Source: an uncultured Dehalococcoidia bacterium
GTDB taxonomy: Bacteria; Chloroflexota; Dehalococcoidia; Lucifugimonadales; UBA3495
Length of the DNA: 64,000 bases
Direction of reading: 5' to 3'
Assembly (NCBI GenBank): GCA_951813535.1
Contig: OX638345.1
Span: forward strand, 881,029 to 945,028
Below the pieces are notes generated by a model. The model was given only the letters and a program-made list of their open reading frames with translations, ran no database searches and had not been told where the DNA came from. Positions 1-64,000 of this stretch are shown here, piece after piece (the first letter of the stretch is position 1; each line of letters starts with the position of its first letter). The position numbers and the translations under genes were made by a program.

Positions 1-162
1 CCAGGTTCCGAAGACCGACGCTAAGGTCATCTTGGTGTCGGTGCCCTGTTTGGAGCGGGTGCCCCCGCTGATCTTCCGGCTGGTCACCAGCGGCCGCAGG
101 CTGCCCTCGGCGGCGTTGTTGTCCGGGGGCACCTCCGGTTCGGCCACGAAGACGAAGAGTTC

Positions 163-186
163 CCCGTATCCAGTACGGGGCAGGCT
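163..186 (-). repeat. 24-bp hairpin mini-insertion, copy A
   Basis: On the minus strand the insert reads AGCCTG, then a stem-loop CCCCGTA/TACGGGG with a 5-base loop. It interrupts the IS66 transposase between codons that are normally adjacent, adding eight residues (SLPRTGYG) without a stop. The flanks rejoin as AAG^GAAC. The structure and target match the copies at 953-976 and 28688-28710. Confidence 0.75.
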
Positions 187-952
187 CTTGATGTGTTTCT
201 CCACGCGGCGGCACAGCCTGGCCTGGGCTGACGTCGGGTCGTCCAGGTAAGGGCGGCACCGCGCCAGCAGGCGATGTTCCAGGGCCAGTCCAGCCAGGCG
301 GCGTTGCTGCTCCGACGGGTGGGTGAAGGCTTTGGCCTTGGCATAGACATCGTGGACCGCATCAGCCCACCGCGCCAATGATGCATCCCCGGGATCGAGG
401 GCCCGCAGGTCGTGGATATCCCGCAGCAGGTGGGCCCAGCAGCGCTGCTTGGGACCATCGTAATGATGGTAGGCGGCGTAGAAGTCGCTGACCAGCACGC
501 CGGCAAACTGGTCGCCCAGCGCCTCATCCACCACCGCCTTGCCTCGGCCCCGCCGCAGGAAGTAGCGTTCGGTGGGGGTGCTGAAGGTCCACACGTAGCC
601 GTTGTGTCCGTCCTCCCGCCAGCCGGTCTCATCGGCGCACCACCGGAGAGCCTCGGACCCGTTCCACGATGTCGGTCAGCGCCGCTTGGGCCTGTTGGGC
701 CACCCGGTGGGTGGCGGCCACGATGGCGCCCACGCTGAGACGCAGCCCGTGCACCGTGTCCAGGTACCACTGGATGATGCGGAAGGGCAGCCTGGCTTCT
801 TCCCGCAGCGCGGCGATCAGGCTGAGCAGGTTGATCCCCAGGCGCTGTTTGCCCAGCACCACCCCCTCCAGTTGCGCTGGCGGCACACAGCGGCGTTGGC
901 AACGCGGGCAGGTGCGCGCGATGTAGGCGTGTTCGGTGACTGCCACCGGCAC

Positions 953-976
953 CCCGTATCAAGTACGGGGCAGGCT
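953..976 (-). repeat. 24-bp hairpin mini-insertion, copy B
   Basis: This insert has the same organisation as the copy at 163-186, with loop TTGAT instead of TGGAT-type. The insertion is in frame but its loop supplies a TGA stop, splitting the IS66 reading frame into two pieces that otherwise continue in the same frame. The rejoined target is CAG^GTGC. Confidence 0.75.
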
Positions 977-1388
977 CTGGGGCAGATCGATGACCTCCCG
1001 AGTGCGGTGGGTCCAGCCGCCGGACAGTTGGACGCCGCAGTCGGGACACTGCTCCACCACATGCTCCACCCGCTGGGTGGGCGTCATGCGGGTGCGGGCA
1101 AAGCCGTGGCGACGAGGTTTGCGTGGCTGCTTGGGCTGATCCGGCTTCTGCACGGCTTTGGGCTTCAAACCAGGCATCCGGCCCGAGCCTTTGGATTTGG
1201 CCGGCCCCTCCAACTGGGCAATCCGTTTCTCCAGTTGATCTATGATCGCCTGCTGCCGGATGATGATGGCGATCAGGGTATCCCGGTCGGCGGTCCTGAG
1301 GTCAAATTCCTTTTCCATCCTCGTTATATGACATAACCAACACCCTCAGCGCCAGCCATCCCCTAACCAAGTTCCGCCCATTCAGCAC

Positions 1389-1405
1389 CACAACCCTGAA
1401 CAGTT
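1389..1405 (-). repeat. IS66 terminal inverted repeat
   Basis: The minus strand reads CGTAACTGTTCAGGGTTG, starting with the GTAA typical of IS66 ends. The same end sequence recurs at 33787-33803 and, in the variant CTGTTCAGAGTTGA, at both ends of the 29640-29973 remnant. It marks the outer border of the IS66 copy whose transposase starts at 1318. Confidence 0.7.
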
Positions 1406-1408
1406 ACG

Positions 1409-1548
1409 TTGCAGGAAGACCCCGACGCCAGTGCGATGGCGCTGCTGGGCCGGCTGCAGGCAGATCACCCGGACCGATTCAGCCGGGCCAACCGGCGCAC
1501 GTTGCAGCAGTGGCGAGGCATCATGGCAGACCAGCTGGTCTGCGCCGG
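1409..1548 (+). pseudogene. Transposase C-terminal fragment
   Basis: The translation contains LLGRLQADHPDRFSRANRR followed by TLQQWRGIMADQLV. This resembles the conserved tail of integrase-core (DDE) transposases that end in a TLQRR-x-WRG motif. Only about 45 residues remain between the IS66 end at 1405 and the IS110 fragment that follows. The open frame running on to 2098 is fortuitous. Confidence 0.5.
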
Positions 1549-1581
1549 GTCCAAATCTCCGCCGCCCGATAACTGGGTTTT

Positions 1582-1806
1582 TCAGGCCGCTGCCGGTGCG
1601 TTGAGGGGCGCGTTGGCAGCCAGACGCAAGGCCGCCGCGGCACGGTTGGGGGACACCGCCACGAAACGGCTGCTGGCTCCCACGTCAATGCCCGCCGCGT
1701 TCCGGTTCACCGGGGACAGGTTCACCGGGGACAGTTCCGCCGGCAGACGCCCCCGCTCCGGTGTGGCCTTTGCCACTGGTTTCACGCCTCTCCGATTTGC
1801 CGTCAT
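1582..1806 (-). pseudogene. IS110-family transposase, N-terminal fragment
   Basis: From the ATG at 1806 the product ends in NAAGIDVGASSRFVAV, the first acidic motif (GIDVG) of DEDD-type IS110 transposases. Only about 75 residues are present. A perfect 15-bp tandem duplication (1705-1719 and 1720-1734, encoding LSPVN twice) sits just before the GIDVG motif. The rest of the element is missing. A C-terminal scrap of the same family occurs at 42925-42990. Confidence 0.65.
1705..1734. repeat. 15-bp perfect tandem duplication
   Basis: GTTCACCGGGGACAG is repeated twice head to tail inside the IS110 fragment, adding five residues in frame. It looks like simple slippage. Confidence 0.9.
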
Positions 1807-2074
1807 CTTACCCCTCCAGCATCGCAGCGCAGGCGTGTCTCCGGAGGGAGCCACAGACTGCAGCCATTCTCCCCAACGGGATCGCCCCCGTGGGGGCCTC
1901 ACCAATGATGCCGCCGTAGGACTCCCGGACCATGCTTTGCGCCGGGCAACAAGCGCCAGTGTCCTCTCCGTCTTGGCCCGGACGACGCGCCTCGCCAACA
2001 GCCTACACCTGCGTCCTCCACCTCGTCAGTTAGTCTCCCTTCGCACGGCCCGAAACACGGGCATAATGTTGCTT

Positions 2075-2440
2075 TGCGCAAAATGTAGAAAAGTATAAAG
2101 GCGGGGTAAGCTGGCTTGATTCCCTTATCACAGTGGGTCAGGCCATGCTTGCTCTGCCGGACGCCATACCCTTCCTTCTGCCCCTCGCCACGCTGTTCCA
2201 CTGCCGTACCTGGCACAAAGCCCGGGCGCTGCTGGTCGGCGCAATATTGGCATCCGGCCAACGTGCTGTCCCGCGGCGTTGCGCGTCATGGACCTCAGCG
2301 GCGATCGCAACTATGCTCGCTACCATCATGTGCTCGACCGGTCGGCGTGGTTGCCACTACAGGTGTTGCAAGTCCTGCTCAGCTTGCTACTACAACATCT
2401 GGACCGGGGCGACGGTCCGCTGATCTTGGCCATTGCGTTC
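2075..2440 (+). pseudogene. IS701-like DDE transposase, 5' fragment
   Basis: The segment begins with the terminal sequence CTTTGCGCAAAATGTAGAAA shared (with changes) with the ends at 9790 and 27390. It then carries a start at 2145 and the N-terminal part of a transposase: ARALLVGAILASGQRAV, a frameshift near 2270, then YARYHHVLDRSAWLPLQVLQ and LDRGDGPLILA. The homologous protein at 37208-38572 (454 aa) shows how much is missing: about two thirds, including the DDE residues. Confidence 0.7.
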
Positions 2441-2856
2441 CTCCCTCATCGGTTTCGTTGTTGTTCCGATAAGGATGACGCGGTGGCCCTCTTCTTGCCA
2501 ACCGGTTTCAGTTACACCACTTCCTGGGACTCTACTGTGTGCTCTTTGGATCATCCAAACGCGCTTGATTGACATAGCGCAAGGAAGGCATTACTTTTCC
2601 GACCATCAAACTCATTGGGTCCCCCCACAAACAGCGGCACCGGGATTGGCGGGAAGCGGCACCCGGACCGGCGGGAGTGGAGTCACAATACAACGCAAGG
2701 AGGCCGGGTACGGTCACCAATTTGGCTCACGGCGGCCTCTGGCCTGCGACGACTTCTGTTAAGGCCACCCAGGGGCTTGTTGCAAGGTGCTAAACTGCCG
2801 GTGTCACAGTCCTCGCCCAACCTGTGCCGCGGTATTCAAACAGAAAGGAGTGAGCA
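2441..2856. other. Intergenic, no gene recognised
   Basis: Short open frames here have no recognisable domains. The stretch separates the IS701-like remnant from the hydrolase gene and must hold that gene's promoter. A TTGACA-like box at about 2571 is the only weak promoter candidate I see. Confidence 0.4.
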
Positions 2857-3744
2857 GTGCCTTACGCCAACATAGACGGAGTCAACCTGTATTTTGAGGA
2901 GTATGGCGCGGGCCCCACGGTCATGCTGACGCCGGGCGGGCGGGTGGACCATAACGGCCTGCGTCCCATGGCTGCCCTGCTGTCGACCCAGTGCCGTGTG
3001 ATCATCCACGACCGCCGCAACTGCGGCAAGTCCGACGTGGTGATCGGAGGTGCGCTTTCCGAGCAGCACCTTTGGGCTGAGGAGATGGCGGCGCTGCTGA
3101 AATACCTGGACGCTGCCCCGGCTTACCTGGCCGGAGGGTCCGCCGGTTCGCGCACTTCCCTGACGGTGGCGGTTCGGCATCCGGAGGTGGTGAAGGGTGT
3201 ATTTGTCTGGGAAGTCTCCGGCGGGCCGCGGAGCGCCGAACTGATGTCCCCCGGCTACTACGGACAGTACATCGAGGCCGCCGAGAGAGGCGGGATGCCA
3301 GCCGTGGCCGCCACTGAGTTTTTCGAGCAGCGCATCCGGGACAACGCTGACAACCGGGAACGGATCCTTGCGATGGATCCCGGGGAGTTCTGTTCGGTCA
3401 TGCGCCGCTGGCGGGATCAGTTCTCCCGACCCAACCCGGTGGGAGACCTGACTGAGGAGCAGCTGAAGTCCATCACGTGCCCGGTGCTGGCCTTCGAGGG
3501 CAACACACCGGACGACGTTCACCACAAGTCTGCCGCGGAGAACGTGAAGCGGCTGGTACCCAACGCCGAGCTGCGCCCGTCCGCGTGGACCCACGAGGAG
3601 TGGGCGGTCATCGGCCAGCACGACAACACCTTCCCGGGCATCGCCGCCACCAACCGCTACCACATGAAGTCCACTTTGTACGCCGGACAACTGCTGGAGT
3701 TCATCGCCAGGGTCGAGGCCCAACAGCCTGCAGCCGTGGCCTGA
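2857..3744 (+). CDS. Alpha/beta-fold hydrolase
   Basis: This is a 295-residue protein with a GTG start preceded by AAAGGAG, a good ribosome site. The fold is that of an alpha/beta hydrolase: an oxyanion-region LTPGG at residues 24-28, the HDRRNCGKSD segment at 51-60, and the nucleophile elbow GGSAGS with Ser95. Late acidic and His residues (EGNTPDD, WTHEEW) are compatible with the rest of the triad. No signal peptide is visible, so it is probably cytoplasmic. Its substrate cannot be read from sequence. It is followed 34 bp later by a cupin gene with its own strong ribosome site and lies opposite an HpaB-type oxygenase, so a role in degradation of an aromatic or similar small organic compound is plausible inference. 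Confidence 0.85.
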   Translation: MPYANIDGVNLYFEEYGAGPTVMLTPGGRVDHNGLRPMAALLSTQCRVIIHDRRNCGKSDVVIGGALSEQHLWAEEMAALLKYLDAAPAYLAGGSAGSRTSLTVAVRHPEVVKGVFVWEVSGGPRSAELMSPGYYGQYIEAAERGGMPAVAATEFFEQRIRDNADNRERILAMDPGEFCSVMRRWRDQFSRPNPVGDLTEEQLKSITCPVLAFEGNTPDDVHHKSAAENVKRLVPNAELRPSAWTHEEWAVIGQHDNTFPGIAATNRYHMKSTLYAGQLLEFIARVEAQQPAAVA

Positions 3745-3778
3745 CCGCATCCAGTACAGACCAAAACGGAGGAACAGG

Positions 3779-4120
3779 ATGGGAACATTCAGACTTTACT
3801 CTGGCGATGACGGCCAGTCCCACTTTGAGACCATTGACCTGGACCAGACGCCCGATTGGAAGAGCGCCCAGGCGACCACCACCATCAGCTTCAGCGAAGC
3901 CCCGGTCGGTCGCTTCTCCGACTGGCATCCGGCGCCGCGCCGCCAGTTTGTCATCATCCTGTCTGGTCAACTGGAGATCGGCCTGGGCGACGGCTCCAAG
4001 CACGTCTTCGGCCCCGGCGACGCCCGCCTGGTGGAGGATACCACCGGCCAGGGCCACACCACCGCCACACACGGCGACCAACCCTGCGTCACCTGCACCA
4101 TCCCCCTGGCCAACCAGTAA
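3779..4120 (+). CDS. Small cupin-domain protein
   Basis: The product is 113 residues with a start preceded by GGAGGAACAGG. It is a single cupin barrel: WHPAPRRQFVIILSGQLEIG (cupin motif 1 region) followed by FGPGDARLVEDTTGQGHTT (motif 2). The size is normal for stand-alone cupins. These act as metal-binding isomerases, dioxygenase-like enzymes or small-molecule sensors; the sequence does not decide which. It probably shares a transcript with the hydrolase at 2857-3744 (34-bp gap). Confidence 0.8.
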   Translation: MGTFRLYSGDDGQSHFETIDLDQTPDWKSAQATTTISFSEAPVGRFSDWHPAPRRQFVIILSGQLEIGLGDGSKHVFGPGDARLVEDTTGQGHTTATHGDQPCVTCTIPLANQ

Positions 4121-4274
4121 CCAACGCTGCTCGAGCGGCAGCCCTTGAGTGGGAGGGCTGCCCACATGGCATTGGTCACCGCCGCCCGACCTCATCGCTC
4201 CGGCCGAGGGGATGGCGGGGAGGCCGGCTGACGGAACCGCTGTTTACAACGGTTCAAAGAGAGTTTGCAGTGGC

Positions 4275-5729
4275 TCACCCGCTCTGATCCAGGAACTCCT
4301 GCACTCGGGCCTTGGCTGGCTCCTTGTCGTAGTTGTTGTACAGCATCATCGCATTGCGCACCGGGTCGCCTCCGAAGAAACGCTCATACAGAAGTTGGCG
4401 CCCGCCGAATGCGCTGCACGCCACGTCCCAGGCCAGGTGGAACAGTTTGGCCCGGTCCCGGGCGCTGGCGGAGTCCGTGGACATGTACCGTTCGATCTCC
4501 GCTGCGATGGGCGTGTCAAAGTCTGCTTCGGCCGGCAGCGCCATCAGGCTGCTGGAACCCATCTGCTGAACGATTTCGGCCAGCCTGGGGTAAATGGTCG
4601 TGGGAAACAGGCCGCGGCTCGCCGTGAACGGCGCCATAGCCGGGCACATTACTCCCCACCGGTCGATCTCGGCGTCGGCCTCGGCGGCCCGCAGCAACGC
4701 CTTCATGGTTTCCAGGTAAACAATTACCTCGCCCATGCGCTCCTGCACATGCGCTATCTGGGTTGACCCCAAAGTCTCAACCATCAGTGAAAGCAGGCCC
4801 AGTACGAACTCGGTCTTTACCACCCGGCGCGTTGTGACCTGGTGTCCGGTGTGGGCAAGGGAGTGGGTGCTGGCCGAATAGTTGTTACACAATTCCGGGT
4901 CGCCCAAAAGAAACACCCGTTCCCACGGCACCAGGACATCGTCGAAGAACACCACCGCGTCCATCTCTTCGAACCGGGACCCCAGGGGATGGTCGAAGGG
5001 GGAACGGTCGTAGTCGAAGCTCTCCCGGCACAGGAACTTCAGGCCAGGCGTGTCGCAGGGAATTGAAAAGGAAAACGCCTGGCGCCAGGCGTCGTCTCCG
5101 ATCAGGTGAGTCCGGGTCGGGTACACGGCGATTTCATCGGATATTGGGCCCAGGGTGGCGAGTATCCGGCTGCCCCGGACCACGATGCCCGCATCGGTCT
5201 CCTTGGTCACCGTCAGCGCGACCTGCTCGGTCAAGTTGTCCACCGTAGAAGGAGAGCGGCTACGCTGCAGGTTGACCAGTGTGTGAGTGAGAGTAACGTC
5301 GTTCTCCCGGATGAACTCGTGGTAACGTAGCAGGTTTTTCTGGAACTCGGGACGGTTCTGGGCAAAATAGTCGGAGGCGGCGGCCCAGGCGGTGAGCGCC
5401 ACGTTCAGGAAGTCCGGCGTGCGGGCCATCATTCCGCAGCTGGTCCATGCCCAATGGGCCATCATGTTGCGCCGCCGCTCCAGGTCCTCATGGGTCCTGG
5501 GGATCATGAAAGACAGGCCGACCTGGTCTCCGGTGCTGGGGGAGGTGAAGGTCATTTCATGCCCCACCTCCGGGTCGTGTTGCAGGTCGTACAGCGCGGC
5601 CACCGATTGGACACCGTTGCGAAAGTAGGGGTGGCTGGTCACGTCTCTCACCAGTTCACCCCGTATCCACACCTCTCTGGGGCGGTCCCTGAGACCGGCG
5701 ATGTATTCTTTTCCTGTCCGAGCGGGCAT
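4275..5729 (-). CDS. HpaB-family flavin-dependent monooxygenase
   Basis: This is a 484-residue protein of the 4-hydroxyphenylacetate 3-hydroxylase (HpaB) family, which hydroxylates aromatic rings using reduced flavin supplied by a partner reductase. Family features include the start TGKEYIAGLRD, WIRGELVRDVTSHPYF, DVTLTHTLVNLQRSRS, and the C-terminal half with VPWERVFLLGD and ERFFGGDPVR. The start at 5729 is chosen because AAGGGGGATCG precedes it; an upstream in-frame start at 5798 has no such site. No flavin reductase (HpaC) is in the window. It is convergent with the hydrolase/cupin pair. Members of the same family also include 4-hydroxybutyryl-CoA dehydratases, but this sequence reads as the oxygenase type. 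Confidence 0.85.
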   Translation of the reverse strand: MPARTGKEYIAGLRDRPREVWIRGELVRDVTSHPYFRNGVQSVAALYDLQHDPEVGHEMTFTSPSTGDQVGLSFMIPRTHEDLERRRNMMAHWAWTSCGMMARTPDFLNVALTAWAAASDYFAQNRPEFQKNLLRYHEFIRENDVTLTHTLVNLQRSRSPSTVDNLTEQVALTVTKETDAGIVVRGSRILATLGPISDEIAVYPTRTHLIGDDAWRQAFSFSIPCDTPGLKFLCRESFDYDRSPFDHPLGSRFEEMDAVVFFDDVLVPWERVFLLGDPELCNNYSASTHSLAHTGHQVTTRRVVKTEFVLGLLSLMVETLGSTQIAHVQERMGEVIVYLETMKALLRAAEADAEIDRWGVMCPAMAPFTASRGLFPTTIYPRLAEIVQQMGSSSLMALPAEADFDTPIAAEIERYMSTDSASARDRAKLFHLAWDVACSAFGGRQLLYERFFGGDPVRNAMMLYNNYDKEPAKARVQEFLDQSG

Positions 5730-5909
5730 CGATCCCCCTTGGCTGGCGGCATAAAAAGTCACACGCAGAGGTATGCGGTGGGGGTCCGAGTGTAGCAACG
5801 CCCCCTTTTGGCGTCAAAACCGGCCACTCCGGGGTAAATCTGAAAAGGGCGGGGAGCATCGGGCCACATGGGCGGATAGATCGCTGACATTCGACGGTTG
5901 AATACCGTA

Positions 5910-6588
5910 TGTCCCGCGTCAACCATAAGGCCATTCGCTGCCACAAGGTGTTGAATCGGCTGGTGTGGTCGCCCCGTGATGCGGCGCGCAACCTGATCGT
6001 GCTGCTCCGCCATTTGGATCGCGGCGACGGTCCGTTGATCTTCGGCGTGCGATCATCGACCAATCAGGAAACCCTGGAATTGCGGCGCGGCGACAAGATC
6101 AGGCCCGAGGCATCTACCCGGGCGCGGAGCGCTCCAGTCGCCACCAACTGGTCAAGGCCAGTGGTTTGCGCTGGACCGCGCTGATGCGGGTGGGCCATGT
6201 CCCTGGGACGGCCGACATTGGGCGATGCCAGCGCTCACCGTGCTGGCGGCCTCGACGCGGTACTAACAACGGCAGGGACGCCGGCACAAGAAGGTCACCG
6301 ACTGGGCAAGGCAGGTGGCCATCAAGCTGCGCCGCCGGCTGCCCCAGCGTCCCTTGGTGCTGGCGGGCGACAACGGCTGAACGCCGCCCTCTATGCGCCA
6401 GCAGCACCACGGCAGCCGGGACAGAACGGCCGGCCACCGCTGAAAGGCCTGCGGCGACCCTCGCTGAAAACCCTACTCGAACCGGACAACGTAATTTGGT
6501 CCAGCTCCGAGGCCGCCTGGTACGACGGCGCCATCCGCACGCTGGAACTTACCTCACAGACGACGGTGTGGCACCGCTCCGGCGAGCC
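5910..6588 (+). pseudogene. IS701-like transposase fragment, several frameshifts
   Basis: Pieces in shifting frames match the transposase at 37208-38572: CHKVLNRLVWSPRDAARN, LDRGDGPLIFG, then (other frame) SRHQLVKASGLRWTALM, GRRHKKVTDWARQVAIKLRR, and finally SSEAAWYDGAIRTLELTSQ. Reading stops abruptly where IS21 begins at 6589. The element is dead. Confidence 0.7.
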
Positions 6589-6684
6589 TGTCACTTTACG
6601 CGGTCATTGACCCGGCTTTGCCACGGTCATTGACCCACCCTGGAAGCGTGGTGATGTTGCTAATATCAGGTTGTTGTGTGCCGG

Positions 6685-7452
6685 TCAATCACCCCCTTCG
6701 TTGTTGAGCAGAGCGCGGTGTGGGGACAGCAGTTCCCGGTAGCTGGTGCCTTCGATGACGATCTGGTAGCTGGCGTTGGCCAGCCGGTCCAAGGCGCTGT
6801 TGCCGAGGATGGGGTCGTCGAAGAGGCTGAGCCATTCTTCGACGGCCCGGTTGCTGGTGATGATGAAGCTGGAGGACCGGTGTCGGTTGAGGATGAGCTC
6901 ATAAAGATCGGCGGACTGCTGAGCGGTGAGGCGATGGAGACCCAGGTCGTCGAGGATGAGCAGGTCGGGGGTGAGGAAGGACCGGAAGGCGCGGTCCAGC
7001 GAGTTGTCGACCCGGGCCTGGGCCATGGTTCTGAAGAAGTCGTCGGCGTGGGCGAAGCGGACGGTGTGTCCGGCACGGATGGCCGAGTAGCCCAGGGCCT
7101 GGGCGAGGAAGCTCTTGCCGACGCCGGCGGGTCCTACCAGCAGCACGTGCTCGTGCTTGTCGAGAAACTCCAGGGAGAAGACGGCGTCCAGCAATCGGCG
7201 ATCCAGGGTGATCGACGCCGACCAGTCGAAGTCTTCCAGCCGGCAGGTCTCCTCGAAGCCGGCGTTGTTCAGTCGCAGTTCGATGCGCCGGTGGGCGCGG
7301 CGGTTGACCTCGTCGCTGAGGACGATCTCCAGGAATGAGGCGTAGTCCAGTTGTTCACGACGGGCCAGGGCGATGCGCTCGGGCAGCGTGGCGGCCATGG
7401 CGCCCAGTTTGAGGTTCTTGAGCAAGGGTGTGAGTTCGGTTACACGGGTCAT
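6685..7452 (-). CDS. istB: IS21 helper ATPase IstB
   Basis: This is a 255-residue AAA+ ATPase that assists the IstA transposase. Walker A is VGPAGVGKSFLA, Walker B is LLILDDLGL, and the IstB signature SFIITSNRAVEEW is present. The start at 7452 has GAGGAGACT before it, overlapping the istA stop (TGAGGAG), so translation is coupled with istA. The close homologue is at 48205-48972. Confidence 0.92.
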   Translation of the reverse strand: MTRVTELTPLLKNLKLGAMAATLPERIALARREQLDYASFLEIVLSDEVNRRAHRRIELRLNNAGFEETCRLEDFDWSASITLDRRLLDAVFSLEFLDKHEHVLLVGPAGVGKSFLAQALGYSAIRAGHTVRFAHADDFFRTMAQARVDNSLDRAFRSFLTPDLLILDDLGLHRLTAQQSADLYELILNRHRSSSFIITSNRAVEEWLSLFDDPILGNSALDRLANASYQIVIEGTSYRELLSPHRALLNNEGGD

Positions 7453-7465
7453 GGGTATAGTCTCC

Positions 7466-9037
7466 TCAGGCCGACTTTCGGCGGTACGGGTCGCTTTGGG
7501 CGAAGACGGACCCGGGCCGAGTGAAACGGCCGGGCGGCAAGGGCAGGGGCATCTGGGGCGTGGTTTCCTCTTCCAGAGCCTGCACCAGGATGCTCTCCAC
7601 GCGGTGCACGTTGATGAGGTCGACGTCCAGGGCCCGCTGGCACGCGGCGTCCAGACGCTGGGCGGTGTAACGGTCGCCCAGGCGCAGCAGCTTATGTCCC
7701 TGCCGGAGCTTCGACCAGGGATGGTCGCCCTCGAAGAGGCGTTCGGCGAATTCGCCCACCGCCGGTCCCAGTTTGGCGGCCTGACGCTTGAGATGGTCTG
7801 GGTCCCTGGTGGTGTAGGGAGCGATCTTGGGAGGATAGTCGGCGACGTCGGTGGAGCGGCCGCCCACCGGCTGACGCGGATGGGTCTTGATGAGCTGACC
7901 GCGGTGGTAGATGCGCACCAGCTTGCTGTCCACCCTGACCTCGACCTTTTGGCCCGGCCGGCAGAGGTGGGACGGCACCGAGTAGAGTGCATCCAGGCAC
8001 TTGATGTGATGGTCCTCATGGACGGTGTTGGTGCGCCAGTTGGCGATCTCGTAGGGCACTGCGTCCCAGGGGATCAGGGTATGTCGTTCCTCGTCCTGGA
8101 AGACCACCAGGGGTTTCTTCCGCGTGGTGCCGTGGATGCGCATGCCGGCGACTTCCAGGCACCATTTGGGCGCGGCGGCGCGCACGTGGGTGAAGTCGTC
8201 GAAGTCGGCGCCCTTGTAGAAACGCTCTCTGGCGTAGGGGACCTTGCGTTCCACCTTGGGCTTGTCCTGGGGGTGGGCCTTGCGCGCCGGATCAGGAATG
8301 AAACCGCGATGCTGGGCGTACTCCAAAAAGCCCCTGGTGAGAATGGGATTGATGGGATCCGTGCCCACCACGGCAGCGGGGAAATTGTCGATGACGAGGT
8401 ACTTGGGCATCCCGCCGAAGAAAGCCCACGCCGCCTCCAGGCCGGAGATCACGTCCGGAAGCTTATGCTGGAGCATGGGCCAGACGAAGCAGTGGCGGGA
8501 ATGGCAGAGCACGATGACCAGGGCCCAGACCGCCTTGCGCTTGCCCGTGGCCGGATCGGTGATCATACCCAGGCGGCCGAAGTCGGCCTCGGCCACCTCA
8601 CCGGGCGGCGTGTCCGCCATCCGCACCGTGGTCTTGCTGCGCTTGCGCCAGTTGCGGTTGATGACGAAACGGCGCAGCGACTGATACGACGACTGGCACC
8701 CCCGCATGGCCAGCAACTCGTGGATGCGGGTCATCTGCAGGCGGTCTTTGGTGATCCACTGGTAGATCTGGTCCGACCACGGCTCCAATTGGTCCTGCTG
8801 AGGCGTCGCCACTTGGCGCGGGCCCACCTGGCTGATCGTCGCCAGCCGGCTCAACTGGTCCTCAGTCGTCGCCGGACCACCTTGCGTGATGCCCTGCAAC
8901 CGCGCCGCCGCCAGGTACTTACGTACCGTATTGCGCGACAACCCGGTGCCTGCCGCAATCTGCCGCGGACCTTCCCCAGCCTGCCACCGGCGGATGATCT
9001 CTTTTATCTCCATCCTGGAAACCTCCCGGTACGCCAT
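7466..9037 (-). CDS. istA: IS21 transposase IstA
   Basis: The product is a 523-residue DDE transposase. An N-terminal helix-turn-helix (IAAGTGLSRNTVRKYL) is followed by the catalytic core with acidic motifs at EADFGR, YLVIDNFPAAV and DKPKVERKV. The C-terminal domain contains the SH3-like segment near VPSHLCRPGQKVEVRVD. The start has GAGGTG upstream. It lies 13 bp upstream of istB. The copy at 48986-50557 has the same length. Confidence 0.92.
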   Translation of the reverse strand: MAYREVSRMEIKEIIRRWQAGEGPRQIAAGTGLSRNTVRKYLAAARLQGITQGGPATTEDQLSRLATISQVGPRQVATPQQDQLEPWSDQIYQWITKDRLQMTRIHELLAMRGCQSSYQSLRRFVINRNWRKRSKTTVRMADTPPGEVAEADFGRLGMITDPATGKRKAVWALVIVLCHSRHCFVWPMLQHKLPDVISGLEAAWAFFGGMPKYLVIDNFPAAVVGTDPINPILTRGFLEYAQHRGFIPDPARKAHPQDKPKVERKVPYARERFYKGADFDDFTHVRAAAPKWCLEVAGMRIHGTTRKKPLVVFQDEERHTLIPWDAVPYEIANWRTNTVHEDHHIKCLDALYSVPSHLCRPGQKVEVRVDSKLVRIYHRGQLIKTHPRQPVGGRSTDVADYPPKIAPYTTRDPDHLKRQAAKLGPAVGEFAERLFEGDHPWSKLRQGHKLLRLGDRYTAQRLDAACQRALDVDLINVHRVESILVQALEEETTPQMPLPLPPGRFTRPGSVFAQSDPYRRKSA

Positions 9038-9138
9038 CGCTGCACCTCAATTTCAAAGTGCAGCAATGGTCGCCGATCTGGCTCCCAAGGTGGGTCAATG
9101 ACCTCGGAAATGCGGGTCAAAGACCTCGGCAAATGACA

Positions 9139-9790
9139 TGCAGCCAGCGCCGCAGTTGCATGACCATCTGCCTTGCCCAGTCGGTGATCTTCTTGTGCCG
9201 TCGTCCTTGTTGCTGATGGTACCGGGACGAGGGCGCCAGCACGGTGAGCACCGGCAGCGCCCAATGGCGTCCCGCCCAGGGCACCTGGCCCAGCCACATC
9301 AGGGAGATCCAGCGCAACCCACTGGCTTTGACCAGTTGGCTCCGGCTGGAACGCACCGGGTCGCGATAGATGGCCCGCGCCCTGATCTTGGCCCCACGAC
9401 GTCGTTCCAAGGTCTCGTCAATGCCGAAGATCAACGGACCGTCGCCGCGGTCCAGGTGCTGGAGCAGGAGCATCAAGAGGATGTGGGCCACCTCACGGGA
9501 CGACCACACCGCCCGATTGAGCACCTCGTGGTAGCGGGCGTAGTCGCGCTGGTCGCTGCGTCCCATGACGCGCAGCGCGGCGGCCACGGTGCGTTGGCCC
9601 GGGGTCAGGATCGTGCCCACCAGCAGCAGTTGGGCCTTCTGCCAAGTCGGATTGGTGAACTGCGTGGCGAAGGGAAGGAGAACGGCTACAATGACATTGG
9701 GCAGGGTAAGCATGGCTGGACCTTTAGTCAGATTTGGGTCAGGCCAGCTTACCCCGCCTTTATACTTTTTCTAAATTTTGCGTAAAGCAT
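9139..9790 (-). pseudogene. IS701-like transposase, N-terminal fragment with IS end
   Basis: Starting at 9713 the frame gives about 190 residues of clean N-terminal transposase (QLLLVGTILTPGQRTVAAAL, YARYHEVLNRAVW, FGIDETLERRRGAKIRARAI, GRRHKKITDWARQMVMQLRR) and then runs into IS21. Bases 9714-9790 hold the IS end with the CTTTACGCAA-type terminus. This fragment and the 5910-6588 one face each other across IS21 and cannot be halves of one simple insertion. Confidence 0.75.
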
Positions 9791-10139
9791 AGACAAGGTG
9801 TGCGAAGCGTTCGCGCAGAGCCTGCGGTTGGGCCGAGAGGCGGATTGCCAGAAGCGGGAGGGCAGGGTGAGGGTGGCGTTGGGCACGACGTACATGCTGA
9901 GTGGTGGCGCGGCGAAGGACACCTGCAATCTATTGGCGGACGGCATCGTGAGGCTGATGCGGGCTTTGGAGGCGGCGGAGAATATCCTCGTCGGACCGCT
10001 TACGCCGGTTGTATTGCATCAAGGCGAACCAAGGCATGGTCCCGCGATTCCACAATGCGGGCACGGCGGAGGTCCCGCGGTCAAATCAACGTCTCAACCT
10101 TCGGACTGTCCAGTGTCCGCTGTCCCCTCATGGAAACAG
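9791..10139 (+). pseudogene. Possible IS1182-type transposase scrap
   Basis: One frame from 9798 reads VCEAFAQSLRLGREADCQ, then GRVRVALGTTYMLSGGAAKD and NLLADGIVRLMRAL. This resembles an internal segment of IS1182-family transposases from memory only. It is cut by the IS701-like end on the left and dissolves after about 10000. No intact gene lies before the response regulator. Confidence 0.35.
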
Positions 10140-10811
10140 CTATCCAGAGCCACCATCCACCAAGCCGTTGCGCACCGCCCAAATCACCATCTGCTGTCTG
10201 GTCTTGAACCCCAGTTTCTTCTGCACGCCGGACACGGCGTTGCGCACGGTCAACGCGCTGTTGTTTCTGGTGTCGCCGATTTCCTGGTACGTCAGCCCTT
10301 CGGCGAACAGTTTCAGTATTTCTTTCTCCCGATCCGTCAGACTTTCCGACTGTTCCGACGTCGGGTGGCTCAATGGGCTTCGCACCGCCTGTGCCAATCG
10401 ACTGGCGGCGTTCCCTGGAATCCGGAACTCGCCCTCAGCGACCTCGCGCAATGTTGTCAGGAACTGATCCATTCCGGATACCTTCTGAAGGTAGCCGGTG
10501 GCTCCGGCCGCCACCGCCTCGATTACAGTATCCGTCTCGTTCGAGGCAGTCAGCATGACCACCCGCGTATCGGGCAGAGACTCTTTGATTTCCCGGCACG
10601 CCTCCACGCCGTCCTTTTTGGGCATCATGATGTCCATTATGATCACATCAGGCGACAGTTCGTAGGCCGCTTTCACCGCCTCCACTCCATCTTTGGCCTG
10701 CCCCACTACCTCAAACTCCCCAAACCGCTCCAGCATTACCTGAAGACCTTCCCTCATGATCGAGTGGTCGTCGGCGATCAGCACCCTGATGCGCCGAGAT
10801 TCTGTTGACAA
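10140..10811 (-). CDS. NarL/FixJ-type response regulator
   Basis: The receiver domain has the acidic pair ADD at 13-15 and phosphoacceptor Asp60 in DVIIMDIMMP. It is followed by a LuxR-type helix-turn-helix (LTDREKEILKLFAEGLTYQEIG). I place the start at the TTG of 10811 because AGGAGGGATAAG lies directly before it and it follows the kinase stop by one base; the upstream in-frame ATG at 10835 would lie inside the kinase end with no ribosome site. The product is 223 residues. It works with the kinase encoded immediately upstream. The target genes are unknown; the surface-protein module further downstream is only a neighbour. Confidence 0.88.
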   Translation of the reverse strand: MSTESRRIRVLIADDHSIMREGLQVMLERFGEFEVVGQAKDGVEAVKAAYELSPDVIIMDIMMPKKDGVEACREIKESLPDTRVVMLTASNETDTVIEAVAAGATGYLQKVSGMDQFLTTLREVAEGEFRIPGNAASRLAQAVRSPLSHPTSEQSESLTDREKEILKLFAEGLTYQEIGDTRNNSALTVRNAVSGVQKKLGFKTRQQMVIWAVRNGLVDGGSG

Positions 10812-10812
10812 C

Positions 10813-12072
10813 TTATCCCTCCTTTGCGCCCCCATCCAACGGCATCACGCAGGTCACGCTCGCGCCTCCGTCCGGTCCCCTGGGCTCGACAATAAGGCGC
10901 CCGCCCAAACGCTCGACGTATCCCCGCATGTTCGCGAAGCCGTGCCCGCGTTCCTCGTAGTCATCGGGAAGTCCCACCCCGTCGTCCGACACCGACAGTC
11001 TGAGTTCGTCCGGTCCGAAGTCGAGCCCAACCTGCACCGCGCTCGCTTCCGCGTGGCGAAAGGCGTTGGTCAGCGCATTATGCGCGATGGAAAATAGCTT
11101 GGTCCTGGTATCTGTGGGAAGGGGCGGCTCCACCCCGTTCTGTGTCAGCTTCGCCGGCACCGACGTAACAGACGTGAAGGTCGCAACATGCGAGTCCAGG
11201 GTCGTGGCCAGATCCCTGCCGTCGAATATGCGTCCCATGTCGATGGGATGCCTTAGCTGCCAGATGGCGATCCTTGACATCCGTGCCGCCGCTTCAAGTC
11301 TGACGTTGAGTTCTTCGTTCGAGTCTCCGGCAATCTGTCTGATCGCGTCAATGCCCAGGCCGATCATGTACGCGGACTGCGCCGCCGTATCGTGAAGGGA
11401 GCGGGACAGTTCAATCCGCTCCTGCTGAAGCGCGGCCTCCCGTTCCACCGCTGCCTTCCACCGGTTACGCTCGAAGCTGGAGACCAGGTTAACCGATGCG
11501 GCCACCAAATACATGACGACAATCCTGGCTAACAGGCTCTTTTCGTCCATTGTCTCGGTATTGATCCCCTCTCCCACGATCAGACTTATGGTCAGATAAA
11601 GAACGGACACCACGGTCACCCAGGCCATGGTCAGCCGGAAAGAGGTGAAAACCACCGCGTATCCCGCCAGCGCTGGATAGTACAGCAGGTGCAGAAAGTA
11701 GTTGCTGAAACCTCCCCCTATTGTAAGGGAGACCGACACCAGGGCGACAAACGCAGAGACGAGCGCCAGAACCCAGCGCCAGGACATGGTCTTGTGCGTC
11801 GCCAGCCGGTAGTGAATGTATCCATTGAACGCCAACAATAGCGAAAACACCAGCGCATACTGGATGCGTGTCTCCAGCCCAAAACCGGGCCGGTACACCA
11901 GTTGGAACAAAAGGAAAGCGGCTGCGAACCAGTGCAACCAGGTCGTGACTGTGGCTACTCTTCGCAGCCCTTCGGGGTCAATCTGGTTGGACGCACTGCC
12001 GTTCAGACGAAAAAAGCTGGCGAATGTCCTGACGGGACGAAAGCCCTGGTTGTCGCGGGATGATTGGGGCAT
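10813..12072 (-). CDS. Membrane-bound NarL-family sensor histidine kinase
   Basis: This is a protein of about 419 residues with five or six hydrophobic segments in the N-terminal half, an HisKA_3-type dimerisation region with the phosphorylated His in RSLHDTAAQS, and a HATPase domain (HNALTNAFRHAEA N-box; SDDGVGLPDDY G1 box; GHGFANMRGYVERLGG). The start at 12072 has GGAGGGGAG before it. A longer frame to 12189 would use a TTG without a clear ribosome site. There is no separate extracellular sensor domain, so sensing is probably by the membrane part. It is coupled to the response regulator at 10140. Confidence 0.88.
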   Translation of the reverse strand: MPQSSRDNQGFRPVRTFASFFRLNGSASNQIDPEGLRRVATVTTWLHWFAAAFLLFQLVYRPGFGLETRIQYALVFSLLLAFNGYIHYRLATHKTMSWRWVLALVSAFVALVSVSLTIGGGFSNYFLHLLYYPALAGYAVVFTSFRLTMAWVTVVSVLYLTISLIVGEGINTETMDEKSLLARIVVMYLVAASVNLVSSFERNRWKAAVEREAALQQERIELSRSLHDTAAQSAYMIGLGIDAIRQIAGDSNEELNVRLEAAARMSRIAIWQLRHPIDMGRIFDGRDLATTLDSHVATFTSVTSVPAKLTQNGVEPPLPTDTRTKLFSIAHNALTNAFRHAEASAVQVGLDFGPDELRLSVSDDGVGLPDDYEERGHGFANMRGYVERLGGRLIVEPRGPDGGASVTCVMPLDGGAKEG

Positions 12073-12474
12073 CTCCCCTCCGGAAGCCACATGTGAATAT
12101 GGACCTTTTGGTGATCCAGTAAATACGTACCTACCACTACCATAACCGCTATCGTTTATAATTTCACGTGTTTCTATCACATTGGGCAAGAACGGGCGAC
12201 AGCGGAGGCAACGATTGCGAATGTCGGCATACCTCTATTGACGCTCACACTCGGTCCCGCGTTTGCGATAGACCCTTGGCGCAGCCCCTGTCACTTGGGC
12301 AACGGTCCAGATCCGCGTCGCCGGGCATTTCCGATGGAGTGTGTTTGACATCAAAACGCACGCTCAATGCGCTCGTGCGTTTGAACGGAAGCGGACATCG
12401 CGGGGGGCTTGATACGGCTGCGCTTTCGGGTCCAGACGATTGTGGCAGACGCGATATTCCTCGAAGGCCGACGG
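12073..12474. promoter_or_regulatory. Upstream region of the two-component pair with an inverted repeat
   Basis: No gene is visible. An 11-bp inverted repeat with one bulged base (TCAAAACGCACG ... CGTGCGTTTGA, 12351-12384) stands about 280 bp before the kinase start. It could be an operator or the terminator stem of the decayed kinase gene beyond it; nothing in the sequence decides. Confidence 0.3.
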
Positions 12475-13130
12475 CTATTCCAGCGGTGATAAATGGCTTA
12501 CGGATCGGCGGACACCCGTAGCCACGAGTTCTGGTGTGGGGGACCGGAGATGAAGCGCCGGAATATCAGCCAGACGCGGCAACCAATGCCGATGAATGCT
12601 CTCCGGCCTGGGGGCGCACGCATATATCCGATTGCCCGGCGGTTCCCGTAGGTGAGAGTCGGAGCCAACCAGGCCGGGGCAATCATCGGCGATTTCGTGG
12701 AGAGAGTGGTGCGGTATGTCCGTCCGGTCGACAAACCTGTGGTCATGGGGAGACTGGATTTTCGGCGGGAGAAGGTGGCCCCTGATATCGTAGTCCCGCG
12801 GCGACTCCTTACCGTTGTCGGACAGGGTGACCGTGTGTTCGTCCCCTGCGCTGTCCTGACGATCGCCACCCGATCCGCTCCGGCGTGCCGGATCACGTTT
12901 GCCAACGCATTGTGGGCCATGGAAAAGAGCAGGCTGTTGCCATTGATGGGCAGTGTGAGTCCTTCCCATGCTGTATCTGCTCCGCCGAGACCGGCGCAGC
13001 AACGGTGAAGGTCGAGACGCGGGCTTCGAGAGCCTCGCTCCGGATTATCTTCCCGCTTTGAACCGGGCGCCTCGGGTTCCATATGGCTGACCGGAACAAA
13101 TCCGAGATCAATCGGTACATGTCCAAACCG
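12475..13130 (-). pseudogene. Decayed paralogue of the sensor kinase
   Basis: Fragments in two frames match the kinase at 10813-12072. SEALEARVSTFTVAAPVSAE aligns with its SHVATFTSVTSVPAKL region, and after a frameshift NSLLFSMAHNALANVIRHAG aligns with its N-box. A short VTLSDNG matches the G1 box. The transmembrane part is missing. This is an old duplicate that has lost function. Confidence 0.6.
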
Positions 13131-13964
13131 GCACTGATGAAATGTGATGATCACACATCATGGCAACTGAATGCCGATCCACCAGGGGTTGAGTCTGCCT
13201 GATGAGTGAGCGGTACGCCGGCCGGAGCGCCGGAGCGCGGCGACCGCAGGAAGCCTAGTTTGCCGGTACTCCCCGCCATGCCAACCCAGCGCTCAGCGTT
13301 ACAAAGCATCGGAACGTGAGTGGATCAAGGTCGGCGGCGAGCATTGACCAAGGGTGATCCGCGCGTCGCAGGTCATCCCGTATGATGTGTGGTTTATGTG
13401 TTACACACAGATAATGGCGTTGCTTTAAGCTTAAACGAATGTTATAAAACGCCCTCTGGCGTTGGAAAATGCAGTGAGTGCGCCCAAAAATCCACCAACG
13501 AATGAAAAAACGGGAACGTGCCGAATGAAATGCCGCAATTTGATAACCCCTCGAGATCTGGTCCGACGGGAGGGTCAAGTCCGATTGACAGACCGTGATC
13601 GCCCGCTCCTTTCTCGCCCTCCGGTTAATGTCGTTTTAACGATGGAACGCACAGACATGCGACGCAATATGCTCCGGAGAATCATAGCGTGGTCGGACTC
13701 AAGCGAGGCTGTGATCTGGGCCTTTCCCGTGGTTGATGGCGGCGGAAGATCAAACGGGCCTCTGAAATTGCGAATGAGGCGAGCGGCATCACCGGCTTCG
13801 GGTTCTTGCGCACTCCCGGACGGCGAGCTCGGAGGGCTGAGAGAAGGTTCTGGGCCCGTCAGACTTCAGCGCCTCGCGCTGTGTTGGGGCCCAAGTGGAG
13901 CGCATTCGCCCATTCCAGGTTCTGTAGTCGACCGGACCCGACTGAAATGATGGAGCTAATCGCG
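13131..13964. other. Long intergenic region with small palindromes
   Basis: No convincing gene. Two symmetrical sites stand out: TGTGATGATCACA (13143-13155, two 6-bp arms with a one-base centre) and TGTGTG ... CACACA (13386-13409). Both resemble operator half-sites in general form. AT content is higher around 13380-13520, where a promoter for the exported protein at 13965 would lie. Confidence 0.35.
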
Positions 13965-14771
13965 ATGACAATGAGAAATGCAACCGCAAAGCTCGGCTGG
14001 CTCGCTGCGTTTGCGTTGACCTTGCTTGTGGTGGCGGTCTTCGCGGGTTCGCCGTCTTTGAGCTCTCCGGCAGCGGCGCAGAGTGTTCAGGAAGCAGAAG
14101 AGATATGGTCCGCCACCCTGACGGTGGGCAGCGTGTCCAACGCGAAGGGGTACGCAAGCCCCAACGTTGGGGCACTCACCGACGCAGATTTCTCCCTGGG
14201 TTCCGACAATGTGGTGATACGGGCACTCGTTGAATCCCCTTCCCCGAGCAGGGATCTGAAAATTGCATTGGACACCGAACTTGATGCCAGTCAAATGGCC
14301 GCCCTGAGGCTTCACATCGACGGAGTTGCGTTCCTCTTCGCGTTCGCCACTTACTCCACGGATGCCTCCGGCAGTCACATCTACACCTGGACCGCTCCAT
14401 CGAACTTTGGCTGGAAAAACGGGCAAACGATTGCGGTGTCTATCAACGCTCTGCCGATAATCACCGTCGAGGCGGTCACATCCCAGGTGGAACACAAGGG
14501 TATCGCGGAGTTCCGGTTCAACCGCACTGGGAGCACAAACGAAGGTCTGACCTTCAACCTGCAATTTGCTGAAACCGGAGAAAGCGTCACGACGAGGTTC
14601 AAGTCCGGGAAATCAACGCTGACCCTCAAGCACTGGGCCACCGAAACGGACTCGAGCGACAACCCGGTTTGCACCATCACCTGGTCGGTGACGACCGGGA
14701 AAGGTTTCGTCCCTGGCACCCCATCCGTAGCCATGGTGGATGTAGAGGGGCCGGGCGCGATCTGCACGTAA
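13965..14771 (+). CDS. Exported protein, surface-protein domain family
   Basis: This 268-residue product has a clear signal peptide (LGWLAAFALTLLVVAVFAG, cleavage near SPAAAQS). The start at 13965 has GGAG nine bases upstream; ATGs at 13947 and 13950 are alternatives. The mature part carries a motif block (WSATLTVGSVSNAKGYA ... LTDADFSLG ... MAALRLHIDGVAFLF ... YTWTAPSNFGWKNGQTIAV) that I recognise as a recurrent extracellular beta-rich module in large surface proteins of this kind of bacterium. A second beta-rich domain (HKGIAEFRFNRTGS ... SVTTRFKSGKSTLTL) follows. It stands alone, without a membrane anchor, just before the giant surface protein. Confidence 0.7.
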   Translation: MTMRNATAKLGWLAAFALTLLVVAVFAGSPSLSSPAAAQSVQEAEEIWSATLTVGSVSNAKGYASPNVGALTDADFSLGSDNVVIRALVESPSPSRDLKIALDTELDASQMAALRLHIDGVAFLFAFATYSTDASGSHIYTWTAPSNFGWKNGQTIAVSINALPIITVEAVTSQVEHKGIAEFRFNRTGSTNEGLTFNLQFAETGESVTTRFKSGKSTLTLKHWATETDSSDNPVCTITWSVTTGKGFVPGTPSVAMVDVEGPGAICT

Positions 14772-14836
14772 GGAACCTGACTGGATGTGGTGAATCGGAA
14801 TAGGGCGCGGGTCGTAGCGTTGGATCATGTGCGGTA

Positions 14837-17800
14837 ATGGAAGGATCCCCGTGCGAAGCGCGGAGGCGGACATGCTGCCAGGCTGAATGGGTCCTGTTAG
14901 CAGTGTCGATATATCAATTGACAGGGCAGAGTTCTACTGTGCGAACGGCCGCCGTTCTGCTGACGTCGATTGTCCTTGCCCTTTTGTCGGGAGCCTCATC
15001 GGCCGCGTCCGTCGAGAACGCCGATAGCGCCGTCGGCCGTCCACGCAACTTGACAGTTGAACCGGATGGAAATGGGCCGATCGTATTGACCTGGGACGCT
15101 CTCGCCAGGGACGGCGACTCGGCGGGTGAAGATAACACTTCGGGAAGCGCATATTCCGTTTCCGCCGGACCGCTGCTGGAAAACGATCCCGGCAACGGTC
15201 GCGTCAACCCGGCAATCAACGGGAACGACCCACCTGCGTTCGACGAATCCAGCTACAGCCGATCCATATTTGAGAATGCGCCGTCCGGCACGCTGGTCGG
15301 GGAACCCATTGCCGCATCCTTCGATGGCGACCTGAATTACACGCTGGCCGGCACGGACAGCGGGAACTTTGAAATAACGTCCTCCGGTCAAATCAAGGCC
15401 ACAAGCGCCATTGGCGACTATGAGGATTCCCAGTCGCAGAAAAGTTTCTCGCTAACCGTCAACGTCAGCGCCGACTCCGACAGCAGCCTCCAGGCTCAAG
15501 CCCAGGTCACCGTCACCGTCATAGATCTCATCGAGGACGACGAGACCGCAACCATCGGGGATGTGACCTGGACCCGGATCCCCGCAACCAGGTTTCTTAT
15601 CGCCTACCAAGGCACCGGATCAAACCAGACGCGCCGGCCCGACCTGGAAATCAACTTTCAGCCCCAATGCGAAGTCAACACAGGCCAACGCCTGGACACT
15701 GACATGTGGGTCGACGGGCAACAGCTCAAAATCCGCTGGCGACTCGTCGGGGAAGATGCCTGGCGCCCGACAGACTCCGACGACCCGGATCACCCGGACT
15801 GGTTGAGCTATGACCTTACGGCTACCACTGGCGCAGCGAGGCAGGGGATGCCCAGTTCCTGCGCCCCGAAATACAACGAAATCTGGAACGATGCGGGCCA
15901 TATCTTTGCCGCAGATATCACGCGCCATCTCATCACCGCGTACCGGCTGTCTGAAGAAGGCACCGTCCTCACCAGGGCGCGTGACCTGGACATACCTCTG
16001 ATTGACGATCATTACTTCAGCCATTTCAGAGTAGGTGGAATGTGGGGAGATTCCACCACCATTTGGGCGACACAAGCGCGAGACGGTGGTGGGACACCCA
16101 GGAGTGCGGCCTACGACCGGACCACCTTCAAGAACGTACCAGGGAAAAACATGGCGTTCGACGGAACCGAAAACGTCCTTGACGCACACATCCAGGGGGA
16201 CACCATCTGGGTCCAGAACTTCAACGATCCAACCAAGGTTGCCCCGTACGAGCGCACCGCTACCCCAGGCAAGTTCCACGACGGTCACCCGCTGCATGCG
16301 AAAAAGGCCGGCGTCGGGACGCTGGAAGCGGACCCAGAGATCACCAACCCCGCAAGAATTACGGGGCGGGGAGATCTGGTGTACGTGATGCACCGCGAGG
16401 ACAACAGGATGTCGACCTTCAACCTGTCCGGTCTGGACGGTCCACGAAAAGTCGAAAGCGAGTTTGATTTTCAGGACATACCGAATTACGACGGAACCAG
16501 GTGCCTCGAGGCAGCGGTGCCCTACTGCCCAACCGGTATTTCAACGGATAACCCCAACATCATGTACTTCAGCTTCTCTGACGGCCAGATCAGGTATATC
16601 CAAAAAATCACTCCCGACATTGGAGACGCGATAACTCTGTCCCTTGAAGAAAACTCTCCGGCCGACCAGAACATCGGCCTGCGAATCCAGGCTGAATCCC
16701 CGACCAACCCCCAAACCGTTTCCTACACCTGGACGCTCACTGGCGACGACGCCCAGTACTTCGACAAATTGGAAAGCGGCGAACGCGATAAGTATGTCCA
16801 TATACGCACCAAGGATGGCGTTGATTACGATTACGAGGCCAAGGACGAATATTCTTTCAGCCTCACCGTGACCGACGGGGACAATGACGTGGGAACCAGC
16901 GCCGTCACCGTCAAGATTATTGACGTTGATGAACCGCCGCCGCCACCCACCAACGTCCAGGCAGATGGCGGACCTGGGCGCCTTCATGTCACCTGGCAAC
17001 AACCGACCGTGCCGACCGGCACCCCTGCAATATCCTCCTATCAAGTGGATTACGCACTGTGCGACTCTGATGGGCAGTCCTGTAATTCATACGAGACCCA
17101 CGAAGCAATGCCGGGCGACGGCACCATAGTCGATGGCCTCGACGAAAAAGCCAACTACCGTCTGATGGTTCGCTCCATCAACCACGAAGGACACAGCGAC
17201 TGGGTGACGGTGTCAGATCATGTCACTACCACCAGCAACCCCGTCATAACCGGTGGGCCGACGTTCGACGTCAACGAAAACTCCACGTCGGTTGGAACTA
17301 TCACCGTGACTGACGCGGACTCGAGCGAGCAAATCGCTGCCACGGTTACCGGGTCCAAAATCGATCTCTTCGACATCGTCGAAACGGACAACGGTGAGCA
17401 GGGGTTGACCATCACGCTGTCGTTCAAAGCGGTCCCGGACTACGAGGACCAGGCCCTCATAGATATCTCCCACACATACCTGATCACCGTAACGGCCGTC
17501 AGCGGAACCGGCGCCAAAGAGGGAAATGCCGAGACACAACTGACGGTGGAGGTCCAAAACGTCAACGAGGATCCCACCGGGAAACCGGCAATCGTTGGCC
17601 TGCCGGAAGAGGACGAAACCTTGACGGTGGACATATCGGGGTTGTCCGACCCCGACGGACCCGTAACCGCCGCAACGTACGAATGGCTCGACGGATCCGA
17701 CGATTCAGCGGGAACGGATCCGTCTCTCACGATCAAGAAAGCCCATGTGGGCGATGACATCAAGGTTCGTGTCAGTTACCAGGCCGGCCCCTTCGCAGGT

Positions 17801-20800
17801 CAGGCGGAATCCGACCCGGTCGGTCCCATACGCGGCAATTCGGCGCCGGCGTTCCAGGGTGAAAGCGCCCGAGAGGTGTCGGAGAACATATCCGGCATCG
17901 CGGCGACCTTCGTGGCCACGGACGCCAACGCCACCGACGTGGTTACGTACCAGCTAGCCGACAGTACCATTGCATCGGACAACGCCCTGTTCAACATCGA
18001 CGCGAACACTGGTGAGGTCAGCTTTAAAACGTCTCCGAACTTCGAAGAGCCCAGCGACACACACCAGGACGATTCAAACCAGAGCGGTGACAATCGCTAC
18101 GAGGTCGCCATAAAGGCATCCAGCGGTTCGGGAGCGAAACTCCGGCAAACCACGGGACACTTCACCATCGTTGTGCTGGATGTGGATGAACCGCCAGGCA
18201 AACCTGCCGCTCCTACCGTCACCGGCACGACGGTGAGCAGCATTTCCATTTCCTGGGAAGCGCCTGCCAACACCGGCCCCGCCATCACCGGCTACACGGT
18301 TCAGTTCCGCAAGCAGGGTGAAACCGAATACGACACCGTTGACCACAGCGGCACGACCCGCACCGCAACCATAACGGAGTTGGAAGTCAACACCACCTAC
18401 CTGGTCCGTGTGCGGGCCACCAACGACGAGGGCGATAGCGAATGGTCTGACCCCCGCCAGACCGAAACTGAGGATCACCCTCCGCCGGTATTCACGACAA
18501 CCGACACAACCACGAACCTGATGATGGCAGAAAATACCGCTGCGGGCACCGCTATCGGAGACCCGGTATCGGCGACCGGCCATGAGGGAGCGATGCTGAC
18601 CTACTCGCTCACCGGCGCCGACGCCGCACAGTTCCAGGTGGTGGGAACCACCGGACAGATACAAGCCGGCGCCGGCCCCTACGACTTCGAATCGGACAAG
18701 ACCAGCTACTCGCTGAACGTCAAGGTGGCCGACCAGGACGGCAGGTCTGCTGAGCATCCGGTGACAATCACACTGCTAGATGTCGATGAGCCGCCTGACA
18801 AACCGGCAGCGCCTACCGTCACCGCCACCACGGTGAGCAGCATCACGATCACCTGGCAGGAGCCTGGCAACACCGGCCGCCCTGCCATCACCGGGTACGG
18901 CGTCCAGTACCGCAAGCAGGGCGACACTGGCTACACCGACGCCGGCCACAGCGGCACGGGCCGCACTGCAACCATCACCGAGCTGGTAGTCAACACCACC
19001 TACGAATTCCAAGTGCGGGCCACCAACGCCGAGGGCACCAGCGACTGGTCGGAGCCCTCCAGTGGCAAGACCGCGGATCACCCTCCACCCGCCTTCGACA
19101 CCACAGACGAGACCACCCAGCTGACAATGGCGGAAAACACCGCCAAGGACACGAATATCGGCGACCCAATATCAGCCACCGGCCATTCGGGAGCCGTGCT
19201 CACCTACTCACTCACCGGCGCCGACGCCGGACACTTCCAGGTAGTGGGAACCACCGGACAGATACAAGCCGGCGCCGGCCCCTACGACTTCGAGTCTGAC
19301 AAGACCAGCTACTCGCTGAACGTCAAGGTGGCCGACCAGGACGGCAGGTCTGCTGAGCATCCGGTGACAATCACACTGCTAGATGTCGATGAGCCGCCTG
19401 ACAAACCGGCAGCGCCCCAAATCACCGCCACCACGGTCAGCAGCATCACTATCTCGTGGCAGGAGCCCAACATCTCCGGCCGCCCCGACATCTCCGGCTA
19501 CGGCGTCCAGTACCGGCAGCAGGATGGCACTGACGCTGACTACACCAACGCCAACCACAGCGGCACGACCCGCACCGCAACCATCTCCGGGCTGGAAGCC
19601 AACACCACCTATCTGGTTCGTGTGCGGGCCACCAACGACGAGGGCACCAGCGACTGGTCGGAGCCCTCCAGTGGCAAGACCACCACGACCATTAGCCTGA
19701 TGATGGGTGAAAACACGCCGGCGGAAACCCCTATTGGAGAACCCATATCGGCAGGCGCCCATCAGGGAGCCGTGCTCACCTACTCGCTCACCGGCGCCGA
19801 CGCCGCACAGTTCCAGGTGGTGGGAACCACCGGGCAGATACGAGCCGCCGAGGTCGTCTACGATTTCGAATCGGACAAGACTAGCTATTCGCTGGCAGTC
19901 GTCGCGACCGATCAGGTGGGCAGGTCCTCGCATCATCCGGTGACAATCGAACTGGTTGATGTAGATGAGCCGCCTGACAAACCGGGAGCGCCTACGGTCA
20001 CCGCCACCACGGTGAGCAGCATCACGATCACCTGGCAGGAGCCTGGCAACACCGGCCGCCCTGCCATCACCGGGTACGGCGTCCAGTACCGCAAGCAGGG
20101 CGACACTGGCTACACCGACGCCGGCCACAGCGGCACGGGCCGCACCGCTACCATCACCGAGCTGGAAGTCAACACCACCTACGAATTCCAAGTGCGGGCC
20201 ACCAACCCTGAGGGCACCAGCGACTGGTCGGAGCCCTCCAGTGGCAAGACCGCGGACCACCCGCCACCCGCCTTCGACACCACGGACGAGACCACCCAGC
20301 TGAACATGGCGGAAAACACCGCCAAGGACACGAATATCGGCGACCCGATATCGGCGACCGGCCATGCAGGAGCCGTGCTCACCTACTCACTCACCGGCGC
20401 CGACGCCGGACAGTTCCAGGTGGTGGGAACCACCGGGCAGATACAAGCCGGCGCCGGCCCCTACGACTTCGAGTCTGACAAGACCAGCTACTCGCTGAAC
20501 GTCAAGGTTGCCGACCAGGACGGCAGGTCCGCTGAGCATCCGGTGACGATCACGCTGGTTGATGTGGAAGAACCGCCGGGCAAACCGGCAGCGCCCCAAA
20601 TCACCGCCACCACGGTCAGCAGCATCTCTATCTCCTGGGAAGTCCCTGCCAACACCGGCCCCGCCATCACCGACTACGCGGTTCAATACCGCAAGCAGGG
20701 TGAAACCAACTACACCGGCGTTGAGCACAGCGGCACGGATCGCACCACAACCATCACCGGGCTGGCAGAGAGCACCACCTACGAAATCCAAGTGCGGGCC

Positions 20801-23800
20801 ACCAACGCCGAAGGCACCAGCGACTGGTCCGATCCGGCCAACGGCACGACCGGGGAAAATAAGCCACCGCGATTTGATGACAACGCCGCCTCCGAATTAT
20901 CGTTCGACGAGAATACCCCGGCCGACCGTGACATCGGAACGGTCACAGCCGTTGACCCCGAAGGTGAGGCGGTGAGCTACTCTCTCGTCGGACCAGACAG
21001 GGGCGCTTTCAACATCGGCTCTGACTCGGGCACGATCAGTACCAAAGCCGGCCAAACGTATGACTATGAGACTAAAGCTTCGTACGAGGTGACGGTATCG
21101 GCCCGGGACGCGTCGGGCGTATCCGGTCAGCACGACGTTGCCATCCGGCTCAACGACGTCGACGAACCTCCTCTCAAGCCTGAGCCTCCCGAGATCACCG
21201 CCACCACCGCGAGCAGCATCACGATCACCTGGCAGCAGCCTGGCAACACCGGCCCCGCCATCAACGGGTACGGCGTTGAGTACCGCAAGCAGGGCGACAC
21301 TAACTACACTGACGCCGGCCATAGCGGCACGGGTCTCACCGCTACCATCGCCGAGCTGGAAGCCGACACCACCTATGAATTCCAAGTGCGGGCCACCAAC
21401 GACGAGGGCATCGGTGCATGGTCCGATCCCTCCAGGGCGAAGACCACCACGACCACTAGCCTGATGATGGCTGAAAACACGCCGGCGGAAACCCCTATCG
21501 GAGAACCCATATCTGCAGGCGCCCATGTGGGAGCGATGCCGCGCTACTCACTCACCGGCGACGACGCCGACCAGTTCCGGGTGGTGGAAGACACCGGGCA
21601 GATACAAGCCGCCGAGGTCGTCTACGATTTCGAATCGGACAAGATTAGCTACTCGCTGGCAGTCGTCGCGACCGATCAGGAGGGCAGGTCCTCGCAGCAT
21701 CCGGTGACAATCGAACTGGTTGATATCGATGAATCGCCTGACCAACCTGATCCGCCTGAGATCACCGCCACCACGGTGAGCAGCATCACGATCACCTGGC
21801 AGGAGCCCGACATCTCCGGCCGCCCTGCCATCACCGGATACGGCGTCCAGTACCGCAAGCAGGGCGACACTGACTACACCGACGCCAACCACAGCGGCAC
21901 GGAGCTCACCGCCACCATCGCCGGGCTGACGGAGAACACAACCTACGAAATCCAAGTGCGAGCCACCAACGACGAGGGCCTCGGTGCATGGTCTGATCCC
22001 TCCAGGGCGAAGACCACCACGACCACTAGCCTGATGATGGCTGAGAACACGCCGGCGGAGACCCCTATCGGAGAACCCATATCCCCAGGCGCCCATCTGG
22101 CAGCAATGCCGAGCTACTCACTCACCGGCGCCGACGCCAACCAGTTCCGGGTGGCGGGATCCACTGGGCAGATCAAGGCTGCCGACGGCCCCTACGACTT
22201 CGAATCTGACAAGACCAGCTACTCGCTGAACGTCAAGGTTGCCGACCAGTATGACAGGTCCGCCGAGCATCCAGTGACGATCACACTGCTAGATGTCGAC
22301 GAACCGCCGGGCAAACCGGCAGCGCCCCAAATCACCGCCACCACGGTCAGCAGCATCACTATCTCGTGGCAGGAGCCCAACATCTCCGGCCGCCCCGACA
22401 TCTCCGGCTACGCGGTTCAATACCGCAAGCAGGGTGAAACCAACTACACCGGCGTTGAGCACAGCGGCACGGATCGCACCACAACCATCACCGGGCTGGC
22501 AGAGAGCACCACCTACGAAATCCAAGTGCGGGCCACCAACGCCGAAGGCACCAGCGACTGGTCCGATCCGGCCAACGGCACGACCGGGGAAAATAAGCCA
22601 CCGCGATTTGATGACAACGCCGCCTCCGAATTATCGTTCGACGAGAATACCCCAGCCAACCGTGAGATCGGAACCATCACGGCCGTTGACCCCGAAGGTG
22701 AGGCGGTGAGCTACTCTCTTTTCGGATCAGACGGGGGCGCTTTCGACATCGGTTCTGACTCGGGCGCCATCAGTACCAAAGCCGGCCACACGTACGACTA
22801 CGAAACCAAGTCTTCGTACCAGGTGACGGTATCGGCCCGGGACCCGTCCGGCGTAACCGGCAGCCACAACGTAACCATCTTGCTGAACGATGTCGATGAA
22901 CCGCCTGACCAACCTGATCCGCCTGAGATCACCGCCACCACGGTGAGCAGCATCACGATCATCTGGCAGCAGCCTGGCAACACCGGCCCCGCCATCAACG
23001 GGTACGGCGTTGAGTACCGCAAGCAGGGCGACTCTGACTACACCGACGCCGACCACAGCGGCACGGAGCTCACCGCCACCATCGCCGGGCTGACGGAGAA
23101 CACAACCTACGAAATCCAAGTGCGAGCCACCAACGACGAGGGCCTCGGTGCATGGTCTGATCCCTCCAGGGCGAAGACCACCACGACCACTAGCCTGATG
23201 ATGGCTGAAAACACGCCGGCGGAAACCCCTATCGGAGAACCCATATCGGCAGGCGCCCATCAGGGAGCGATGCCGCGCTACTCACTCACCGGCGACGACG
23301 CCGACCAGTTCCGGGTGGTGGAAGACACCGGGCAGATACAAGCCGCCGAGGTCGTCTACGATTTCGAATCGGACAAGATTAGCTACTCGCTGGCAGTCGT
23401 CGCGACCGATCAGGAGGGCAGGTCCTCGCAGCATCCGGTGACAATCGAACTGGTTGATATCGATGAACCGCCTGACCAACCTGATCCGCCTGAGATCACC
23501 GCCACCACGGTGAGCAGCATCACGATCACCTGGCAGGAGCCCGACATCTCCGGCCGCCCTGCCATCACCGGATACGGCGTCCAGTACCGCAAGCAGGGCG
23601 ACACTGACTACACCGACGCCAACCACAGCGGCACGGAGCTCACCGCCACCATCGCCGGGCTGACGGAGAACACAACCTACGAAATCCAAGTGCGAGCCAC
23701 CAACGACGAGGGCCTCGGTGCATGGTCCAATCCCTCCAGGGAGAAGACCACCACGACCACTAGCCTGATGATGGCTGAGAACACGCCGGCGGAAACCCCT

Positions 23801-25027
23801 ATCGGAGAACCCATATCTGCAGGCGCCCATGTGGGAGCGATGCCGCGCTACTCACTCACCGGCGACGACGCCGACCAGTTCCAGGTGGTGGCAAGCACCG
23901 GGCAGATACAAGCCGCCGAGGTCATCTACGATTTCGAATCGGACAAGACCAGCTACTCATTGGCAGTCGTCGCGACCGATCAGGAGGGCGGGTCCTCGCA
24001 GCATCAGGTGACAATCGAACTGGTTGATGTCGATGAACCGCCAGGCAAACCGACAGCGCCTACCGTCACCGGCACCACGGTGAGCAGCATCTCTATCTCC
24101 TGGGAAGCGCCTGCCAACACCGGGCCCGCCATCACCGACTACGCGATTCAATACCGCAAGCAGGGTGAAACCAACTACACCAGCGTTGAGCACAGCGGCA
24201 TGGATCGCACCACGACCATCACCGGGCTGGCAGAGAACACCACCTACGAAATCCAAGTGCGGGCCACCAACGCCGAAGGCACCAGCGACTGGTCCGATCC
24301 GGCCAACGGCACGACCGGGGAAAATCAGCGACCGGTGTCTCCGACCCCCGGCACGACGCCAGCACCGACGCCCACTCCCGCCATGACGCCGACGCCTGCC
24401 GCCACGCCAACGCCCATTCCTACTCTGGTCGCCACTCCTGCCACCACGCCAACGCCCATTCCCACCAAGCGTGGGTCTGGAGGCGGTGGCGGGTCGCGTG
24501 GAACCACTACGCCGCCGACCGTCGAACCCATCAAACCTGCCACGCTCACCCCCGCGCCAACCGCACCCGCCCCAACACCGAGACCCACGTCTATGCCGGC
24601 GCCGACGCCACGCACACTGGAGGCGGGCGACACCACAGTAATCCTTACGAGGGCACCTGAGGCCACGTACATCGTAACCATCCCGACGAGCGCGCCTACA
24701 TCCACGCCGGTGGTTCGGTACACCGTAGCCATCCCTACGAGCGCACCCACGCCCACGCCGATGGCGTTGAACCCCGGAGCCTTCCTGTCCAATACCCCCA
24801 CGCCCGCAATACCGGCATCCACACCGAAGCCGCAACCCACAGGAGTCACCACCCCGGCACCTACCCCAACTCCGGAGCCAGTGTCGGCAGAGACTCCTCA
24901 AGCACTGCAGTGGGACCTTGTACCCAACTGGCTGTGGTGGTTTATACTGGGCCTCATAATCCTGCTGGTGCTCTTGGTCTTTCTGATTCGACTGGCCCGA
25001 CGTCGCCTACTGCAAGCACGAGCATGA
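14837..25027 (+). CDS. Giant cadherin/fibronectin-III surface protein
   Basis: This 3,396-residue cell-surface protein has an N-terminal signal peptide (AAVLLTSIVLALLSGASSAAS). A GTG at 14939 would start directly at the signal peptide; the ATG at 14837 adds 34 residues. Next come a cadherin-like domain (about 130-240), a stretch of about 350 residues that may be a propeller (about 240-595), a further cadherin-like repeat, and then alternating cadherin-like and FN3 modules. I count twelve FN3 modules, starting near residues 698, 1117, 1318, 1517, 1711, 1911, 2110, 2298, 2489, 2688, 2876 and 3067. Many cadherin units end in DVDEPP, a calcium-site-like linker. A Pro/Thr-rich stalk (about 3168-3356), one transmembrane helix (WWFILGLIILLVLLVFLI) and a basic tail (RLARRRLLQARA) close it. 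It is probably an adhesin or cell-cell contact protein. It is likely co-transcribed with the lipoprotein 24 bp downstream. Confidence 0.85.
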   Translation: MEGSPCEARRRTCCQAEWVLLAVSIYQLTGQSSTVRTAAVLLTSIVLALLSGASSAASVENADSAVGRPRNLTVEPDGNGPIVLTWDALARDGDSAGEDNTSGSAYSVSAGPLLENDPGNGRVNPAINGNDPPAFDESSYSRSIFENAPSGTLVGEPIAASFDGDLNYTLAGTDSGNFEITSSGQIKATSAIGDYEDSQSQKSFSLTVNVSADSDSSLQAQAQVTVTVIDLIEDDETATIGDVTWTRIPATRFLIAYQGTGSNQTRRPDLEINFQPQCEVNTGQRLDTDMWVDGQQLKIRWRLVGEDAWRPTDSDDPDHPDWLSYDLTATTGAARQGMPSSCAPKYNEIWNDAGHIFAADITRHLITAYRLSEEGTVLTRARDLDIPLIDDHYFSHFRVGGMWGDSTTIWATQARDGGGTPRSAAYDRTTFKNVPGKNMAFDGTENVLDAHIQGDTIWVQNFNDPTKVAPYERTATPGKFHDGHPLHAKKAGVGTLEADPEITNPARITGRGDLVYVMHREDNRMSTFNLSGLDGPRKVESEFDFQDIPNYDGTRCLEAAVPYCPTGISTDNPNIMYFSFSDGQIRYIQKITPDIGDAITLSLEENSPADQNIGLRIQAESPTNPQTVSYTWTLTGDDAQYFDKLESGERDKYVHIRTKDGVDYDYEAKDEYSFSLTVTDGDNDVGTSAVTVKIIDVDEPPPPPTNVQADGGPGRLHVTWQQPTVPTGTPAISSYQVDYALCDSDGQSCNSYETHEAMPGDGTIVDGLDEKANYRLMVRSINHEGHSDWVTVSDHVTTTSNPVITGGPTFDVNENSTSVGTITVTDADSSEQIAATVTGSKIDLFDIVETDNGEQGLTITLSFKAVPDYEDQALIDISHTYLITVTAVSGTGAKEGNAETQLTVEVQNVNEDPTGKPAIVGLPEEDETLTVDISGLSDPDGPVTAATYEWLDGSDDSAGTDPSLTIKKAHVGDDIKVRVSYQAGPFAGQAESDPVGPIRGNSAPAFQGESAREVSENISGIAATFVATDANATDVVTYQLADSTIASDNALFNIDANTGEVSFKTSPNFEEPSDTHQDDSNQSGDNRYEVAIKASSGSGAKLRQTTGHFTIVVLDVDEPPGKPAAPTVTGTTVSSISISWEAPANTGPAITGYTVQFRKQGETEYDTVDHSGTTRTATITELEVNTTYLVRVRATNDEGDSEWSDPRQTETEDHPPPVFTTTDTTTNLMMAENTAAGTAIGDPVSATGHEGAMLTYSLTGADAAQFQVVGTTGQIQAGAGPYDFESDKTSYSLNVKVADQDGRSAEHPVTITLLDVDEPPDKPAAPTVTATTVSSITITWQEPGNTGRPAITGYGVQYRKQGDTGYTDAGHSGTGRTATITELVVNTTYEFQVRATNAEGTSDWSEPSSGKTADHPPPAFDTTDETTQLTMAENTAKDTNIGDPISATGHSGAVLTYSLTGADAGHFQVVGTTGQIQAGAGPYDFESDKTSYSLNVKVADQDGRSAEHPVTITLLDVDEPPDKPAAPQITATTVSSITISWQEPNISGRPDISGYGVQYRQQDGTDADYTNANHSGTTRTATISGLEANTTYLVRVRATNDEGTSDWSEPSSGKTTTTISLMMGENTPAETPIGEPISAGAHQGAVLTYSLTGADAAQFQVVGTTGQIRAAEVVYDFESDKTSYSLAVVATDQVGRSSHHPVTIELVDVDEPPDKPGAPTVTATTVSSITITWQEPGNTGRPAITGYGVQYRKQGDTGYTDAGHSGTGRTATITELEVNTTYEFQVRATNPEGTSDWSEPSSGKTADHPPPAFDTTDETTQLNMAENTAKDTNIGDPISATGHAGAVLTYSLTGADAGQFQVVGTTGQIQAGAGPYDFESDKTSYSLNVKVADQDGRSAEHPVTITLVDVEEPPGKPAAPQITATTVSSISISWEVPANTGPAITDYAVQYRKQGETNYTGVEHSGTDRTTTITGLAESTTYEIQVRATNAEGTSDWSDPANGTTGENKPPRFDDNAASELSFDENTPADRDIGTVTAVDPEGEAVSYSLVGPDRGAFNIGSDSGTISTKAGQTYDYETKASYEVTVSARDASGVSGQHDVAIRLNDVDEPPLKPEPPEITATTASSITITWQQPGNTGPAINGYGVEYRKQGDTNYTDAGHSGTGLTATIAELEADTTYEFQVRATNDEGIGAWSDPSRAKTTTTTSLMMAENTPAETPIGEPISAGAHVGAMPRYSLTGDDADQFRVVEDTGQIQAAEVVYDFESDKISYSLAVVATDQEGRSSQHPVTIELVDIDESPDQPDPPEITATTVSSITITWQEPDISGRPAITGYGVQYRKQGDTDYTDANHSGTELTATIAGLTENTTYEIQVRATNDEGLGAWSDPSRAKTTTTTSLMMAENTPAETPIGEPISPGAHLAAMPSYSLTGADANQFRVAGSTGQIKAADGPYDFESDKTSYSLNVKVADQYDRSAEHPVTITLLDVDEPPGKPAAPQITATTVSSITISWQEPNISGRPDISGYAVQYRKQGETNYTGVEHSGTDRTTTITGLAESTTYEIQVRATNAEGTSDWSDPANGTTGENKPPRFDDNAASELSFDENTPANREIGTITAVDPEGEAVSYSLFGSDGGAFDIGSDSGAISTKAGHTYDYETKSSYQVTVSARDPSGVTGSHNVTILLNDVDEPPDQPDPPEITATTVSSITIIWQQPGNTGPAINGYGVEYRKQGDSDYTDADHSGTELTATIAGLTENTTYEIQVRATNDEGLGAWSDPSRAKTTTTTSLMMAENTPAETPIGEPISAGAHQGAMPRYSLTGDDADQFRVVEDTGQIQAAEVVYDFESDKISYSLAVVATDQEGRSSQHPVTIELVDIDEPPDQPDPPEITATTVSSITITWQEPDISGRPAITGYGVQYRKQGDTDYTDANHSGTELTATIAGLTENTTYEIQVRATNDEGLGAWSNPSREKTTTTTSLMMAENTPAETPIGEPISAGAHVGAMPRYSLTGDDADQFQVVASTGQIQAAEVIYDFESDKTSYSLAVVATDQEGGSSQHQVTIELVDVDEPPGKPTAPTVTGTTVSSISISWEAPANTGPAITDYAIQYRKQGETNYTSVEHSGMDRTTTITGLAENTTYEIQVRATNAEGTSDWSDPANGTTGENQRPVSPTPGTTPAPTPTPAMTPTPAATPTPIPTLVATPATTPTPIPTKRGSGGGGGSRGTTTPPTVEPIKPATLTPAPTAPAPTPRPTSMPAPTPRTLEAGDTTVILTRAPEATYIVTIPTSAPTSTPVVRYTVAIPTSAPTPTPMALNPGAFLSNTPTPAIPASTPKPQPTGVTTPAPTPTPEPVSAETPQALQWDLVPNWLWWFILGLIILLVLLVFLIRLARRRLLQARA
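20650..24120 (+). repeat. 1,734-bp higher-order duplication in the surface-protein gene
   Basis: Landmarks recur exactly 1,734 bp (578 codons) apart: GATTTGATGACAACGCC at 20871 and 22605, and GCGCTACTCACTCACCGGC at 21541 and 23275. Stretches of several hundred bases between the copies are nearly identical. The duplicated block contains three FN3 and three cadherin-like units, so the protein has grown by copying a three-pair block on top of the older single-pair amplification. Confidence 0.8.
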
Positions 25028-25051
25028 CCAAATACAAGACCAAACGGCACA

Positions 25052-26473
25052 ATGGGAATACTTGCCAGGACTTTCCCAACGACGGCCGCGATGATCGCGG
25101 CTGTTGTTGCGTTGGCGTTGGCCTCTACAGGCTGCGAAAACTCCGTAACGCGACCAGCGTCCGCTGACTTTTTTGCGCCCCCACGCGCGGCTGAAACTGC
25201 CGCTCAACCTGATGATATTCGACTGACCGGCTCTGCTACGCCGCAATCTGCCCGGCAAACTGCGAATGCCTCGGTGCATCCCAGTCTGCCCGCCGCCCCA
25301 TTGAACGACGCTCCCGAGACTGTACAAACCAAACCGACGCCCACGGTTGTGCTGCCGCCGGCGCCTACTCCCCTACCCACGGCCACTCCCGTACCGTTTC
25401 GGGAATGGGTCCAACACAGCAAAATTCTGGCGTCAGGAATGCCGGCCGCACTCCAAGATACGGAGTGGGTACGGGATGGTCTTCACCCCCACGAGGCACA
25501 GGCAGTCGCTGCCCTCGCCTCACTGTCCAGCCCAGATAAAACTCCCTCGCTGTCCCAGTGGCTCGCCATGCCTTTCCTGCAGGCGGTGGAGCCAGCGGAC
25601 AACGCCGCGCTCCAGGCGCTCTGGTCAGTTCACGAAAACGACCCGGATGCTTTCCGGCTCATCATGAACCACAGCACCATCGACTCCTGGATCGTAGATC
25701 AATGGTCACCCATCATCGCGGCCCTGCCGGGGCCTCGCCAGCCTCCCCGCGGTCAATATGGGATATCCGAGCAATTCATTGACCAACTACTCGATCCCGA
25801 TACCGTGACGGTAGAACACCGCACCATCATTCTGCCCCTGGCGGGCCCGGTTTCCATCGCCATCGTGCGGACCCAACCGGGATCGGAGCAGAGCATCGAT
25901 CGCCTCGTACGCGCTGTCGAAACCGCCGAAAGTTTCATGGAGGAGCCGTTCCCGACCAAGCACGTGACTCTGTTATTCGCTGACTGGCCTGAAGACTCCA
26001 GAGTCGTTGCAATTAACAATCACCACAGCCTGACCATCGGAACAGTGTTGGACGTGGGCGACGGCAGCCCTGAGGCGTCCCAAGCTGATTACATCATCGC
26101 CCACGAAACGGCGCACTTCTACTGGGTCGGCCACCATGATTGGCTTGATGAAGGAGCTGCGGAACTGATAGCCCGCGCAGCCACAGCCGCCTCCAGTGAG
26201 CCCTTCCGGCCGGAATGGGAATGCGGAAACCCGGAAGTAGGCGCCGTCGAGGATTTGGAGACGCTCACACTCCACCCAGACTTGCCGGACTACTCGTGCA
26301 ATTATGCGATGGGGCTGCAGCGCCTGATAGAAATGCGAACCGATATGGGGGAAGCGGAGTTTATGAGTTGGCTGCGGAGCCAATATCAGGAGCGAGCCGT
26401 GGGTGAGCCGGGTTTCATGTCACTGGACCGGATGCACTCACATGGCACAAGTACCAAAGCAAGCGCACGGTGA
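25052..26473 (+). CDS. Lipoprotein zinc metallopeptidase (gluzincin type)
   Basis: This is a 473-residue protein with a lipoprotein signal (VVALALASTGC, Cys at 28) and a Pro/Thr-rich tether (PTPTVVLPPAPTPLPTATP). The C-terminal half has a zinc site: HETAHFYW gives HExxH, followed 18 residues later by WLDEGAAE supplying the third ligand Glu, the arrangement of M1-like gluzincins. It is expected on the outer face of the membrane. It starts 24 bp after the giant surface protein, so processing or shedding of that protein is an attractive but unproved role. The last 30 residues look poorly conserved and the true end may be altered. Confidence 0.75.
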   Translation: MGILARTFPTTAAMIAAVVALALASTGCENSVTRPASADFFAPPRAAETAAQPDDIRLTGSATPQSARQTANASVHPSLPAAPLNDAPETVQTKPTPTVVLPPAPTPLPTATPVPFREWVQHSKILASGMPAALQDTEWVRDGLHPHEAQAVAALASLSSPDKTPSLSQWLAMPFLQAVEPADNAALQALWSVHENDPDAFRLIMNHSTIDSWIVDQWSPIIAALPGPRQPPRGQYGISEQFIDQLLDPDTVTVEHRTIILPLAGPVSIAIVRTQPGSEQSIDRLVRAVETAESFMEEPFPTKHVTLLFADWPEDSRVVAINNHHSLTIGTVLDVGDGSPEASQADYIIAHETAHFYWVGHHDWLDEGAAELIARAATAASSEPFRPEWECGNPEVGAVEDLETLTLHPDLPDYSCNYAMGLQRLIEMRTDMGEAEFMSWLRSQYQERAVGEPGFMSLDRMHSHGTSTKASAR

Positions 26474-26863
26474 TCTGTGGGCCGATAGTGGCCGGGTCTT
26501 GATGCTGAATTGAATCACTGTAGGGAATACGCTCGGGGTCTCACTGGTGGTACTGGAAGCGGTTCCAAAAATCCTGCCGCAGATCCTTGCGCTGGTCCCA
26601 TCTCGTCACTAACATTTCCTGTCTCCCGCTGATGTTGGTCACGGTCTTCGCTCTTTCTGGCATCCTCACGATGCCTTTCCGCCCGGTGAACTCGAAACGG
26701 CTGGCTGCGTGTAAACGGCAGCGGTAAGGGAGTGTTGAGAAAGTCGCCCGACTGACAATGGGTTTGCCGCATGGAGGGACTTAGCAAGACCAACAACCAG
26801 TTCATCTAGAAAAAGCCTAGCGGTGACGCTCGGGTCGAATCCGGTAGGGGACAGGATCGTACG
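26474..26863. other. Intergenic, no gene recognised
   Basis: Only unsupported short frames on both strands. It separates the lipoprotein gene from a block of mobile-element debris. Confidence 0.4.
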
Positions 26864-27388
26864 CTAAGGGGAATGGCGTCGGTTGAGTGTGCGATAGACG
26901 GTTGGTCTTGATACGGAGAAGGGCTCGGCGAGATCGCTGATGGAATACTCACCGGTGGCGTGCATGCGGCAGGGTTCCCGCTCCTGACGGTCGGACAGTT
27001 TGGGCTGCTTGCCGCGCAATTTCCCCTTGGCGCGGGCGATGGCCATGCCCTCGCGGGTGCGCAGGCGGATGAGATCGGCTTCGAACTCGGCGAAGGTGGC
27101 GAGGATATTGATGAACATCTTGCCCATGGGATCGTCCGGGTCGTGGAGCGTCCGGCCAAGGGCCAGTTTCACGCCGCGTTCCCGGAGCAGGTCGGCGATG
27201 GCGCGGACATCCGGGACGGACCTGGCGAGGCGGTCGAGTTTGGGCACGACCAGGGTGTCGCCTTCGCGCACGGCGGCGAGGACCTGGTCGAGGCCGAGCC
27301 GGGCGCGGGTCGTGCCGGTGAGTCCGTGGTCGGTGTAGATGCGATCCTCGGCGACGCCGAGTTCCAGGAACGTCTGACGCTGGGCTAG
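26864..27388 (-). pseudogene. Serine recombinase (resolvase/invertase), 5'-truncated
   Basis: The minus-strand frame reads QTFLELGVAEDRIYTDHGLT, then VPKLDRLARSVPDVRAI, INILATFAEFEADLIR and a C-terminal helix-turn-helix (YSISDLAEPFSVSRPTVYRT). These are resolvase-family landmarks. The N-terminal 30 or so residues, including the catalytic Ser motif, are absent because an IS701-like end replaces them at 27388. It cannot be active. Confidence 0.8.
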
Positions 27389-27600
27389 GCTTTACGCAAG
27401 ATTTGGAACAAGTACGGGGCAAGCTCTTTCAGGAGGTGCGGACCCACCTGGGCGTCGAGGCCCAGTGCCAGTGGTCGGACCTGGCCATCGCCCGCACCAC
27501 GCTGGCTCTGCTGGGTCTCTTCTCCTGGACCACACTGGCCGCCCACGTGTCGTTGTCCAGCGATTCCGTCAGGTTAAATGGAAAGGGAATTTGTCAGTCC
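27387..27600 (+). pseudogene. IS701-like remnant: one IS end joined to the transposase tail
   Basis: The segment opens with the IS end GCTTTACGCAAGATTTGG, then half of a hairpin mini-insertion (27409-27427), then the transposase tail FQEVRTHLGVEAQCQWSDLA and ARTTLALLGLFSWTTLAAHV, matching residues in the last quarter of the 454-aa homologue at 37208-38572. Most of the gene has been deleted, with the junction inside the mini-insertion. Confidence 0.65.
27409..27427 (-). repeat. Half of a hairpin mini-insertion, copy D
   Basis: CAAGTACGGGGCAAGCTCT matches the loop, one stem arm and the tail of copy B (960-978) with one mismatch. The other arm is missing, so a deletion ended inside the hairpin. 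Confidence 0.6.
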
Positions 27601-27850
27601 TACCGTTTCGCGGTCAATTGGGGGAGGCGCGTGGCGCCACGGTTATGGGGTCGGTTGGTGGGTTGTGTGAGGGCACGGGCGTACTTCCGTACCGTGTTGC
27701 GAGAAATGCCAAGTTGGCGAGCGATCTCGCGTAGCGGGATGCCTTGGACTTTGGCATCTTGCACCGCCCGCCACAGCGCCAGTTGACGAGGCGACAGCGG
27801 CCGCTCCTCCGGAGCTTGGGTTTCGCACTCGGCGTTGGCGGCGCGGTCGT
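27600..27850 (-). pseudogene. Transposase-type helix-turn-helix fragment
   Basis: Reading from the minus strand: LSPRQLALWRAVQDAKVQGI then PLREIARQLGISRNTVRKYA, a helix-turn-helix of the kind found in IS21 and ISL3 transposases, ending at a stop at 27600. The surrounding frame has no other recognisable domain. Confidence 0.45.
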
Positions 27851-27989
27851 CATCTTCGGCGATGGGGTCGGGCTCGAGGTTGGCCAGGTTTCGCAACTGG
27901 GGTTGGCTGAGACGATGGTTGCCGAGGCGTTTCACGGTGCGGCCGATTTCCGGGGTGGGAACCAGGGCGCCATGGGAAGCGCGCAGTGC

Positions 27990-28256
27990 GCCGGATCGGG
28001 GCGGCGCGGGCCGACTGGGGATGATCTCGCCCTCGTGGCGGTCCTGGAGCCGGCCGTCGGGGTGTTCGAGGACTTCCACCTGGCGCTGTCGCTGCTGCTG
28101 GAGGCGGGGCTGCCCTTCGACTACGCCGAGGTGCGGGAACTGGCCGAGCCCAAACCGCCGGAGGCTCCGGCGCTGGCGCTGTCCGGAAAACCGGACCTGA
28201 AGATCTACGACCGCCTGCTCACCGTCAGCCTGGCCGGATCGGGGGTGTGCGCATGA
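27990..28256 (+). pseudogene. IS21-type IstA, C-terminal fragment
   Basis: The tail LLLEAGLPFDYAEVRELAEP and LKIYDRLLTVSLAG ends in a TGA that overlaps the start of the istB-type gene (GCATGATG). This is the usual istA/istB junction. The catalytic part is gone. Confidence 0.5.
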
Positions 28257-29067
28257 TGGACACCAACACCAGGGTCATCCAGGAGCGCATCGGCCTGCTC
28301 TGCCGCGAATTCAAGCTGCCCACCATGGGCGTCCAGTCGGTGGCGCGTTTCACCGCGGCTGGCCACGGCGACGCCCTGTCCACCTTCCTGGAGGTGCTGG
28401 AGCAAGAAGCCGAAGATCGTCGCCACCGGCGCATCAACCGGCTGCGTCAGGCGTCCCGGCTGCCCTCGGGCAAGACCTGGGAAACCTTCGAGCACCACCG
28501 GATGCCGCTGGCTCTCAGGCAGCAGCTGGACCATCTGGCCCAGGGCAGTTTCGTGGAACACGGCGTCAACGTGCTGGCCTTCGGGCTCCCCGGCACCGGC
28601 AAGACCCACGCGCTCTGCGCCCTGGGCCACCGCCTGGTGGAAACCGGCCGCTCCGTCCTCTTCGCACCGGCCTACCGCCTGGTGCAGAGCCTGCCCCTGC
28701 GGAAGCAGGGGACCTGCTGGCCGCCAAGCGCGACTTCGACCTGCCCCGACAACTGCGCAAGCTGGACAACTTCGACTTCCTGCTCCTGGACGATCTCGGC
28801 TACCTGCCCCAGGGCAACGAGGAGTCCGAGGTCCTCTTCACCCTCATCGCCGAACGCTACGAACGCCGGTCCCTGGGCATCACGTCCAACCTGGTCTTCT
28901 CCGAGTGGGAGCGCATCTTCGCCAACCCCATGGCCACCGCCGCGGCAATCGACCGGGTGGTGCACCACTCCGTCATCCTGGAGTTTGACGTCCCCAGCTA
29001 CCGGACTGACGCAGCACAGCAACGCGGCGAGACTGCCGCGGCCGAGGAGGTGAACCGGCAAAAATAG
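28253..29067 (+). pseudogene. IstB-type ATPase split by a hairpin mini-insertion
   Basis: The 5' frame encodes TNTRVIQERIGLLCREFKLP and Walker A FGLPGTGKTHALC. At 28688-28710 a 23-bp insert shifts the frame. The remainder continues in the new frame as NFDFLLLDDLGYLPQG (Walker B), LGITSNLVFSEWERIF and ends at the TAG of 29067. Apart from that insert the gene reads through. It belongs to a different IS21 subgroup from copies 1 and 2. A second partial copy of its 3' half is at 42483-42887. Confidence 0.75.
28688..28710 (+). repeat. 23-bp hairpin mini-insertion, copy C
   Basis: AGCCTG followed by stem CCCCTGC, loop GGAA and the other arm GCAGGGG. Comparison with the uninterrupted homologous site at 42525-42540 shows the insertion directly. 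It lies at CAG^GACC and shifts the istB frame. Confidence 0.8.
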
Positions 29068-29109
29068 TGGACGCATTTTCGGCAAGATTAGTTGACCCGG
29101 GACAACGGT

Positions 29110-29639
29110 GGACTACACCGCCCAATCCGACGAGTCGGCAACGCCGCCGCATCCTTCGCCAATCAGAGCGTGACCAACAACACCCCGGCCATGCTGACAG
29201 CCGGCGCCTACGAAGTGCCAGCGTCGCACGACGGAAGTCAAACCTTCACCTTCGAGCTGTGGTTCAGCGAACACGTCCCACTCAGCTACGCCACGCTACG
29301 AGACCACTCCATCAGCGTGACGGACGCCGAAGTGGTCAAGGTAAAGCGGATGGTCAAGAACGAGAACCAGCGGTGGACCGTCCACGTTGCGCCCAACGGC
29401 AACGCCACGGCAACCCTCACGCTGCCCACCACCACGGACTGCGAAGCCCAGGGCGCCATCTGCACCGCCGATGGACGGAAGCTCTCCGGTGACCTCACCG
29501 TGAGCGTCCTTCGGCGGAACGATGCGCCCACCGGAGCGCCTGCCATCCAGGGCAACGCCCACGTGGGTCAGATCCTGACGGCCGACACCTCGAGCATCAG
29601 CGACGGCAACGGCGTCAACACCGACACGTTCACCTGTAC
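29110..29639 (+). pseudogene. Fragment of a large surface protein
   Basis: The frame reads TFTFELWFSEHVPLSYATLR, then DAEVVKVKRMVKNENQRWTV, ATLTLPTTTDCEAQGAICTA and DGRKLSGDLTVSV, a beta-rich extracellular module that recurs in the giant surface proteins of this kind of genome. It then enters another repeat (APAIQGNAHVGQILTADTSS) before being cut by the IS66 remnant at 29640. Both ends of the gene are missing. Confidence 0.55.
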
Positions 29640-29973
29640 CTGTTCAGAGTTGATGAGGCGAATTTGCCGGGTCCACGGTCCTGCTGAAAAACACTGGCGC
29701 CCAAGGCGTAGTTGTGGCATAAAAAGACAACAGAAACAGGACTGGACCTGACCAAGGCGAGCCGGGAAACCCTGCTGGCAGTCATAGCGGAGCTAGCGGA
29801 ACGGAGCCTGCGCCATCTGGTGATCAGCCGGAAAATCAGTGGCGGCACCCACTCGCAAGCGGGCAGCGGCAGCAAAATGACCCTGGCGTCCCTCTTCGGC
29901 ACCTGACGGGCCAGGGGCCTCAACCCCTTCCTGGAAACCCGCCGGTTGCTCGTTTCCCCTCAACTCTGAACAG
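29640..29973 (+). mobile_element. 334-bp IS66 deletion derivative with both ends
   Basis: A 14-bp perfect inverted repeat (CTGTTCAGAGTTGA) bounds the element. Inside, only the last part of the IS66 transposase remains (SRKISGGTHSQAGSGSKMTL then ASLFGT, stop at 29906). With two ends and a short internal segment it has the form of a non-autonomous miniature element that a full IS66 could move. No target duplication is visible. About 65 bp from its left end recurs at 33790-33852. Confidence 0.6.
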
Positions 29974-30063
29974 TTATACAAAAGCTCTTGATTTTGTCCA
30001 GTCAGGTGGGCTGAAATGGGAAAGTGACCGGCAACGGGCAAATATGTAGAGACGGGCAGGCGC

Positions 30064-31062
30064 CTACAAGTTTATTGTGGGTTCCTCGTAATCCTTTAGC
30101 TTGTTGTAGATTTGGAGCCGGTGATGGTAGGACTCCAAAACTATGATCCGGTCGTCTGCGTCAACGTTGACAGCCACTGGCCGCCGGAACCGCCATTCAG
30201 GCTCCAGATCTGTCCGCCGCCTGGCTTTGATGATATCCGGATTGGCGTCGATGTAGGTCTGGGCCCATGGCGAAGGCTCTTGGGCGTCACCGACCAGCGC
30301 CGTAATATATTGGCCGTCGGCGGCGTAGATCTGGACTCGGTGGTTCCCCCAGTCAGTTACGTATACATCTCCATCTGAGTCCACAGCTACACCGGATGGC
30401 CCTTTGAGCGAACCCACCCCGGTGCTGGAGCCTTCGAACTTAACGAGCAACTCTCCAGTAGGGGCGAATTTTTGCACCCGGTTATTTCCCCAATCCGCGA
30501 CGTAGATGTTGTCCTGACGGTCGATGCAGATGCCCCATGGCATCTCCAGATATCCGTCACCGCCACCTCGCTTCCCGAATTTGGACTGAAACTCACCGAT
30601 CTGGCTGAAACTCTGCACCCGGTGATTCAAGCTGTCCACCACCCAAATGGTTCCCCGGGAGTCGAAAGCAATTCCTGACGGTCCGTTTAGCTGCCCGTCT
30701 CCGCTGCCGGACCTGCCCCAGTGATATCGATAACCACCCTCTTCGCTGTAAATGGTTATCCGGTTGAGATACTCGTCCGAAACGAACACTCGGCCGGTAC
30801 GGTCCAAATCAATTGACCGGGGCCAAACGAATTGCCCGTCTTCCTCGCCGCCGGAGCCGAACTGTCCCTGAAAATCGTGGTCAAAGTTGATCTTGGTGAC
30901 ACGCTGCCCCAATTGTTCCACACCGCGGCTCAACACATAAATTCGACCGTTCGGTCCCAGGACGAAATCCTGGGGAGTCCAAAATCCCCGGCCGGCCTGA
31001 CTGTACATGCCTATGCAGTCGCTGTAGTCATACACCCGTCCGGCGGCTACGGTGGTCAGCAT
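30064..31062 (-). CDS. NHL-repeat beta-propeller protein
   Basis: This 332-residue protein is made of NHL repeats, each with a GxPxGIAxDxxGxIWVVDxxNHRVQ-type pattern (for example GPSGIAFDSRGTIWVVD, LEMPWGICIDRQDNIYVADW, LKGPSGVAVDSDGDVYVTDW). About five to six repeats form a closed propeller. There is no signal peptide at the chosen start (GGAGAGGGG precedes it). It is the last gene of the run that begins with DUF1800 and DUF1501 proteins. NHL propellers bind partners or ligands; no enzyme activity can be read here. Confidence 0.85.
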   Translation of the reverse strand: MLTTVAAGRVYDYSDCIGMYSQAGRGFWTPQDFVLGPNGRIYVLSRGVEQLGQRVTKINFDHDFQGQFGSGGEEDGQFVWPRSIDLDRTGRVFVSDEYLNRITIYSEEGGYRYHWGRSGSGDGQLNGPSGIAFDSRGTIWVVDSLNHRVQSFSQIGEFQSKFGKRGGGDGYLEMPWGICIDRQDNIYVADWGNNRVQKFAPTGELLVKFEGSSTGVGSLKGPSGVAVDSDGDVYVTDWGNHRVQIYAADGQYITALVGDAQEPSPWAQTYIDANPDIIKARRRTDLEPEWRFRRPVAVNVDADDRIIVLESYHHRLQIYNKLKDYEEPTINL

Positions 31063-31098
31063 ATCCCCTCTCCCGCGAACTATTTTCGGATCCTAAAG

Positions 31099-32241
31099 CT
31101 ACACGAAGGACATCTGCTCGAAGTGTCCACCGACGATGGGGACAGGGTCAAGTCCCAGCCACTGTTCCGCCAAAGTGGAGTAGAAGCCACGGAAATCATA
31201 GTTGGGCTCCAGGTCTCCCTGAGTGAGATCCTCAGGTTTCAGCGACGGATAGGTCCCGTACATTCCACCATTCACCCGTTCGCCTATGGCGAACGCTACC
31301 CCAGCCGCTCCGTGGTCGGTACCAGTGCCATTATCGCGGACGCGGCGCCCAAACTCGCTGAACAACATGATAATCACCTCGTTTGAGGCGTCGTGCTCAC
31401 GCAGGTCGTCGAAGAAGTCGCGTATGGCAACGGAAATTTCCGTCCAAAGTTTTTCATGTGGTCCCAGCTGGTCATAGTGGGTGTCGAAGGGCCCGTGGGA
31501 GGTGTAAAAGACCTGGGTGCCCAGACCGGCCAGATGCACTTGGGCCACGTCTCTGAGGCGCCTCGCGATGGCATTATTGGCGTACTCTACGTTCGAAGAA
31601 TAGGTTTCGGGAGCAACCCGGATGATGTCGGCTCCTCGTAACGCATCCCGTCCTGCCTGTCCCAGATATTCCATGGTCGGTCCGGCGCCGATGAGGGGAG
31701 AGTACATGCGGGCAAAGGTCTCCAACAACTGGACCCGATCTTGCTCGGAGGCGATTCCCGGATTTGATGAGAGTACACCGTATGAAGGAAGGTGGTTGAC
31801 AGAAGTAACAGGAACCCCCTTCATGGCCAGTGCCCGAGGCAAGCCCTGGCCCAAGTTAACTCCCTTCAGCACGTTCTCGCCGCCAGGATCCAAGTCCCGG
31901 ACGACCTTGGCGAGCCAGCCGTTAATACCAATGGAATCCGGCTCGCAGGTATGCCAAATGTCCATGGCACGAAAGTGCGAACGGGGTGAATTTTCAAACC
32001 CGATTCCGTGAATGATTGCCATGTTGCCCTGGTCGTAGATTTCTTTCAACGGCTCCGAATCGGCCCGGAATGCCAGTTGGTCATTTATGGGCAGCAATTG
32101 GTCTTCAGGGACATGGACCTTGGGCCGGTTATCCCAATACAGGGGATTGCTATAAGGAACAATCGTATTGAGATAGTCGTTGGCCCCAGTTAGCTCCAGC
32201 ACGACCAGCACAGGGTCTTTATGGGTTGATGCCATGTTCAT
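31099..32241 (-). CDS. DUF1501 family protein
   Basis: This 380-residue protein has DUF1501 landmarks: VLVVLELTGANDYLNTIVPY near the start, NMAIIHGIGFENSPRSHFRA, HGPFDTHYDQLGPHEKLWTE and IIMLFSEFGRRVRDNGTGTD with HGAAG following. The family is related to the alkaline phosphatase/sulfatase fold. These proteins are almost always encoded beside a DUF1800 protein, as here. No Tat signal is visible, which is unusual for the family. The ATG at 32235 has better spacing to AGAAGGA than the ATG at 32241. Confidence 0.88.
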   Translation of the reverse strand: MNMASTHKDPVLVVLELTGANDYLNTIVPYSNPLYWDNRPKVHVPEDQLLPINDQLAFRADSEPLKEIYDQGNMAIIHGIGFENSPRSHFRAMDIWHTCEPDSIGINGWLAKVVRDLDPGGENVLKGVNLGQGLPRALAMKGVPVTSVNHLPSYGVLSSNPGIASEQDRVQLLETFARMYSPLIGAGPTMEYLGQAGRDALRGADIIRVAPETYSSNVEYANNAIARRLRDVAQVHLAGLGTQVFYTSHGPFDTHYDQLGPHEKLWTEISVAIRDFFDDLREHDASNEVIIMLFSEFGRRVRDNGTGTDHGAAGVAFAIGERVNGGMYGTYPSLKPEDLTQGDLEPNYDFRGFYSTLAEQWLGLDPVPIVGGHFEQMSFV

Positions 32242-32270
32242 ATCCTTCTACATCAGTTGTATGCGCTTGC

Positions 32271-33686
32271 CTAGGCAAACTGATATTCTCGCGAGGCGGC
32301 AATCAAGGTCAAGATCTTGCTCACATGGCGCATTGTAGCCCTGAATTCTTCGTGGGTGCTCCAGGCTAGATCGCCAAATTTTTCGGCATTGGCAATCAAT
32401 TCAGAGTGGGTCTCCCTATTGACTTCCAACGGTCCCATCTCATCGAGACAAGCTTCCACGATCGCCCGGGGGGAAGAATCCCCATGCACATGCACATTCA
32501 CCAACACCCGTTTGACGATAGCCTGCACGCCGGGTAGTGAGATGTCTCCAAATATCCTCGCGGCAAAGTTCACCCGGCGCATCAAAACGCCGGGGTCGAT
32601 CCATTCTGAGCCTGTGTGCCAACCCTCCACACTGGGAGGATTGAGCAGCTCCTGTCCCTGCCAACCGCACTCCAACGCCAGATTGTTGAATCCTGGCTTG
32701 AAGCCTTCATAGTTGCCCGCCATACGCACAGTGCCAACGATCAATTCAGCCGGGCTTTTCACCCGGGCGAAGCGGGCATTCTTGAAGAACTCTGAGTTGA
32801 ACAACGCTCGTAAAATAGACCGGATGTCGCCACGGGATTCATTGTAGGCATCCGCCAACAACTCGATGGCTTCAGGGTCAACCGGTGGTGTAATGTTCCA
32901 ACTGGCGACATGGGGCTCGTCGGCGACGAAGAATCTGTAGAGGTGACGGGCCAGGAACCGGGCCGTAGCCGGTTGATCCGCAATAATGTCCACGATGTCT
33001 TCGCCATTGAAGTTCCCGGTATACCCCAGGAAGGTCTTCTCCCGATCGTCGTGGTCCTCAGGTTTGTAGTCGAATAGCCAGTGGAAACGACCGTAAGGAT
33101 TACGGGGAATCTTTGGGGCAATCGTCCATCCGGTAAAGGCCCTGGCTGCTTCCCTGATATCATCCTCTGAGTAGTTTCCGACTCCGAGGGAGAACAGCTC
33201 CAACAGCTCCCGCCCCCAGTTTTCATTTATGGCACCGTCACGATTTCCCTGGTTGTCCAACCAGAAGATCATGGCTGGCGACTTTGCAACCTCTACCAGC
33301 AGGTCGCGGTAAGTACCCAATCCGTATTCACGGAAGATGGCAATCTGGCGAGTCAGCTCCATTGGATTGTCCACCTTGGAGTTGCTGGTGGCGAACAACT
33401 GATGCCAGAAGAGGGCCATCTTCTCTTCCAGAGGCCGTTTGGTGTTGATCATCCGGAACACCCAATTGGCCTGATTTATTGCCGGCGACCCGGCTCCCTC
33501 ATAACCCGGGAACAACCGGTACAGCAGTTCGTCGTCTATGGCCGGCTGCCGCTCTGGATACAGCAGCTCCTCGACCACGGCTTCGTAGCCTTTGGAGACA
33601 CGCTCCTCCAGTTCCTCACGGGTATCACCGAAGCCTGCCCGTCTCATTAAATGGGCCATCAATCGAATGTCTTCTTGGGGGGGCAT
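32271..33686 (-). CDS. DUF1800 family protein
   Basis: The start at 33686 (GGAGAGGTGGTA before it) gives 471 residues, the usual family length, beginning MPPQEDIRLMAHLMRRAGFG. Typical DUF1800 features follow: MALFWHQLFATSNSKV, INENWGRELLELFSLGVGNY, ARAFTGWTI, ARFLARHLYRFFVADEP and a C-terminal PSVEGWHTGSEWI. Upstream in-frame codons to 33974 run through a solo IS66 end and are not part of the gene. It forms an operon with the DUF1501 and NHL genes. The biochemical function is unknown. Confidence 0.88.
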   Translation of the reverse strand: MPPQEDIRLMAHLMRRAGFGDTREELEERVSKGYEAVVEELLYPERQPAIDDELLYRLFPGYEGAGSPAINQANWVFRMINTKRPLEEKMALFWHQLFATSNSKVDNPMELTRQIAIFREYGLGTYRDLLVEVAKSPAMIFWLDNQGNRDGAINENWGRELLELFSLGVGNYSEDDIREAARAFTGWTIAPKIPRNPYGRFHWLFDYKPEDHDDREKTFLGYTGNFNGEDIVDIIADQPATARFLARHLYRFFVADEPHVASWNITPPVDPEAIELLADAYNESRGDIRSILRALFNSEFFKNARFARVKSPAELIVGTVRMAGNYEGFKPGFNNLALECGWQGQELLNPPSVEGWHTGSEWIDPGVLMRRVNFAARIFGDISLPGVQAIVKRVLVNVHVHGDSSPRAIVEACLDEMGPLEVNRETHSELIANAEKFGDLAWSTHEEFRATMRHVSKILTLIAASREYQFA

Positions 33687-33786
33687 TACCACCTCTCCGT
33701 TTATCGAGCCCAGAACACTAAGCCAGCCGCCAGTTCGCAACATATTAGGATTGGCCAAGTCGAATGTCAACAAAAAGCCGTAATCG

Positions 33787-33852
33787 TAACTGTTCAGGGT
33801 TGATGAGGCGAATTTGCCGGGTCCACGGTCCCGCTGAAAAACACTGGCGTCC
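33787..33852 (+). repeat. Solo IS66 end
   Basis: The stretch starting TAACTGTTCAGGGTTGATGA matches the left end of the 29640 element over about 65 bp with few differences. No transposase is attached. It lies about 100 bp upstream of the DUF1800 start and reads away from it. Confidence 0.65.
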
Positions 33853-34075
33853 AAGCCTGAATCCACCGAAGGGTTGCGGTGGCGGCGGTCAGACGAAGGC
33901 TGAAGTGGATTCGGGCTGAAAGGCGATTGCCCTGGTGAGGGTTCCGCTCCACTTGACACAAATTGGGTAGACACTTAAACTTTTTACCAACCTTCGAAGC
34001 TAATGGAATCCCGGTGAGGCAGGAGGAGCGGCTGATTATGAGCGCCCCTGAATCAATCGAAATCTACCGCGCAGG

Positions 34076-34105
34076 CGCCACGGCCGCAACCGTGGCGTTT
34101 TTTTT
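34076..34105 (+). terminator. Intrinsic terminator 1
   Basis: An 8-bp GC-rich stem (CGCCACGG/CCGTGGCG) with a 6-base loop is followed by eight T residues. Confidence 0.8.
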
Positions 34106-34191
34106 GGCCAACACCGTACCGGGCGACGGCAAGGAGGGGGAGGGGAACGATAATATGATCGCCCCAGATATCGCACAATTGCCCACCCTGG

Positions 34192-34222
34192 GCGCCACGA
34201 CCGAAGGTCGTGGCGCTTTTTT
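34192..34222 (+). terminator. Intrinsic terminator 2
   Basis: An 11-bp stem (GCGCCACGACC/GGTCGTGGCGC) with loop GAA is followed by six T residues. The sequence is related to terminator 1. Confidence 0.85.
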
Positions 34223-34381
34223 CTTGCCTGAACCCAGAGGCTGCCCGGCGGAGCTCATCGCCCACGTGCCGCCTGGTCCGCTGCGATCGGGTATCGCGAT
34301 GGGATGCGGGCCTCAGGTGGCTGAAACCTGAACGTTTGCGTCCGCCAATTCATAGACTGTCGCGTTACACAGGAGATTTCC

Positions 34382-35143
34382 ATGGCAGCGATAATGCAGG
34401 ACTACCGTGCAGTCTTCATCAGCGATACCCACCTGGGCTTCAAAGGTTCGCGAGCCAAGGCGTTGGCCGAATTCCTAGCGAGCCACCACAGCGAACATCT
34501 ATATCTCGTCGGCGATATCGTTGACGCCTGGCGCATGCACCGCAAGGTCTATTGGCCCAGGCACCACACCCGCGTCGTCAGCGAACTGCTGGCCAAATCC
34601 AACAATGGCACCACGGTTCACTACATCGTCGGCAACCACGACGAGACATTTCGCAGCTGGCTCGATTGGGGGTTGAGCCTGGGCAAAATCAGGTTTTCCA
34701 ACGAACTGGACCATTACGGTCTGGACGGTAAACGGTACCTGGTAATCCACGGCGACCTCTTCGACGGGCTGATGCACAGCGGCGTCGGGCGCACGGTCAT
34801 GTTCCTGGGAACGTGGGGTTACGACGTGCTGTTGTCGGTCAACGGGTACACCGACTGGGTGCTGGGCCTGTTCAACATGCCGCCCTGCAGCCTCACCTCG
34901 CTGGCCAAACGCCGTACCAAATCTGCCGTTTCATACGTCCTCAAATTTGAATCGTTGCTTTCCGAACACGCCCGACGACACCGGTACGACGGCGTAATAT
35001 GTGGGCACATCCACACGCCCGAAATCAAAAAGATCGACGACACCATCTACATGAACTGCGGCGACTGGGTGGAAAACTGCAGCGCCCTGGTAGAGCATCA
35101 CGACGGCAGGTGGGAATTGGTCAAGTGGCATGAAGACGAGTAA
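34382..35143 (+). CDS. LpxH-like metallophosphoesterase
   Basis: This 253-residue calcineurin-type phosphoesterase resembles UDP-2,3-diacylglucosamine hydrolase. The metal-binding motifs are in order: SDTHLGF (near 15), GDIVDAW, GNHDE and GHIHTPE near the C-terminus. The ribosome site CAGGAG lies just before the start. It overlaps the next gene by 14 bp, so the pair is translationally coupled. With a GT4 glycosyltransferase as partner and no lipid A genes nearby, a role in glycolipid or glycan metabolism rather than lipid A is likely inference. Confidence 0.85.
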   Translation: MAAIMQDYRAVFISDTHLGFKGSRAKALAEFLASHHSEHLYLVGDIVDAWRMHRKVYWPRHHTRVVSELLAKSNNGTTVHYIVGNHDETFRSWLDWGLSLGKIRFSNELDHYGLDGKRYLVIHGDLFDGLMHSGVGRTVMFLGTWGYDVLLSVNGYTDWVLGLFNMPPCSLTSLAKRRTKSAVSYVLKFESLLSEHARRHRYDGVICGHIHTPEIKKIDDTIYMNCGDWVENCSALVEHHDGRWELVKWHEDE

Positions 35144-36179
35144 TCGACCGCACCTTGCGCTGGTAACCGACGCCTGGTCGCCCCAGGTCAACGGAGTGGT
35201 AACCACCCTTTCGAATCTGGTTCGGCTGGTGCGGGCATCGGGCATCGACGTGACGGTGGTCGAGCCCTCCATGTTCCGCTCCATCCGGCTGCCCGGTTAC
35301 GCCGAGGTGCGTATGGCTGCCGCTCCGGTAGCAGTCTATAAAACCATGGGCGCGCTCCGGCCCGATTACGTTCACATCGCCACCGAAGGCCCCCTGGGAG
35401 CCACCGCCCGGTTCTGGTGCCGGCGGCGCAGTTTCCCGTTTACCACCAGCTATCACACTCAATTTGACCAATACGCCAAACGAGTGTACGGCATCCCTCC
35501 GGCGCCGGTAACCGCCTACATGCGCTGGTTCCACGGCGCCGCCGAGAAAACCCTCGTCCCCACTCCCAGCGTGGCCCGGGAGCTGGAATCCACTGGCTTT
35601 CAAAACCTGGTGGTCTGGTCCCGCGGCGTCGATTCCACCTTATATCACCCGTCCGCCAGGGACACCGACTGGTACGACACCGGCAACCCCGACGCTCGCG
35701 TGCTCCTTTACGTGGGCCGAGTCAGCAAGGAAAAGAGTGTGGAGGACTTCTGCCGGCTGGCTCAAAGCCCTGATTACTCGTGCTGGGTGGTTGGCGACGG
35801 CCCTCACCGCCGGGAACTGGCGGAACGCTACGGGGATCGCGTCCGCTTCGTCGGGTACAAATACGGTGAGGAACTGGCCAGGTATTACGCCTCCGCCGAC
35901 GTCATGGTGTTCCCCAGCCGCACCGACACATTCGGCAACGTGATGACCGAGAGCATGGCCACCGGAACCCCCATCGCCGCCTACCCGGTTACCGGCCCCA
36001 TCGACGTGGTGGCCGACGGATATTCCGGCGCCCTGGAAGAAGACCTGGCCGCCGCCGTGGAAAGAGCGCTGACCTGCGACCGGGACCAAGTGCGTGAGTA
36101 CGCCACACGTTTCTCCTGGGAATCCTGCGCCCAGACCTTCATCGATTCCCTCGCCCGGCCGGACACTGACCAAGCTTAA
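35130..36179 (+). CDS. GT4-family glycosyltransferase
   Basis: This 349-residue retaining glycosyltransferase has the N-terminal acceptor domain (LVTDAWSPQVNGVVTTLSNL, TSYHTQFDQYAKR) and a C-terminal nucleotide-sugar domain (LYVGRVSKEKSVEDF, WVVGDGPHRREL, then VFPSRTDTFGNVMTESMA with the conserved acidic pair region). It resembles the MgtA/SqdX-type group that glycosylates membrane lipids. It is coupled to the phosphoesterase gene and stands tail to tail with the UDP-glucose dehydrogenase remnant. Confidence 0.88.
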   Translation: MKTSNRPHLALVTDAWSPQVNGVVTTLSNLVRLVRASGIDVTVVEPSMFRSIRLPGYAEVRMAAAPVAVYKTMGALRPDYVHIATEGPLGATARFWCRRRSFPFTTSYHTQFDQYAKRVYGIPPAPVTAYMRWFHGAAEKTLVPTPSVARELESTGFQNLVVWSRGVDSTLYHPSARDTDWYDTGNPDARVLLYVGRVSKEKSVEDFCRLAQSPDYSCWVVGDGPHRRELAERYGDRVRFVGYKYGEELARYYASADVMVFPSRTDTFGNVMTESMATGTPIAAYPVTGPIDVVADGYSGALEEDLAAAVERALTCDRDQVREYATRFSWESCAQTFIDSLARPDTDQA

Positions 36180-36210
36180 CTCGACGAACCCCCATCCGCC
36201 GGGTGGTTAA

Positions 36211-37184
36211 CTATCCGGCCAAACCCGGTCCCACCAGTTGAAGCAGGCCGGCCTCCGGTAAACTGCTGCGCACCGAGCCCCGACCCACTCCAAGGTACTC
36301 AAACCCCAGGCGGTCCATCTCGATCGGGTCCAGCGCGTTGCGCCCGTCGAACACGTACCGCGGCGGCAGCATGCAGCGGGCCACGATCTGCCAGTCCGAT
36401 TGAACGATCTGGTCCCACTCAGTCAGCAGTACCAGCGCCTGGGCCCGATTGGCCGCCTCCGCCACGCTGGGCACCAGGTCGACCGACGGCGGCAGGTGGG
36501 GTCGGGCCGACTCCGAGGCGTGGGGGTCAAAGGCCCGAATGCTGATCCCCTCGTCCACCAGAGCCCGTATCAGGTCCAGGGACGGGGCATCCCTCACGTC
36601 GTCGGTTTCGGGCTTGAAGGACAACCCCAGGATGCCCACCCGCAGACCGGACAACGCGCCGTCGAACCGGCGCCGCAATGCGTGCAGCGGCAGCACCCTC
36701 TGCCGGTTGTTAGTGTTGATAACGGACCGCAGCAGGTCGGCGTTTGCCCCGCTGGTCAGGGCCAGGTAGTCCAGCGCCCGTACGTCCTTGGGGAAGCACG
36801 ACCCGCCATACCCGACACCGGCGTATATCCTGGCCCCCGTGCGGGAATCCATGGCCAGACCCTCGCTGACCGCATCTATGGACGCCCCCACCGACCCGCA
36901 AAGCGCGGCTATCTCGTTGATAAAGGATATGCGGGTGGCGAGGAAGGCGTTGGAGGCGTACTTGATCATCTCCGCGCTGGTCACGTCGGTGACCATGTGC
37001 GGCGCCTCTATCCCGACGTGCATCCGTTCCGCCAGCTCCGCCGTTGCATAGTCTTCGGCCCCAATCACGATGCGGTCCGGCGCGTCCCAGTCCCTCACGG
37101 CCCGTCCCTCCCGCAAAAACTCCGGGTTAGAGACGTAACGGATGCCAGTTCCCGTCAGTTCGTGCTCAATAATCCGGCGGCCCG
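36211..37184 (-). pseudogene. ugd: UDP-glucose 6-dehydrogenase, C-terminal part (cut by IS)
   Basis: From GTGRRIIEHELTGTGIRYVS onward this encodes the rest of UDP-glucose/GDP-mannose dehydrogenase: SNPEFLREGRAVRDW, SAEMIKYASNAFLATRISFI, the active-site segment YAGVGYGGSCFPKDVRALDY with the catalytic Cys, and the C-terminal domain (LGLSFKPETDDVRDAPSLDL). The enzyme oxidises UDP-glucose to UDP-glucuronate for surface polysaccharides or glycolipids. The gene is interrupted at the codons for VPPGT by the IS at 37193-38646; removing it and one 8-bp duplicate restores VPPGTGRR exactly. Confidence 0.88.
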
Positions 37185-37192
37185 TGCCGGGG

Positions 37193-38646
37193 CTCGAGTT
37201 TGTACAATCAGGCAGCATAAGCGAGGGTCTCGATCATCCTGCGGTATGTCCCGCGTGGGAGTTTTATCAGTTCAGAGTTGGGCTCGGACGTGGCAAAAGT
37301 CTCCTGCTGTGCCCAGATGTGTCGCCTGACCAGGGCGATGGCGTCGGCGAAAGTGGGGTTGGTTTTGGCATACCATGCCGTGGTCCGCGGCACTATGCCG
37401 CCCTGCTGTTCAATCAAGACATCCGCCGCCAGGGTCACCAGGCTGAACAAACCAAAGAGTGCGGGGGTGGTTCTGGCGATGGCACGCTCGGACCACTGGC
37501 GCTGGGTTTCCATGCCCAAGTGAGCCCGCAGTTCCTCGAAGGTCACCTCGACCTGCCAACGCAGCAGATACCACTGCACGATCTGCAGGGGATCGGCGTC
37601 GATGTCGGTGCACAGCAAAGCGTGGGGGCCCAGGGGTTCTTCAAGGTGCCGGACCACGACCCAGCGCAGATGGACCGACGGATAGCCGCCGCGGTACCAC
37701 AGCGCCACGCCAGAAGTCAGCTCGATCATGAGATCGGCGCCGTCGGATGTGGTGGCACGGCAGGGGGTCCATGGGGTGGCGGGATCGTCCAGCACCGCGG
37801 TGGGACTGGGCAGTCGCGCTCCCACCACCCGGGGCCGGCCGATCTGACCGGGCCGTCGCGGCGGCGCTGGCTGGTACAGGGACGCGTCTTTGCGCAGTTT
37901 GGTTATGACGACAATAGGCTTGGACATGCTCTGGCAGTGGAGCAGGAAATCACGCTTGGCGTAGCCGCCGTCGCAGACTACCACCAGGTCCCGATCCGGC
38001 AGCCACCGACGCAGACAGTCCAGCATCTGCTGAGCGTAGTCGGTGAACCGCTTATGGCGACGACCCTTGAGCCAGTCATAGCGGTTCGACGGTACCAGCG
38101 CGGTCAGGAAGGGCAACGCCCAGTGGCGACCGGCCCACCCGATACGGGTCAGCAGCATCAGGCTGACCCATTGCAGTCCGGGAGTCATCACCACCTGGTC
38201 GTCGGTGGAGCGCACCGGGTCCCGATACCTCCCCTTGGCCGCAATCTTTGGGCCCCAGCGTCGCTCCACCGTCTCGTCGATGCCGAACACCAGGGGCTCG
38301 GTGGATGAACCCAAGCGGCCAATCAGCAGCAGCAACAGCACCCGGCTCAGTTGCAGCGGCTGCCACCGGGCCCGGTTGAGCACCTGGTGAAAGACGGCGA
38401 AGTCTCCGCTCTGGCCAATCCCCAGGATGCTCAGCGCGGACGATACCGTGCGCTTGCCAGGAGAAAGGATCGCACCCACCACCAGGAGTTGGGCCTTGCG
38501 CCAGGTCCTGCGGTCGAACAGGTGCTCAAAGGGGAACAGCACGGTTACAATGACGGTGGGCAGGGAGGACATGCTTGACCTCTTGTGGTGATTTGGTCAA
38601 GCTTACCCTGTCCTTATAACTTTTCTAGTTTTTGTACAAAGTCGAG
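37193..38646 (-). mobile_element. Complete 1,454-bp IS701-like element in ugd
   Basis: The ends are CTCGAGTTTGTACAA and CTCGACTTTGTACAA (14 of 15 match) in inverted orientation. The flanking 8-bp target duplication is TGCCGGGG at 37185-37192 and 38647-38654. The element encodes a single intact transposase, so this is a recent and probably competent insertion. Confidence 0.9.
37208..38572 (-). CDS. IS701-like DDE transposase
   Basis: A 454-residue transposase of the IS4 superfamily (DDE_5/IS701-like). Key segments: LVFGIDETVERRWGPKIAAK with the first Asp, a central WLPDRDLVVVCDGGYAKRDF with the second Asp, and VQWYLLRWQVEVTFEELRAH with the catalytic Glu (YxxRWxxEvtFeE). It is complete, unlike the related fragments at 2075, 5910, 9139 and 27387. 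Confidence 0.88.
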   Translation of the reverse strand: MSSLPTVIVTVLFPFEHLFDRRTWRKAQLLVVGAILSPGKRTVSSALSILGIGQSGDFAVFHQVLNRARWQPLQLSRVLLLLLIGRLGSSTEPLVFGIDETVERRWGPKIAAKGRYRDPVRSTDDQVVMTPGLQWVSLMLLTRIGWAGRHWALPFLTALVPSNRYDWLKGRRHKRFTDYAQQMLDCLRRWLPDRDLVVVCDGGYAKRDFLLHCQSMSKPIVVITKLRKDASLYQPAPPRRPGQIGRPRVVGARLPSPTAVLDDPATPWTPCRATTSDGADLMIELTSGVALWYRGGYPSVHLRWVVVRHLEEPLGPHALLCTDIDADPLQIVQWYLLRWQVEVTFEELRAHLGMETQRQWSERAIARTTPALFGLFSLVTLAADVLIEQQGGIVPRTTAWYAKTNPTFADAIALVRRHIWAQQETFATSEPNSELIKLPRGTYRRMIETLAYAA

Positions 38647-38654
38647 TGCCGGGG

Positions 38655-39022
38655 GGGACCGTGCTTTTCATCACCACCACCAGGCCGGGACGCCCAGCGG
38701 CTTTGATCCACGAAACCGCAGCCATCACCTGGTTGAGGTCGGCGGCGCCGCCGTGGGTGGGAGGTGTTCCGGTGGCGATCAATGCCGCTTCGCCCAGATC
38801 TTCCACCACGTCATCTCGGTGCCGAAAGCACAGCAGACCCCTGGCCAACCCCTCCGCAACCCTGGCTTCCAGGCCCGGTTCGTAGAGGGGGACGCGCCCT
38901 TTGTCCAGCGCTTCGATGCGGACGCGGTCGATGTCGACGCCCAGGACCTCATGCCCCCCCGCCGCCAACCCGGCCGCCGCCACGATGCCCACGTATCCCA
39001 TACCAACTACGGTGATCTTCAA
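38655..39022 (-). pseudogene. ugd: UDP-glucose 6-dehydrogenase, N-terminal part (cut by IS)
   Basis: This is the Rossmann NAD-binding start of the dehydrogenase: KITVVGMGYVGIVAAAGLAA, GHEVLGVDIDRVRIEAL, ATGTPPTHGGAADLNQV, ending VVMKSTVPPGT at the insertion. The TTG at 39022 has GGGAGG eight bases upstream and begins directly at the beta strand; an ATG at 39040 is the longer alternative. Together with 36211-37184 it would make a protein of about 450 residues, normal for the family. Confidence 0.88.
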
Positions 39023-39040
39023 TTCCGATCCTCCCGCCAT

Positions 39041-39466
39041 GCGACCGCTCGCATTCAGCAGCCGGCATCGTGCGCCTTATCTGGATGATGGAAGTGAGAC
39101 GTCCGCCCACATCCGCTGCGGGGATGCGGGTGGCCCATGACGAATATAGCACGACGATGTGCGACACGGGGACGCCGGAACGTCAACCAGTAGTGGGGTT
39201 ATAGATCCTTGAACCGCTCCAGTTGGCAGGCCAGTTCTCCAGGATTGGCAGCGCAAGGTTCAGGGTGGTGGATAGCGCCACTGGCTGTATGTATTTCACC
39301 AACGCTGGACTTTGGGAGAGGTCATAGTAGAGTCCCGTCCTCAGACCTGATGCACGCATTGATTGACAACGTGCACACGAGCGCCAGTGCTCCGAAACGG
39401 GAGACGGCCGGGCAATTTGCCCGGCCGTAGGTTACACGCCAATGCAGATCGCAGTATGGCGGTGGT
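39041..39466. other. Intergenic with a perfect 12-bp-arm palindrome
   Basis: No gene is recognisable. ACGGCCGGGCAA ... TTGCCCGGCCGT (39404-39428) forms a 12-bp stem with a single central base. It lies just beyond the stop of the NarK-type fragment and may act as its terminator, although neither side has a T run. Confidence 0.45.
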
Positions 39467-40262
39467 TCAGTCGGCTGCTGCCGGCGCGAAGCCCGCCCGT
39501 TCGGCGAGGGCGAGATCCAGGGCGTGCCTTTCCTCCCGCTCGGTCTCAGGCGAGAACCGCACCGCGAGCACCAGAGAAGACGCAACCACCACTGCGACGC
39601 CCACGATGAGCAGGGCGTCAGCGTAGGTCAGGCTCTCCGAGCGGAACAGGAACCCGAAAGCCACGGCTCCTGCGTTGCCGCCCGCGCCCACGATGCCGGC
39701 CACGGAACCCAGCGCCTTGCGGTTGACGAACGGCACCACCGAGAAGGTCGCTCCCTCGGACATCTGCACGAACAAGCTGAACACGATCATCGCGCCCACG
39801 GCCAGGAACAGGGTCGCCATCTGGGAGAACAGGATCAGGGCCGCTCCTTCCACCAGCAGCACCGCGCCCAGGAACATCACGCGCCCCCTGAGGCCGAACC
39901 GGATGCCCATTTTGTCGCCGAAAAACCCGCCGAGGGTGCGGGCGAAAATGTTCATCAAGCCGAAGGTGCCGGCGATGATGCCGGCGGTGGCGAGGTTCAG
40001 CTCAAAGCGGTCGTAGTAGTACAGTGCGGCGATGTTGTTGATGGTCAGCTCCACGCCGAAGCAGGCCCCGTAGATGACGAACAATGCCCACACGCGGGGA
40101 TCCCTGGCGGCTTCGAGGAATGAACCTTTGCTTCCGGCCGAACCCGGCATCAGGCCACGGGCGCGCAGGTCGCGATAGTTGCCCTGCGGACAGTCCTGGG
40201 TGAGGAAGTAGTAGGCCACTCCCACCAACAGCAGGGCCGCGCCGGGTATCACCGATGCCGAA
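39467..40262 (-). pseudogene. NarK-type nitrate/nitrite porter, C-terminal half only
   Basis: The frame encodes about six transmembrane helices of an MFS nitrate/nitrite porter: GAALLLVGVAYYFLTQDCPQ with the NarK-type GNYRDLRARG after it, YGACFGVELTINNIAALYYY, the loop FARTLGGFFGDKMGIRFGLR, and SEGATFSVVPFVNRKALGSV with the GIVGAGGNAGA signature. The N-terminal half is missing; upstream of about 40262 the sequence belongs to an unrelated fragment. A half transporter is unlikely to work. Confidence 0.8.
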
Positions 40263-40479
40263 GGGAGCGGATGGTTCGTCATCCGCAGCGCCGACGACAA
40301 CGGCTACCGGATGATCCGGGCCTACGTGGCCGACGATGGCTACGACGTGGGCTACGTGCCCAACTCACCCGACGAGGTTTGCTACCTGCTGATGCGCCGC
40401 CCAAACGAGGCGCAGGATATGGAACAGCCGACTCAGGTGATATTCCCTCGGGAACGCGAGGAGCCAACAACAGAATAGC
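40263..40479 (+). pseudogene. Unidentified C-terminal fragment
   Basis: An open frame without a clear start reads GWFVIRSADDNGYRMIRAYV and DEVCYLLMRRPNEAQD before a stop at 40479. Codon use and composition look protein-like. It begins exactly where the NarK-type remnant ends, so it is probably the tail of another gene joined by deletion. Not recognised. Confidence 0.3.
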
Positions 40480-40658
40480 CCACGCTGGCATCGGCCGCGA
40501 CTACGCTGTTGGACTTGCTGAACCGCCTGCCTCCGGAAGACCGACAGGCTGCGATTCTTTGCCTGGCCCAGATCGCCGGCAACAGGACCCTGGCCGAGTT
40601 GAATGACGACCCCGATTTCCTGCAACGAGCGATAGATCACGGTTGCCTGCCCGGGTAA
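40480..40658 (+). CDS. Small hypothetical helical protein, start uncertain
   Basis: About 50 residues (LLDLLNRLPPEDRQAAILCL, AQIAGNRTLAELNDD) in a frame ending at 40658. It looks amphipathic and helical. No ATG is present; a TTG near 40509 is possible. It could equally be a fragment. Confidence 0.25.
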
Positions 40659-40898
40659 ACCGGTACAACCTGAACGGCCAAAGACGGGAAAGGCCCAGCC
40701 GGACCATGCGCTTGCGCCAATAAAAAGAGCCCGTCCCGATGGCCGCGCTGGTGATTGCGAACTTCGCACCCCCAGGAGCGTCCACTTACGATGCTTCGTA
40801 CGTTAGTGCAGGTTTTCCGGGGGCAGTGGTAGAAGACTTGATCACAAACGCCTGGTCAACGCTTAAAGGACGGAGAGAAAATGTACCCCACGGGCGGC
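40659..40898. other. Short intergenic stretch
   Basis: I see nothing recognisable between the small frame and the helicase remnant. Confidence 0.3.
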
Positions 40899-41540
40899 CC
40901 GATCGCTTGGTTTGAGCTGTCGCCGTTTAGGGCATGAACTAAACAAAGCCAGGGTGAAATGCGCAGAGGCATGGGGTAAATTGGGGTCAGTTGGGTTAGG
41001 TGGTTTCAGGAGTTGCGAGGGGTTGATGATGGGGGTCAGAGAGATAGAGCGGTCTCTGGAACAATGGCAGCTGGGGATCAAGGACTTGCGGAGGCGGATG
41101 CTGCTGGCGCCGACGCCCCGGGAGCGGGAACGGTGGTACGCCATCCTGCTCTTGGTCCAGGGCTTGACGGCGGCGGCCACGGCGGAGGCGCTGGAGCGGG
41201 ACCCTCACACCATCGGGCGCTGGGCGTCGGCCTTCGGCGCGGGCGGGCCTGCGGCATTGATGTTCGAGCAGACCGGTGGTTCCCCCCCGCCCTTGACGAG
41301 GCGCAGCAGGAGGATTTGAAAAGGGCGGTGCAGGAGTCGCCGACCACGTCGGGCATGGAACTGGCCAACTGGTATTGGAAAGGGGTCAGGCAGTTCGTCT
41401 GCGAACGCTTCGGCGTTGAGTTGAGCCGTAGCAGTTGCTTGAACTGGCTGCACCGGTTGGGGTTCAGCTGCAAGCGGCCCCAGAAGCGCTTGGTCAAGGC
41501 CAATGGGTCCAAGCGGGAGGCCTTCGTGGCAGAGTATGCC

Positions 41541-41595
41541 GCCCTGAGGGAGGAGGCCCAAGGGAGGAGGCCCTGAGGGAGGAGGCCCAAGGGAG
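41541..41595. repeat. 29-bp tandem duplication causing a frameshift
   Basis: The unit GCCCTGAGGGAGGAGGCCCA plus nine bases is repeated almost twice. Because 29 is not a multiple of three, it shifts the transposase frame. Confidence 0.85.
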
Positions 41596-41623
41596 CGGAG
41601 GGAAAATATTCTTGGTCGACGCG

Positions 41624-41713
41624 GCTCACTTCCGGGACGAGGCTCACTTCCGGGACGAGGCTCACTTCCGGGACGAGGCTCACTTCCGGGACGCGGCTCA
41701 CTTCCGGGCGGAC
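41624..41713. repeat. 18-bp tandem array, five units
   Basis: GCTCACTTCCGGGACGAG is repeated, with the fourth and fifth units slightly changed. It adds HFRDEA hexapeptides in frame directly after the first catalytic Asp of the IS630 transposase. Confidence 0.9.
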
Positions 41714-42482
41714 GCGGAACTGAGGGGCAAATGGGCGCTCCGGGGAGAACCGGCCCTGGTGGGCTCGACCAGCCCGCAGTACGGCGAGAAGGCCAGCTAT
41801 TATTCGGCGGTGTGCTTGGAGACGGGCGAGGTGGAATGGATGGAACTGGAGGGGAACAGTAACTCCGGAACTTCGGTTGCCTTCTTGGAACAGTTGCGCC
41901 AGAGGCACAGCGGGCGTCTCAACGTGATCTGTGACAACGCGCCAGCCCATCGCGGAGAGGCGATGCGATCGTACCTGAAGACCCCCGGCCTCAACCTGAG
42001 GCTGGTGAATCTGCTGGGCTACAGCCCGGACTGCAACGCCGATGAGGCCATCTGGGGCTGGGTCAGAGAGGAGGCGACTGGCAATCTGTGCCTGGGAAGC
42101 CGGACGGCGGTTCAGGCAAGGGTCGGCAGGTTCCTGGACGGCCTGGCGGGGCGGAGGATGAGGTGAGACGCCGCTGCCGGACCGTCCTGAAATCAAGGGC
42201 CGAGGCACTCATGCGAGACCCGATGCCTGATTCCCAACACCCGGCAAATGCACATCCCACCTTGGCTTTGGTTTAGATCTCCAACAGCTGGAGGTCATCG
42301 CCCACGGCGACGGGCCGCTGCAGGTCGTCGCCGGGCCCGGTTCCGGCAAGACCACCTGCATCGCCGACCGGGCCGCCAACCTGGTCCTCACGGACCGGGC
42401 CAAGCCCCACGAACTGGCGCTCTGCACTTTCACCAGGGAGGCGGCCGGGGAGATGCGCAACCGGTTCACCGCCACGCTGCGG

Positions 42483-42887
42483 GCCTCCGGACACTCCGTC
42501 CTCTTCGCACCGGCCTACCGCCTGGTGCAGGATCTGCTCGCCGCCAAGCGCGACTTCGACCTGCCCAGACAACTGCGCAAGCTGGACAACTTCGACTTCC
42601 TGCTCCTGGACGATCTCGGCTACCTGCCCCAGGGCACTGAGGAGTCCGAGGTCCTCTTCACCCTCATCGCCGAACGCTACGAGCGCCGGTCCCTGGGCAT
42701 CACGTCCAACCTGGTCTTCTCTGAGTGGGAGCGCATCTTCGCCAACCCCATGGCCACCGCTGCGGCCATCGACCGGGTAGTCCACCACGCCGTCATCCTG
42801 GAGTTTGACGTCCCCAGCTACCGGACTGACGCAGCCCAGCAACGCGGCGAGACTGCCGCGGCCGAGGAGGTGAGCCGGCAAAAATAG
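42483..42887 (+). pseudogene. IstB-type ATPase, 3' fragment fused to helicase
   Basis: From SVLFAPAYRLVQDLLAAKRD the frame matches the istB-type gene at 28253-29067 to its end (LDNFDFLLLDDLGYLPQGTE, LGITSNLVFSEWERIFANPM, stop at 42887). The shared sequence continues past the stop to about 42925. Here the hairpin insertion of the 28253 copy is absent, which shows the ancestral state. The 5' half, with Walker A, is replaced by the helicase remnant. Confidence 0.75.
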
Positions 42888-42924
42888 TGGACGCATTTTC
42901 GGCAAGATTAGTTGACGCGGGATA

Positions 42925-42990
42925 CGGCATGCGCAAACTGCTGGTCATACTCAACTCCATGCTCAAACACGGCTCCCCGTGGTGCGATAT
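42925..42990 (+). pseudogene. IS110-type transposase C-terminal scrap
   Basis: MRKLLVILNSMLKHGSPW matches the typical C-terminal end of IS110-family transposases. Only about 20 residues remain after the istB-type element end. Confidence 0.5.
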
Positions 42991-43327
42991 GACACAGCCA
43001 GAAGTCGCTCATTCCTATTGACATTAAAGACAGTTGCTACCGGAATCGACCCGCATTACTCTGGCGTGGTCGGTATGGCAATCCCACCGCCGCATCTGGG
43101 GGATCGACATGGAGAGCAAGCGCAGCCGGTCCGGCGGTTAACTCCGGCTCCCCTGTTCATCAGGGGGCTGCCCAGTCAGTAAATCGTTGGCAAGCGTGAA
43201 GACGGGCACCCTCTGAGACTAACCGCAGGTGGGAGGACCAGCGCCCACCTGTCCAACGCGCATAGACACCGCTCACCGTGGTCGAGTTTCATGACATGCA
43301 ACTGCGTCAAGGGTGTAGGGTTATGGT
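42991..43327. other. Intergenic, no gene recognised
   Basis: No coding or structured element is evident. The promoter of the lipoprotein gene at 43328 must be at its right end. Confidence 0.35.
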
Positions 43328-44320
43328 GTGACACCGACTGATTGGATGGTAGCGGGCCGCGCCGTGTCCCGACGCGCGCTGCAGTATCTGCTCCCTGTGC
43401 TGGCAACCCTAGTGCTGGCTACGTCTTGCGGCAATGACGACGTCGGAGCGTCGCCACCGGTCGGCCGGTCGCTGGCGGCCGAAACTCCGGCCTCACCTGC
43501 TCAGACATCGGCCGTCAGCGTCCCGCGGACTACGGTTGGGAGGACGCCCTCTCCTGTGACCGGCACAGCTTCGGACGAGCCTGCAGGAGCGGTATTCCCG
43601 CGCCACTACGGAGCATTTCCCGCCAACCGTGGCGATCAGTACGTCTATGGTGAGCTGTCGATCGCCGGCGGCTGCTTGCGAATATCCTATATTGACCAGG
43701 TAGACCGCGAGGCGACGCGGGACGGCCTGATGGTCGTGTGGCCGATGGGTTTCGGGACACAGACCAGCGACGGCGTGGTGGAGGTGACCGGACCCGATGG
43801 ACGCGTGGTCGCCACAGCGGGGCAAACGCTTCGGCTATCGGGTAAAAAGGTCTTGGATCGGTTGGTGTCGGCTGACGAGTGGGATTGGGGCGGCGGCGAA
43901 GTCGGGCAATGCGGCGGCCCGTTCTGGCTGGTGGGGGACGAAGTCAGCGCCATGAGGGCGGGTGCAACAGGGTCTGTGGTGGACGATGACATCTTCCTCC
44001 CGCGCCTGTACGACCAGCGCGGACCCATCATATCCCCGCTGGCGGCGGCTGAGGGACGCCTGACGTTGCGCGGTGGTTGCCTATTGGTGGAGACGCCCGA
44101 CTCCCCTGGGGAGCATCTGGTGATCTGGCCTCCAGGTTTTAACATTCAGAGGGAGGGAGACGACGTCCTGGTCCGGAACGGTGGGGGGAACGTAATCGCC
44201 CAGGTCGGTGATCACGTCATGCTGGGCGGGCGCAGCAGCAAGAAAGGCGCGGACTACCCGGGTGAGTGTCCGGGGGCGTACTTCAAGGCTTACACGGTTC
44301 AACGATCTCCGGCAAGGTAG
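43328..44320 (+). CDS. Lipoprotein with an internally duplicated domain
   Basis: A 330-residue protein with a lipoprotein signal (LLPVLATLVLATSC, Cys34) and a low-complexity Ser/Thr/Pro linker (35-85). Two related beta-rich halves follow: the first with AGGCLRIS, MVVWPMGF, ATAGQTLRLSG, QCGGPFWLVG; the second with RGGCLLVE, LVIWPPGF, AQVGDHVMLGG, ECPGAYFKAY. Each half has one or two Cys. I do not recognise the domain. The GTG start at 43328 is uncertain; an ATG at 43346 is possible. Confidence 0.65.
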   Translation: MTPTDWMVAGRAVSRRALQYLLPVLATLVLATSCGNDDVGASPPVGRSLAAETPASPAQTSAVSVPRTTVGRTPSPVTGTASDEPAGAVFPRHYGAFPANRGDQYVYGELSIAGGCLRISYIDQVDREATRDGLMVVWPMGFGTQTSDGVVEVTGPDGRVVATAGQTLRLSGKKVLDRLVSADEWDWGGGEVGQCGGPFWLVGDEVSAMRAGATGSVVDDDIFLPRLYDQRGPIISPLAAAEGRLTLRGGCLLVETPDSPGEHLVIWPPGFNIQREGDDVLVRNGGGNVIAQVGDHVMLGGRSSKKGADYPGECPGAYFKAYTVQRSPAR

Positions 44321-44480
44321 CACAGATCGGGTAATGGCAACCCGCGGCGGCCTGATCTTCAGGAACGCCAACAGCCTGGAGAATGGCGACGTTAGCCTTC
44401 CGGAGATCAGGCCCCCGGATTGTCTCCAGCGCGAAGGGATCATTTCACGTGGACTACATTACTGACGACATGTTTTCGCA

Positions 44481-45797
44481 ATGACGCCCGATCGAAATTA
44501 TTCCCACGGTCTTTTCGAGGGTTTGGTACGCGGCTGGTGGCTAGCGATCTTACTGACGGCGATCGCGCTCATGGTTTATGAGGACGCACTGCCGGACCTG
44601 GCCAGAGAGCTCATCTTTGCAAGCCTGCCTGACACCGAGGTCTCTTTCAAAACGTGGAGTTGGCTGCAAGACGTAACAAGGATCAGCGAACTCACCGATG
44701 GCCTGCCCTTGGTTCTGCTTTCGCTTCCTGGAGCGTGGCTGGTGGACCGTTTCGGCCCTCGGCGCGTGGCCCGTTGGGGAGTGTTGGTGGCGGTCGTAGG
44801 ATACCTGACCCTCATCGGCGCACAGCCGGTCAACTGGGTGATGTATCTCAGCATTGCCCTACTGATTGTTGGAGCAACAGTGGGCTTCGCCTGGGTGCCC
44901 GCGGCCACGTTGAACAACTGGTTCCAGCGACGCAAGGCCACCGCGATGGCAGTGCCGTTGTTCGGGTTCGCTCTGTGGCGATTCGCGATCGATGCCACAG
45001 CAAATTCCCTGATAGGTTTCCTGGGCTGGCGCCTCGCTGTTACCGTCGTCGGAGCATCGGCGCTGGCCGTTGTAATGCCTTTGGCCTGGCAGATTCACGA
45101 CCGCCCCGAAGACCATCGACTGTATCCAGATGGAGCGTCGCCGGATCCCGACACCGCGCTACCCGATTACACCTGGCGGGAGGCCGTACGATCGCGGTCC
45201 TTCTGGCTCCTGGTGGCGGGAGACGGATGCCTGTTCTCGGTGGGCTTGGCGTCGTGGATGCTGGCTAGACCGTCCGCGTTTTTTCATTATGATGAAGTTT
45301 ACCCGTTCGATGGGTACTACCCATGGGGGGTTATATTCGACGTGAACACGTCGCGAATGGTGGTGTCAACGGCAGCGATCCTGGCTTGCGCTGTGATTGG
45401 CGACCGGGTCCCCGTCCGGTACGTGCTGGCAGGTTTGGTATTGCTCTTGGCGGTGGCGTTGATCCTGTTGGCCACCGAAACTCCAGGCAGCAGGTTCATA
45501 TTTGGTGTCCTTTCGGGCATCGCCATGGGGGGAGGCCAGGCCGTCCGCATCTCGGCCCGGGGCACCTATTTCGGACGCAAGAGCTTCGCCACCATAACTG
45601 TCACCGGTTTGCTGTGCGGCTTGCCGTTTTACGTCGCGACGATTGCCACCCTGTTCAGGCTGTACGACCTGACCAACGAAGGTTTGACGATGCCCGCCGC
45701 AGCGGGGCTGGCGGTATGCCTGTTCGGTGCGCTGGGATATCTGCTGGCGGGCACCCCGCAACTGGCGCCCTCACAGCAATTGCCAGCGGAGGGTTGA
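44481..45797 (+). CDS. MFS transporter
   Basis: A 438-residue membrane protein with about twelve hydrophobic segments and the MFS loop motif after helix 2 (AWLVDRFGPRRVARWG). A hydrophilic central loop (HDRPEDHRLYPDGASPDPDT) separates the halves. It resembles the monocarboxylate/oxalate-formate-like MFS groups that have this RPEDxGLxPDG loop, but the substrate is not evident. It stands alone, followed by a convergent small gene. Confidence 0.8.
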   Translation: MTPDRNYSHGLFEGLVRGWWLAILLTAIALMVYEDALPDLARELIFASLPDTEVSFKTWSWLQDVTRISELTDGLPLVLLSLPGAWLVDRFGPRRVARWGVLVAVVGYLTLIGAQPVNWVMYLSIALLIVGATVGFAWVPAATLNNWFQRRKATAMAVPLFGFALWRFAIDATANSLIGFLGWRLAVTVVGASALAVVMPLAWQIHDRPEDHRLYPDGASPDPDTALPDYTWREAVRSRSFWLLVAGDGCLFSVGLASWMLARPSAFFHYDEVYPFDGYYPWGVIFDVNTSRMVVSTAAILACAVIGDRVPVRYVLAGLVLLLAVALILLATETPGSRFIFGVLSGIAMGGGQAVRISARGTYFGRKSFATITVTGLLCGLPFYVATIATLFRLYDLTNEGLTMPAAAGLAVCLFGALGYLLAGTPQLAPSQQLPAEG

Positions 45798-45931
45798 TGT
45801 TCGGTCGGCGTCATCACAGTCGTTCCGGCGCCGGCCATGATCCGGCTCCACGGCCTTGAACCCCAGGGCGATCAGCGACCCCTGGGTTGGTGCAGCGTGA
45901 TGGCGTACGTCTGATGGTACGGCGCGCCCCG

Positions 45932-46132
45932 TCATTCCCGCAGGCTGGCGCTGGCGCCTGAGGCGCCGCCGGATCTGATCTCCGTGATGTCGCCGGCGGC
46001 CACCGCGGCCCCGATGATGTGGTGTCGGCAGTAGTCCTGGCCGGAGATTCGGTACAGGCTCTTGGCGTAGACGGTGTGGGGGGCGCGGACGGGCGGCTCC
46101 AGTTCGGCGCCGCAGGTGGTGCATTTCGGCAC
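45932..46132 (-). CDS. Small Cys/His-rich protein
   Basis: A GTG start at 46132 with GGAGGTG before it gives 66 residues. CTTCGAEL near the start and YCRHH later suggest one zinc site built from a CxxC and a CxHH-like pair. The tail is Gly/Ser-rich. I do not recognise the family. Longer frames to 46267 run into a palindromic region and are unlikely. Confidence 0.5.
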   Translation of the reverse strand: MPKCTTCGAELEPPVRAPHTVYAKSLYRISGQDYCRHHIIGAAVAAGDITEIRSGGASGASASLRE

Positions 46133-46553
46133 GGTCTTCACCTCCAGGTGATTGGGCTGATTGCCGGCATTATAGTGAGGGACTCCCAGGACCCGTTTTG
46201 CTTTTGGCGCCCACCGTCGCCAAGGTTTGGAACGGTATCGATTGTTATGCAACGGACTCCAATGCATTGGCTACCTACCCATTCCATGGGATTGGAATGC
46301 AAACCATTGGAATGAATACCTATGGTTTCGTCGCCGGCGGCGGCGATGCGGCCCGGAACGTGCTCACGCAACAGGACCGGATGCTCACGGTGGTTCAGTC
46401 CGTCTGGGGATCGATGTTAGGCCCGTCGTGGTCAGGCAAACGACGGTGGAAACGCCGTCTTGCACACGCGCGTTCGCCGCGCGATAAATGCTCTTATCGC
46501 GCATCTTTCACCCGCCGAAATCACCCCATAATCCCGCCGCCGGAGACCCGCCC
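46133..46553. promoter_or_regulatory. Palindrome-rich region before the truncated integrase
   Basis: CCAATGCATTGG (46259-46270) is a perfect palindrome. CATTCC/GGAATG (46280-46299) forms another inverted pair. ATTGGAATG occurs twice 15 bp apart (46291, 46306). A 9-bp hairpin, GCGCGATAA/TTATCGCGC, lies at 46479-46502, about 50 bp before the integrase start. The density of symmetric sites next to a tyrosine recombinase suggests recombination or operator sites. Confidence 0.4.
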
Positions 46554-46896
46554 ATGACCACCGTCGCAGATCAGCAGATCGTCCCCCGTGAGTCCTCGTC
46601 CCTGCCAGAGCTGCGGGCCGCCGACCGGGGCGTGGCCGACTCTCTGGAGTCGGTCCTTGCCGACAACACCCGCCGGACCTACGATACCCAGTGGCGCATC
46701 TTCACCGGCTGGTGCGACCAGGTGGGGCTAACACCTCTGCCGGCCGAGCCCCTAACCGTGGCCCGCCACCTGGCCGCCCGGGCGGGCTCCGGCGCCTCCA
46801 TCGCCACCCTGCGCCTGGCCACCAGCGCCATCTCGAAAGCACACGAGTGGGCCAGGCTGGAGTCGCCCTGCCGGGACCCGGGGGTGCGCGCCTCTC
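46554..46896 (+). pseudogene. Tyrosine recombinase, N-terminal domain only
   Basis: From the ATG at 46554 the product has a core-binding (SAM-like) domain: VLADNTRRTYDTQWRIFTGW, HLAARAGSGASIATLRLATS, AISKAHEWARLESPCRDPGV. It is cut at RASL by the end of a truncated IS1380 at 46902. The catalytic domain is absent from the window. Confidence 0.75.
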
Positions 46897-46901
46897 TAAA
46901 C

Positions 46902-48108
46902 CCGAATCCACCGAGGGGATACCGCGGCGGCGATCAGACGAGGGATGCGGGGTCAGGGCATGGGTTGGCGAGGACCGGATGCCGGTGAAATGGACGATGG
47001 GTAGTGTGGCTGCTACGCCAGGGGATGTTTGCGGCCCGTGGTAGCGGCGTTGGGAGCGATTTTCAGCGCAGACCGCCGGCGGAGACCGTGAGGGGCCCAG
47101 CCTGAGGCGCTGATCGTCCAGGCGTGGGGCGTTATTGTGTATAGGTCAAAGGCGGAGGGCGGCGTCAGGAAGGCAGTGGCAGGGCGCGCAGTCTCGCCAG
47201 GGCACCAGCGAACTGGTTCTGCCAGGGCCAGCCCCGGGGAAGATGCAAAGTGAGACGGCGTGCCTTGCGGGTGATGCGTCCGGGGAGGGAGAAGAAGCGT
47301 CGTCGGAGGGTCTTGGTGGTGATCAGTTGCTCTCCCATGCCGATGCGGGCGGTCCAGCGGGCGAGGTTATGCGCCATCACCTGTACTGCCAGCCAGGCGG
47401 CGTTGGCGGGGAAGCGCCCCGAGGGCAGGTGATTGAGCCCCACGCCGTACTTGAGATCGCGGATGGCGTTCTCGATCTCGGCGTGGCGGCGATGGTTGGC
47501 CTCCAGTTCCAGGGTGTCGCCGTCTCTATCGGTGATGAAAGCGTGATAGCTGTGGGTGGCAAGCAGCGCGAGTTGGGAGCCGGGCGTGGGTTTCACTCTG
47601 CGGACGATGAGTCGGACCGATACGGCGTCGGGCTCATGCTGAAACGGAGTGTAGGTGGTCTCCGCCACGTCGGCGGCTCCCTCCATCCAGTAAGGGATGG
47701 GCGTCCACTCTGCTTCGGGTATGGCCTCGATGAGATTGCGCACGCTTTGGTACTGGCGTACGGTGATGGAGAAGCGGACCTTGGTCTTCCGGCAGACGGC
47801 GACGATGTCGTGGTTGTAGAAGCCACTGTCGGCCCGCATGGTCAGTGGCCCGGTGGCCCCCGCGTAGCGCACTCGGCTGATGGTCTCACGCAGGAAGTGG
47901 GCGGCCCCTCGAGCGGTGTTGGCCCGGCCCTGGCGCAGCCGTGCCATCAGCACGTCGCCGGTTCCGGCGGCAACGGCGAGGAGCGGGTGATAGCCCCGCT
48001 GTCCCGCGTAGTTGTGGCGCTGCGCGCCTTCCTTATCCAACCCAAAGGTCTCGCAGACAGTGGAATCAAGATCAATGGTCAGCGGCTCATCGCCGGGTCC
48101 GGCACCAG
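46902..48108 (-). mobile_element. IS1380-family element, truncated copy
   Basis: The right end (CCCGAATCCACCGAGGGGAT, from 46902) and the C-terminal two thirds of the transposase (47165-48108) are present. The corresponding part of the intact copy at 54175-55884 appears the same base for base in inverted orientation. The other end is lost where IS21 copy 2 begins at 48109. CTAAA precedes the end, compatible with the TTAAA-type target seen at the intact copy. Confidence 0.85.
47165..48108 (-). pseudogene. IS1380 transposase, N-terminally truncated
   Basis: It starts in mid-protein at GAGPGDEPLTIDLDSTVCET and runs to the normal end LARLRALPLPS. It includes the catalytic region RADSGFYNHDIVAVC and the C-terminal HAEIENAIRDLKYGVGLNHL. 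It cannot give an active transposase by itself. Confidence 0.85.
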
Positions 48109-48204
48109 TGTCAATTTTCGCGGTGATTAGGCCGGCATTTTCACGGACATCAGTCCACTCTGGAAGCGCGGTAGTCTGAGAAATATCAGGTTGTTGTGTG
48201 CCGG

Positions 48205-48972
48205 TCAATCACCCCCTTCGTTGTTGAGCAGGGCGCGGTGTGGAGACAGACGTTCCCGGTAGCTGGCGCCCTCGATGACGATCTGATAGCTGGCGTTGGC
48301 CAACCGGTCCAGGGCGCTGTTCCCCAGGATGGGATCGTCGAAGAGGCTGAGCCATTCTTCGACGGCCCGGTTGCTGGTGATGATGAAGCTGGAGGACCGG
48401 TGGCGGTTGAGGATGAGTTCGTAAAGATCGGCGGACTGTTGGGCGGTGAGCCGGTGCAGTCCCAGGTCATCCAGGATGAGCAGGTCAGGAGTGAGGAAGG
48501 ATCGGAAGGCGCGGTCCAGCGAGTTGTCCACTCTGGCCTGGGCCATGGCTCTGAAGAAGTCGGCGGCGTGGCTGAAGCGGACGGTGTGTCCGGCGCGGAT
48601 GGCGGAGTAGCCCAGGGCCTGGGCCAGAAAGCTCTTGCCGACGCCGGCTGGTCCTACCAGCAGCACGTGCTCGTGCTTGTCCAGAAACTCCAATGAGAAG
48701 ACGGCATCCAGCAATCGGCGATCCAGGGTGATGGACGCCGTCCAATCGAAGTCCTCCAGCCGGCAGGTCTCCTCGAAACCGGCGCCATTGAGGTGCACTT
48801 CAATGCGGCGGTGGGCGCGGCGGTTGACCTCGTCGCTGAAGATGATCTCCAGGAAGGAGGCGTAGTCCAGCTGTTCACGACGAGCCAGGGCGATGCGCTC
48901 GGGCAGGGTGGCCGCCATTTGCCCCAGGCGAAGTTGCTTGAGCAGGGGTGTGAGTTCGGTTACGCGGGTCAT
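48205..48972 (-). CDS. istB: IS21 helper ATPase IstB
   Basis: This is a 255-residue AAA+ protein like the one at 6685-7452, with Walker A VGPAGVGKSFLA and Walker B LLILDDLGL. A few substitutions distinguish the copies (for example HAADFFRAMAQ against HADDFFRTMAQ). GAGGAG before the start overlaps the istA stop. Confidence 0.92.
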   Translation of the reverse strand: MTRVTELTPLLKQLRLGQMAATLPERIALARREQLDYASFLEIIFSDEVNRRAHRRIEVHLNGAGFEETCRLEDFDWTASITLDRRLLDAVFSLEFLDKHEHVLLVGPAGVGKSFLAQALGYSAIRAGHTVRFSHAADFFRAMAQARVDNSLDRAFRSFLTPDLLILDDLGLHRLTAQQSADLYELILNRHRSSSFIITSNRAVEEWLSLFDDPILGNSALDRLANASYQIVIEGASYRERLSPHRALLNNEGGD

Positions 48973-48985
48973 GGGTATAATCTCC

Positions 48986-50557
48986 TCAGGCCGACTTCCG
49001 GCGGTACGGGTCGCTTTGGGCGAAGACGCATCCGGGCCGAGCGAAGCGGCCGGGCGGCAGGGGCAGAGGCAATTGGGGCGTGGTCTCCTCTTCCAGAGCC
49101 TGGACCAGGATGCGCTCCACGCGGTGCACGTCGATGAGGTCGACGTCCAGGGCCCGCTGACAGGCGGCGTCCAGGCGCTGGGCGGTGTAACGGTCGCCCA
49201 GGCGCAGCAACTTGTGTCCCTGCCTGATCTTGGACCAGGGGTGGTCGCCCTCGAAGAGGCGTTCGGCGAATTCGCCCACTGCGGGACCCAGCTTGGCGGC
49301 CTCACGCTTGAGCCCGTCGGGAGCCCTGGTGGTGTAGGGAGCGACCTTGGGTGGATAGTCGGCGACGTCGGTGGAGCGGCCGCCCACCGGCTGACGCGGA
49401 TGGGTCTTGATGAGCTGACCGCGGTGGTAGATGCGCACCAGCTTGCTGTCCACTTTGACCTCCACCTTCCGGCCGGGCCGGCAGAGGTGGTAGGGCACCG
49501 AGTAGAGCGCGTCCAGGCACTTGATGTGGAAGTCCCGGTGGACGGTGTTGGTGCGCCAGTTGGCGATCTCGTAGGGTACGCCGTCCCAGGGGATCAGGGT
49601 GTGGCGTTCCTCGTCCTGGAATACCACCAGGGGCTGCTTGCGGGTGGTGCCGTGGATGCGCATGCCGGCCACCTCCAGGCACCATTTGGGCGCGGCGGCG
49701 CGGACGTGGGTGAAGTCGTCGAAATCGGCGCCCTTGTAGAAACGCTCTCTGGCGTAGGGCACCTTGCGTTCCACCTTGGGTTTGTCCTGGGGGTGGGCCT
49801 TGCGGGCCGGGTCGGTGATGAAGCCCCGATGCTGGGCATATTCCAGAAAGCCCCTGGTGAGAATGGGGTGCAGGGGATCCGTGCCCACTACGGCGGCGGG
49901 GAAGTTGTCGATGACCAGATACTTGGGCATCCCGCCGAAGAAAGCCCACGCCGCCTCCAGGCCGGAGATCACGTCCGGAAGCTTCTGCTGCTGCATGGGC
50001 CAGACGAAGCAGTGGCGGGAGTGGCACAGTACGATGACCATGGCCCACACCGCCTTGCGCTTGCCGGTGGCCGGGTCGGTGATCATGCCCAGCCGGCCGA
50101 AATCAGCCTCAGCCACCTCGCTGGGCGGCGTGTCCGCCATCCGCACCGTGGTCTTGCTGCGCTTGCGCCAGTTGCGGTTGATGACGAAACGGCGCAGCGA
50201 CTGATACGACAACTGGCACCCCCGCATGGCCAGCAACTCGTGGATGCGGGTCATCTGCAGCCGGTCGTTGGTGATCCACTGGTAGATCTGGTCCGACCAC
50301 GGCTCCAGCAGGTCCTGCCGGGGTGTCTTTGCTGCACGTGGCCCCAGCCAACTGATCGTCGCCAGTCGGCTCAGCTGATCCTCGGTGGGAGCCGGCCCGT
50401 CCTGGGCGATGCCCTCAGCCTGCGCCGCCGCCAGATACTTCCGTACCGTGTCCCGCGACAACCCGGTGCTCGCCGCGATCCGCCGCTGACTGTTTCCCGC
50501 CTGCCAACGGCGGATGATCTCTTTTATCTCCATCCTCGGAACCTCTCGATACGCCAT
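48986..50557 (-). CDS. istA: IS21 transposase IstA
   Basis: The 523-residue DDE transposase is homologous along its whole length to that at 7466-9037. It has the N-terminal helix-turn-helix IAASTGLSRDTVRKYL and acidic motifs in EADFGR, YLVIDNFPAAV and DKPKVERKV. The start at 50557 is used because it matches the other copy and has GAGGTGCAGCG upstream; the frame is open to 50608. Confidence 0.92.
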   Translation of the reverse strand: MAYREVPRMEIKEIIRRWQAGNSQRRIAASTGLSRDTVRKYLAAAQAEGIAQDGPAPTEDQLSRLATISWLGPRAAKTPRQDLLEPWSDQIYQWITNDRLQMTRIHELLAMRGCQLSYQSLRRFVINRNWRKRSKTTVRMADTPPSEVAEADFGRLGMITDPATGKRKAVWAMVIVLCHSRHCFVWPMQQQKLPDVISGLEAAWAFFGGMPKYLVIDNFPAAVVGTDPLHPILTRGFLEYAQHRGFITDPARKAHPQDKPKVERKVPYARERFYKGADFDDFTHVRAAAPKWCLEVAGMRIHGTTRKQPLVVFQDEERHTLIPWDGVPYEIANWRTNTVHRDFHIKCLDALYSVPYHLCRPGRKVEVKVDSKLVRIYHRGQLIKTHPRQPVGGRSTDVADYPPKVAPYTTRAPDGLKREAAKLGPAVGEFAERLFEGDHPWSKIRQGHKLLRLGDRYTAQRLDAACQRALDVDLIDVHRVERILVQALEEETTPQLPLPLPPGRFARPGCVFAQSDPYRRKSA

Positions 50558-50697
50558 CGCTGCACCTCGACATCGAAGTGAGCCAATGGTCGCCGATGTG
50601 GCTCCCAAAGTGGCCTAATGGCCTTGAAAATCCGGCCGGCCTATAGTCCTTGAAAATTTTCGCGATTTACCGGACTAAAGATCCTGAAAAATGACAA

Positions 50698-51043
50698 TTG
50701 GGTCCGGTGCGAGTGCGCACGTTGCAAGACAACCTCGATTGGTCTTTCGCCCAATGTCAAACGTCTTGGCGAGCGTTAGGTGCAACCGCCGTCTTGGCCA
50801 AGGAGCTTGCCCTGGACACCTCCGCGGGCGATGTGTTACGCGACCTCCAACTCGGATTGAATGTCGTCGTCGGACCGCAGGGCAGCGGCAAGACCCTGGC
50901 GTTGCAGCGTTTGTTTCAACGTGCGGTGCGGGCCGCGCTCGAAGATCCATCGGAACCGTTTCCCATCTTCATGGACGCTACGGATTCGCGGGGGAACCTC
51001 CGAGAAATTATCTCTCGACGGTGCCTCGGGTGCGTGGACCCTA
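50698..51043 (+). pseudogene. STAND/NACHT-type NTPase, N-terminal part (cut by IS630)
   Basis: The frame carries LQLGLNVVVGPQGSGKTLAL (Walker A, about residue 60) and FPIFMDATDSRGNLREII. It ends in CVDP at the IS630 insertion. Removing 51044-52265 and one TA joins it in frame to RVHPILVMIDGLDERG (Walker B). IS21 copy 2 ends two bases before the first codon, so the true start and any N-terminal effector domain may have been removed; the TTG at 50698 is only the first available start. Confidence 0.7.
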
Positions 51044-51047
51044 GTAG

Positions 51048-51704
51048 TCAGTCAACGTTGGAAGGGCATGGGTAGAAGCGATGGAGTTTGATCCTGGCGT
51101 CATCGGTTCCGAAGCGCCAGTTGATCGGGATGCGCGCGGCGTTGCGCCGGGTCTCGTAGGCCGTGATGGCGCGTTGGAGAGCGTCGGCGTCAGGGTTTCT
51201 CCCTTTGAGACAGGCGCGGCTCAACGCGCTGAACTCAATCTCCGCCATGTTCAGCCAACTGGCGTGCTTGGGAGTGTGGTGAAACTCGAGACGTTTCACG
51301 ATGCGCCTGGCTTCGGGGGCAGGGAAGGTCTCGTACAGTGAAGCCATGCGGTGAGTGTTCAAATTGTCCAGGACCACGCGGATGACGGTGGCGTCGGGGT
51401 AGGCCACGTCTACGAGCCACCGCATCTGATAGGCGAAGTCCACCATGGTGCGGCGTTCGGTGATAGCCACATGGCGCCAGCCCGCCAGTGGCTCGCAGAA
51501 CAGGAAGAGGTTTCGGGTGCCACCGCGTCGGTACTCGTAGTCCTGACGTCGGGGTCGTCCCGGCTGGACGGGCAACGGCTCTCTGACATCAGACAACAGT
51601 TGAGTGGAGGTCTCGTCGAAGCACACCACCGGCCGGCTGGGGTTGTAGGGCTCGGCATACAGGTCCAGCACGTCCTCCATAGCGGCGACGAACTCCCCGT
51701 TCAT
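51048..51704 (-). CDS. IS630 transposase, catalytic frame (orfB)
   Basis: The 218-residue frame holds the DDE catalytic core: PVVCFDETSTQLL (first Asp), IRVVLDNLNTHRMASLYETF (second Asp) and HASWLNMAEIEFSALSRACL (Glu). It lacks its own DNA-binding domain. It is in the -1 frame relative to the upstream frame at 51701-52171 and is probably made as a fusion by frameshifting at the A7 run near 51745. Confidence 0.85.
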   Translation of the reverse strand: MNGEFVAAMEDVLDLYAEPYNPSRPVVCFDETSTQLLSDVREPLPVQPGRPRRQDYEYRRGGTRNLFLFCEPLAGWRHVAITERRTMVDFAYQMRWLVDVAYPDATVIRVVLDNLNTHRMASLYETFPAPEARRIVKRLEFHHTPKHASWLNMAEIEFSALSRACLKGRNPDADALQRAITAYETRRNAARIPINWRFGTDDARIKLHRFYPCPSNVD

Positions 51705-52171
51705 CCGGGGGATGCACCACTGCTGTTTCTGCCAGGGTTTGAGGGTGTTTTTTTCAGCCGGAGCCTGACCGTCTCGTATGACAGGCTCTCCACCACGCCC
51801 AACTCCACCACCTTGTCAGCCAACAGGCGCAGGGTCCAATGGTCGCGTCCGTCGGGAGCGTCGCTGCACGCCAGGGCGATCAGGTGGGCTTCGCCACGAT
51901 CATCCAGCTTGCGATACCGGTTGGCCTGGGGATGGTCGTGGAGCACGCCGTCCAATCCCTCCTCGGCGTACCGCCGCTTGGTGCGAAACACCGTGCGCTG
52001 CGACGTGTCCAGGGCCGTCGCCACCTGGGACGCGCTCCAGCCCTCATCGGTCTTGAGCAGGATGCGCGCCCGATTGATGACTCGCGCCGAATGCTGACCG
52101 CTACGGATCAAACGCTCCAGTTGGCTCCGATCTTCCGTGCACAACTGTACCGAATATTTCTCCTGAGCCAT
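51701..52171 (-). CDS. IS630 transposase, DNA-binding frame (orfA)
   Basis: The 156-residue frame has the N-terminal helix-turn-helix domains (SARVINRARILLKTDEGWSA, SQVATALDTSQRTVFRTKRR) and the linker ending ESLSYETVRLRLKK. Then CTG AAA AAA ACA is reached. A -1 slip gives NTLKPWQKQQWCIPRMNGEF, which joins the catalytic frame without a gap. The window AAAAAAAC is a classic -1 slippery sequence. Confidence 0.85.
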   Translation of the reverse strand: MAQEKYSVQLCTEDRSQLERLIRSGQHSARVINRARILLKTDEGWSASQVATALDTSQRTVFRTKRRYAEEGLDGVLHDHPQANRYRKLDDRGEAHLIALACSDAPDGRDHWTLRLLADKVVELGVVESLSYETVRLRLKKTPSNPGRNSSGASPG

Positions 52172-52267
52172 GGCTGCCGCACCTCCCGCACCGCTGTTTG
52201 CCGCTCACGATAGCGACCATGGCCGGTTTCTTCTTCCATATGACGATACAAGTTTGACCGAATACTA

Positions 52268-54213
52268 GAGTCCATCCGATCCTGGTCATGATCGACGGTT
52301 TGGACGAACGCGGGGCCAGTGAGGCAACCGCGATGCTGAGGCAAATGGAGACTTACATCATAGCCAACCCAAGAACCACCGTGGTCGCCACCGTCCGCCC
52401 GCTGCCGGGGATAAAGCACGACGGGCATGTGGTTGAACAGCCAGCCCTGACTTTTGAACAGCTGGAGGCTCTGGTTGAAAGGGTCTCGAGAAGGGAACGC
52501 CGGGAGATCGTATCGTTGCCGTGGCAGAGTTCCTTGTATGAATCTGTTAAATTCCCTCTGTTTGCGGTGATGCTGGGCACATGGCTGCGGGAAAACGAGG
52601 AGCCAGGCCACGTTTCGACCCGTCAATTGGTGGAATACATGGCGGAGACCGCCCTCAACGAGGGCACGAACGATTCCGAGACGACCGATAGGCTACTTCA
52701 GAGACTGGCGGTGCGGGCTGTCACCGACGGGAACCGCGTCAGGCCGATGGAAGTTACGCCGCGGCGAGCCGAGCAGCGGCAATTGACGGATTCTCGCTTG
52801 GTGTTTGAAACGGAAAGCGGTCTGGACTTCGCCTTGCCGATTTTCCGGGAATGGTACGCCGCGAGAGCGATATTGGAGGGTACCGAGGCGATTGAGGACA
52901 TGGACCTTACCTCGGAGCGTTGGGCTATTCCCCTTTCCATCGTTGCTTACTCCGAAGATGCGGCAGCTGACCGCGTCGCGATGGAACGCGTCGCCACCAC
53001 CAACCCATCCATCGCCGGTGCAGTGTTGAAAGATGCCGAAGACGTTTGGTATTCCGGCGGACCGGGTCCGTCCATGCCGGACACTGCGATGGGAGTCGGG
53101 GAAGAGCTCAGGCAAGCTATGGCGATGTGGGGACGAGGGTTGGGGCCGATATTCCGCACAATCGGGCCTACCAACGGGGACGGAGAAGTCGCTCCGGTAG
53201 GGGTGATCTTCGACGGGGAGCGTCTTTCCGTAGGTTGGTACAGCGGTTCCGGGACTCTTGATCCGGTGGTTGAGTTCACCCGAGAACACAATCCGATCAG
53301 GCGTGATGAGGACCCGCGACTCAAGAGGGATTGGCCTTCCTGGACCTGGGGCTCCGTGCCATCCACCAGGCTCTGGTCGTGGGTGATGACCAGGAGATAT
53401 CTGACTCGAAACCTCACGGAAACGTTGGGACAGCGTCGGCTTTCCCACTTGGTGGCGGATTCGCTCTCTGAACTTGCTTGGGAGTTTGGTTCGGGGGTCG
53501 GTCGAGGACGTGTCCGGCAGGGCGCAGAGCTTTCGGTCCCTGCGTTGCTGGAATACATTGGGCAACTTCCTGAAGACTCTCGCACCGCGGTTGTCGGCCA
53601 GAATAGAGTTCATTCCTGGGATGAAATCATCGCCGTGCGAGATTACCTATCGGGTTTGGCACGGCGAGGACATGAGCGGCTGCGCGATCCTTGGCCGGCC
53701 GCCGACATGCCTCGATCCCCATCTCCGGGTTGGCCCCCGTACAGCGACGACCAGATGTTGGCTCGAACATCGGCCGTTTACACCGCGGCGCTAAGGATTT
53801 ACCAAGAGGTGGTCGAGCGTTGGTTGCAACCCTTCTCCGGGCGGTTGCGTCTGCACCGGCTGCTGCCAGTCAGGCTCGAAGGGTCACTTACCAAGCACGA
53901 GATTGATGGCAGGATTTGGCCCGGTTTGTCCTGGCGACCGATAATTTTGCCGGCAGGCCAAAAATCTCATGTGGGCTTTGAACTTGGGGAATCGGACAAC
54001 GAGCGATTGGATATCGGGCGTTATTTCGAAACGCAGCGTGAGGCATTCGGGCGATTGAGGAACGGCGATCCGGACGATGCGGGCTTGTTCTGCGTCGGGC
54101 CGTCGGCACTGGACGTCTCGACGGAGTCTCCGGCAACGGAACTCGCCCACGAGTGGCTAGTGGACGAACTTAAACCCCAATCCACCGAAAGGATGGGTGT
54201 GGCGGCATGGTGA
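52268..54213 (+). pseudogene. STAND/NACHT-type NTPase, C-terminal part (tail altered by IS1380)
   Basis: The frame begins RVHPILVMIDGLDERG (Walker B with the NACHT-like DGLDE), followed by ANPRTTVVATVRPLPG (sensor region), a helical segment SLYESVKFPLFAVMLGTWLR, and FALPIFREWYAARAILEG, which resembles the winged-helix end of NACHT ATPases. About 400 C-terminal residues follow without a domain I recognise; they may be the sensor. At 54174 IS1380 replaces the last six residues: with the IS the protein ends KPQSTERMGVAAW, without it the frame reads KDMGWVD and stops at 55910. The ancestral protein would be 757 residues from the TTG at 50698. Confidence 0.75.
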
Positions 54214-55884
54214 TGGGATAAGAAAGTGCTCCCGGCTTCGGGGATAATGGTTTTTGACAACGAAAACCAATCCCTCACAAGGAACACCCAACGGATGCTA
54301 CCACCTGAGCGTCCTGACCGCATCCATGTCGCCTTCGACGATCACCGCTTGGTGGCCAACGCCGGGCTGCTTTTGCCGGTTACCCTGGCCCATCATCTGG
54401 GGCTGGGCGAGTTGGTTGACCGCCACGTTGACTTGGGAGATGCGCCGGGACGGGCCAACGCTGGCGACAAGATACTGACGTTGGTGGCATCGGCATTGGC
54501 CGGTGGCGACTGCATTGATGATGCCGACGCGCTACGCGCTGGGGGGACCGAGCACGTGCTGGGCTGCGCAGTCAAGGCGCCTTCCACGCTGGGGACCTTC
54601 CTGCGGAGTTTCCGATGGGGCCACGTGCGGCAGCTGGACCGGGTGAGCCGAGAGGCGCTGGCGAGGGCCTGGGCGGCTGGTGCCGGACCCGGCGATGAGC
54701 CGCTGACCATTGATCTTGATTCCACTGTCTGCGAGACCTTTGGGTTGGATAAGGAAGGCGCGCAGCGCCACAACTACGCGGGACAGCGGGGCTATCACCC
54801 GCTCCTCGCCGTTGCCGCCGGAACCGGCGACGTGCTGATGGCACGGCTGCGCCAGGGCCGGGCCAACACCGCTCGAGGGGCCGCCCACTTCCTGCGTGAG
54901 ACCATCAGCCGAGTGCGCTACGCGGGGGCCACCGGGCCACTGACCATGCGGGCCGACAGTGGCTTCTACAACCACGACATCGTCGCCGTCTGCCGGAAGA
55001 CCAAGGTCCGCTTCTCCATCACCGTACGCCAGTACCAAAGCGTGCGCAATCTCATCGAGGCCATACCCGAAGCAGAGTGGACGCCCATCCCTTACTGGAT
55101 GGAGGGAGCCGCCGACGTGGCGGAGACCACCTACACTCCGTTTCAGCATGAGCCCGACGCCGTATCGGTCCGACTCATCGTCCGCAGAGTGAAACCCACG
55201 CCCGGCTCCCAACTCGCGCTGCTTGCCACCCACAGCTATCACGCTTTCATCACCGATAGAGACGGCGACACCCTGGAACTGGAGGCCAACCATCGCCGCC
55301 ACGCCGAGATCGAGAACGCCATCCGCGATCTCAAGTACGGCGTGGGGCTCAATCACCTGCCCTCGGGGCGCTTCCCCGCCAACGCCGCCTGGCTGGCAGT
55401 ACAGGTGATGGCGCATAACCTCGCCCGCTGGACCGCCCGCATCGGCATGGGAGAGCAACTGATCACCACCAAGACCCTCCGACGACGCTTCTTCTCCCTC
55501 CCCGGACGCATCACCCGCAAGGCACGCCGTCTCACTTTGCATCTTCCCCGGGGCTGGCCCTGGCAGAACCAGTTCGCTGGTGCCCTGGCGAGACTGCGCG
55601 CCCTGCCACTGCCTTCCTGACGCCGCCCTCCGCCTTTGACCTATACACAATAACGCCCCACGCCTGGACGATCAGCGCCTCAGGCTGGGCCCCTCACGGT
55701 CTCCGCCGGCGGTCTGCGCTGAAAATCGCTCCCAACGCCGCTACCACGGGCCGCAAACATCCCCTGGCGTAGCAGCCACACTACCCATCGTCCATTTCAC
55801 CGGCATCCGGTCCTCGCCAACCCATGCCCTGACCCCGCATCCCTCGTCTGATCGCCGCCGCGGTATCCCCTCGGTGGATTCGGG
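54175..55884 (+). mobile_element. IS1380-family element, intact
   Basis: The 1,710-bp element has ends CCCCAATCCACCGAAAGGAT and, inverted, CCCGAATCCACCGAGGGGAT. The flanking target duplication is TTAAA (54170-54174, 55885-55889). The transposase is complete. The inverted partial copy is at 46902-48108. Confidence 0.92.
54226..55620 (+). CDS. IS1380 transposase
   Basis: A 464-residue DDE transposase with ALAGGDCIDDADALRAGG, EPLTIDLDSTVCETFG (first Asp), RADSGFYNHDIVAVC (second Asp region) and HRRHAEIENAIRDLKYGVGL (Glu) motifs. The ATG at 54295, with AAGGAA upstream, is a possible shorter start (441 residues) and begins close to the family's usual N-terminus. Confidence 0.92.
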   Translation: MLPASGIMVFDNENQSLTRNTQRMLPPERPDRIHVAFDDHRLVANAGLLLPVTLAHHLGLGELVDRHVDLGDAPGRANAGDKILTLVASALAGGDCIDDADALRAGGTEHVLGCAVKAPSTLGTFLRSFRWGHVRQLDRVSREALARAWAAGAGPGDEPLTIDLDSTVCETFGLDKEGAQRHNYAGQRGYHPLLAVAAGTGDVLMARLRQGRANTARGAAHFLRETISRVRYAGATGPLTMRADSGFYNHDIVAVCRKTKVRFSITVRQYQSVRNLIEAIPEAEWTPIPYWMEGAADVAETTYTPFQHEPDAVSVRLIVRRVKPTPGSQLALLATHSYHAFITDRDGDTLELEANHRRHAEIENAIRDLKYGVGLNHLPSGRFPANAAWLAVQVMAHNLARWTARIGMGEQLITTKTLRRRFFSLPGRITRKARRLTLHLPRGWPWQNQFAGALARLRALPLPS

Positions 55885-55954
55885 TTAAAGATATGGGTTG
55901 GGTTGATTGAAACAGCTTCGCCGGAGACTTGAGCCCAACTGACGACTTGCGATG

Positions 55955-58081
55955 TCATTCGGCTTCATCGCACGGATCCAGTGGTGAAGCATTTAGGTTC
56001 ATGAAGGCGTCAATTTCGTGTTGCGCTTGGATTTCTTCTGGTGGAATATATTGCCCCCAAAGGTCATCGTAGAGCGATTGGTGGGCCGCGATCAGGTGGT
56101 CCGGCAATCCTTCTCTGCTGGCTGCGAACGCGAGCAATTTCAGTACGGGGATCGCGTCGGTGCGATTGGCACGCGATTGATGGTAGGAGAGCAGGATTTC
56201 GGCGGTTCTTGCAGCTTCTTGAGGCGCATCCAAAAGCACCCATAGGTTAGCCAAATGGGACGCAGACTGCCGATTCACCTCGACAGCATTGATGTATCGG
56301 TCAGAAGCGATCTGCCGGATTTCCAGCGCCGTGTCGACGTGGAGCCGCGTGCCTTGTTGGTGTCGGATCTGGTCCAACAGAGCCCACAGGGTTGGGGGAA
56401 CCACCGCCGGGTTGTTGGCCTGCTGCAATATCCATTGTCGATCCGGTTCTCCCAATGCTGCCGCCAACCGAGCCGCACATTCCGCGGTCCCTGAATCTTC
56501 GCTCAGTAAGTCGGAGTGCCGACGCGCGAAGTCCGCGTGGGACCATACTAACTCGGCGAAGGCCCGCAACTTGCCGCAATCGAGGTTTCGACCGGCGTCT
56601 TTCAACAGCTGGACGGCGTAGAGTCCGACAGTCATGTAAATTTGGGCGATATCGTAGGCCCTACGGAAAACCTGTCCGTCCTCATCGGCATCCCACGCGC
56701 TCAGCGGGAGCGCTTTGCATTGGGCGATCACCCAATCCAGAGGGTCGATGTTGTCGTGTTTGATCACCACAGCTAGACCCACTGCAATCAGCCACTCTCG
56801 ATGGTTCCAGTGGCCCGAGAGGCGCCCAGACATCGAGTGTTCTTCCAAAGCCCCCTTCATTCTTCGCTCGTGTTCACCAAGCAGGATGCCGGAAATCTGG
56901 CCTGCCTTTTCTGGCTGCTGATCGCGGATGCCCAATGCGATGTCCGCGAGAGGTTTGCCTCTGGGCTCCAATTTGGCCTGCCGCAAGCCGGCCTCCATCT
57001 CCTCCACCACCTCGCCAAACCAGTGATTGAGCACGATATTCTCGAGCGATTGGGTGCAGTGCCGCTCGACTAACTTCGCCATGACCGGTTTTTCGTGTGG
57101 ACCGAAGGACGTGTAGTTGAGAAGCTCGAACATCCACCTAGCGCTTCCTCCAGGTCCGAGCGCCGCGAGACTGGAAACCATGTCGCCGATCATGTCCGAC
57201 ACGGTGGCGGCGCCCGTAGTGTCGACGTCACCGGTGTTGGCCGCCGTACGATCCGCGAACTCCGCCTCGCGGACAATTGCCATTACCTGGCCAATCGCCA
57301 TGGCAATCAACGCTGCGGGGGAAGTGTCCGTCACCCACTGCAGAGGTCGAAGGTGATCGGATGGGATTTTTAAATCAGACGCGCAGAACGCCGCCAACGA
57401 CTGCAACAAAGGGTCCTCTATCCGGCCGACCAGTTCCGGAAGCATCGCGGGCTTGAGATCCAGAAGGAGGGCCACCACCTGCGGAATTCCGGAGTACATC
57501 TGCCTCCATGCCTCGAACGCGGTATCGGGCCCCGCCTGGAAGGTCCGCAATGGGTCCTGGAGTCCGGTTTGACTGGGCCGCGCTTTCGCGCCCCTAACGT
57601 CCTCTCCAAAGACGCGCTTCGGGTCGCGAATATCGCCTTTCACGTGGAGGCTTTCCAAGGTGTCCACCGCGTATGCGGCGAAAACGTCGATTTGATCCGT
57701 ACACCACGCATCGTTGATCAGCGGTGCTGCGATGTCCGGGTGGATCGAACCCATAGCCCAAAAGGCTGTGTCGCGGTTCCCAATCTCGTCGCCCCTCGCA
57801 AGCGTTGCTCCTATGCCCTCGATGATCATCTCTGCGACCACCTCATTCATGTCCGCCCGCAGATGGTTTGGTTGACCTTCGGGGTCGAACCAACCGCGTA
57901 TCTCATTAATCACACGGTCCGCTTGATCCGTTGTTCGGACACGGTTTCAGATGATCGGCTCGACCAGGTCGTACCAGGTTGGTGGTTTCAAAGGTGCCAA
58001 ACCGTCACCGAAGATTCGCCAGATGACTTGCCGGGCTTCCGCCGGAATCTGAGCGGTAACCGCTTTCCTGCCGGTCGTCAT
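55955..58081 (-). pseudogene. Large helical protein, one in-frame TGA at codon 45
   Basis: The frame from the ATG at 58081 (AAGGAG upstream, ATGA overlap with the preceding stop) runs 708 codons to 55955, interrupted only by a TGA at 57947-57949. Before the stop: QIPAEARQVIWRIFGDGLAP and TWYDLVEPII. After it: NRVRTTDQADRVINEIRGWF. The sequence looks continuous through the stop, so a CGA-to-TGA change is likely. A GTG restart at 57913 would give 652 residues. The protein is rich in Leu/Ala helices without catalytic motifs I recognise (for example SPAALIAMAIGQVMAIVREA, NHREWLIAVGLAVVIKHDNI). It is coupled to the PLD-like gene and convergent with the NTPase. Confidence 0.6.
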
Positions 58082-59634
58082 TTGATCTCCTTCACGTGAA
58101 CACCGTTGTTGTTTGCCCCTACGTTCAATGACCAGCGTTCTTCTGCCTCGGCGCGATAGACCCCGTATGGAAGCACAGCGAAGGTGACGCCCTGATCATG
58201 CCAACCATTGATGGAATGGGTGATGATCATTTCCTGGTCCGGCGTGATCAGATACCGGTCGTGGAATGCCGAACGGTCATGCCCCTGACTACCCTTGACA
58301 GTGAACGACCTGATCGCCACGTGGTCGGTGAGGATTGAAGGATACCTGGACAGCCACATGTCAGGGTCCCGTTGTCCGGTGAGGATTCTCAGTTGCTGCC
58401 CCCTGGTCCTTTCGAACATGCTGCTGTAGATCCGCTCGTCCGTATAGTCGAAATTCCGGTGCATGAAGTAGGGGTCGGCCAAGTAGATGGGCCCGCCCGA
58501 ACGCCGGAGATCGGAGAGGAGATGGAGGAAGAAGTCGATTGCCTTCTCGACCTGGTGCGGACCAAAGCGCCCAAGGTTCCCTTCAGCGCGAGCGTCTTTG
58601 TCTCGCTGCCAACTCCTGCGCCCGAGCACTTCTTGCCGAATCGCCTGGTCCAAACCACCCGAATGTTCGTCGCCAACATTGAAGGTTGATCTGGCGTCCC
58701 CAAGGCTGAGGGTATTTATGGTGCCCCGTCGGCGATCATGGATCCTAAGCGTCTGACCGCCTGCGACGTCCAGCACGCCGTGGATCTCTCGCACCAAACT
58801 CGATTCCCACCTGTCTATGCACCGTCCGTCTCGACTCCGGAATACTGCGAACCCGACCAGATCCAACTCCGAATCGAAGTCGACGACGGTGTGACGTTGG
58901 GTTATTTCCAATTGCCGATGCACCACCACATCGCCGCTGTCGTGGGCCCACACGACGGCGTAGTAATCCAACTGCGGGAGGTCGGTACCGTGTGTGGATT
59001 TGACCTCAAGTATCAGTTGGGTCCGGAGGTTTATAAGTTCGCAGACTATTTCGTCCTCTGCGGCCGAGATCATGAGATTGCCAACCCGCTCCGATAGCCG
59101 ATCGAGAGGGAAAGCTAATCCTCGCAGGTGCCCCGCCGACAGGAGGCGGGCGTATGAGTCGCCTATCTCGCGCCAATGGTCGCGGGGTTCCGGTTCAAGA
59201 CTCCAAAACTCGGTCATCCGAGCGCTGTGCCTGGAGAACGGGCTGTTCACCGAGGGATCGTCGTTCCAGAGTTCGTTTCGGTAAGCGATATGGCAGCGGG
59301 GCAGTTGCTCGAGAGCGTAGCCAACGTCAATACCGTCAATGGATATGGCGTTTCGGTCCGAAATGGTCTTGAGCAAATCCGCGCAGTGTTTGAGCGGAGC
59401 GTCCAGGATGTGGAGTTGGATTTCCTGTGGGCCGACCGCATCGTTGGGCGGGAACGTCGTCGTCCGCCAGACCCGGTCCGGTTCAACCGCCCATGGACCC
59501 ATACCGTCGGCACGCCTATGGCGGATATGGGTGAACAGGTTGCGAGCAGTACCGTCTTCCCGATGCCACACCAGCACGGCCATCCGGGCGGTTCTGTCGT
59601 CATGGACTCCTTCCGAGAGGAGGATGTCATCCAT
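58078..59634 (-). CDS. PLD-like protein of a candidate defence locus
   Basis: This 518-residue protein has AAAGGAACGGAA before its start. Its C-terminal part has features of a phospholipase-D-like fold: IYLADPYFMHRNFDYTDERI, LRILTGQRDPDMW, and FHDRYLITPDQEMIITHSIN (an H-x-R/K-x motif followed by a strand and a Ser/Asn as in PLD-type nucleases). Only one clear H(D)RY motif is present, so a dimer or a degenerate second site is possible. The N-terminal 300 residues are unrecognised. From memory it resembles the VPA1262-type families, which I cannot verify here. It is the first gene of the operon with the large helical protein. Confidence 0.6.
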   Translation of the reverse strand: MDDILLSEGVHDDRTARMAVLVWHREDGTARNLFTHIRHRRADGMGPWAVEPDRVWRTTTFPPNDAVGPQEIQLHILDAPLKHCADLLKTISDRNAISIDGIDVGYALEQLPRCHIAYRNELWNDDPSVNSPFSRHSARMTEFWSLEPEPRDHWREIGDSYARLLSAGHLRGLAFPLDRLSERVGNLMISAAEDEIVCELINLRTQLILEVKSTHGTDLPQLDYYAVVWAHDSGDVVVHRQLEITQRHTVVDFDSELDLVGFAVFRSRDGRCIDRWESSLVREIHGVLDVAGGQTLRIHDRRRGTINTLSLGDARSTFNVGDEHSGGLDQAIRQEVLGRRSWQRDKDARAEGNLGRFGPHQVEKAIDFFLHLLSDLRRSGGPIYLADPYFMHRNFDYTDERIYSSMFERTRGQQLRILTGQRDPDMWLSRYPSILTDHVAIRSFTVKGSQGHDRSAFHDRYLITPDQEMIITHSINGWHDQGVTFAVLPYGVYRAEAEERWSLNVGANNNGVHVKEIK

Positions 59635-59639
59635 TTCCG

Positions 59640-60620
59640 TTCCTTTCTACGAGCGCCGGCATCCCGACCCAGCGTCCCCGCCCTCGCGGTTCTCGTGGCA
59701 TCAGTCAATCCAGCATACACTGTGCCTCAAGGAACGTCGGTCGCGTGGTCACGACCGGGCGCCGGTATGGGACTTGCTTCGGAATCCGACCTTTGTTGCA
59801 CATCGTGTAAGTGGCGGCAGGAGTCGCTCCGTTAGTCGATAGCGACGGGTGAACGCTCCGGTGGCGACCAGAGCGTCCGCTTTCCCTTGAGCCGTGGATT
59901 CCGCACCTCCCAGGTTGGCCGCCATCAGAGTTCCGCAGGCGGCTCTGCCGGCTTCAGCGGCAACGGCTGTTACAGTTTCCCGTTCACCCGCCGTCGAGGG
60001 CGTGGGCGTGAATGGATGGCGACCGTTTTGAGCTGAGGTGCGGAGTCTTCGCGTTCAGGACCGTTGCCCAGGGCGAGATTCCGCTATCTTGGTGTTTCTC
60101 TGCTCTCCGTCGTGCTGGCGGTAAGCGGGTTTTGCCCGATGCTGTTGCCGGTCTCGGTGATCTGGGTGACTTGGGGTTTGTCTGATTGGCTTTCAGTTGA
60201 TGACGGAGCTCTAGCTCTTTGCCGACGGGCCATGTCTTGTTTTAGGTGCTTGTCCGCGCACGTCGGGCATCGAGTCTGCCCTCCAACGGATGTGTTGGAG
60301 TACCTTGTGGACAACTCGCTTGCCTTGCGGCGGTGGTATTTGCTCTCGACTGGGCCTATGGCGCTCGCGCTTCTGCTCGGCTGTAAGGAGGATAGCCGGA
60401 TCCCCGCTGCCTCAGTGGAGGGCTTTTCAAGCGGGAACGTGAGCTCGAGGTTACTGCTCACCGTACATATCGGCTGGGTCGTATGCGTCGGCGAATACGG
60501 TCTGAGCGTGGAACTTCAGGACCGGCAGCTTGATGATGCCGATGTCGGTCCGTCGGACCGGGATACCCAAGAGGTCAAGCATTTCCATGGGCAGCGCCTT
60601 TTGGACTAAACCCGCACCGG
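59640..60620. other. No confidently supported gene
   Basis: A 181-codon frame (60064-60609, plus strand) begins with a hydrophobic segment but is shadowed by an equally long minus-strand frame with a CPTCADKH motif. Neither has a convincing ribosome site or domain. Part of this stretch must contain the promoter for the PLD-like operon. Confidence 0.35.
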
Positions 60621-61010
60621 CGATGACGTCGAGCCCTTGAACTGTAGGCTTAGCGGGCCTTCCAACGCTACGGTCACTGTCGGCATCCCGATTCTGTCCC
60701 TCTTGGGGATGTCTAGGCCATCGATTGAAATTGTGGCGGGTCTCGTTGGAGCTTCACGGCTGACAAGGTTGCAAGTCAGGTCAGTCGTCGATTGTCACGC
60801 CAATCGAGCGCTGGGATAGACGGGGTACCTTCCATTGAGAACGTTGTTGCCAATGTCCGAGCACCGTCGAACGATGAAGTCGGGGACGGAAATCCTCCGC
60901 AGTCGTAGCGCAGGTGGTCGCCTCGCAGCATCATTCTCCATATGGCCGCTGCGGCGACTTGATACTGCATTGGACCCGGCTCGTCCTGGCGCCGCCAATA
61001 ACCAACCAAA
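60621..61010. other. Intergenic, nothing recognised
   Basis: No gene or repeat is evident between the unsupported frame and the terminator at 61011. Confidence 0.3.
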
Positions 61011-61038
61011 AATCGCGCCCGGAAAACCGGGCGCGATT
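61011..61038 (-). terminator. Intrinsic terminator, minus strand
   Basis: A 12-bp stem (AATCGCGCCCGG/CCGGGCGCGATT) with a 4-base loop is followed on the minus strand by a T-rich run (TTTTTGG). It would end transcripts coming from the integrase side. Confidence 0.75.
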
Positions 61039-61078
61039 ATGCCTTCGAATGCTGTGGAATGCGGCCTGCTACTGTCGA

Positions 61079-61111
61079 TTGCTGGGAATTTGTCCAGCAA
61101 TTGTCCAGCAA
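61079..61111. repeat. TTGTCCAGCAA repeats near the integrase
   Basis: TTGTCCAGCAA occurs twice head to tail (61090-61100, 61101-61111), and its core CCAGCAA also occurs inverted as TTGCTGG at 61079-61085. It lies about 200 bp past the 3' end of the integrase gene, a position where arm or attachment sites can occur. Confidence 0.4.
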
Positions 61112-61239
61112 AACGGGCTCAATCCCGCTGATACGCCTCTAACTGAGACTTCCTTTGAGTTTGTAATCTGCCCTTATTGAGAAATTGGTGCCGAGGGAGG
61201 GACTCCGCCCGACAGAACCGTGCCCAAAGTGCTAAATCT

Positions 61240-61287
61240 CGGGGCCGGACCTTGGCTGCCGATATCAGCGTCCAAGGTCCGGCCCCG
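61240..61287 (-). terminator. Long hairpin after the integrase gene
   Basis: A perfect 16-bp GC-rich stem (CGGGGCCGGACCTTGG/CCAAGGTCCGGCCCCG) with a 16-base loop starts 24 bp past the integrase stop. There is no T run, so it may slow or protect transcript ends rather than act as a classic terminator. Confidence 0.55.
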
Positions 61288-61310
61288 GCTGAGTAGGGTT
61301 CTAACGGGGA

Positions 61311-62396
61311 TCATTCACCCATGAATTCGGTAAACGCATCCGATACCGATTCGCCCCAACCTGGCAAAAGGTGGGCGTAGATCCGGAGTAACGTTGTCAC
61401 GTCTGAGTGCCCCAGCCTGTCCGCTATCGCCTTCGGATTTTGCTTGCTTTGGAGCAACACGCTGGCGTGAAAGTGGCGGAAGGCATGGAAATTGATGCCC
61501 TTGAGCTCTTCTTCGAGGCCTGCCTTGCGCACCAGACGCTTGAGACGGTAGGTAATCGTCGACGGCTTCAACGTGGAGCCGTCGTCGTTGTGAAATACCA
61601 GGTCGTCGCCCTGAGGACGAGTCGGGGACATTTCTTTCAGTAGGCGCAGTACCTGGACGGTCCCTTCGTCGATGACCACGGTGCGGACACTCTTGCGGGT
61701 CTTCGGTCGCTTCTGAATCATTCCTCGTCCTTGGGTCTTGACCAGGCTCGAGGTGACACGGATCCGCTTGTGGTCCAAGTCGACGTTTCCCCAGGTCAAG
61801 CCCAACGCTTCTCCGCGCCTCATTCCGGTGTAGACCATTACGCGCACCAGCGCAAACAGAGGGTCATCCGTCTCTGCGGCGGTAACAAGCAGAGCTTGTA
61901 CGTGCTCCACCGACGGAGGCTCGACCTCTGGTGACCGGCCTTTCCGGAAGGCAGCGAAGGGGATGATATTGTGGGTTATCCTTTCCGTTTTTACGGCGTA
62001 GGCGAATGATCCTCCGAGGACGGTCAGGATCAGGTCTGCGGTCCGCCGCCCCTTGACCCTTTCGTGTAGGGTCGCCTGGAATTTGTAGATGTCTTTGAGC
62101 ACGAGATCGGCCATACGTTCGTGCCCGATGAGTGGGTAGATGTGCTTCCGAGCGAGGCAGGAGTACCGCTCGTAAGTGGTAATTTCGTACGTAATTCGGA
62201 CCACGGTTTCTAACCATTCGGTGGTGATGGCCGATACCGTTAGTTCTTCGGGTTTGGCGTTTCTTGGCGACACGCTCAACCTCCTGTTCGACAGATTTAG
62301 TGCGGTGGGTTCTTCGTCCTCCGAAGAACTCGCCTGGCGGCAAGTCGCTTCGGGAACTGGCGCCACTTCGTGGAACCGGTAAGAACTTTGGTGCAC
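61311..62396 (-). CDS. Phage-type tyrosine integrase
   Basis: This 361-residue integrase has an N-terminal core-binding domain (TTEWLETVVRITYEITTYER, DIYKFQATLHERVKGRRTAD) and a catalytic domain with Arg in VYTGMRRGEALGL, the HxxR box in INFHAFRHFHASVLL, and Tyr in HSDVTTLLRIYAHLL. The start (GTG at 62396) has no good ribosome site, and the first 50 residues look unlike typical integrases; a frameshift near 62300 is possible because another frame upstream (TGSTKWRQFPKRLAARR) also looks protein-like. It probably mobilised an island that includes the neighbouring PLD-like/NTPase locus. No tRNA target is visible. Confidence 0.85.
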   Translation of the reverse strand: MHQSSYRFHEVAPVPEATCRQASSSEDEEPTALNLSNRRLSVSPRNAKPEELTVSAITTEWLETVVRITYEITTYERYSCLARKHIYPLIGHERMADLVLKDIYKFQATLHERVKGRRTADLILTVLGGSFAYAVKTERITHNIIPFAAFRKGRSPEVEPPSVEHVQALLVTAAETDDPLFALVRVMVYTGMRRGEALGLTWGNVDLDHKRIRVTSSLVKTQGRGMIQKRPKTRKSVRTVVIDEGTVQVLRLLKEMSPTRPQGDDLVFHNDDGSTLKPSTITYRLKRLVRKAGLEEELKGINFHAFRHFHASVLLQSKQNPKAIADRLGHSDVTTLLRIYAHLLPGWGESVSDAFTEFMGE

Positions 62397-62990
62397 AGAT
62401 CTGTCGCACCGGTCAGGTTATGCCTGTCGCAGACAGCATTGCTCAGTTGTCTACGCTCGGTTATTAACCGATTGTAGGCAAAGGAAATCGCGCCGAACAT
62501 TCGCCCGGACGCATCACCGGCCGTTTCGAAAACGGCCTCCAATGGCGAGCCCTAGGACCCGTACTACGGGTGCATCAACCTACTTCAGTAAACGCGCCGT
62601 CCGGCGCGTGAACTGACCTCGAGGGTATGGAAAATCCGACGCTCTTCGCCGTCGGTCAAATTCCCCGCATGGCGGGGCTTATGCGGCGCAGGTCTGCGGG
62701 CAAGAAAGGCTGCAAACGCCTTGATCGCGCCTGTGTTGGGCTACGACTTCGGACGGCTCCGCGTCCGGCAAATACCCCGTCTCTTCGGGGTCTAACCGCT
62801 CCACTCGAACGGTGCAAAATAGGCGATCCTCGCCTCTACAGGCCCCAATCTGGGGCCGAACATCTTCAAACGTGCTCTCCACACTAACATCATTACGGGC
62901 GCTTGTCAAACCTTGCCCTTGCGGGACAGGGCAATCGCGTCTTAATATGATTTTTTGAAATGTGCTAATGTCCCATGATCCGGTAAAGGT
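62397..62990. other. Intergenic with several short hairpins
   Basis: No gene is supported. Symmetric elements include CGGTTATTAACCG (62458-62470), GGCCGTTT/AAACGGCC (62519-62537), ACGCGCC/GGCGCGT (62592-62610), CCCCGTCTCTTCGGGG near 62785 and GGCCCCAATCTGGGGCC near 62832. Such clustering at a junction between an integrase and an IS is typical of recombinogenic DNA. Confidence 0.4.
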
Positions 62991-63007
62991 CGGGGAGGTA
63001 GAAGGGC

Positions 63008-64000
63008 ATAGCACAAGCACCCAAGGCAACAGTGCTCGATCATTTCGCTCAGTTGGACGACCCACGGGTGGAACGCACCCGGCGCCATAATCTGGTGGAC
63101 ATCCTGGCGATCGCCATCTGCGCCACCATCTGCGGAGCCGATTCCTGGGTGCATGTCGAGCTGTTCGGCAAGAGTAAGCTGGCCTGGTTTCAGAGTTTCC
63201 TGGAACTGCCTCACGGCATTCCGTCTCACGACACCTTCGGCGATGTCTTCGCCCGCCTCGACCCAGTGCAGTTGCAGAATTGCTTCGTGTCCTGGACCCA
63301 GGCCATCGCTGAGGTGCTGCCCGGCGAGGTGGTGGCCATTGACGGCAAGACCGCGCGGCGGTCCTATGACCGGGCGGGTAAGAAAGGGGCGATCCACATG
63401 GTCAGCGCCTGGGCCACCCAGCAGAGCCTGACCCTGGGCCAGGTCAAGACTGACGAGAAATCCAACGAGATCACCGCCATTCCTCAACTGCTGGAGTTGC
63501 TGAACCTGAATGGCTGCATCGTAACCATTGACGCCATGGGCTGCCAGCGGGAGATCGCTCAGAAGATCATAGAGGGCGGTGCCGACTACGTGCTGGCGGT
63601 CAAGGAAAACCAGGGTCGACTGCACGAGGGTATTCAAGACCTGTTCGAGGGCGCCGAGGCATTGGGCTTTGACGAGACACCCTATGACCACGCTGAGACG
63701 GTGGACAAGGGACACGGGCGGGTGGAACGCCGGGAATGCTGGGTCATCACCGATCAGGACTGCCTGGATTATCTGGACCCTCAGGGACAATGGCCCCAAC
63801 TGAAGGCCGCCGTCAGGGTGGTGGGCCATCGTCAAACGGCAGAAGGCGGTACCAGTCAACCCCGCTACTACATCAGCAGCCTCTCGGCCTCAGCGGAATA
63901 ACTGCTGGCCACCATCAGAAGCCACTGGAGCATCGAAAATTCGTTGCACTGGACCCTGGACGTGACCTTTCGGGAAGACCAGTGCCGAATACGCAAGGAC
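63008..64000 (+). pseudogene. ISAs1-family transposase, mutated and cut by the window edge
   Basis: The frame has LDHFAQLDDPRVERTRRHNL, then GEVVAIDGKTARRSYDRAGK (first Asp), GCIVTIDAMGCQREIAQKII (second Asp) and, past a TAA at 63899-63901, [20 protein letters not shown] (Glu region). These are ISAs1 landmarks. The sequence continues in frame across the TAA, so it is a nonsense change, probably CAA to TAA. The expected initiator is ATA at 63008 where ATG would be normal; the GTG at 63032 is the next start. It runs off the right edge. Confidence 0.85.

Follow-up and report, generated by a model that had tools for sequence, protein, structure and literature searches.

A lineage-restricted, attenuator-like leader with tandem terminators upstream of a probable plcP-agt operon in an uncultured Dehalococcoidia bacterium

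The locus studied here lies within a 64,000-nucleotide stretch of DNA (referred to below as the window) belonging to the genome (G000) of an uncultured Dehalococcoidia bacterium of the marine SAR202 type, which consists of a single contig of 4.38 Mb. The nearest named relative identified in the gene search was the SAR202 cluster bacterium bin87, the locus of which (L026, contig MPNC01000006.1) represents the sister genome, G001. The plus-strand segment 33916-34381 carries a promoter, followed by two terminators located 117 nt apart and, beyond these, by a phosphoesterase gene beginning at position 34382. The promoter (33953..33981) is sigma70-like (TTGACA-17-TAAACT), matches 10 of the 12 consensus positions and has the same two hexamers in G001. 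It is preceded on the same strand by a conserved segment (33916..33952), where the identity between the two genomes begins and the upstream neighbours differ; a small dyad present in this segment, CCCT-GGTG-AGGG (33930-33941), may serve as an operator. On the minus strand, a divergent cluster (30064-33974) encodes an NHL-repeat-like protein along with DUF1501 and DUF1800 proteins. The GTG start listed for the DUF1800 frame (33974) overlaps the leader promoter, and this frame is probably too long.

The gene following the leader (34382..35143, plus strand) encodes a calcineurin-like phosphoesterase of the PlcP type, and is overlapped by a gene on the same strand (35130..36179) encoding a GT4 glycosyltransferase, which is probably an Agt-type glycolipid synthase. 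The description of the first protein as LpxH-like, given in the first-pass annotation, holds at the superfamily level, but its identification as LpxH (UDP-2,3-diacylglucosamine diphosphatase) was rejected, as it scored only 38.4 bits against the NCBIfam/TIGRFAM equivalog cut-off of 190.35 and groups with the PlcP-type phosphoesterases. The NCBIfam matches of the GT4 protein include glycolipid synthases, all of which scored under the cut-off. Among the 80 homologous loci, 28 have a glycosyltransferase homolog at most 300 nt downstream of the phosphoesterase homolog, and in the Roseobacter loci L085 and L105 the homolog is directly followed by a gene encoding a DUF3419 (BtaA-type) protein. Since both of these neighborhoods match those described for plcP, which lies in operons with agt- or btaA-type lipid genes (PMC4796936), the present operon is probably of the plcP-agt lipid-remodeling type, in which phospholipids are swapped for sugar lipids. 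As in the operons described, the PlcP-type phosphoesterase is directly followed by the GT4 glycosyltransferase (PMC4796936). The plcP-agt operons published from marine bacteria are described as controlled at the promoter level via Pho boxes (PMC4796936), whereas no Pho-like repeats above the level of shuffled sequences were detected here, either before the leader promoter or before the phosphoesterase gene, although the Pho-box consensus of Chloroflexota may differ. A PhoU-family gene is present in the genome. In the Pho-box repeat test, a clear repeat was obtained only at the homologous locus L027 (also seen as L150), where positions 280-371 carry an 11-nt direct repeat (TTTAACC/TTTAAAC) that none of the 200 shuffles equaled; at this locus, a short frame of 11 codons with its own SD and ATG, but no terminators, stands just before the plcP homolog.

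The leader contains two units, both on the plus strand. The first (34018..34105) consists of an SD sequence (34021-34028), an ATG (34038-34040) and a terminator stem (34073-34100) ending in a run of eight T residues (34098-34105), and the second (34131..34222) consists of a G-rich SD region (34131-34145), an ATG (34155-34157) and a stem (34190-34218) ending in a run of six T residues (34217-34222). Both of the intrinsic terminators (34073-34105 and 34190-34222) are strong: the stem of the first has 11 bp and a loop of 6, and that of the second 13 bp and a loop of 3. In the 464 kb of the genome sampled, which comprise twenty 20-kb stretches and the window, there are 23 terminators of this strength; the leader pair is the only case where two of them occur on the same strand within 200 nt, and these two are the only ones among the 23 to be preceded by an SD-ATG at a distance of at most 75 nt. 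The ribosome sites, which are purine-rich and were previously described as strong, do have good SD cores, but their SD-ATG spacing amounts to 9-11 nt, as compared with 5-6 nt at the phosphoesterase gene.

The sequences preceding the hairpins of the two units are more similar than expected by chance, since only 1 of 2000 shuffle pairs reached their alignment score in G000, and none of 2000 did so in G001. The hairpins themselves share the sequence GGCGCCACG...CGTGGCG, and in both genomes each unit has 37 nt between its ATG and the hairpin core (GCGCCACG). When the four units (two from each species) were aligned, one inner terminator pair was found to be altered on both sides, from G-C to A-U. 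These similarities show that the units are true tandem duplicates with a common ancestry, and they bear out the initial statement that two related units stand in series before the phosphoesterase gene. No further copies of the leader were found within the genome.

The units do not contain two separate short ORFs, as had been proposed, because both ATGs belong to a single frame of 97 codons (34038..34331, plus strand), which runs from the first ATG through both terminators and the in-frame second ATG to a TGA at 34329-34331. The two ATGs (34038 and 34155) lie 117 nt apart in G000; in G001 the distance is 111 nt, and both values are multiples of three. From neither ATG does a stop codon occur before the terminator; the frame stays open up to 34329 in G000, and it is also open in G001 despite an indel of 6 nt, which keeps it in frame. 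The openness of the frame is nevertheless weak evidence and only weakly unusual, since a 97-codon open frame also arose in 483 of 5000 dinucleotide shuffles. The conservation of this frame and the presence of SD sites could mean that the hairpins are spanned by the coding sequence of a genuine 97-residue protein, or of two isoforms of it. Between G000 and G001, however, pN (0.043) equals pS (0.041) in this frame (12 substitutions in all), unlike the constrained phosphoesterase gene, where pN is 0.010 and pS 0.071. With a pN/pS ratio of about 1, the peptide is under no visible constraint, and we therefore take the small-protein reading to be very improbable. In addition, the 97-codon product gave no Pfam match and only weak partial matches in 393 genomes of the class (best E 8.6e-4, 30-46% identity). 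The neutral codon substitutions would fit a peptide of no importance, and lend no positive support to translation. The leader translation (MSAPESIEIYRAGATAATVAFFLA...) shows no regulatory codon run, as already noted in the first-pass annotation.

The tandem layout and the presence of terminators in the leader of a metabolic operon would be in keeping with the cooperative or two-ligand riboswitch suggested in the first-pass annotation. The segments preceding the terminators folded no better than shuffled sequences (z -0.19 and -0.33), however, and the leader has no match in Rfam. Together with the lack of a codon run, these findings argue against both an aptamer and an amino-acid attenuator. 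A covariance model (R1) was built from the four units and used to search 250 genomes of the order, where no convincing relative of the leader was found: the matches from other species, which reached 37 bits at most, fit a G+C-rich terminator, showed no convincing SD-ATG in the alignments read, and were taken to be generic terminators. This distribution, restricted to two species, again speaks against a riboswitch, whether simple or tandem, which we hold to be extremely unlikely. The idea of sequential attenuators fares better, since a tandem attenuator fits both the anatomy and the conservation of the leader. A DNA search of the 393 class genomes also returned a 29-nt match in three genomes, which was discarded: it corresponds to a hairpin having no T-run, located upstream of another gene.

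The block at 33916-34239 is 94% identical in G001. In G000 the gene upstream of it is the divergent DUF1800 gene, whereas in G001 this place is taken by a DDE_Tnp_1-associated transposase gene lying on the opposite strand; since the block has been kept while the upstream gene differs, the leader belongs with the operon and not with its upstream neighbor. The two genomes diverge by 4.6% in unit 1 and by 1.8% plus the 6-nt indel in unit 2, and terminator 2 shows 0 differences in 33 positions, as against 7.1% at the synonymous sites of the phosphoesterase gene, but these numbers are small and the differences between the parts of the leader are only suggestive. Of the 14 genomes in the genus, only 3 have the phosphoesterase, G000 being one of them. 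The leader is absent before the plcP homologs of G012, which belongs to the same genus (72% protein identity), of L027 (71% identity) and of L028-L031; its absence before orthologous phosphoesterase genes, put forward at the outset as an observation that would refute the tandem-attenuator reading, thus applies to all the homologs examined except that of the sister genome. The best reading of this pattern is that the leader is a local, lineage-specific invention and not a conserved riboregulator.

The double terminator might merely stop transcription, giving short RNAs ending at 34105 and 34222 (small RNAs or failed leaders), while the operon is expressed by constitutive leakage or from an unrecognized promoter of its own. 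Duplicated strong terminators would make an economical insulator, the homologous plcP operons manage without a leader, and the frame is unconstrained. On the other hand, no co-directional upstream gene that would need a terminator is seen in either genome, given the orientation of the DUF1800 gene in G000 and of the transposase gene in G001, and a promoter scan restricted to the sigma70 type detected no such site from 34223 up to the phosphoesterase start codon. We regard a plain stop as somewhat unlikely, and it is likely that the leader attenuates transcription.

The leading candidate for the gate of such an attenuator is the passage of ribosomes, which is pointed to by the fact that the frame runs through both stops. 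The mechanism would operate as follows. Transcription would start from the promoter at 33953-33981, which presumably drives the operon, and would by default stop at 34105 or 34222, yielding short leader RNAs, so that the plcP/agt-like operon would be transcribed only if the RNA polymerase passed both stops. Ribosomes would begin translating the leader at unit 1, aided by the start codon of unit 2, which lies in the same frame, and, when following closely behind the polymerase, might keep the hairpins from folding, as occurs at pyrBI of Escherichia coli. Arranged one after the other, the two units would compound the termination and make the response steeper. A ribosome starting at the first ATG would have about 150 nt in which to catch up before terminator 2, and the second stop might therefore be better suppressed than the first. 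In view of the probable role of the operon, phosphate status would be the obvious candidate for the signal. In keeping with this mechanism, the frame is open through both stops and the ATG-hairpin spacing is maintained in both species; the long SD spacing and the restriction of the leader to two closely related genomes count against it.

At the pyrBI operon of E. coli, an advancing ribosome suppresses an intrinsic terminator situated inside the leader ORF (PMC5021804, PMC4824070). The present leader resembles this system in that an intrinsic terminator lies within a leader frame (pyrL in the case of pyrBI) running through it, and differs from it in having two duplicated units instead of one and in its target, which is probably lipid remodeling and not pyrimidine synthesis; any dependence on ribosomes here would be by analogy. 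In E. coli, terminators placed within 100 bp of the beginning of a coding region are usually efficient, as the ribosome has not yet caught up, but are escaped where a pause allows it to do so (PMC4824070). The pyrBI leader has a U-rich pause tract between the start codon and the terminator, whereas no U-rich run was seen here on direct reading of the intervals between ATG and terminator (34041-34072 and 34158-34189); since each terminator stem starts 35 nt after its ATG and is preceded by no such tract, the case for a ribosome gate is weakened. The mgtCBR leader of Salmonella provides a second parallel, with tandem attenuators, mgtM and mgtP, in series and each having its own translation start, as here (PMC3641672). 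There, however, mgtM and mgtP are separate ORFs responding to different signals (ATP and charged tRNA-Pro; PMC3641672), whereas the present units are duplicates threaded by one continuous frame without any regulatory codon run. The literature search gave no match for the combination of tandem terminators, a leader peptide and attenuation.

The attenuator might also be gated in other ways, either by an RNA-binding or antitermination protein recognizing the G-rich GGAGG/GGAGGGG sequences, or by refolding, with the CGCCCC following each ATG pairing with the SD or with the 5' arm of the terminator. Apart from the hairpin, the most similar part of the two units is indeed that extending from the SD to ATGANCGCCCC, and both units are predicted to form a hairpin that sequesters the SD and has the ATG within or next to its loop, one pair of which is changed on both sides from one unit to the other. 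The stability of these hairpins does not clearly exceed that of shuffled sequences (z -0.7 and -0.9, and -1.7 in unit 2 of G001), and the antiterminator pairing of CGCCCC with the terminator 5' arm, which is possible on paper, was set aside, since in G001 a G-to-A change weakens it in unit 1 while leaving the terminator intact. A gate of this kind seems decidedly unlikely. We accordingly view the leader, tentatively and at somewhat less than an even chance, as a lineage-specific transcription attenuator built from a tandem-duplicated SD-ATG-terminator unit, with the ribosome as its most likely gate. In a more specific form, which is doubtful, the single frame threading two duplicated terminators would make up a two-stage, ribosome-gated attenuator with a steep, AND-like response controlling membrane lipid remodeling in an uncultured lineage of Chloroflexota. 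To our knowledge, RNA-based control has been little studied in this phylum. If the mechanism is as proposed, a simple tandem duplication can multiply a ribosome-coupled attenuator, such an attenuator can arise in a single lineage before an otherwise leaderless operon, and post-initiation control has been added to lipid-remodeling genes that have been described as regulated by Pho-box promoters (PMC4796936). The leader is in any case real, unusual, lineage-restricted and attenuator-like, and is assembled from known kinds of parts; it does not look like a new riboswitch.

Mobile elements occur around the operon in both genomes. Next to it in the window, on the minus strand (36211-39040), is a gene for a nucleotide-sugar dehydrogenase (of the UDP-glucose type, by reading), which is interrupted by a transposase gene of the IS701 family (37208-38572); the sister genome carries this dehydrogenase unbroken, as a single frame of 455 aa (L026 4831-6198). 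In L026, the block formed by the phosphoesterase, GT4 and dehydrogenase genes is flanked on both sides by similar transposase gene fragments (2110-2586 and 6107-6737), and it may have moved or been bounded by insertions. Further along the window, a transposase-like frame (41435-42166; IS630-type, by reading) contains about five DEAHFR-like units repeated in frame.
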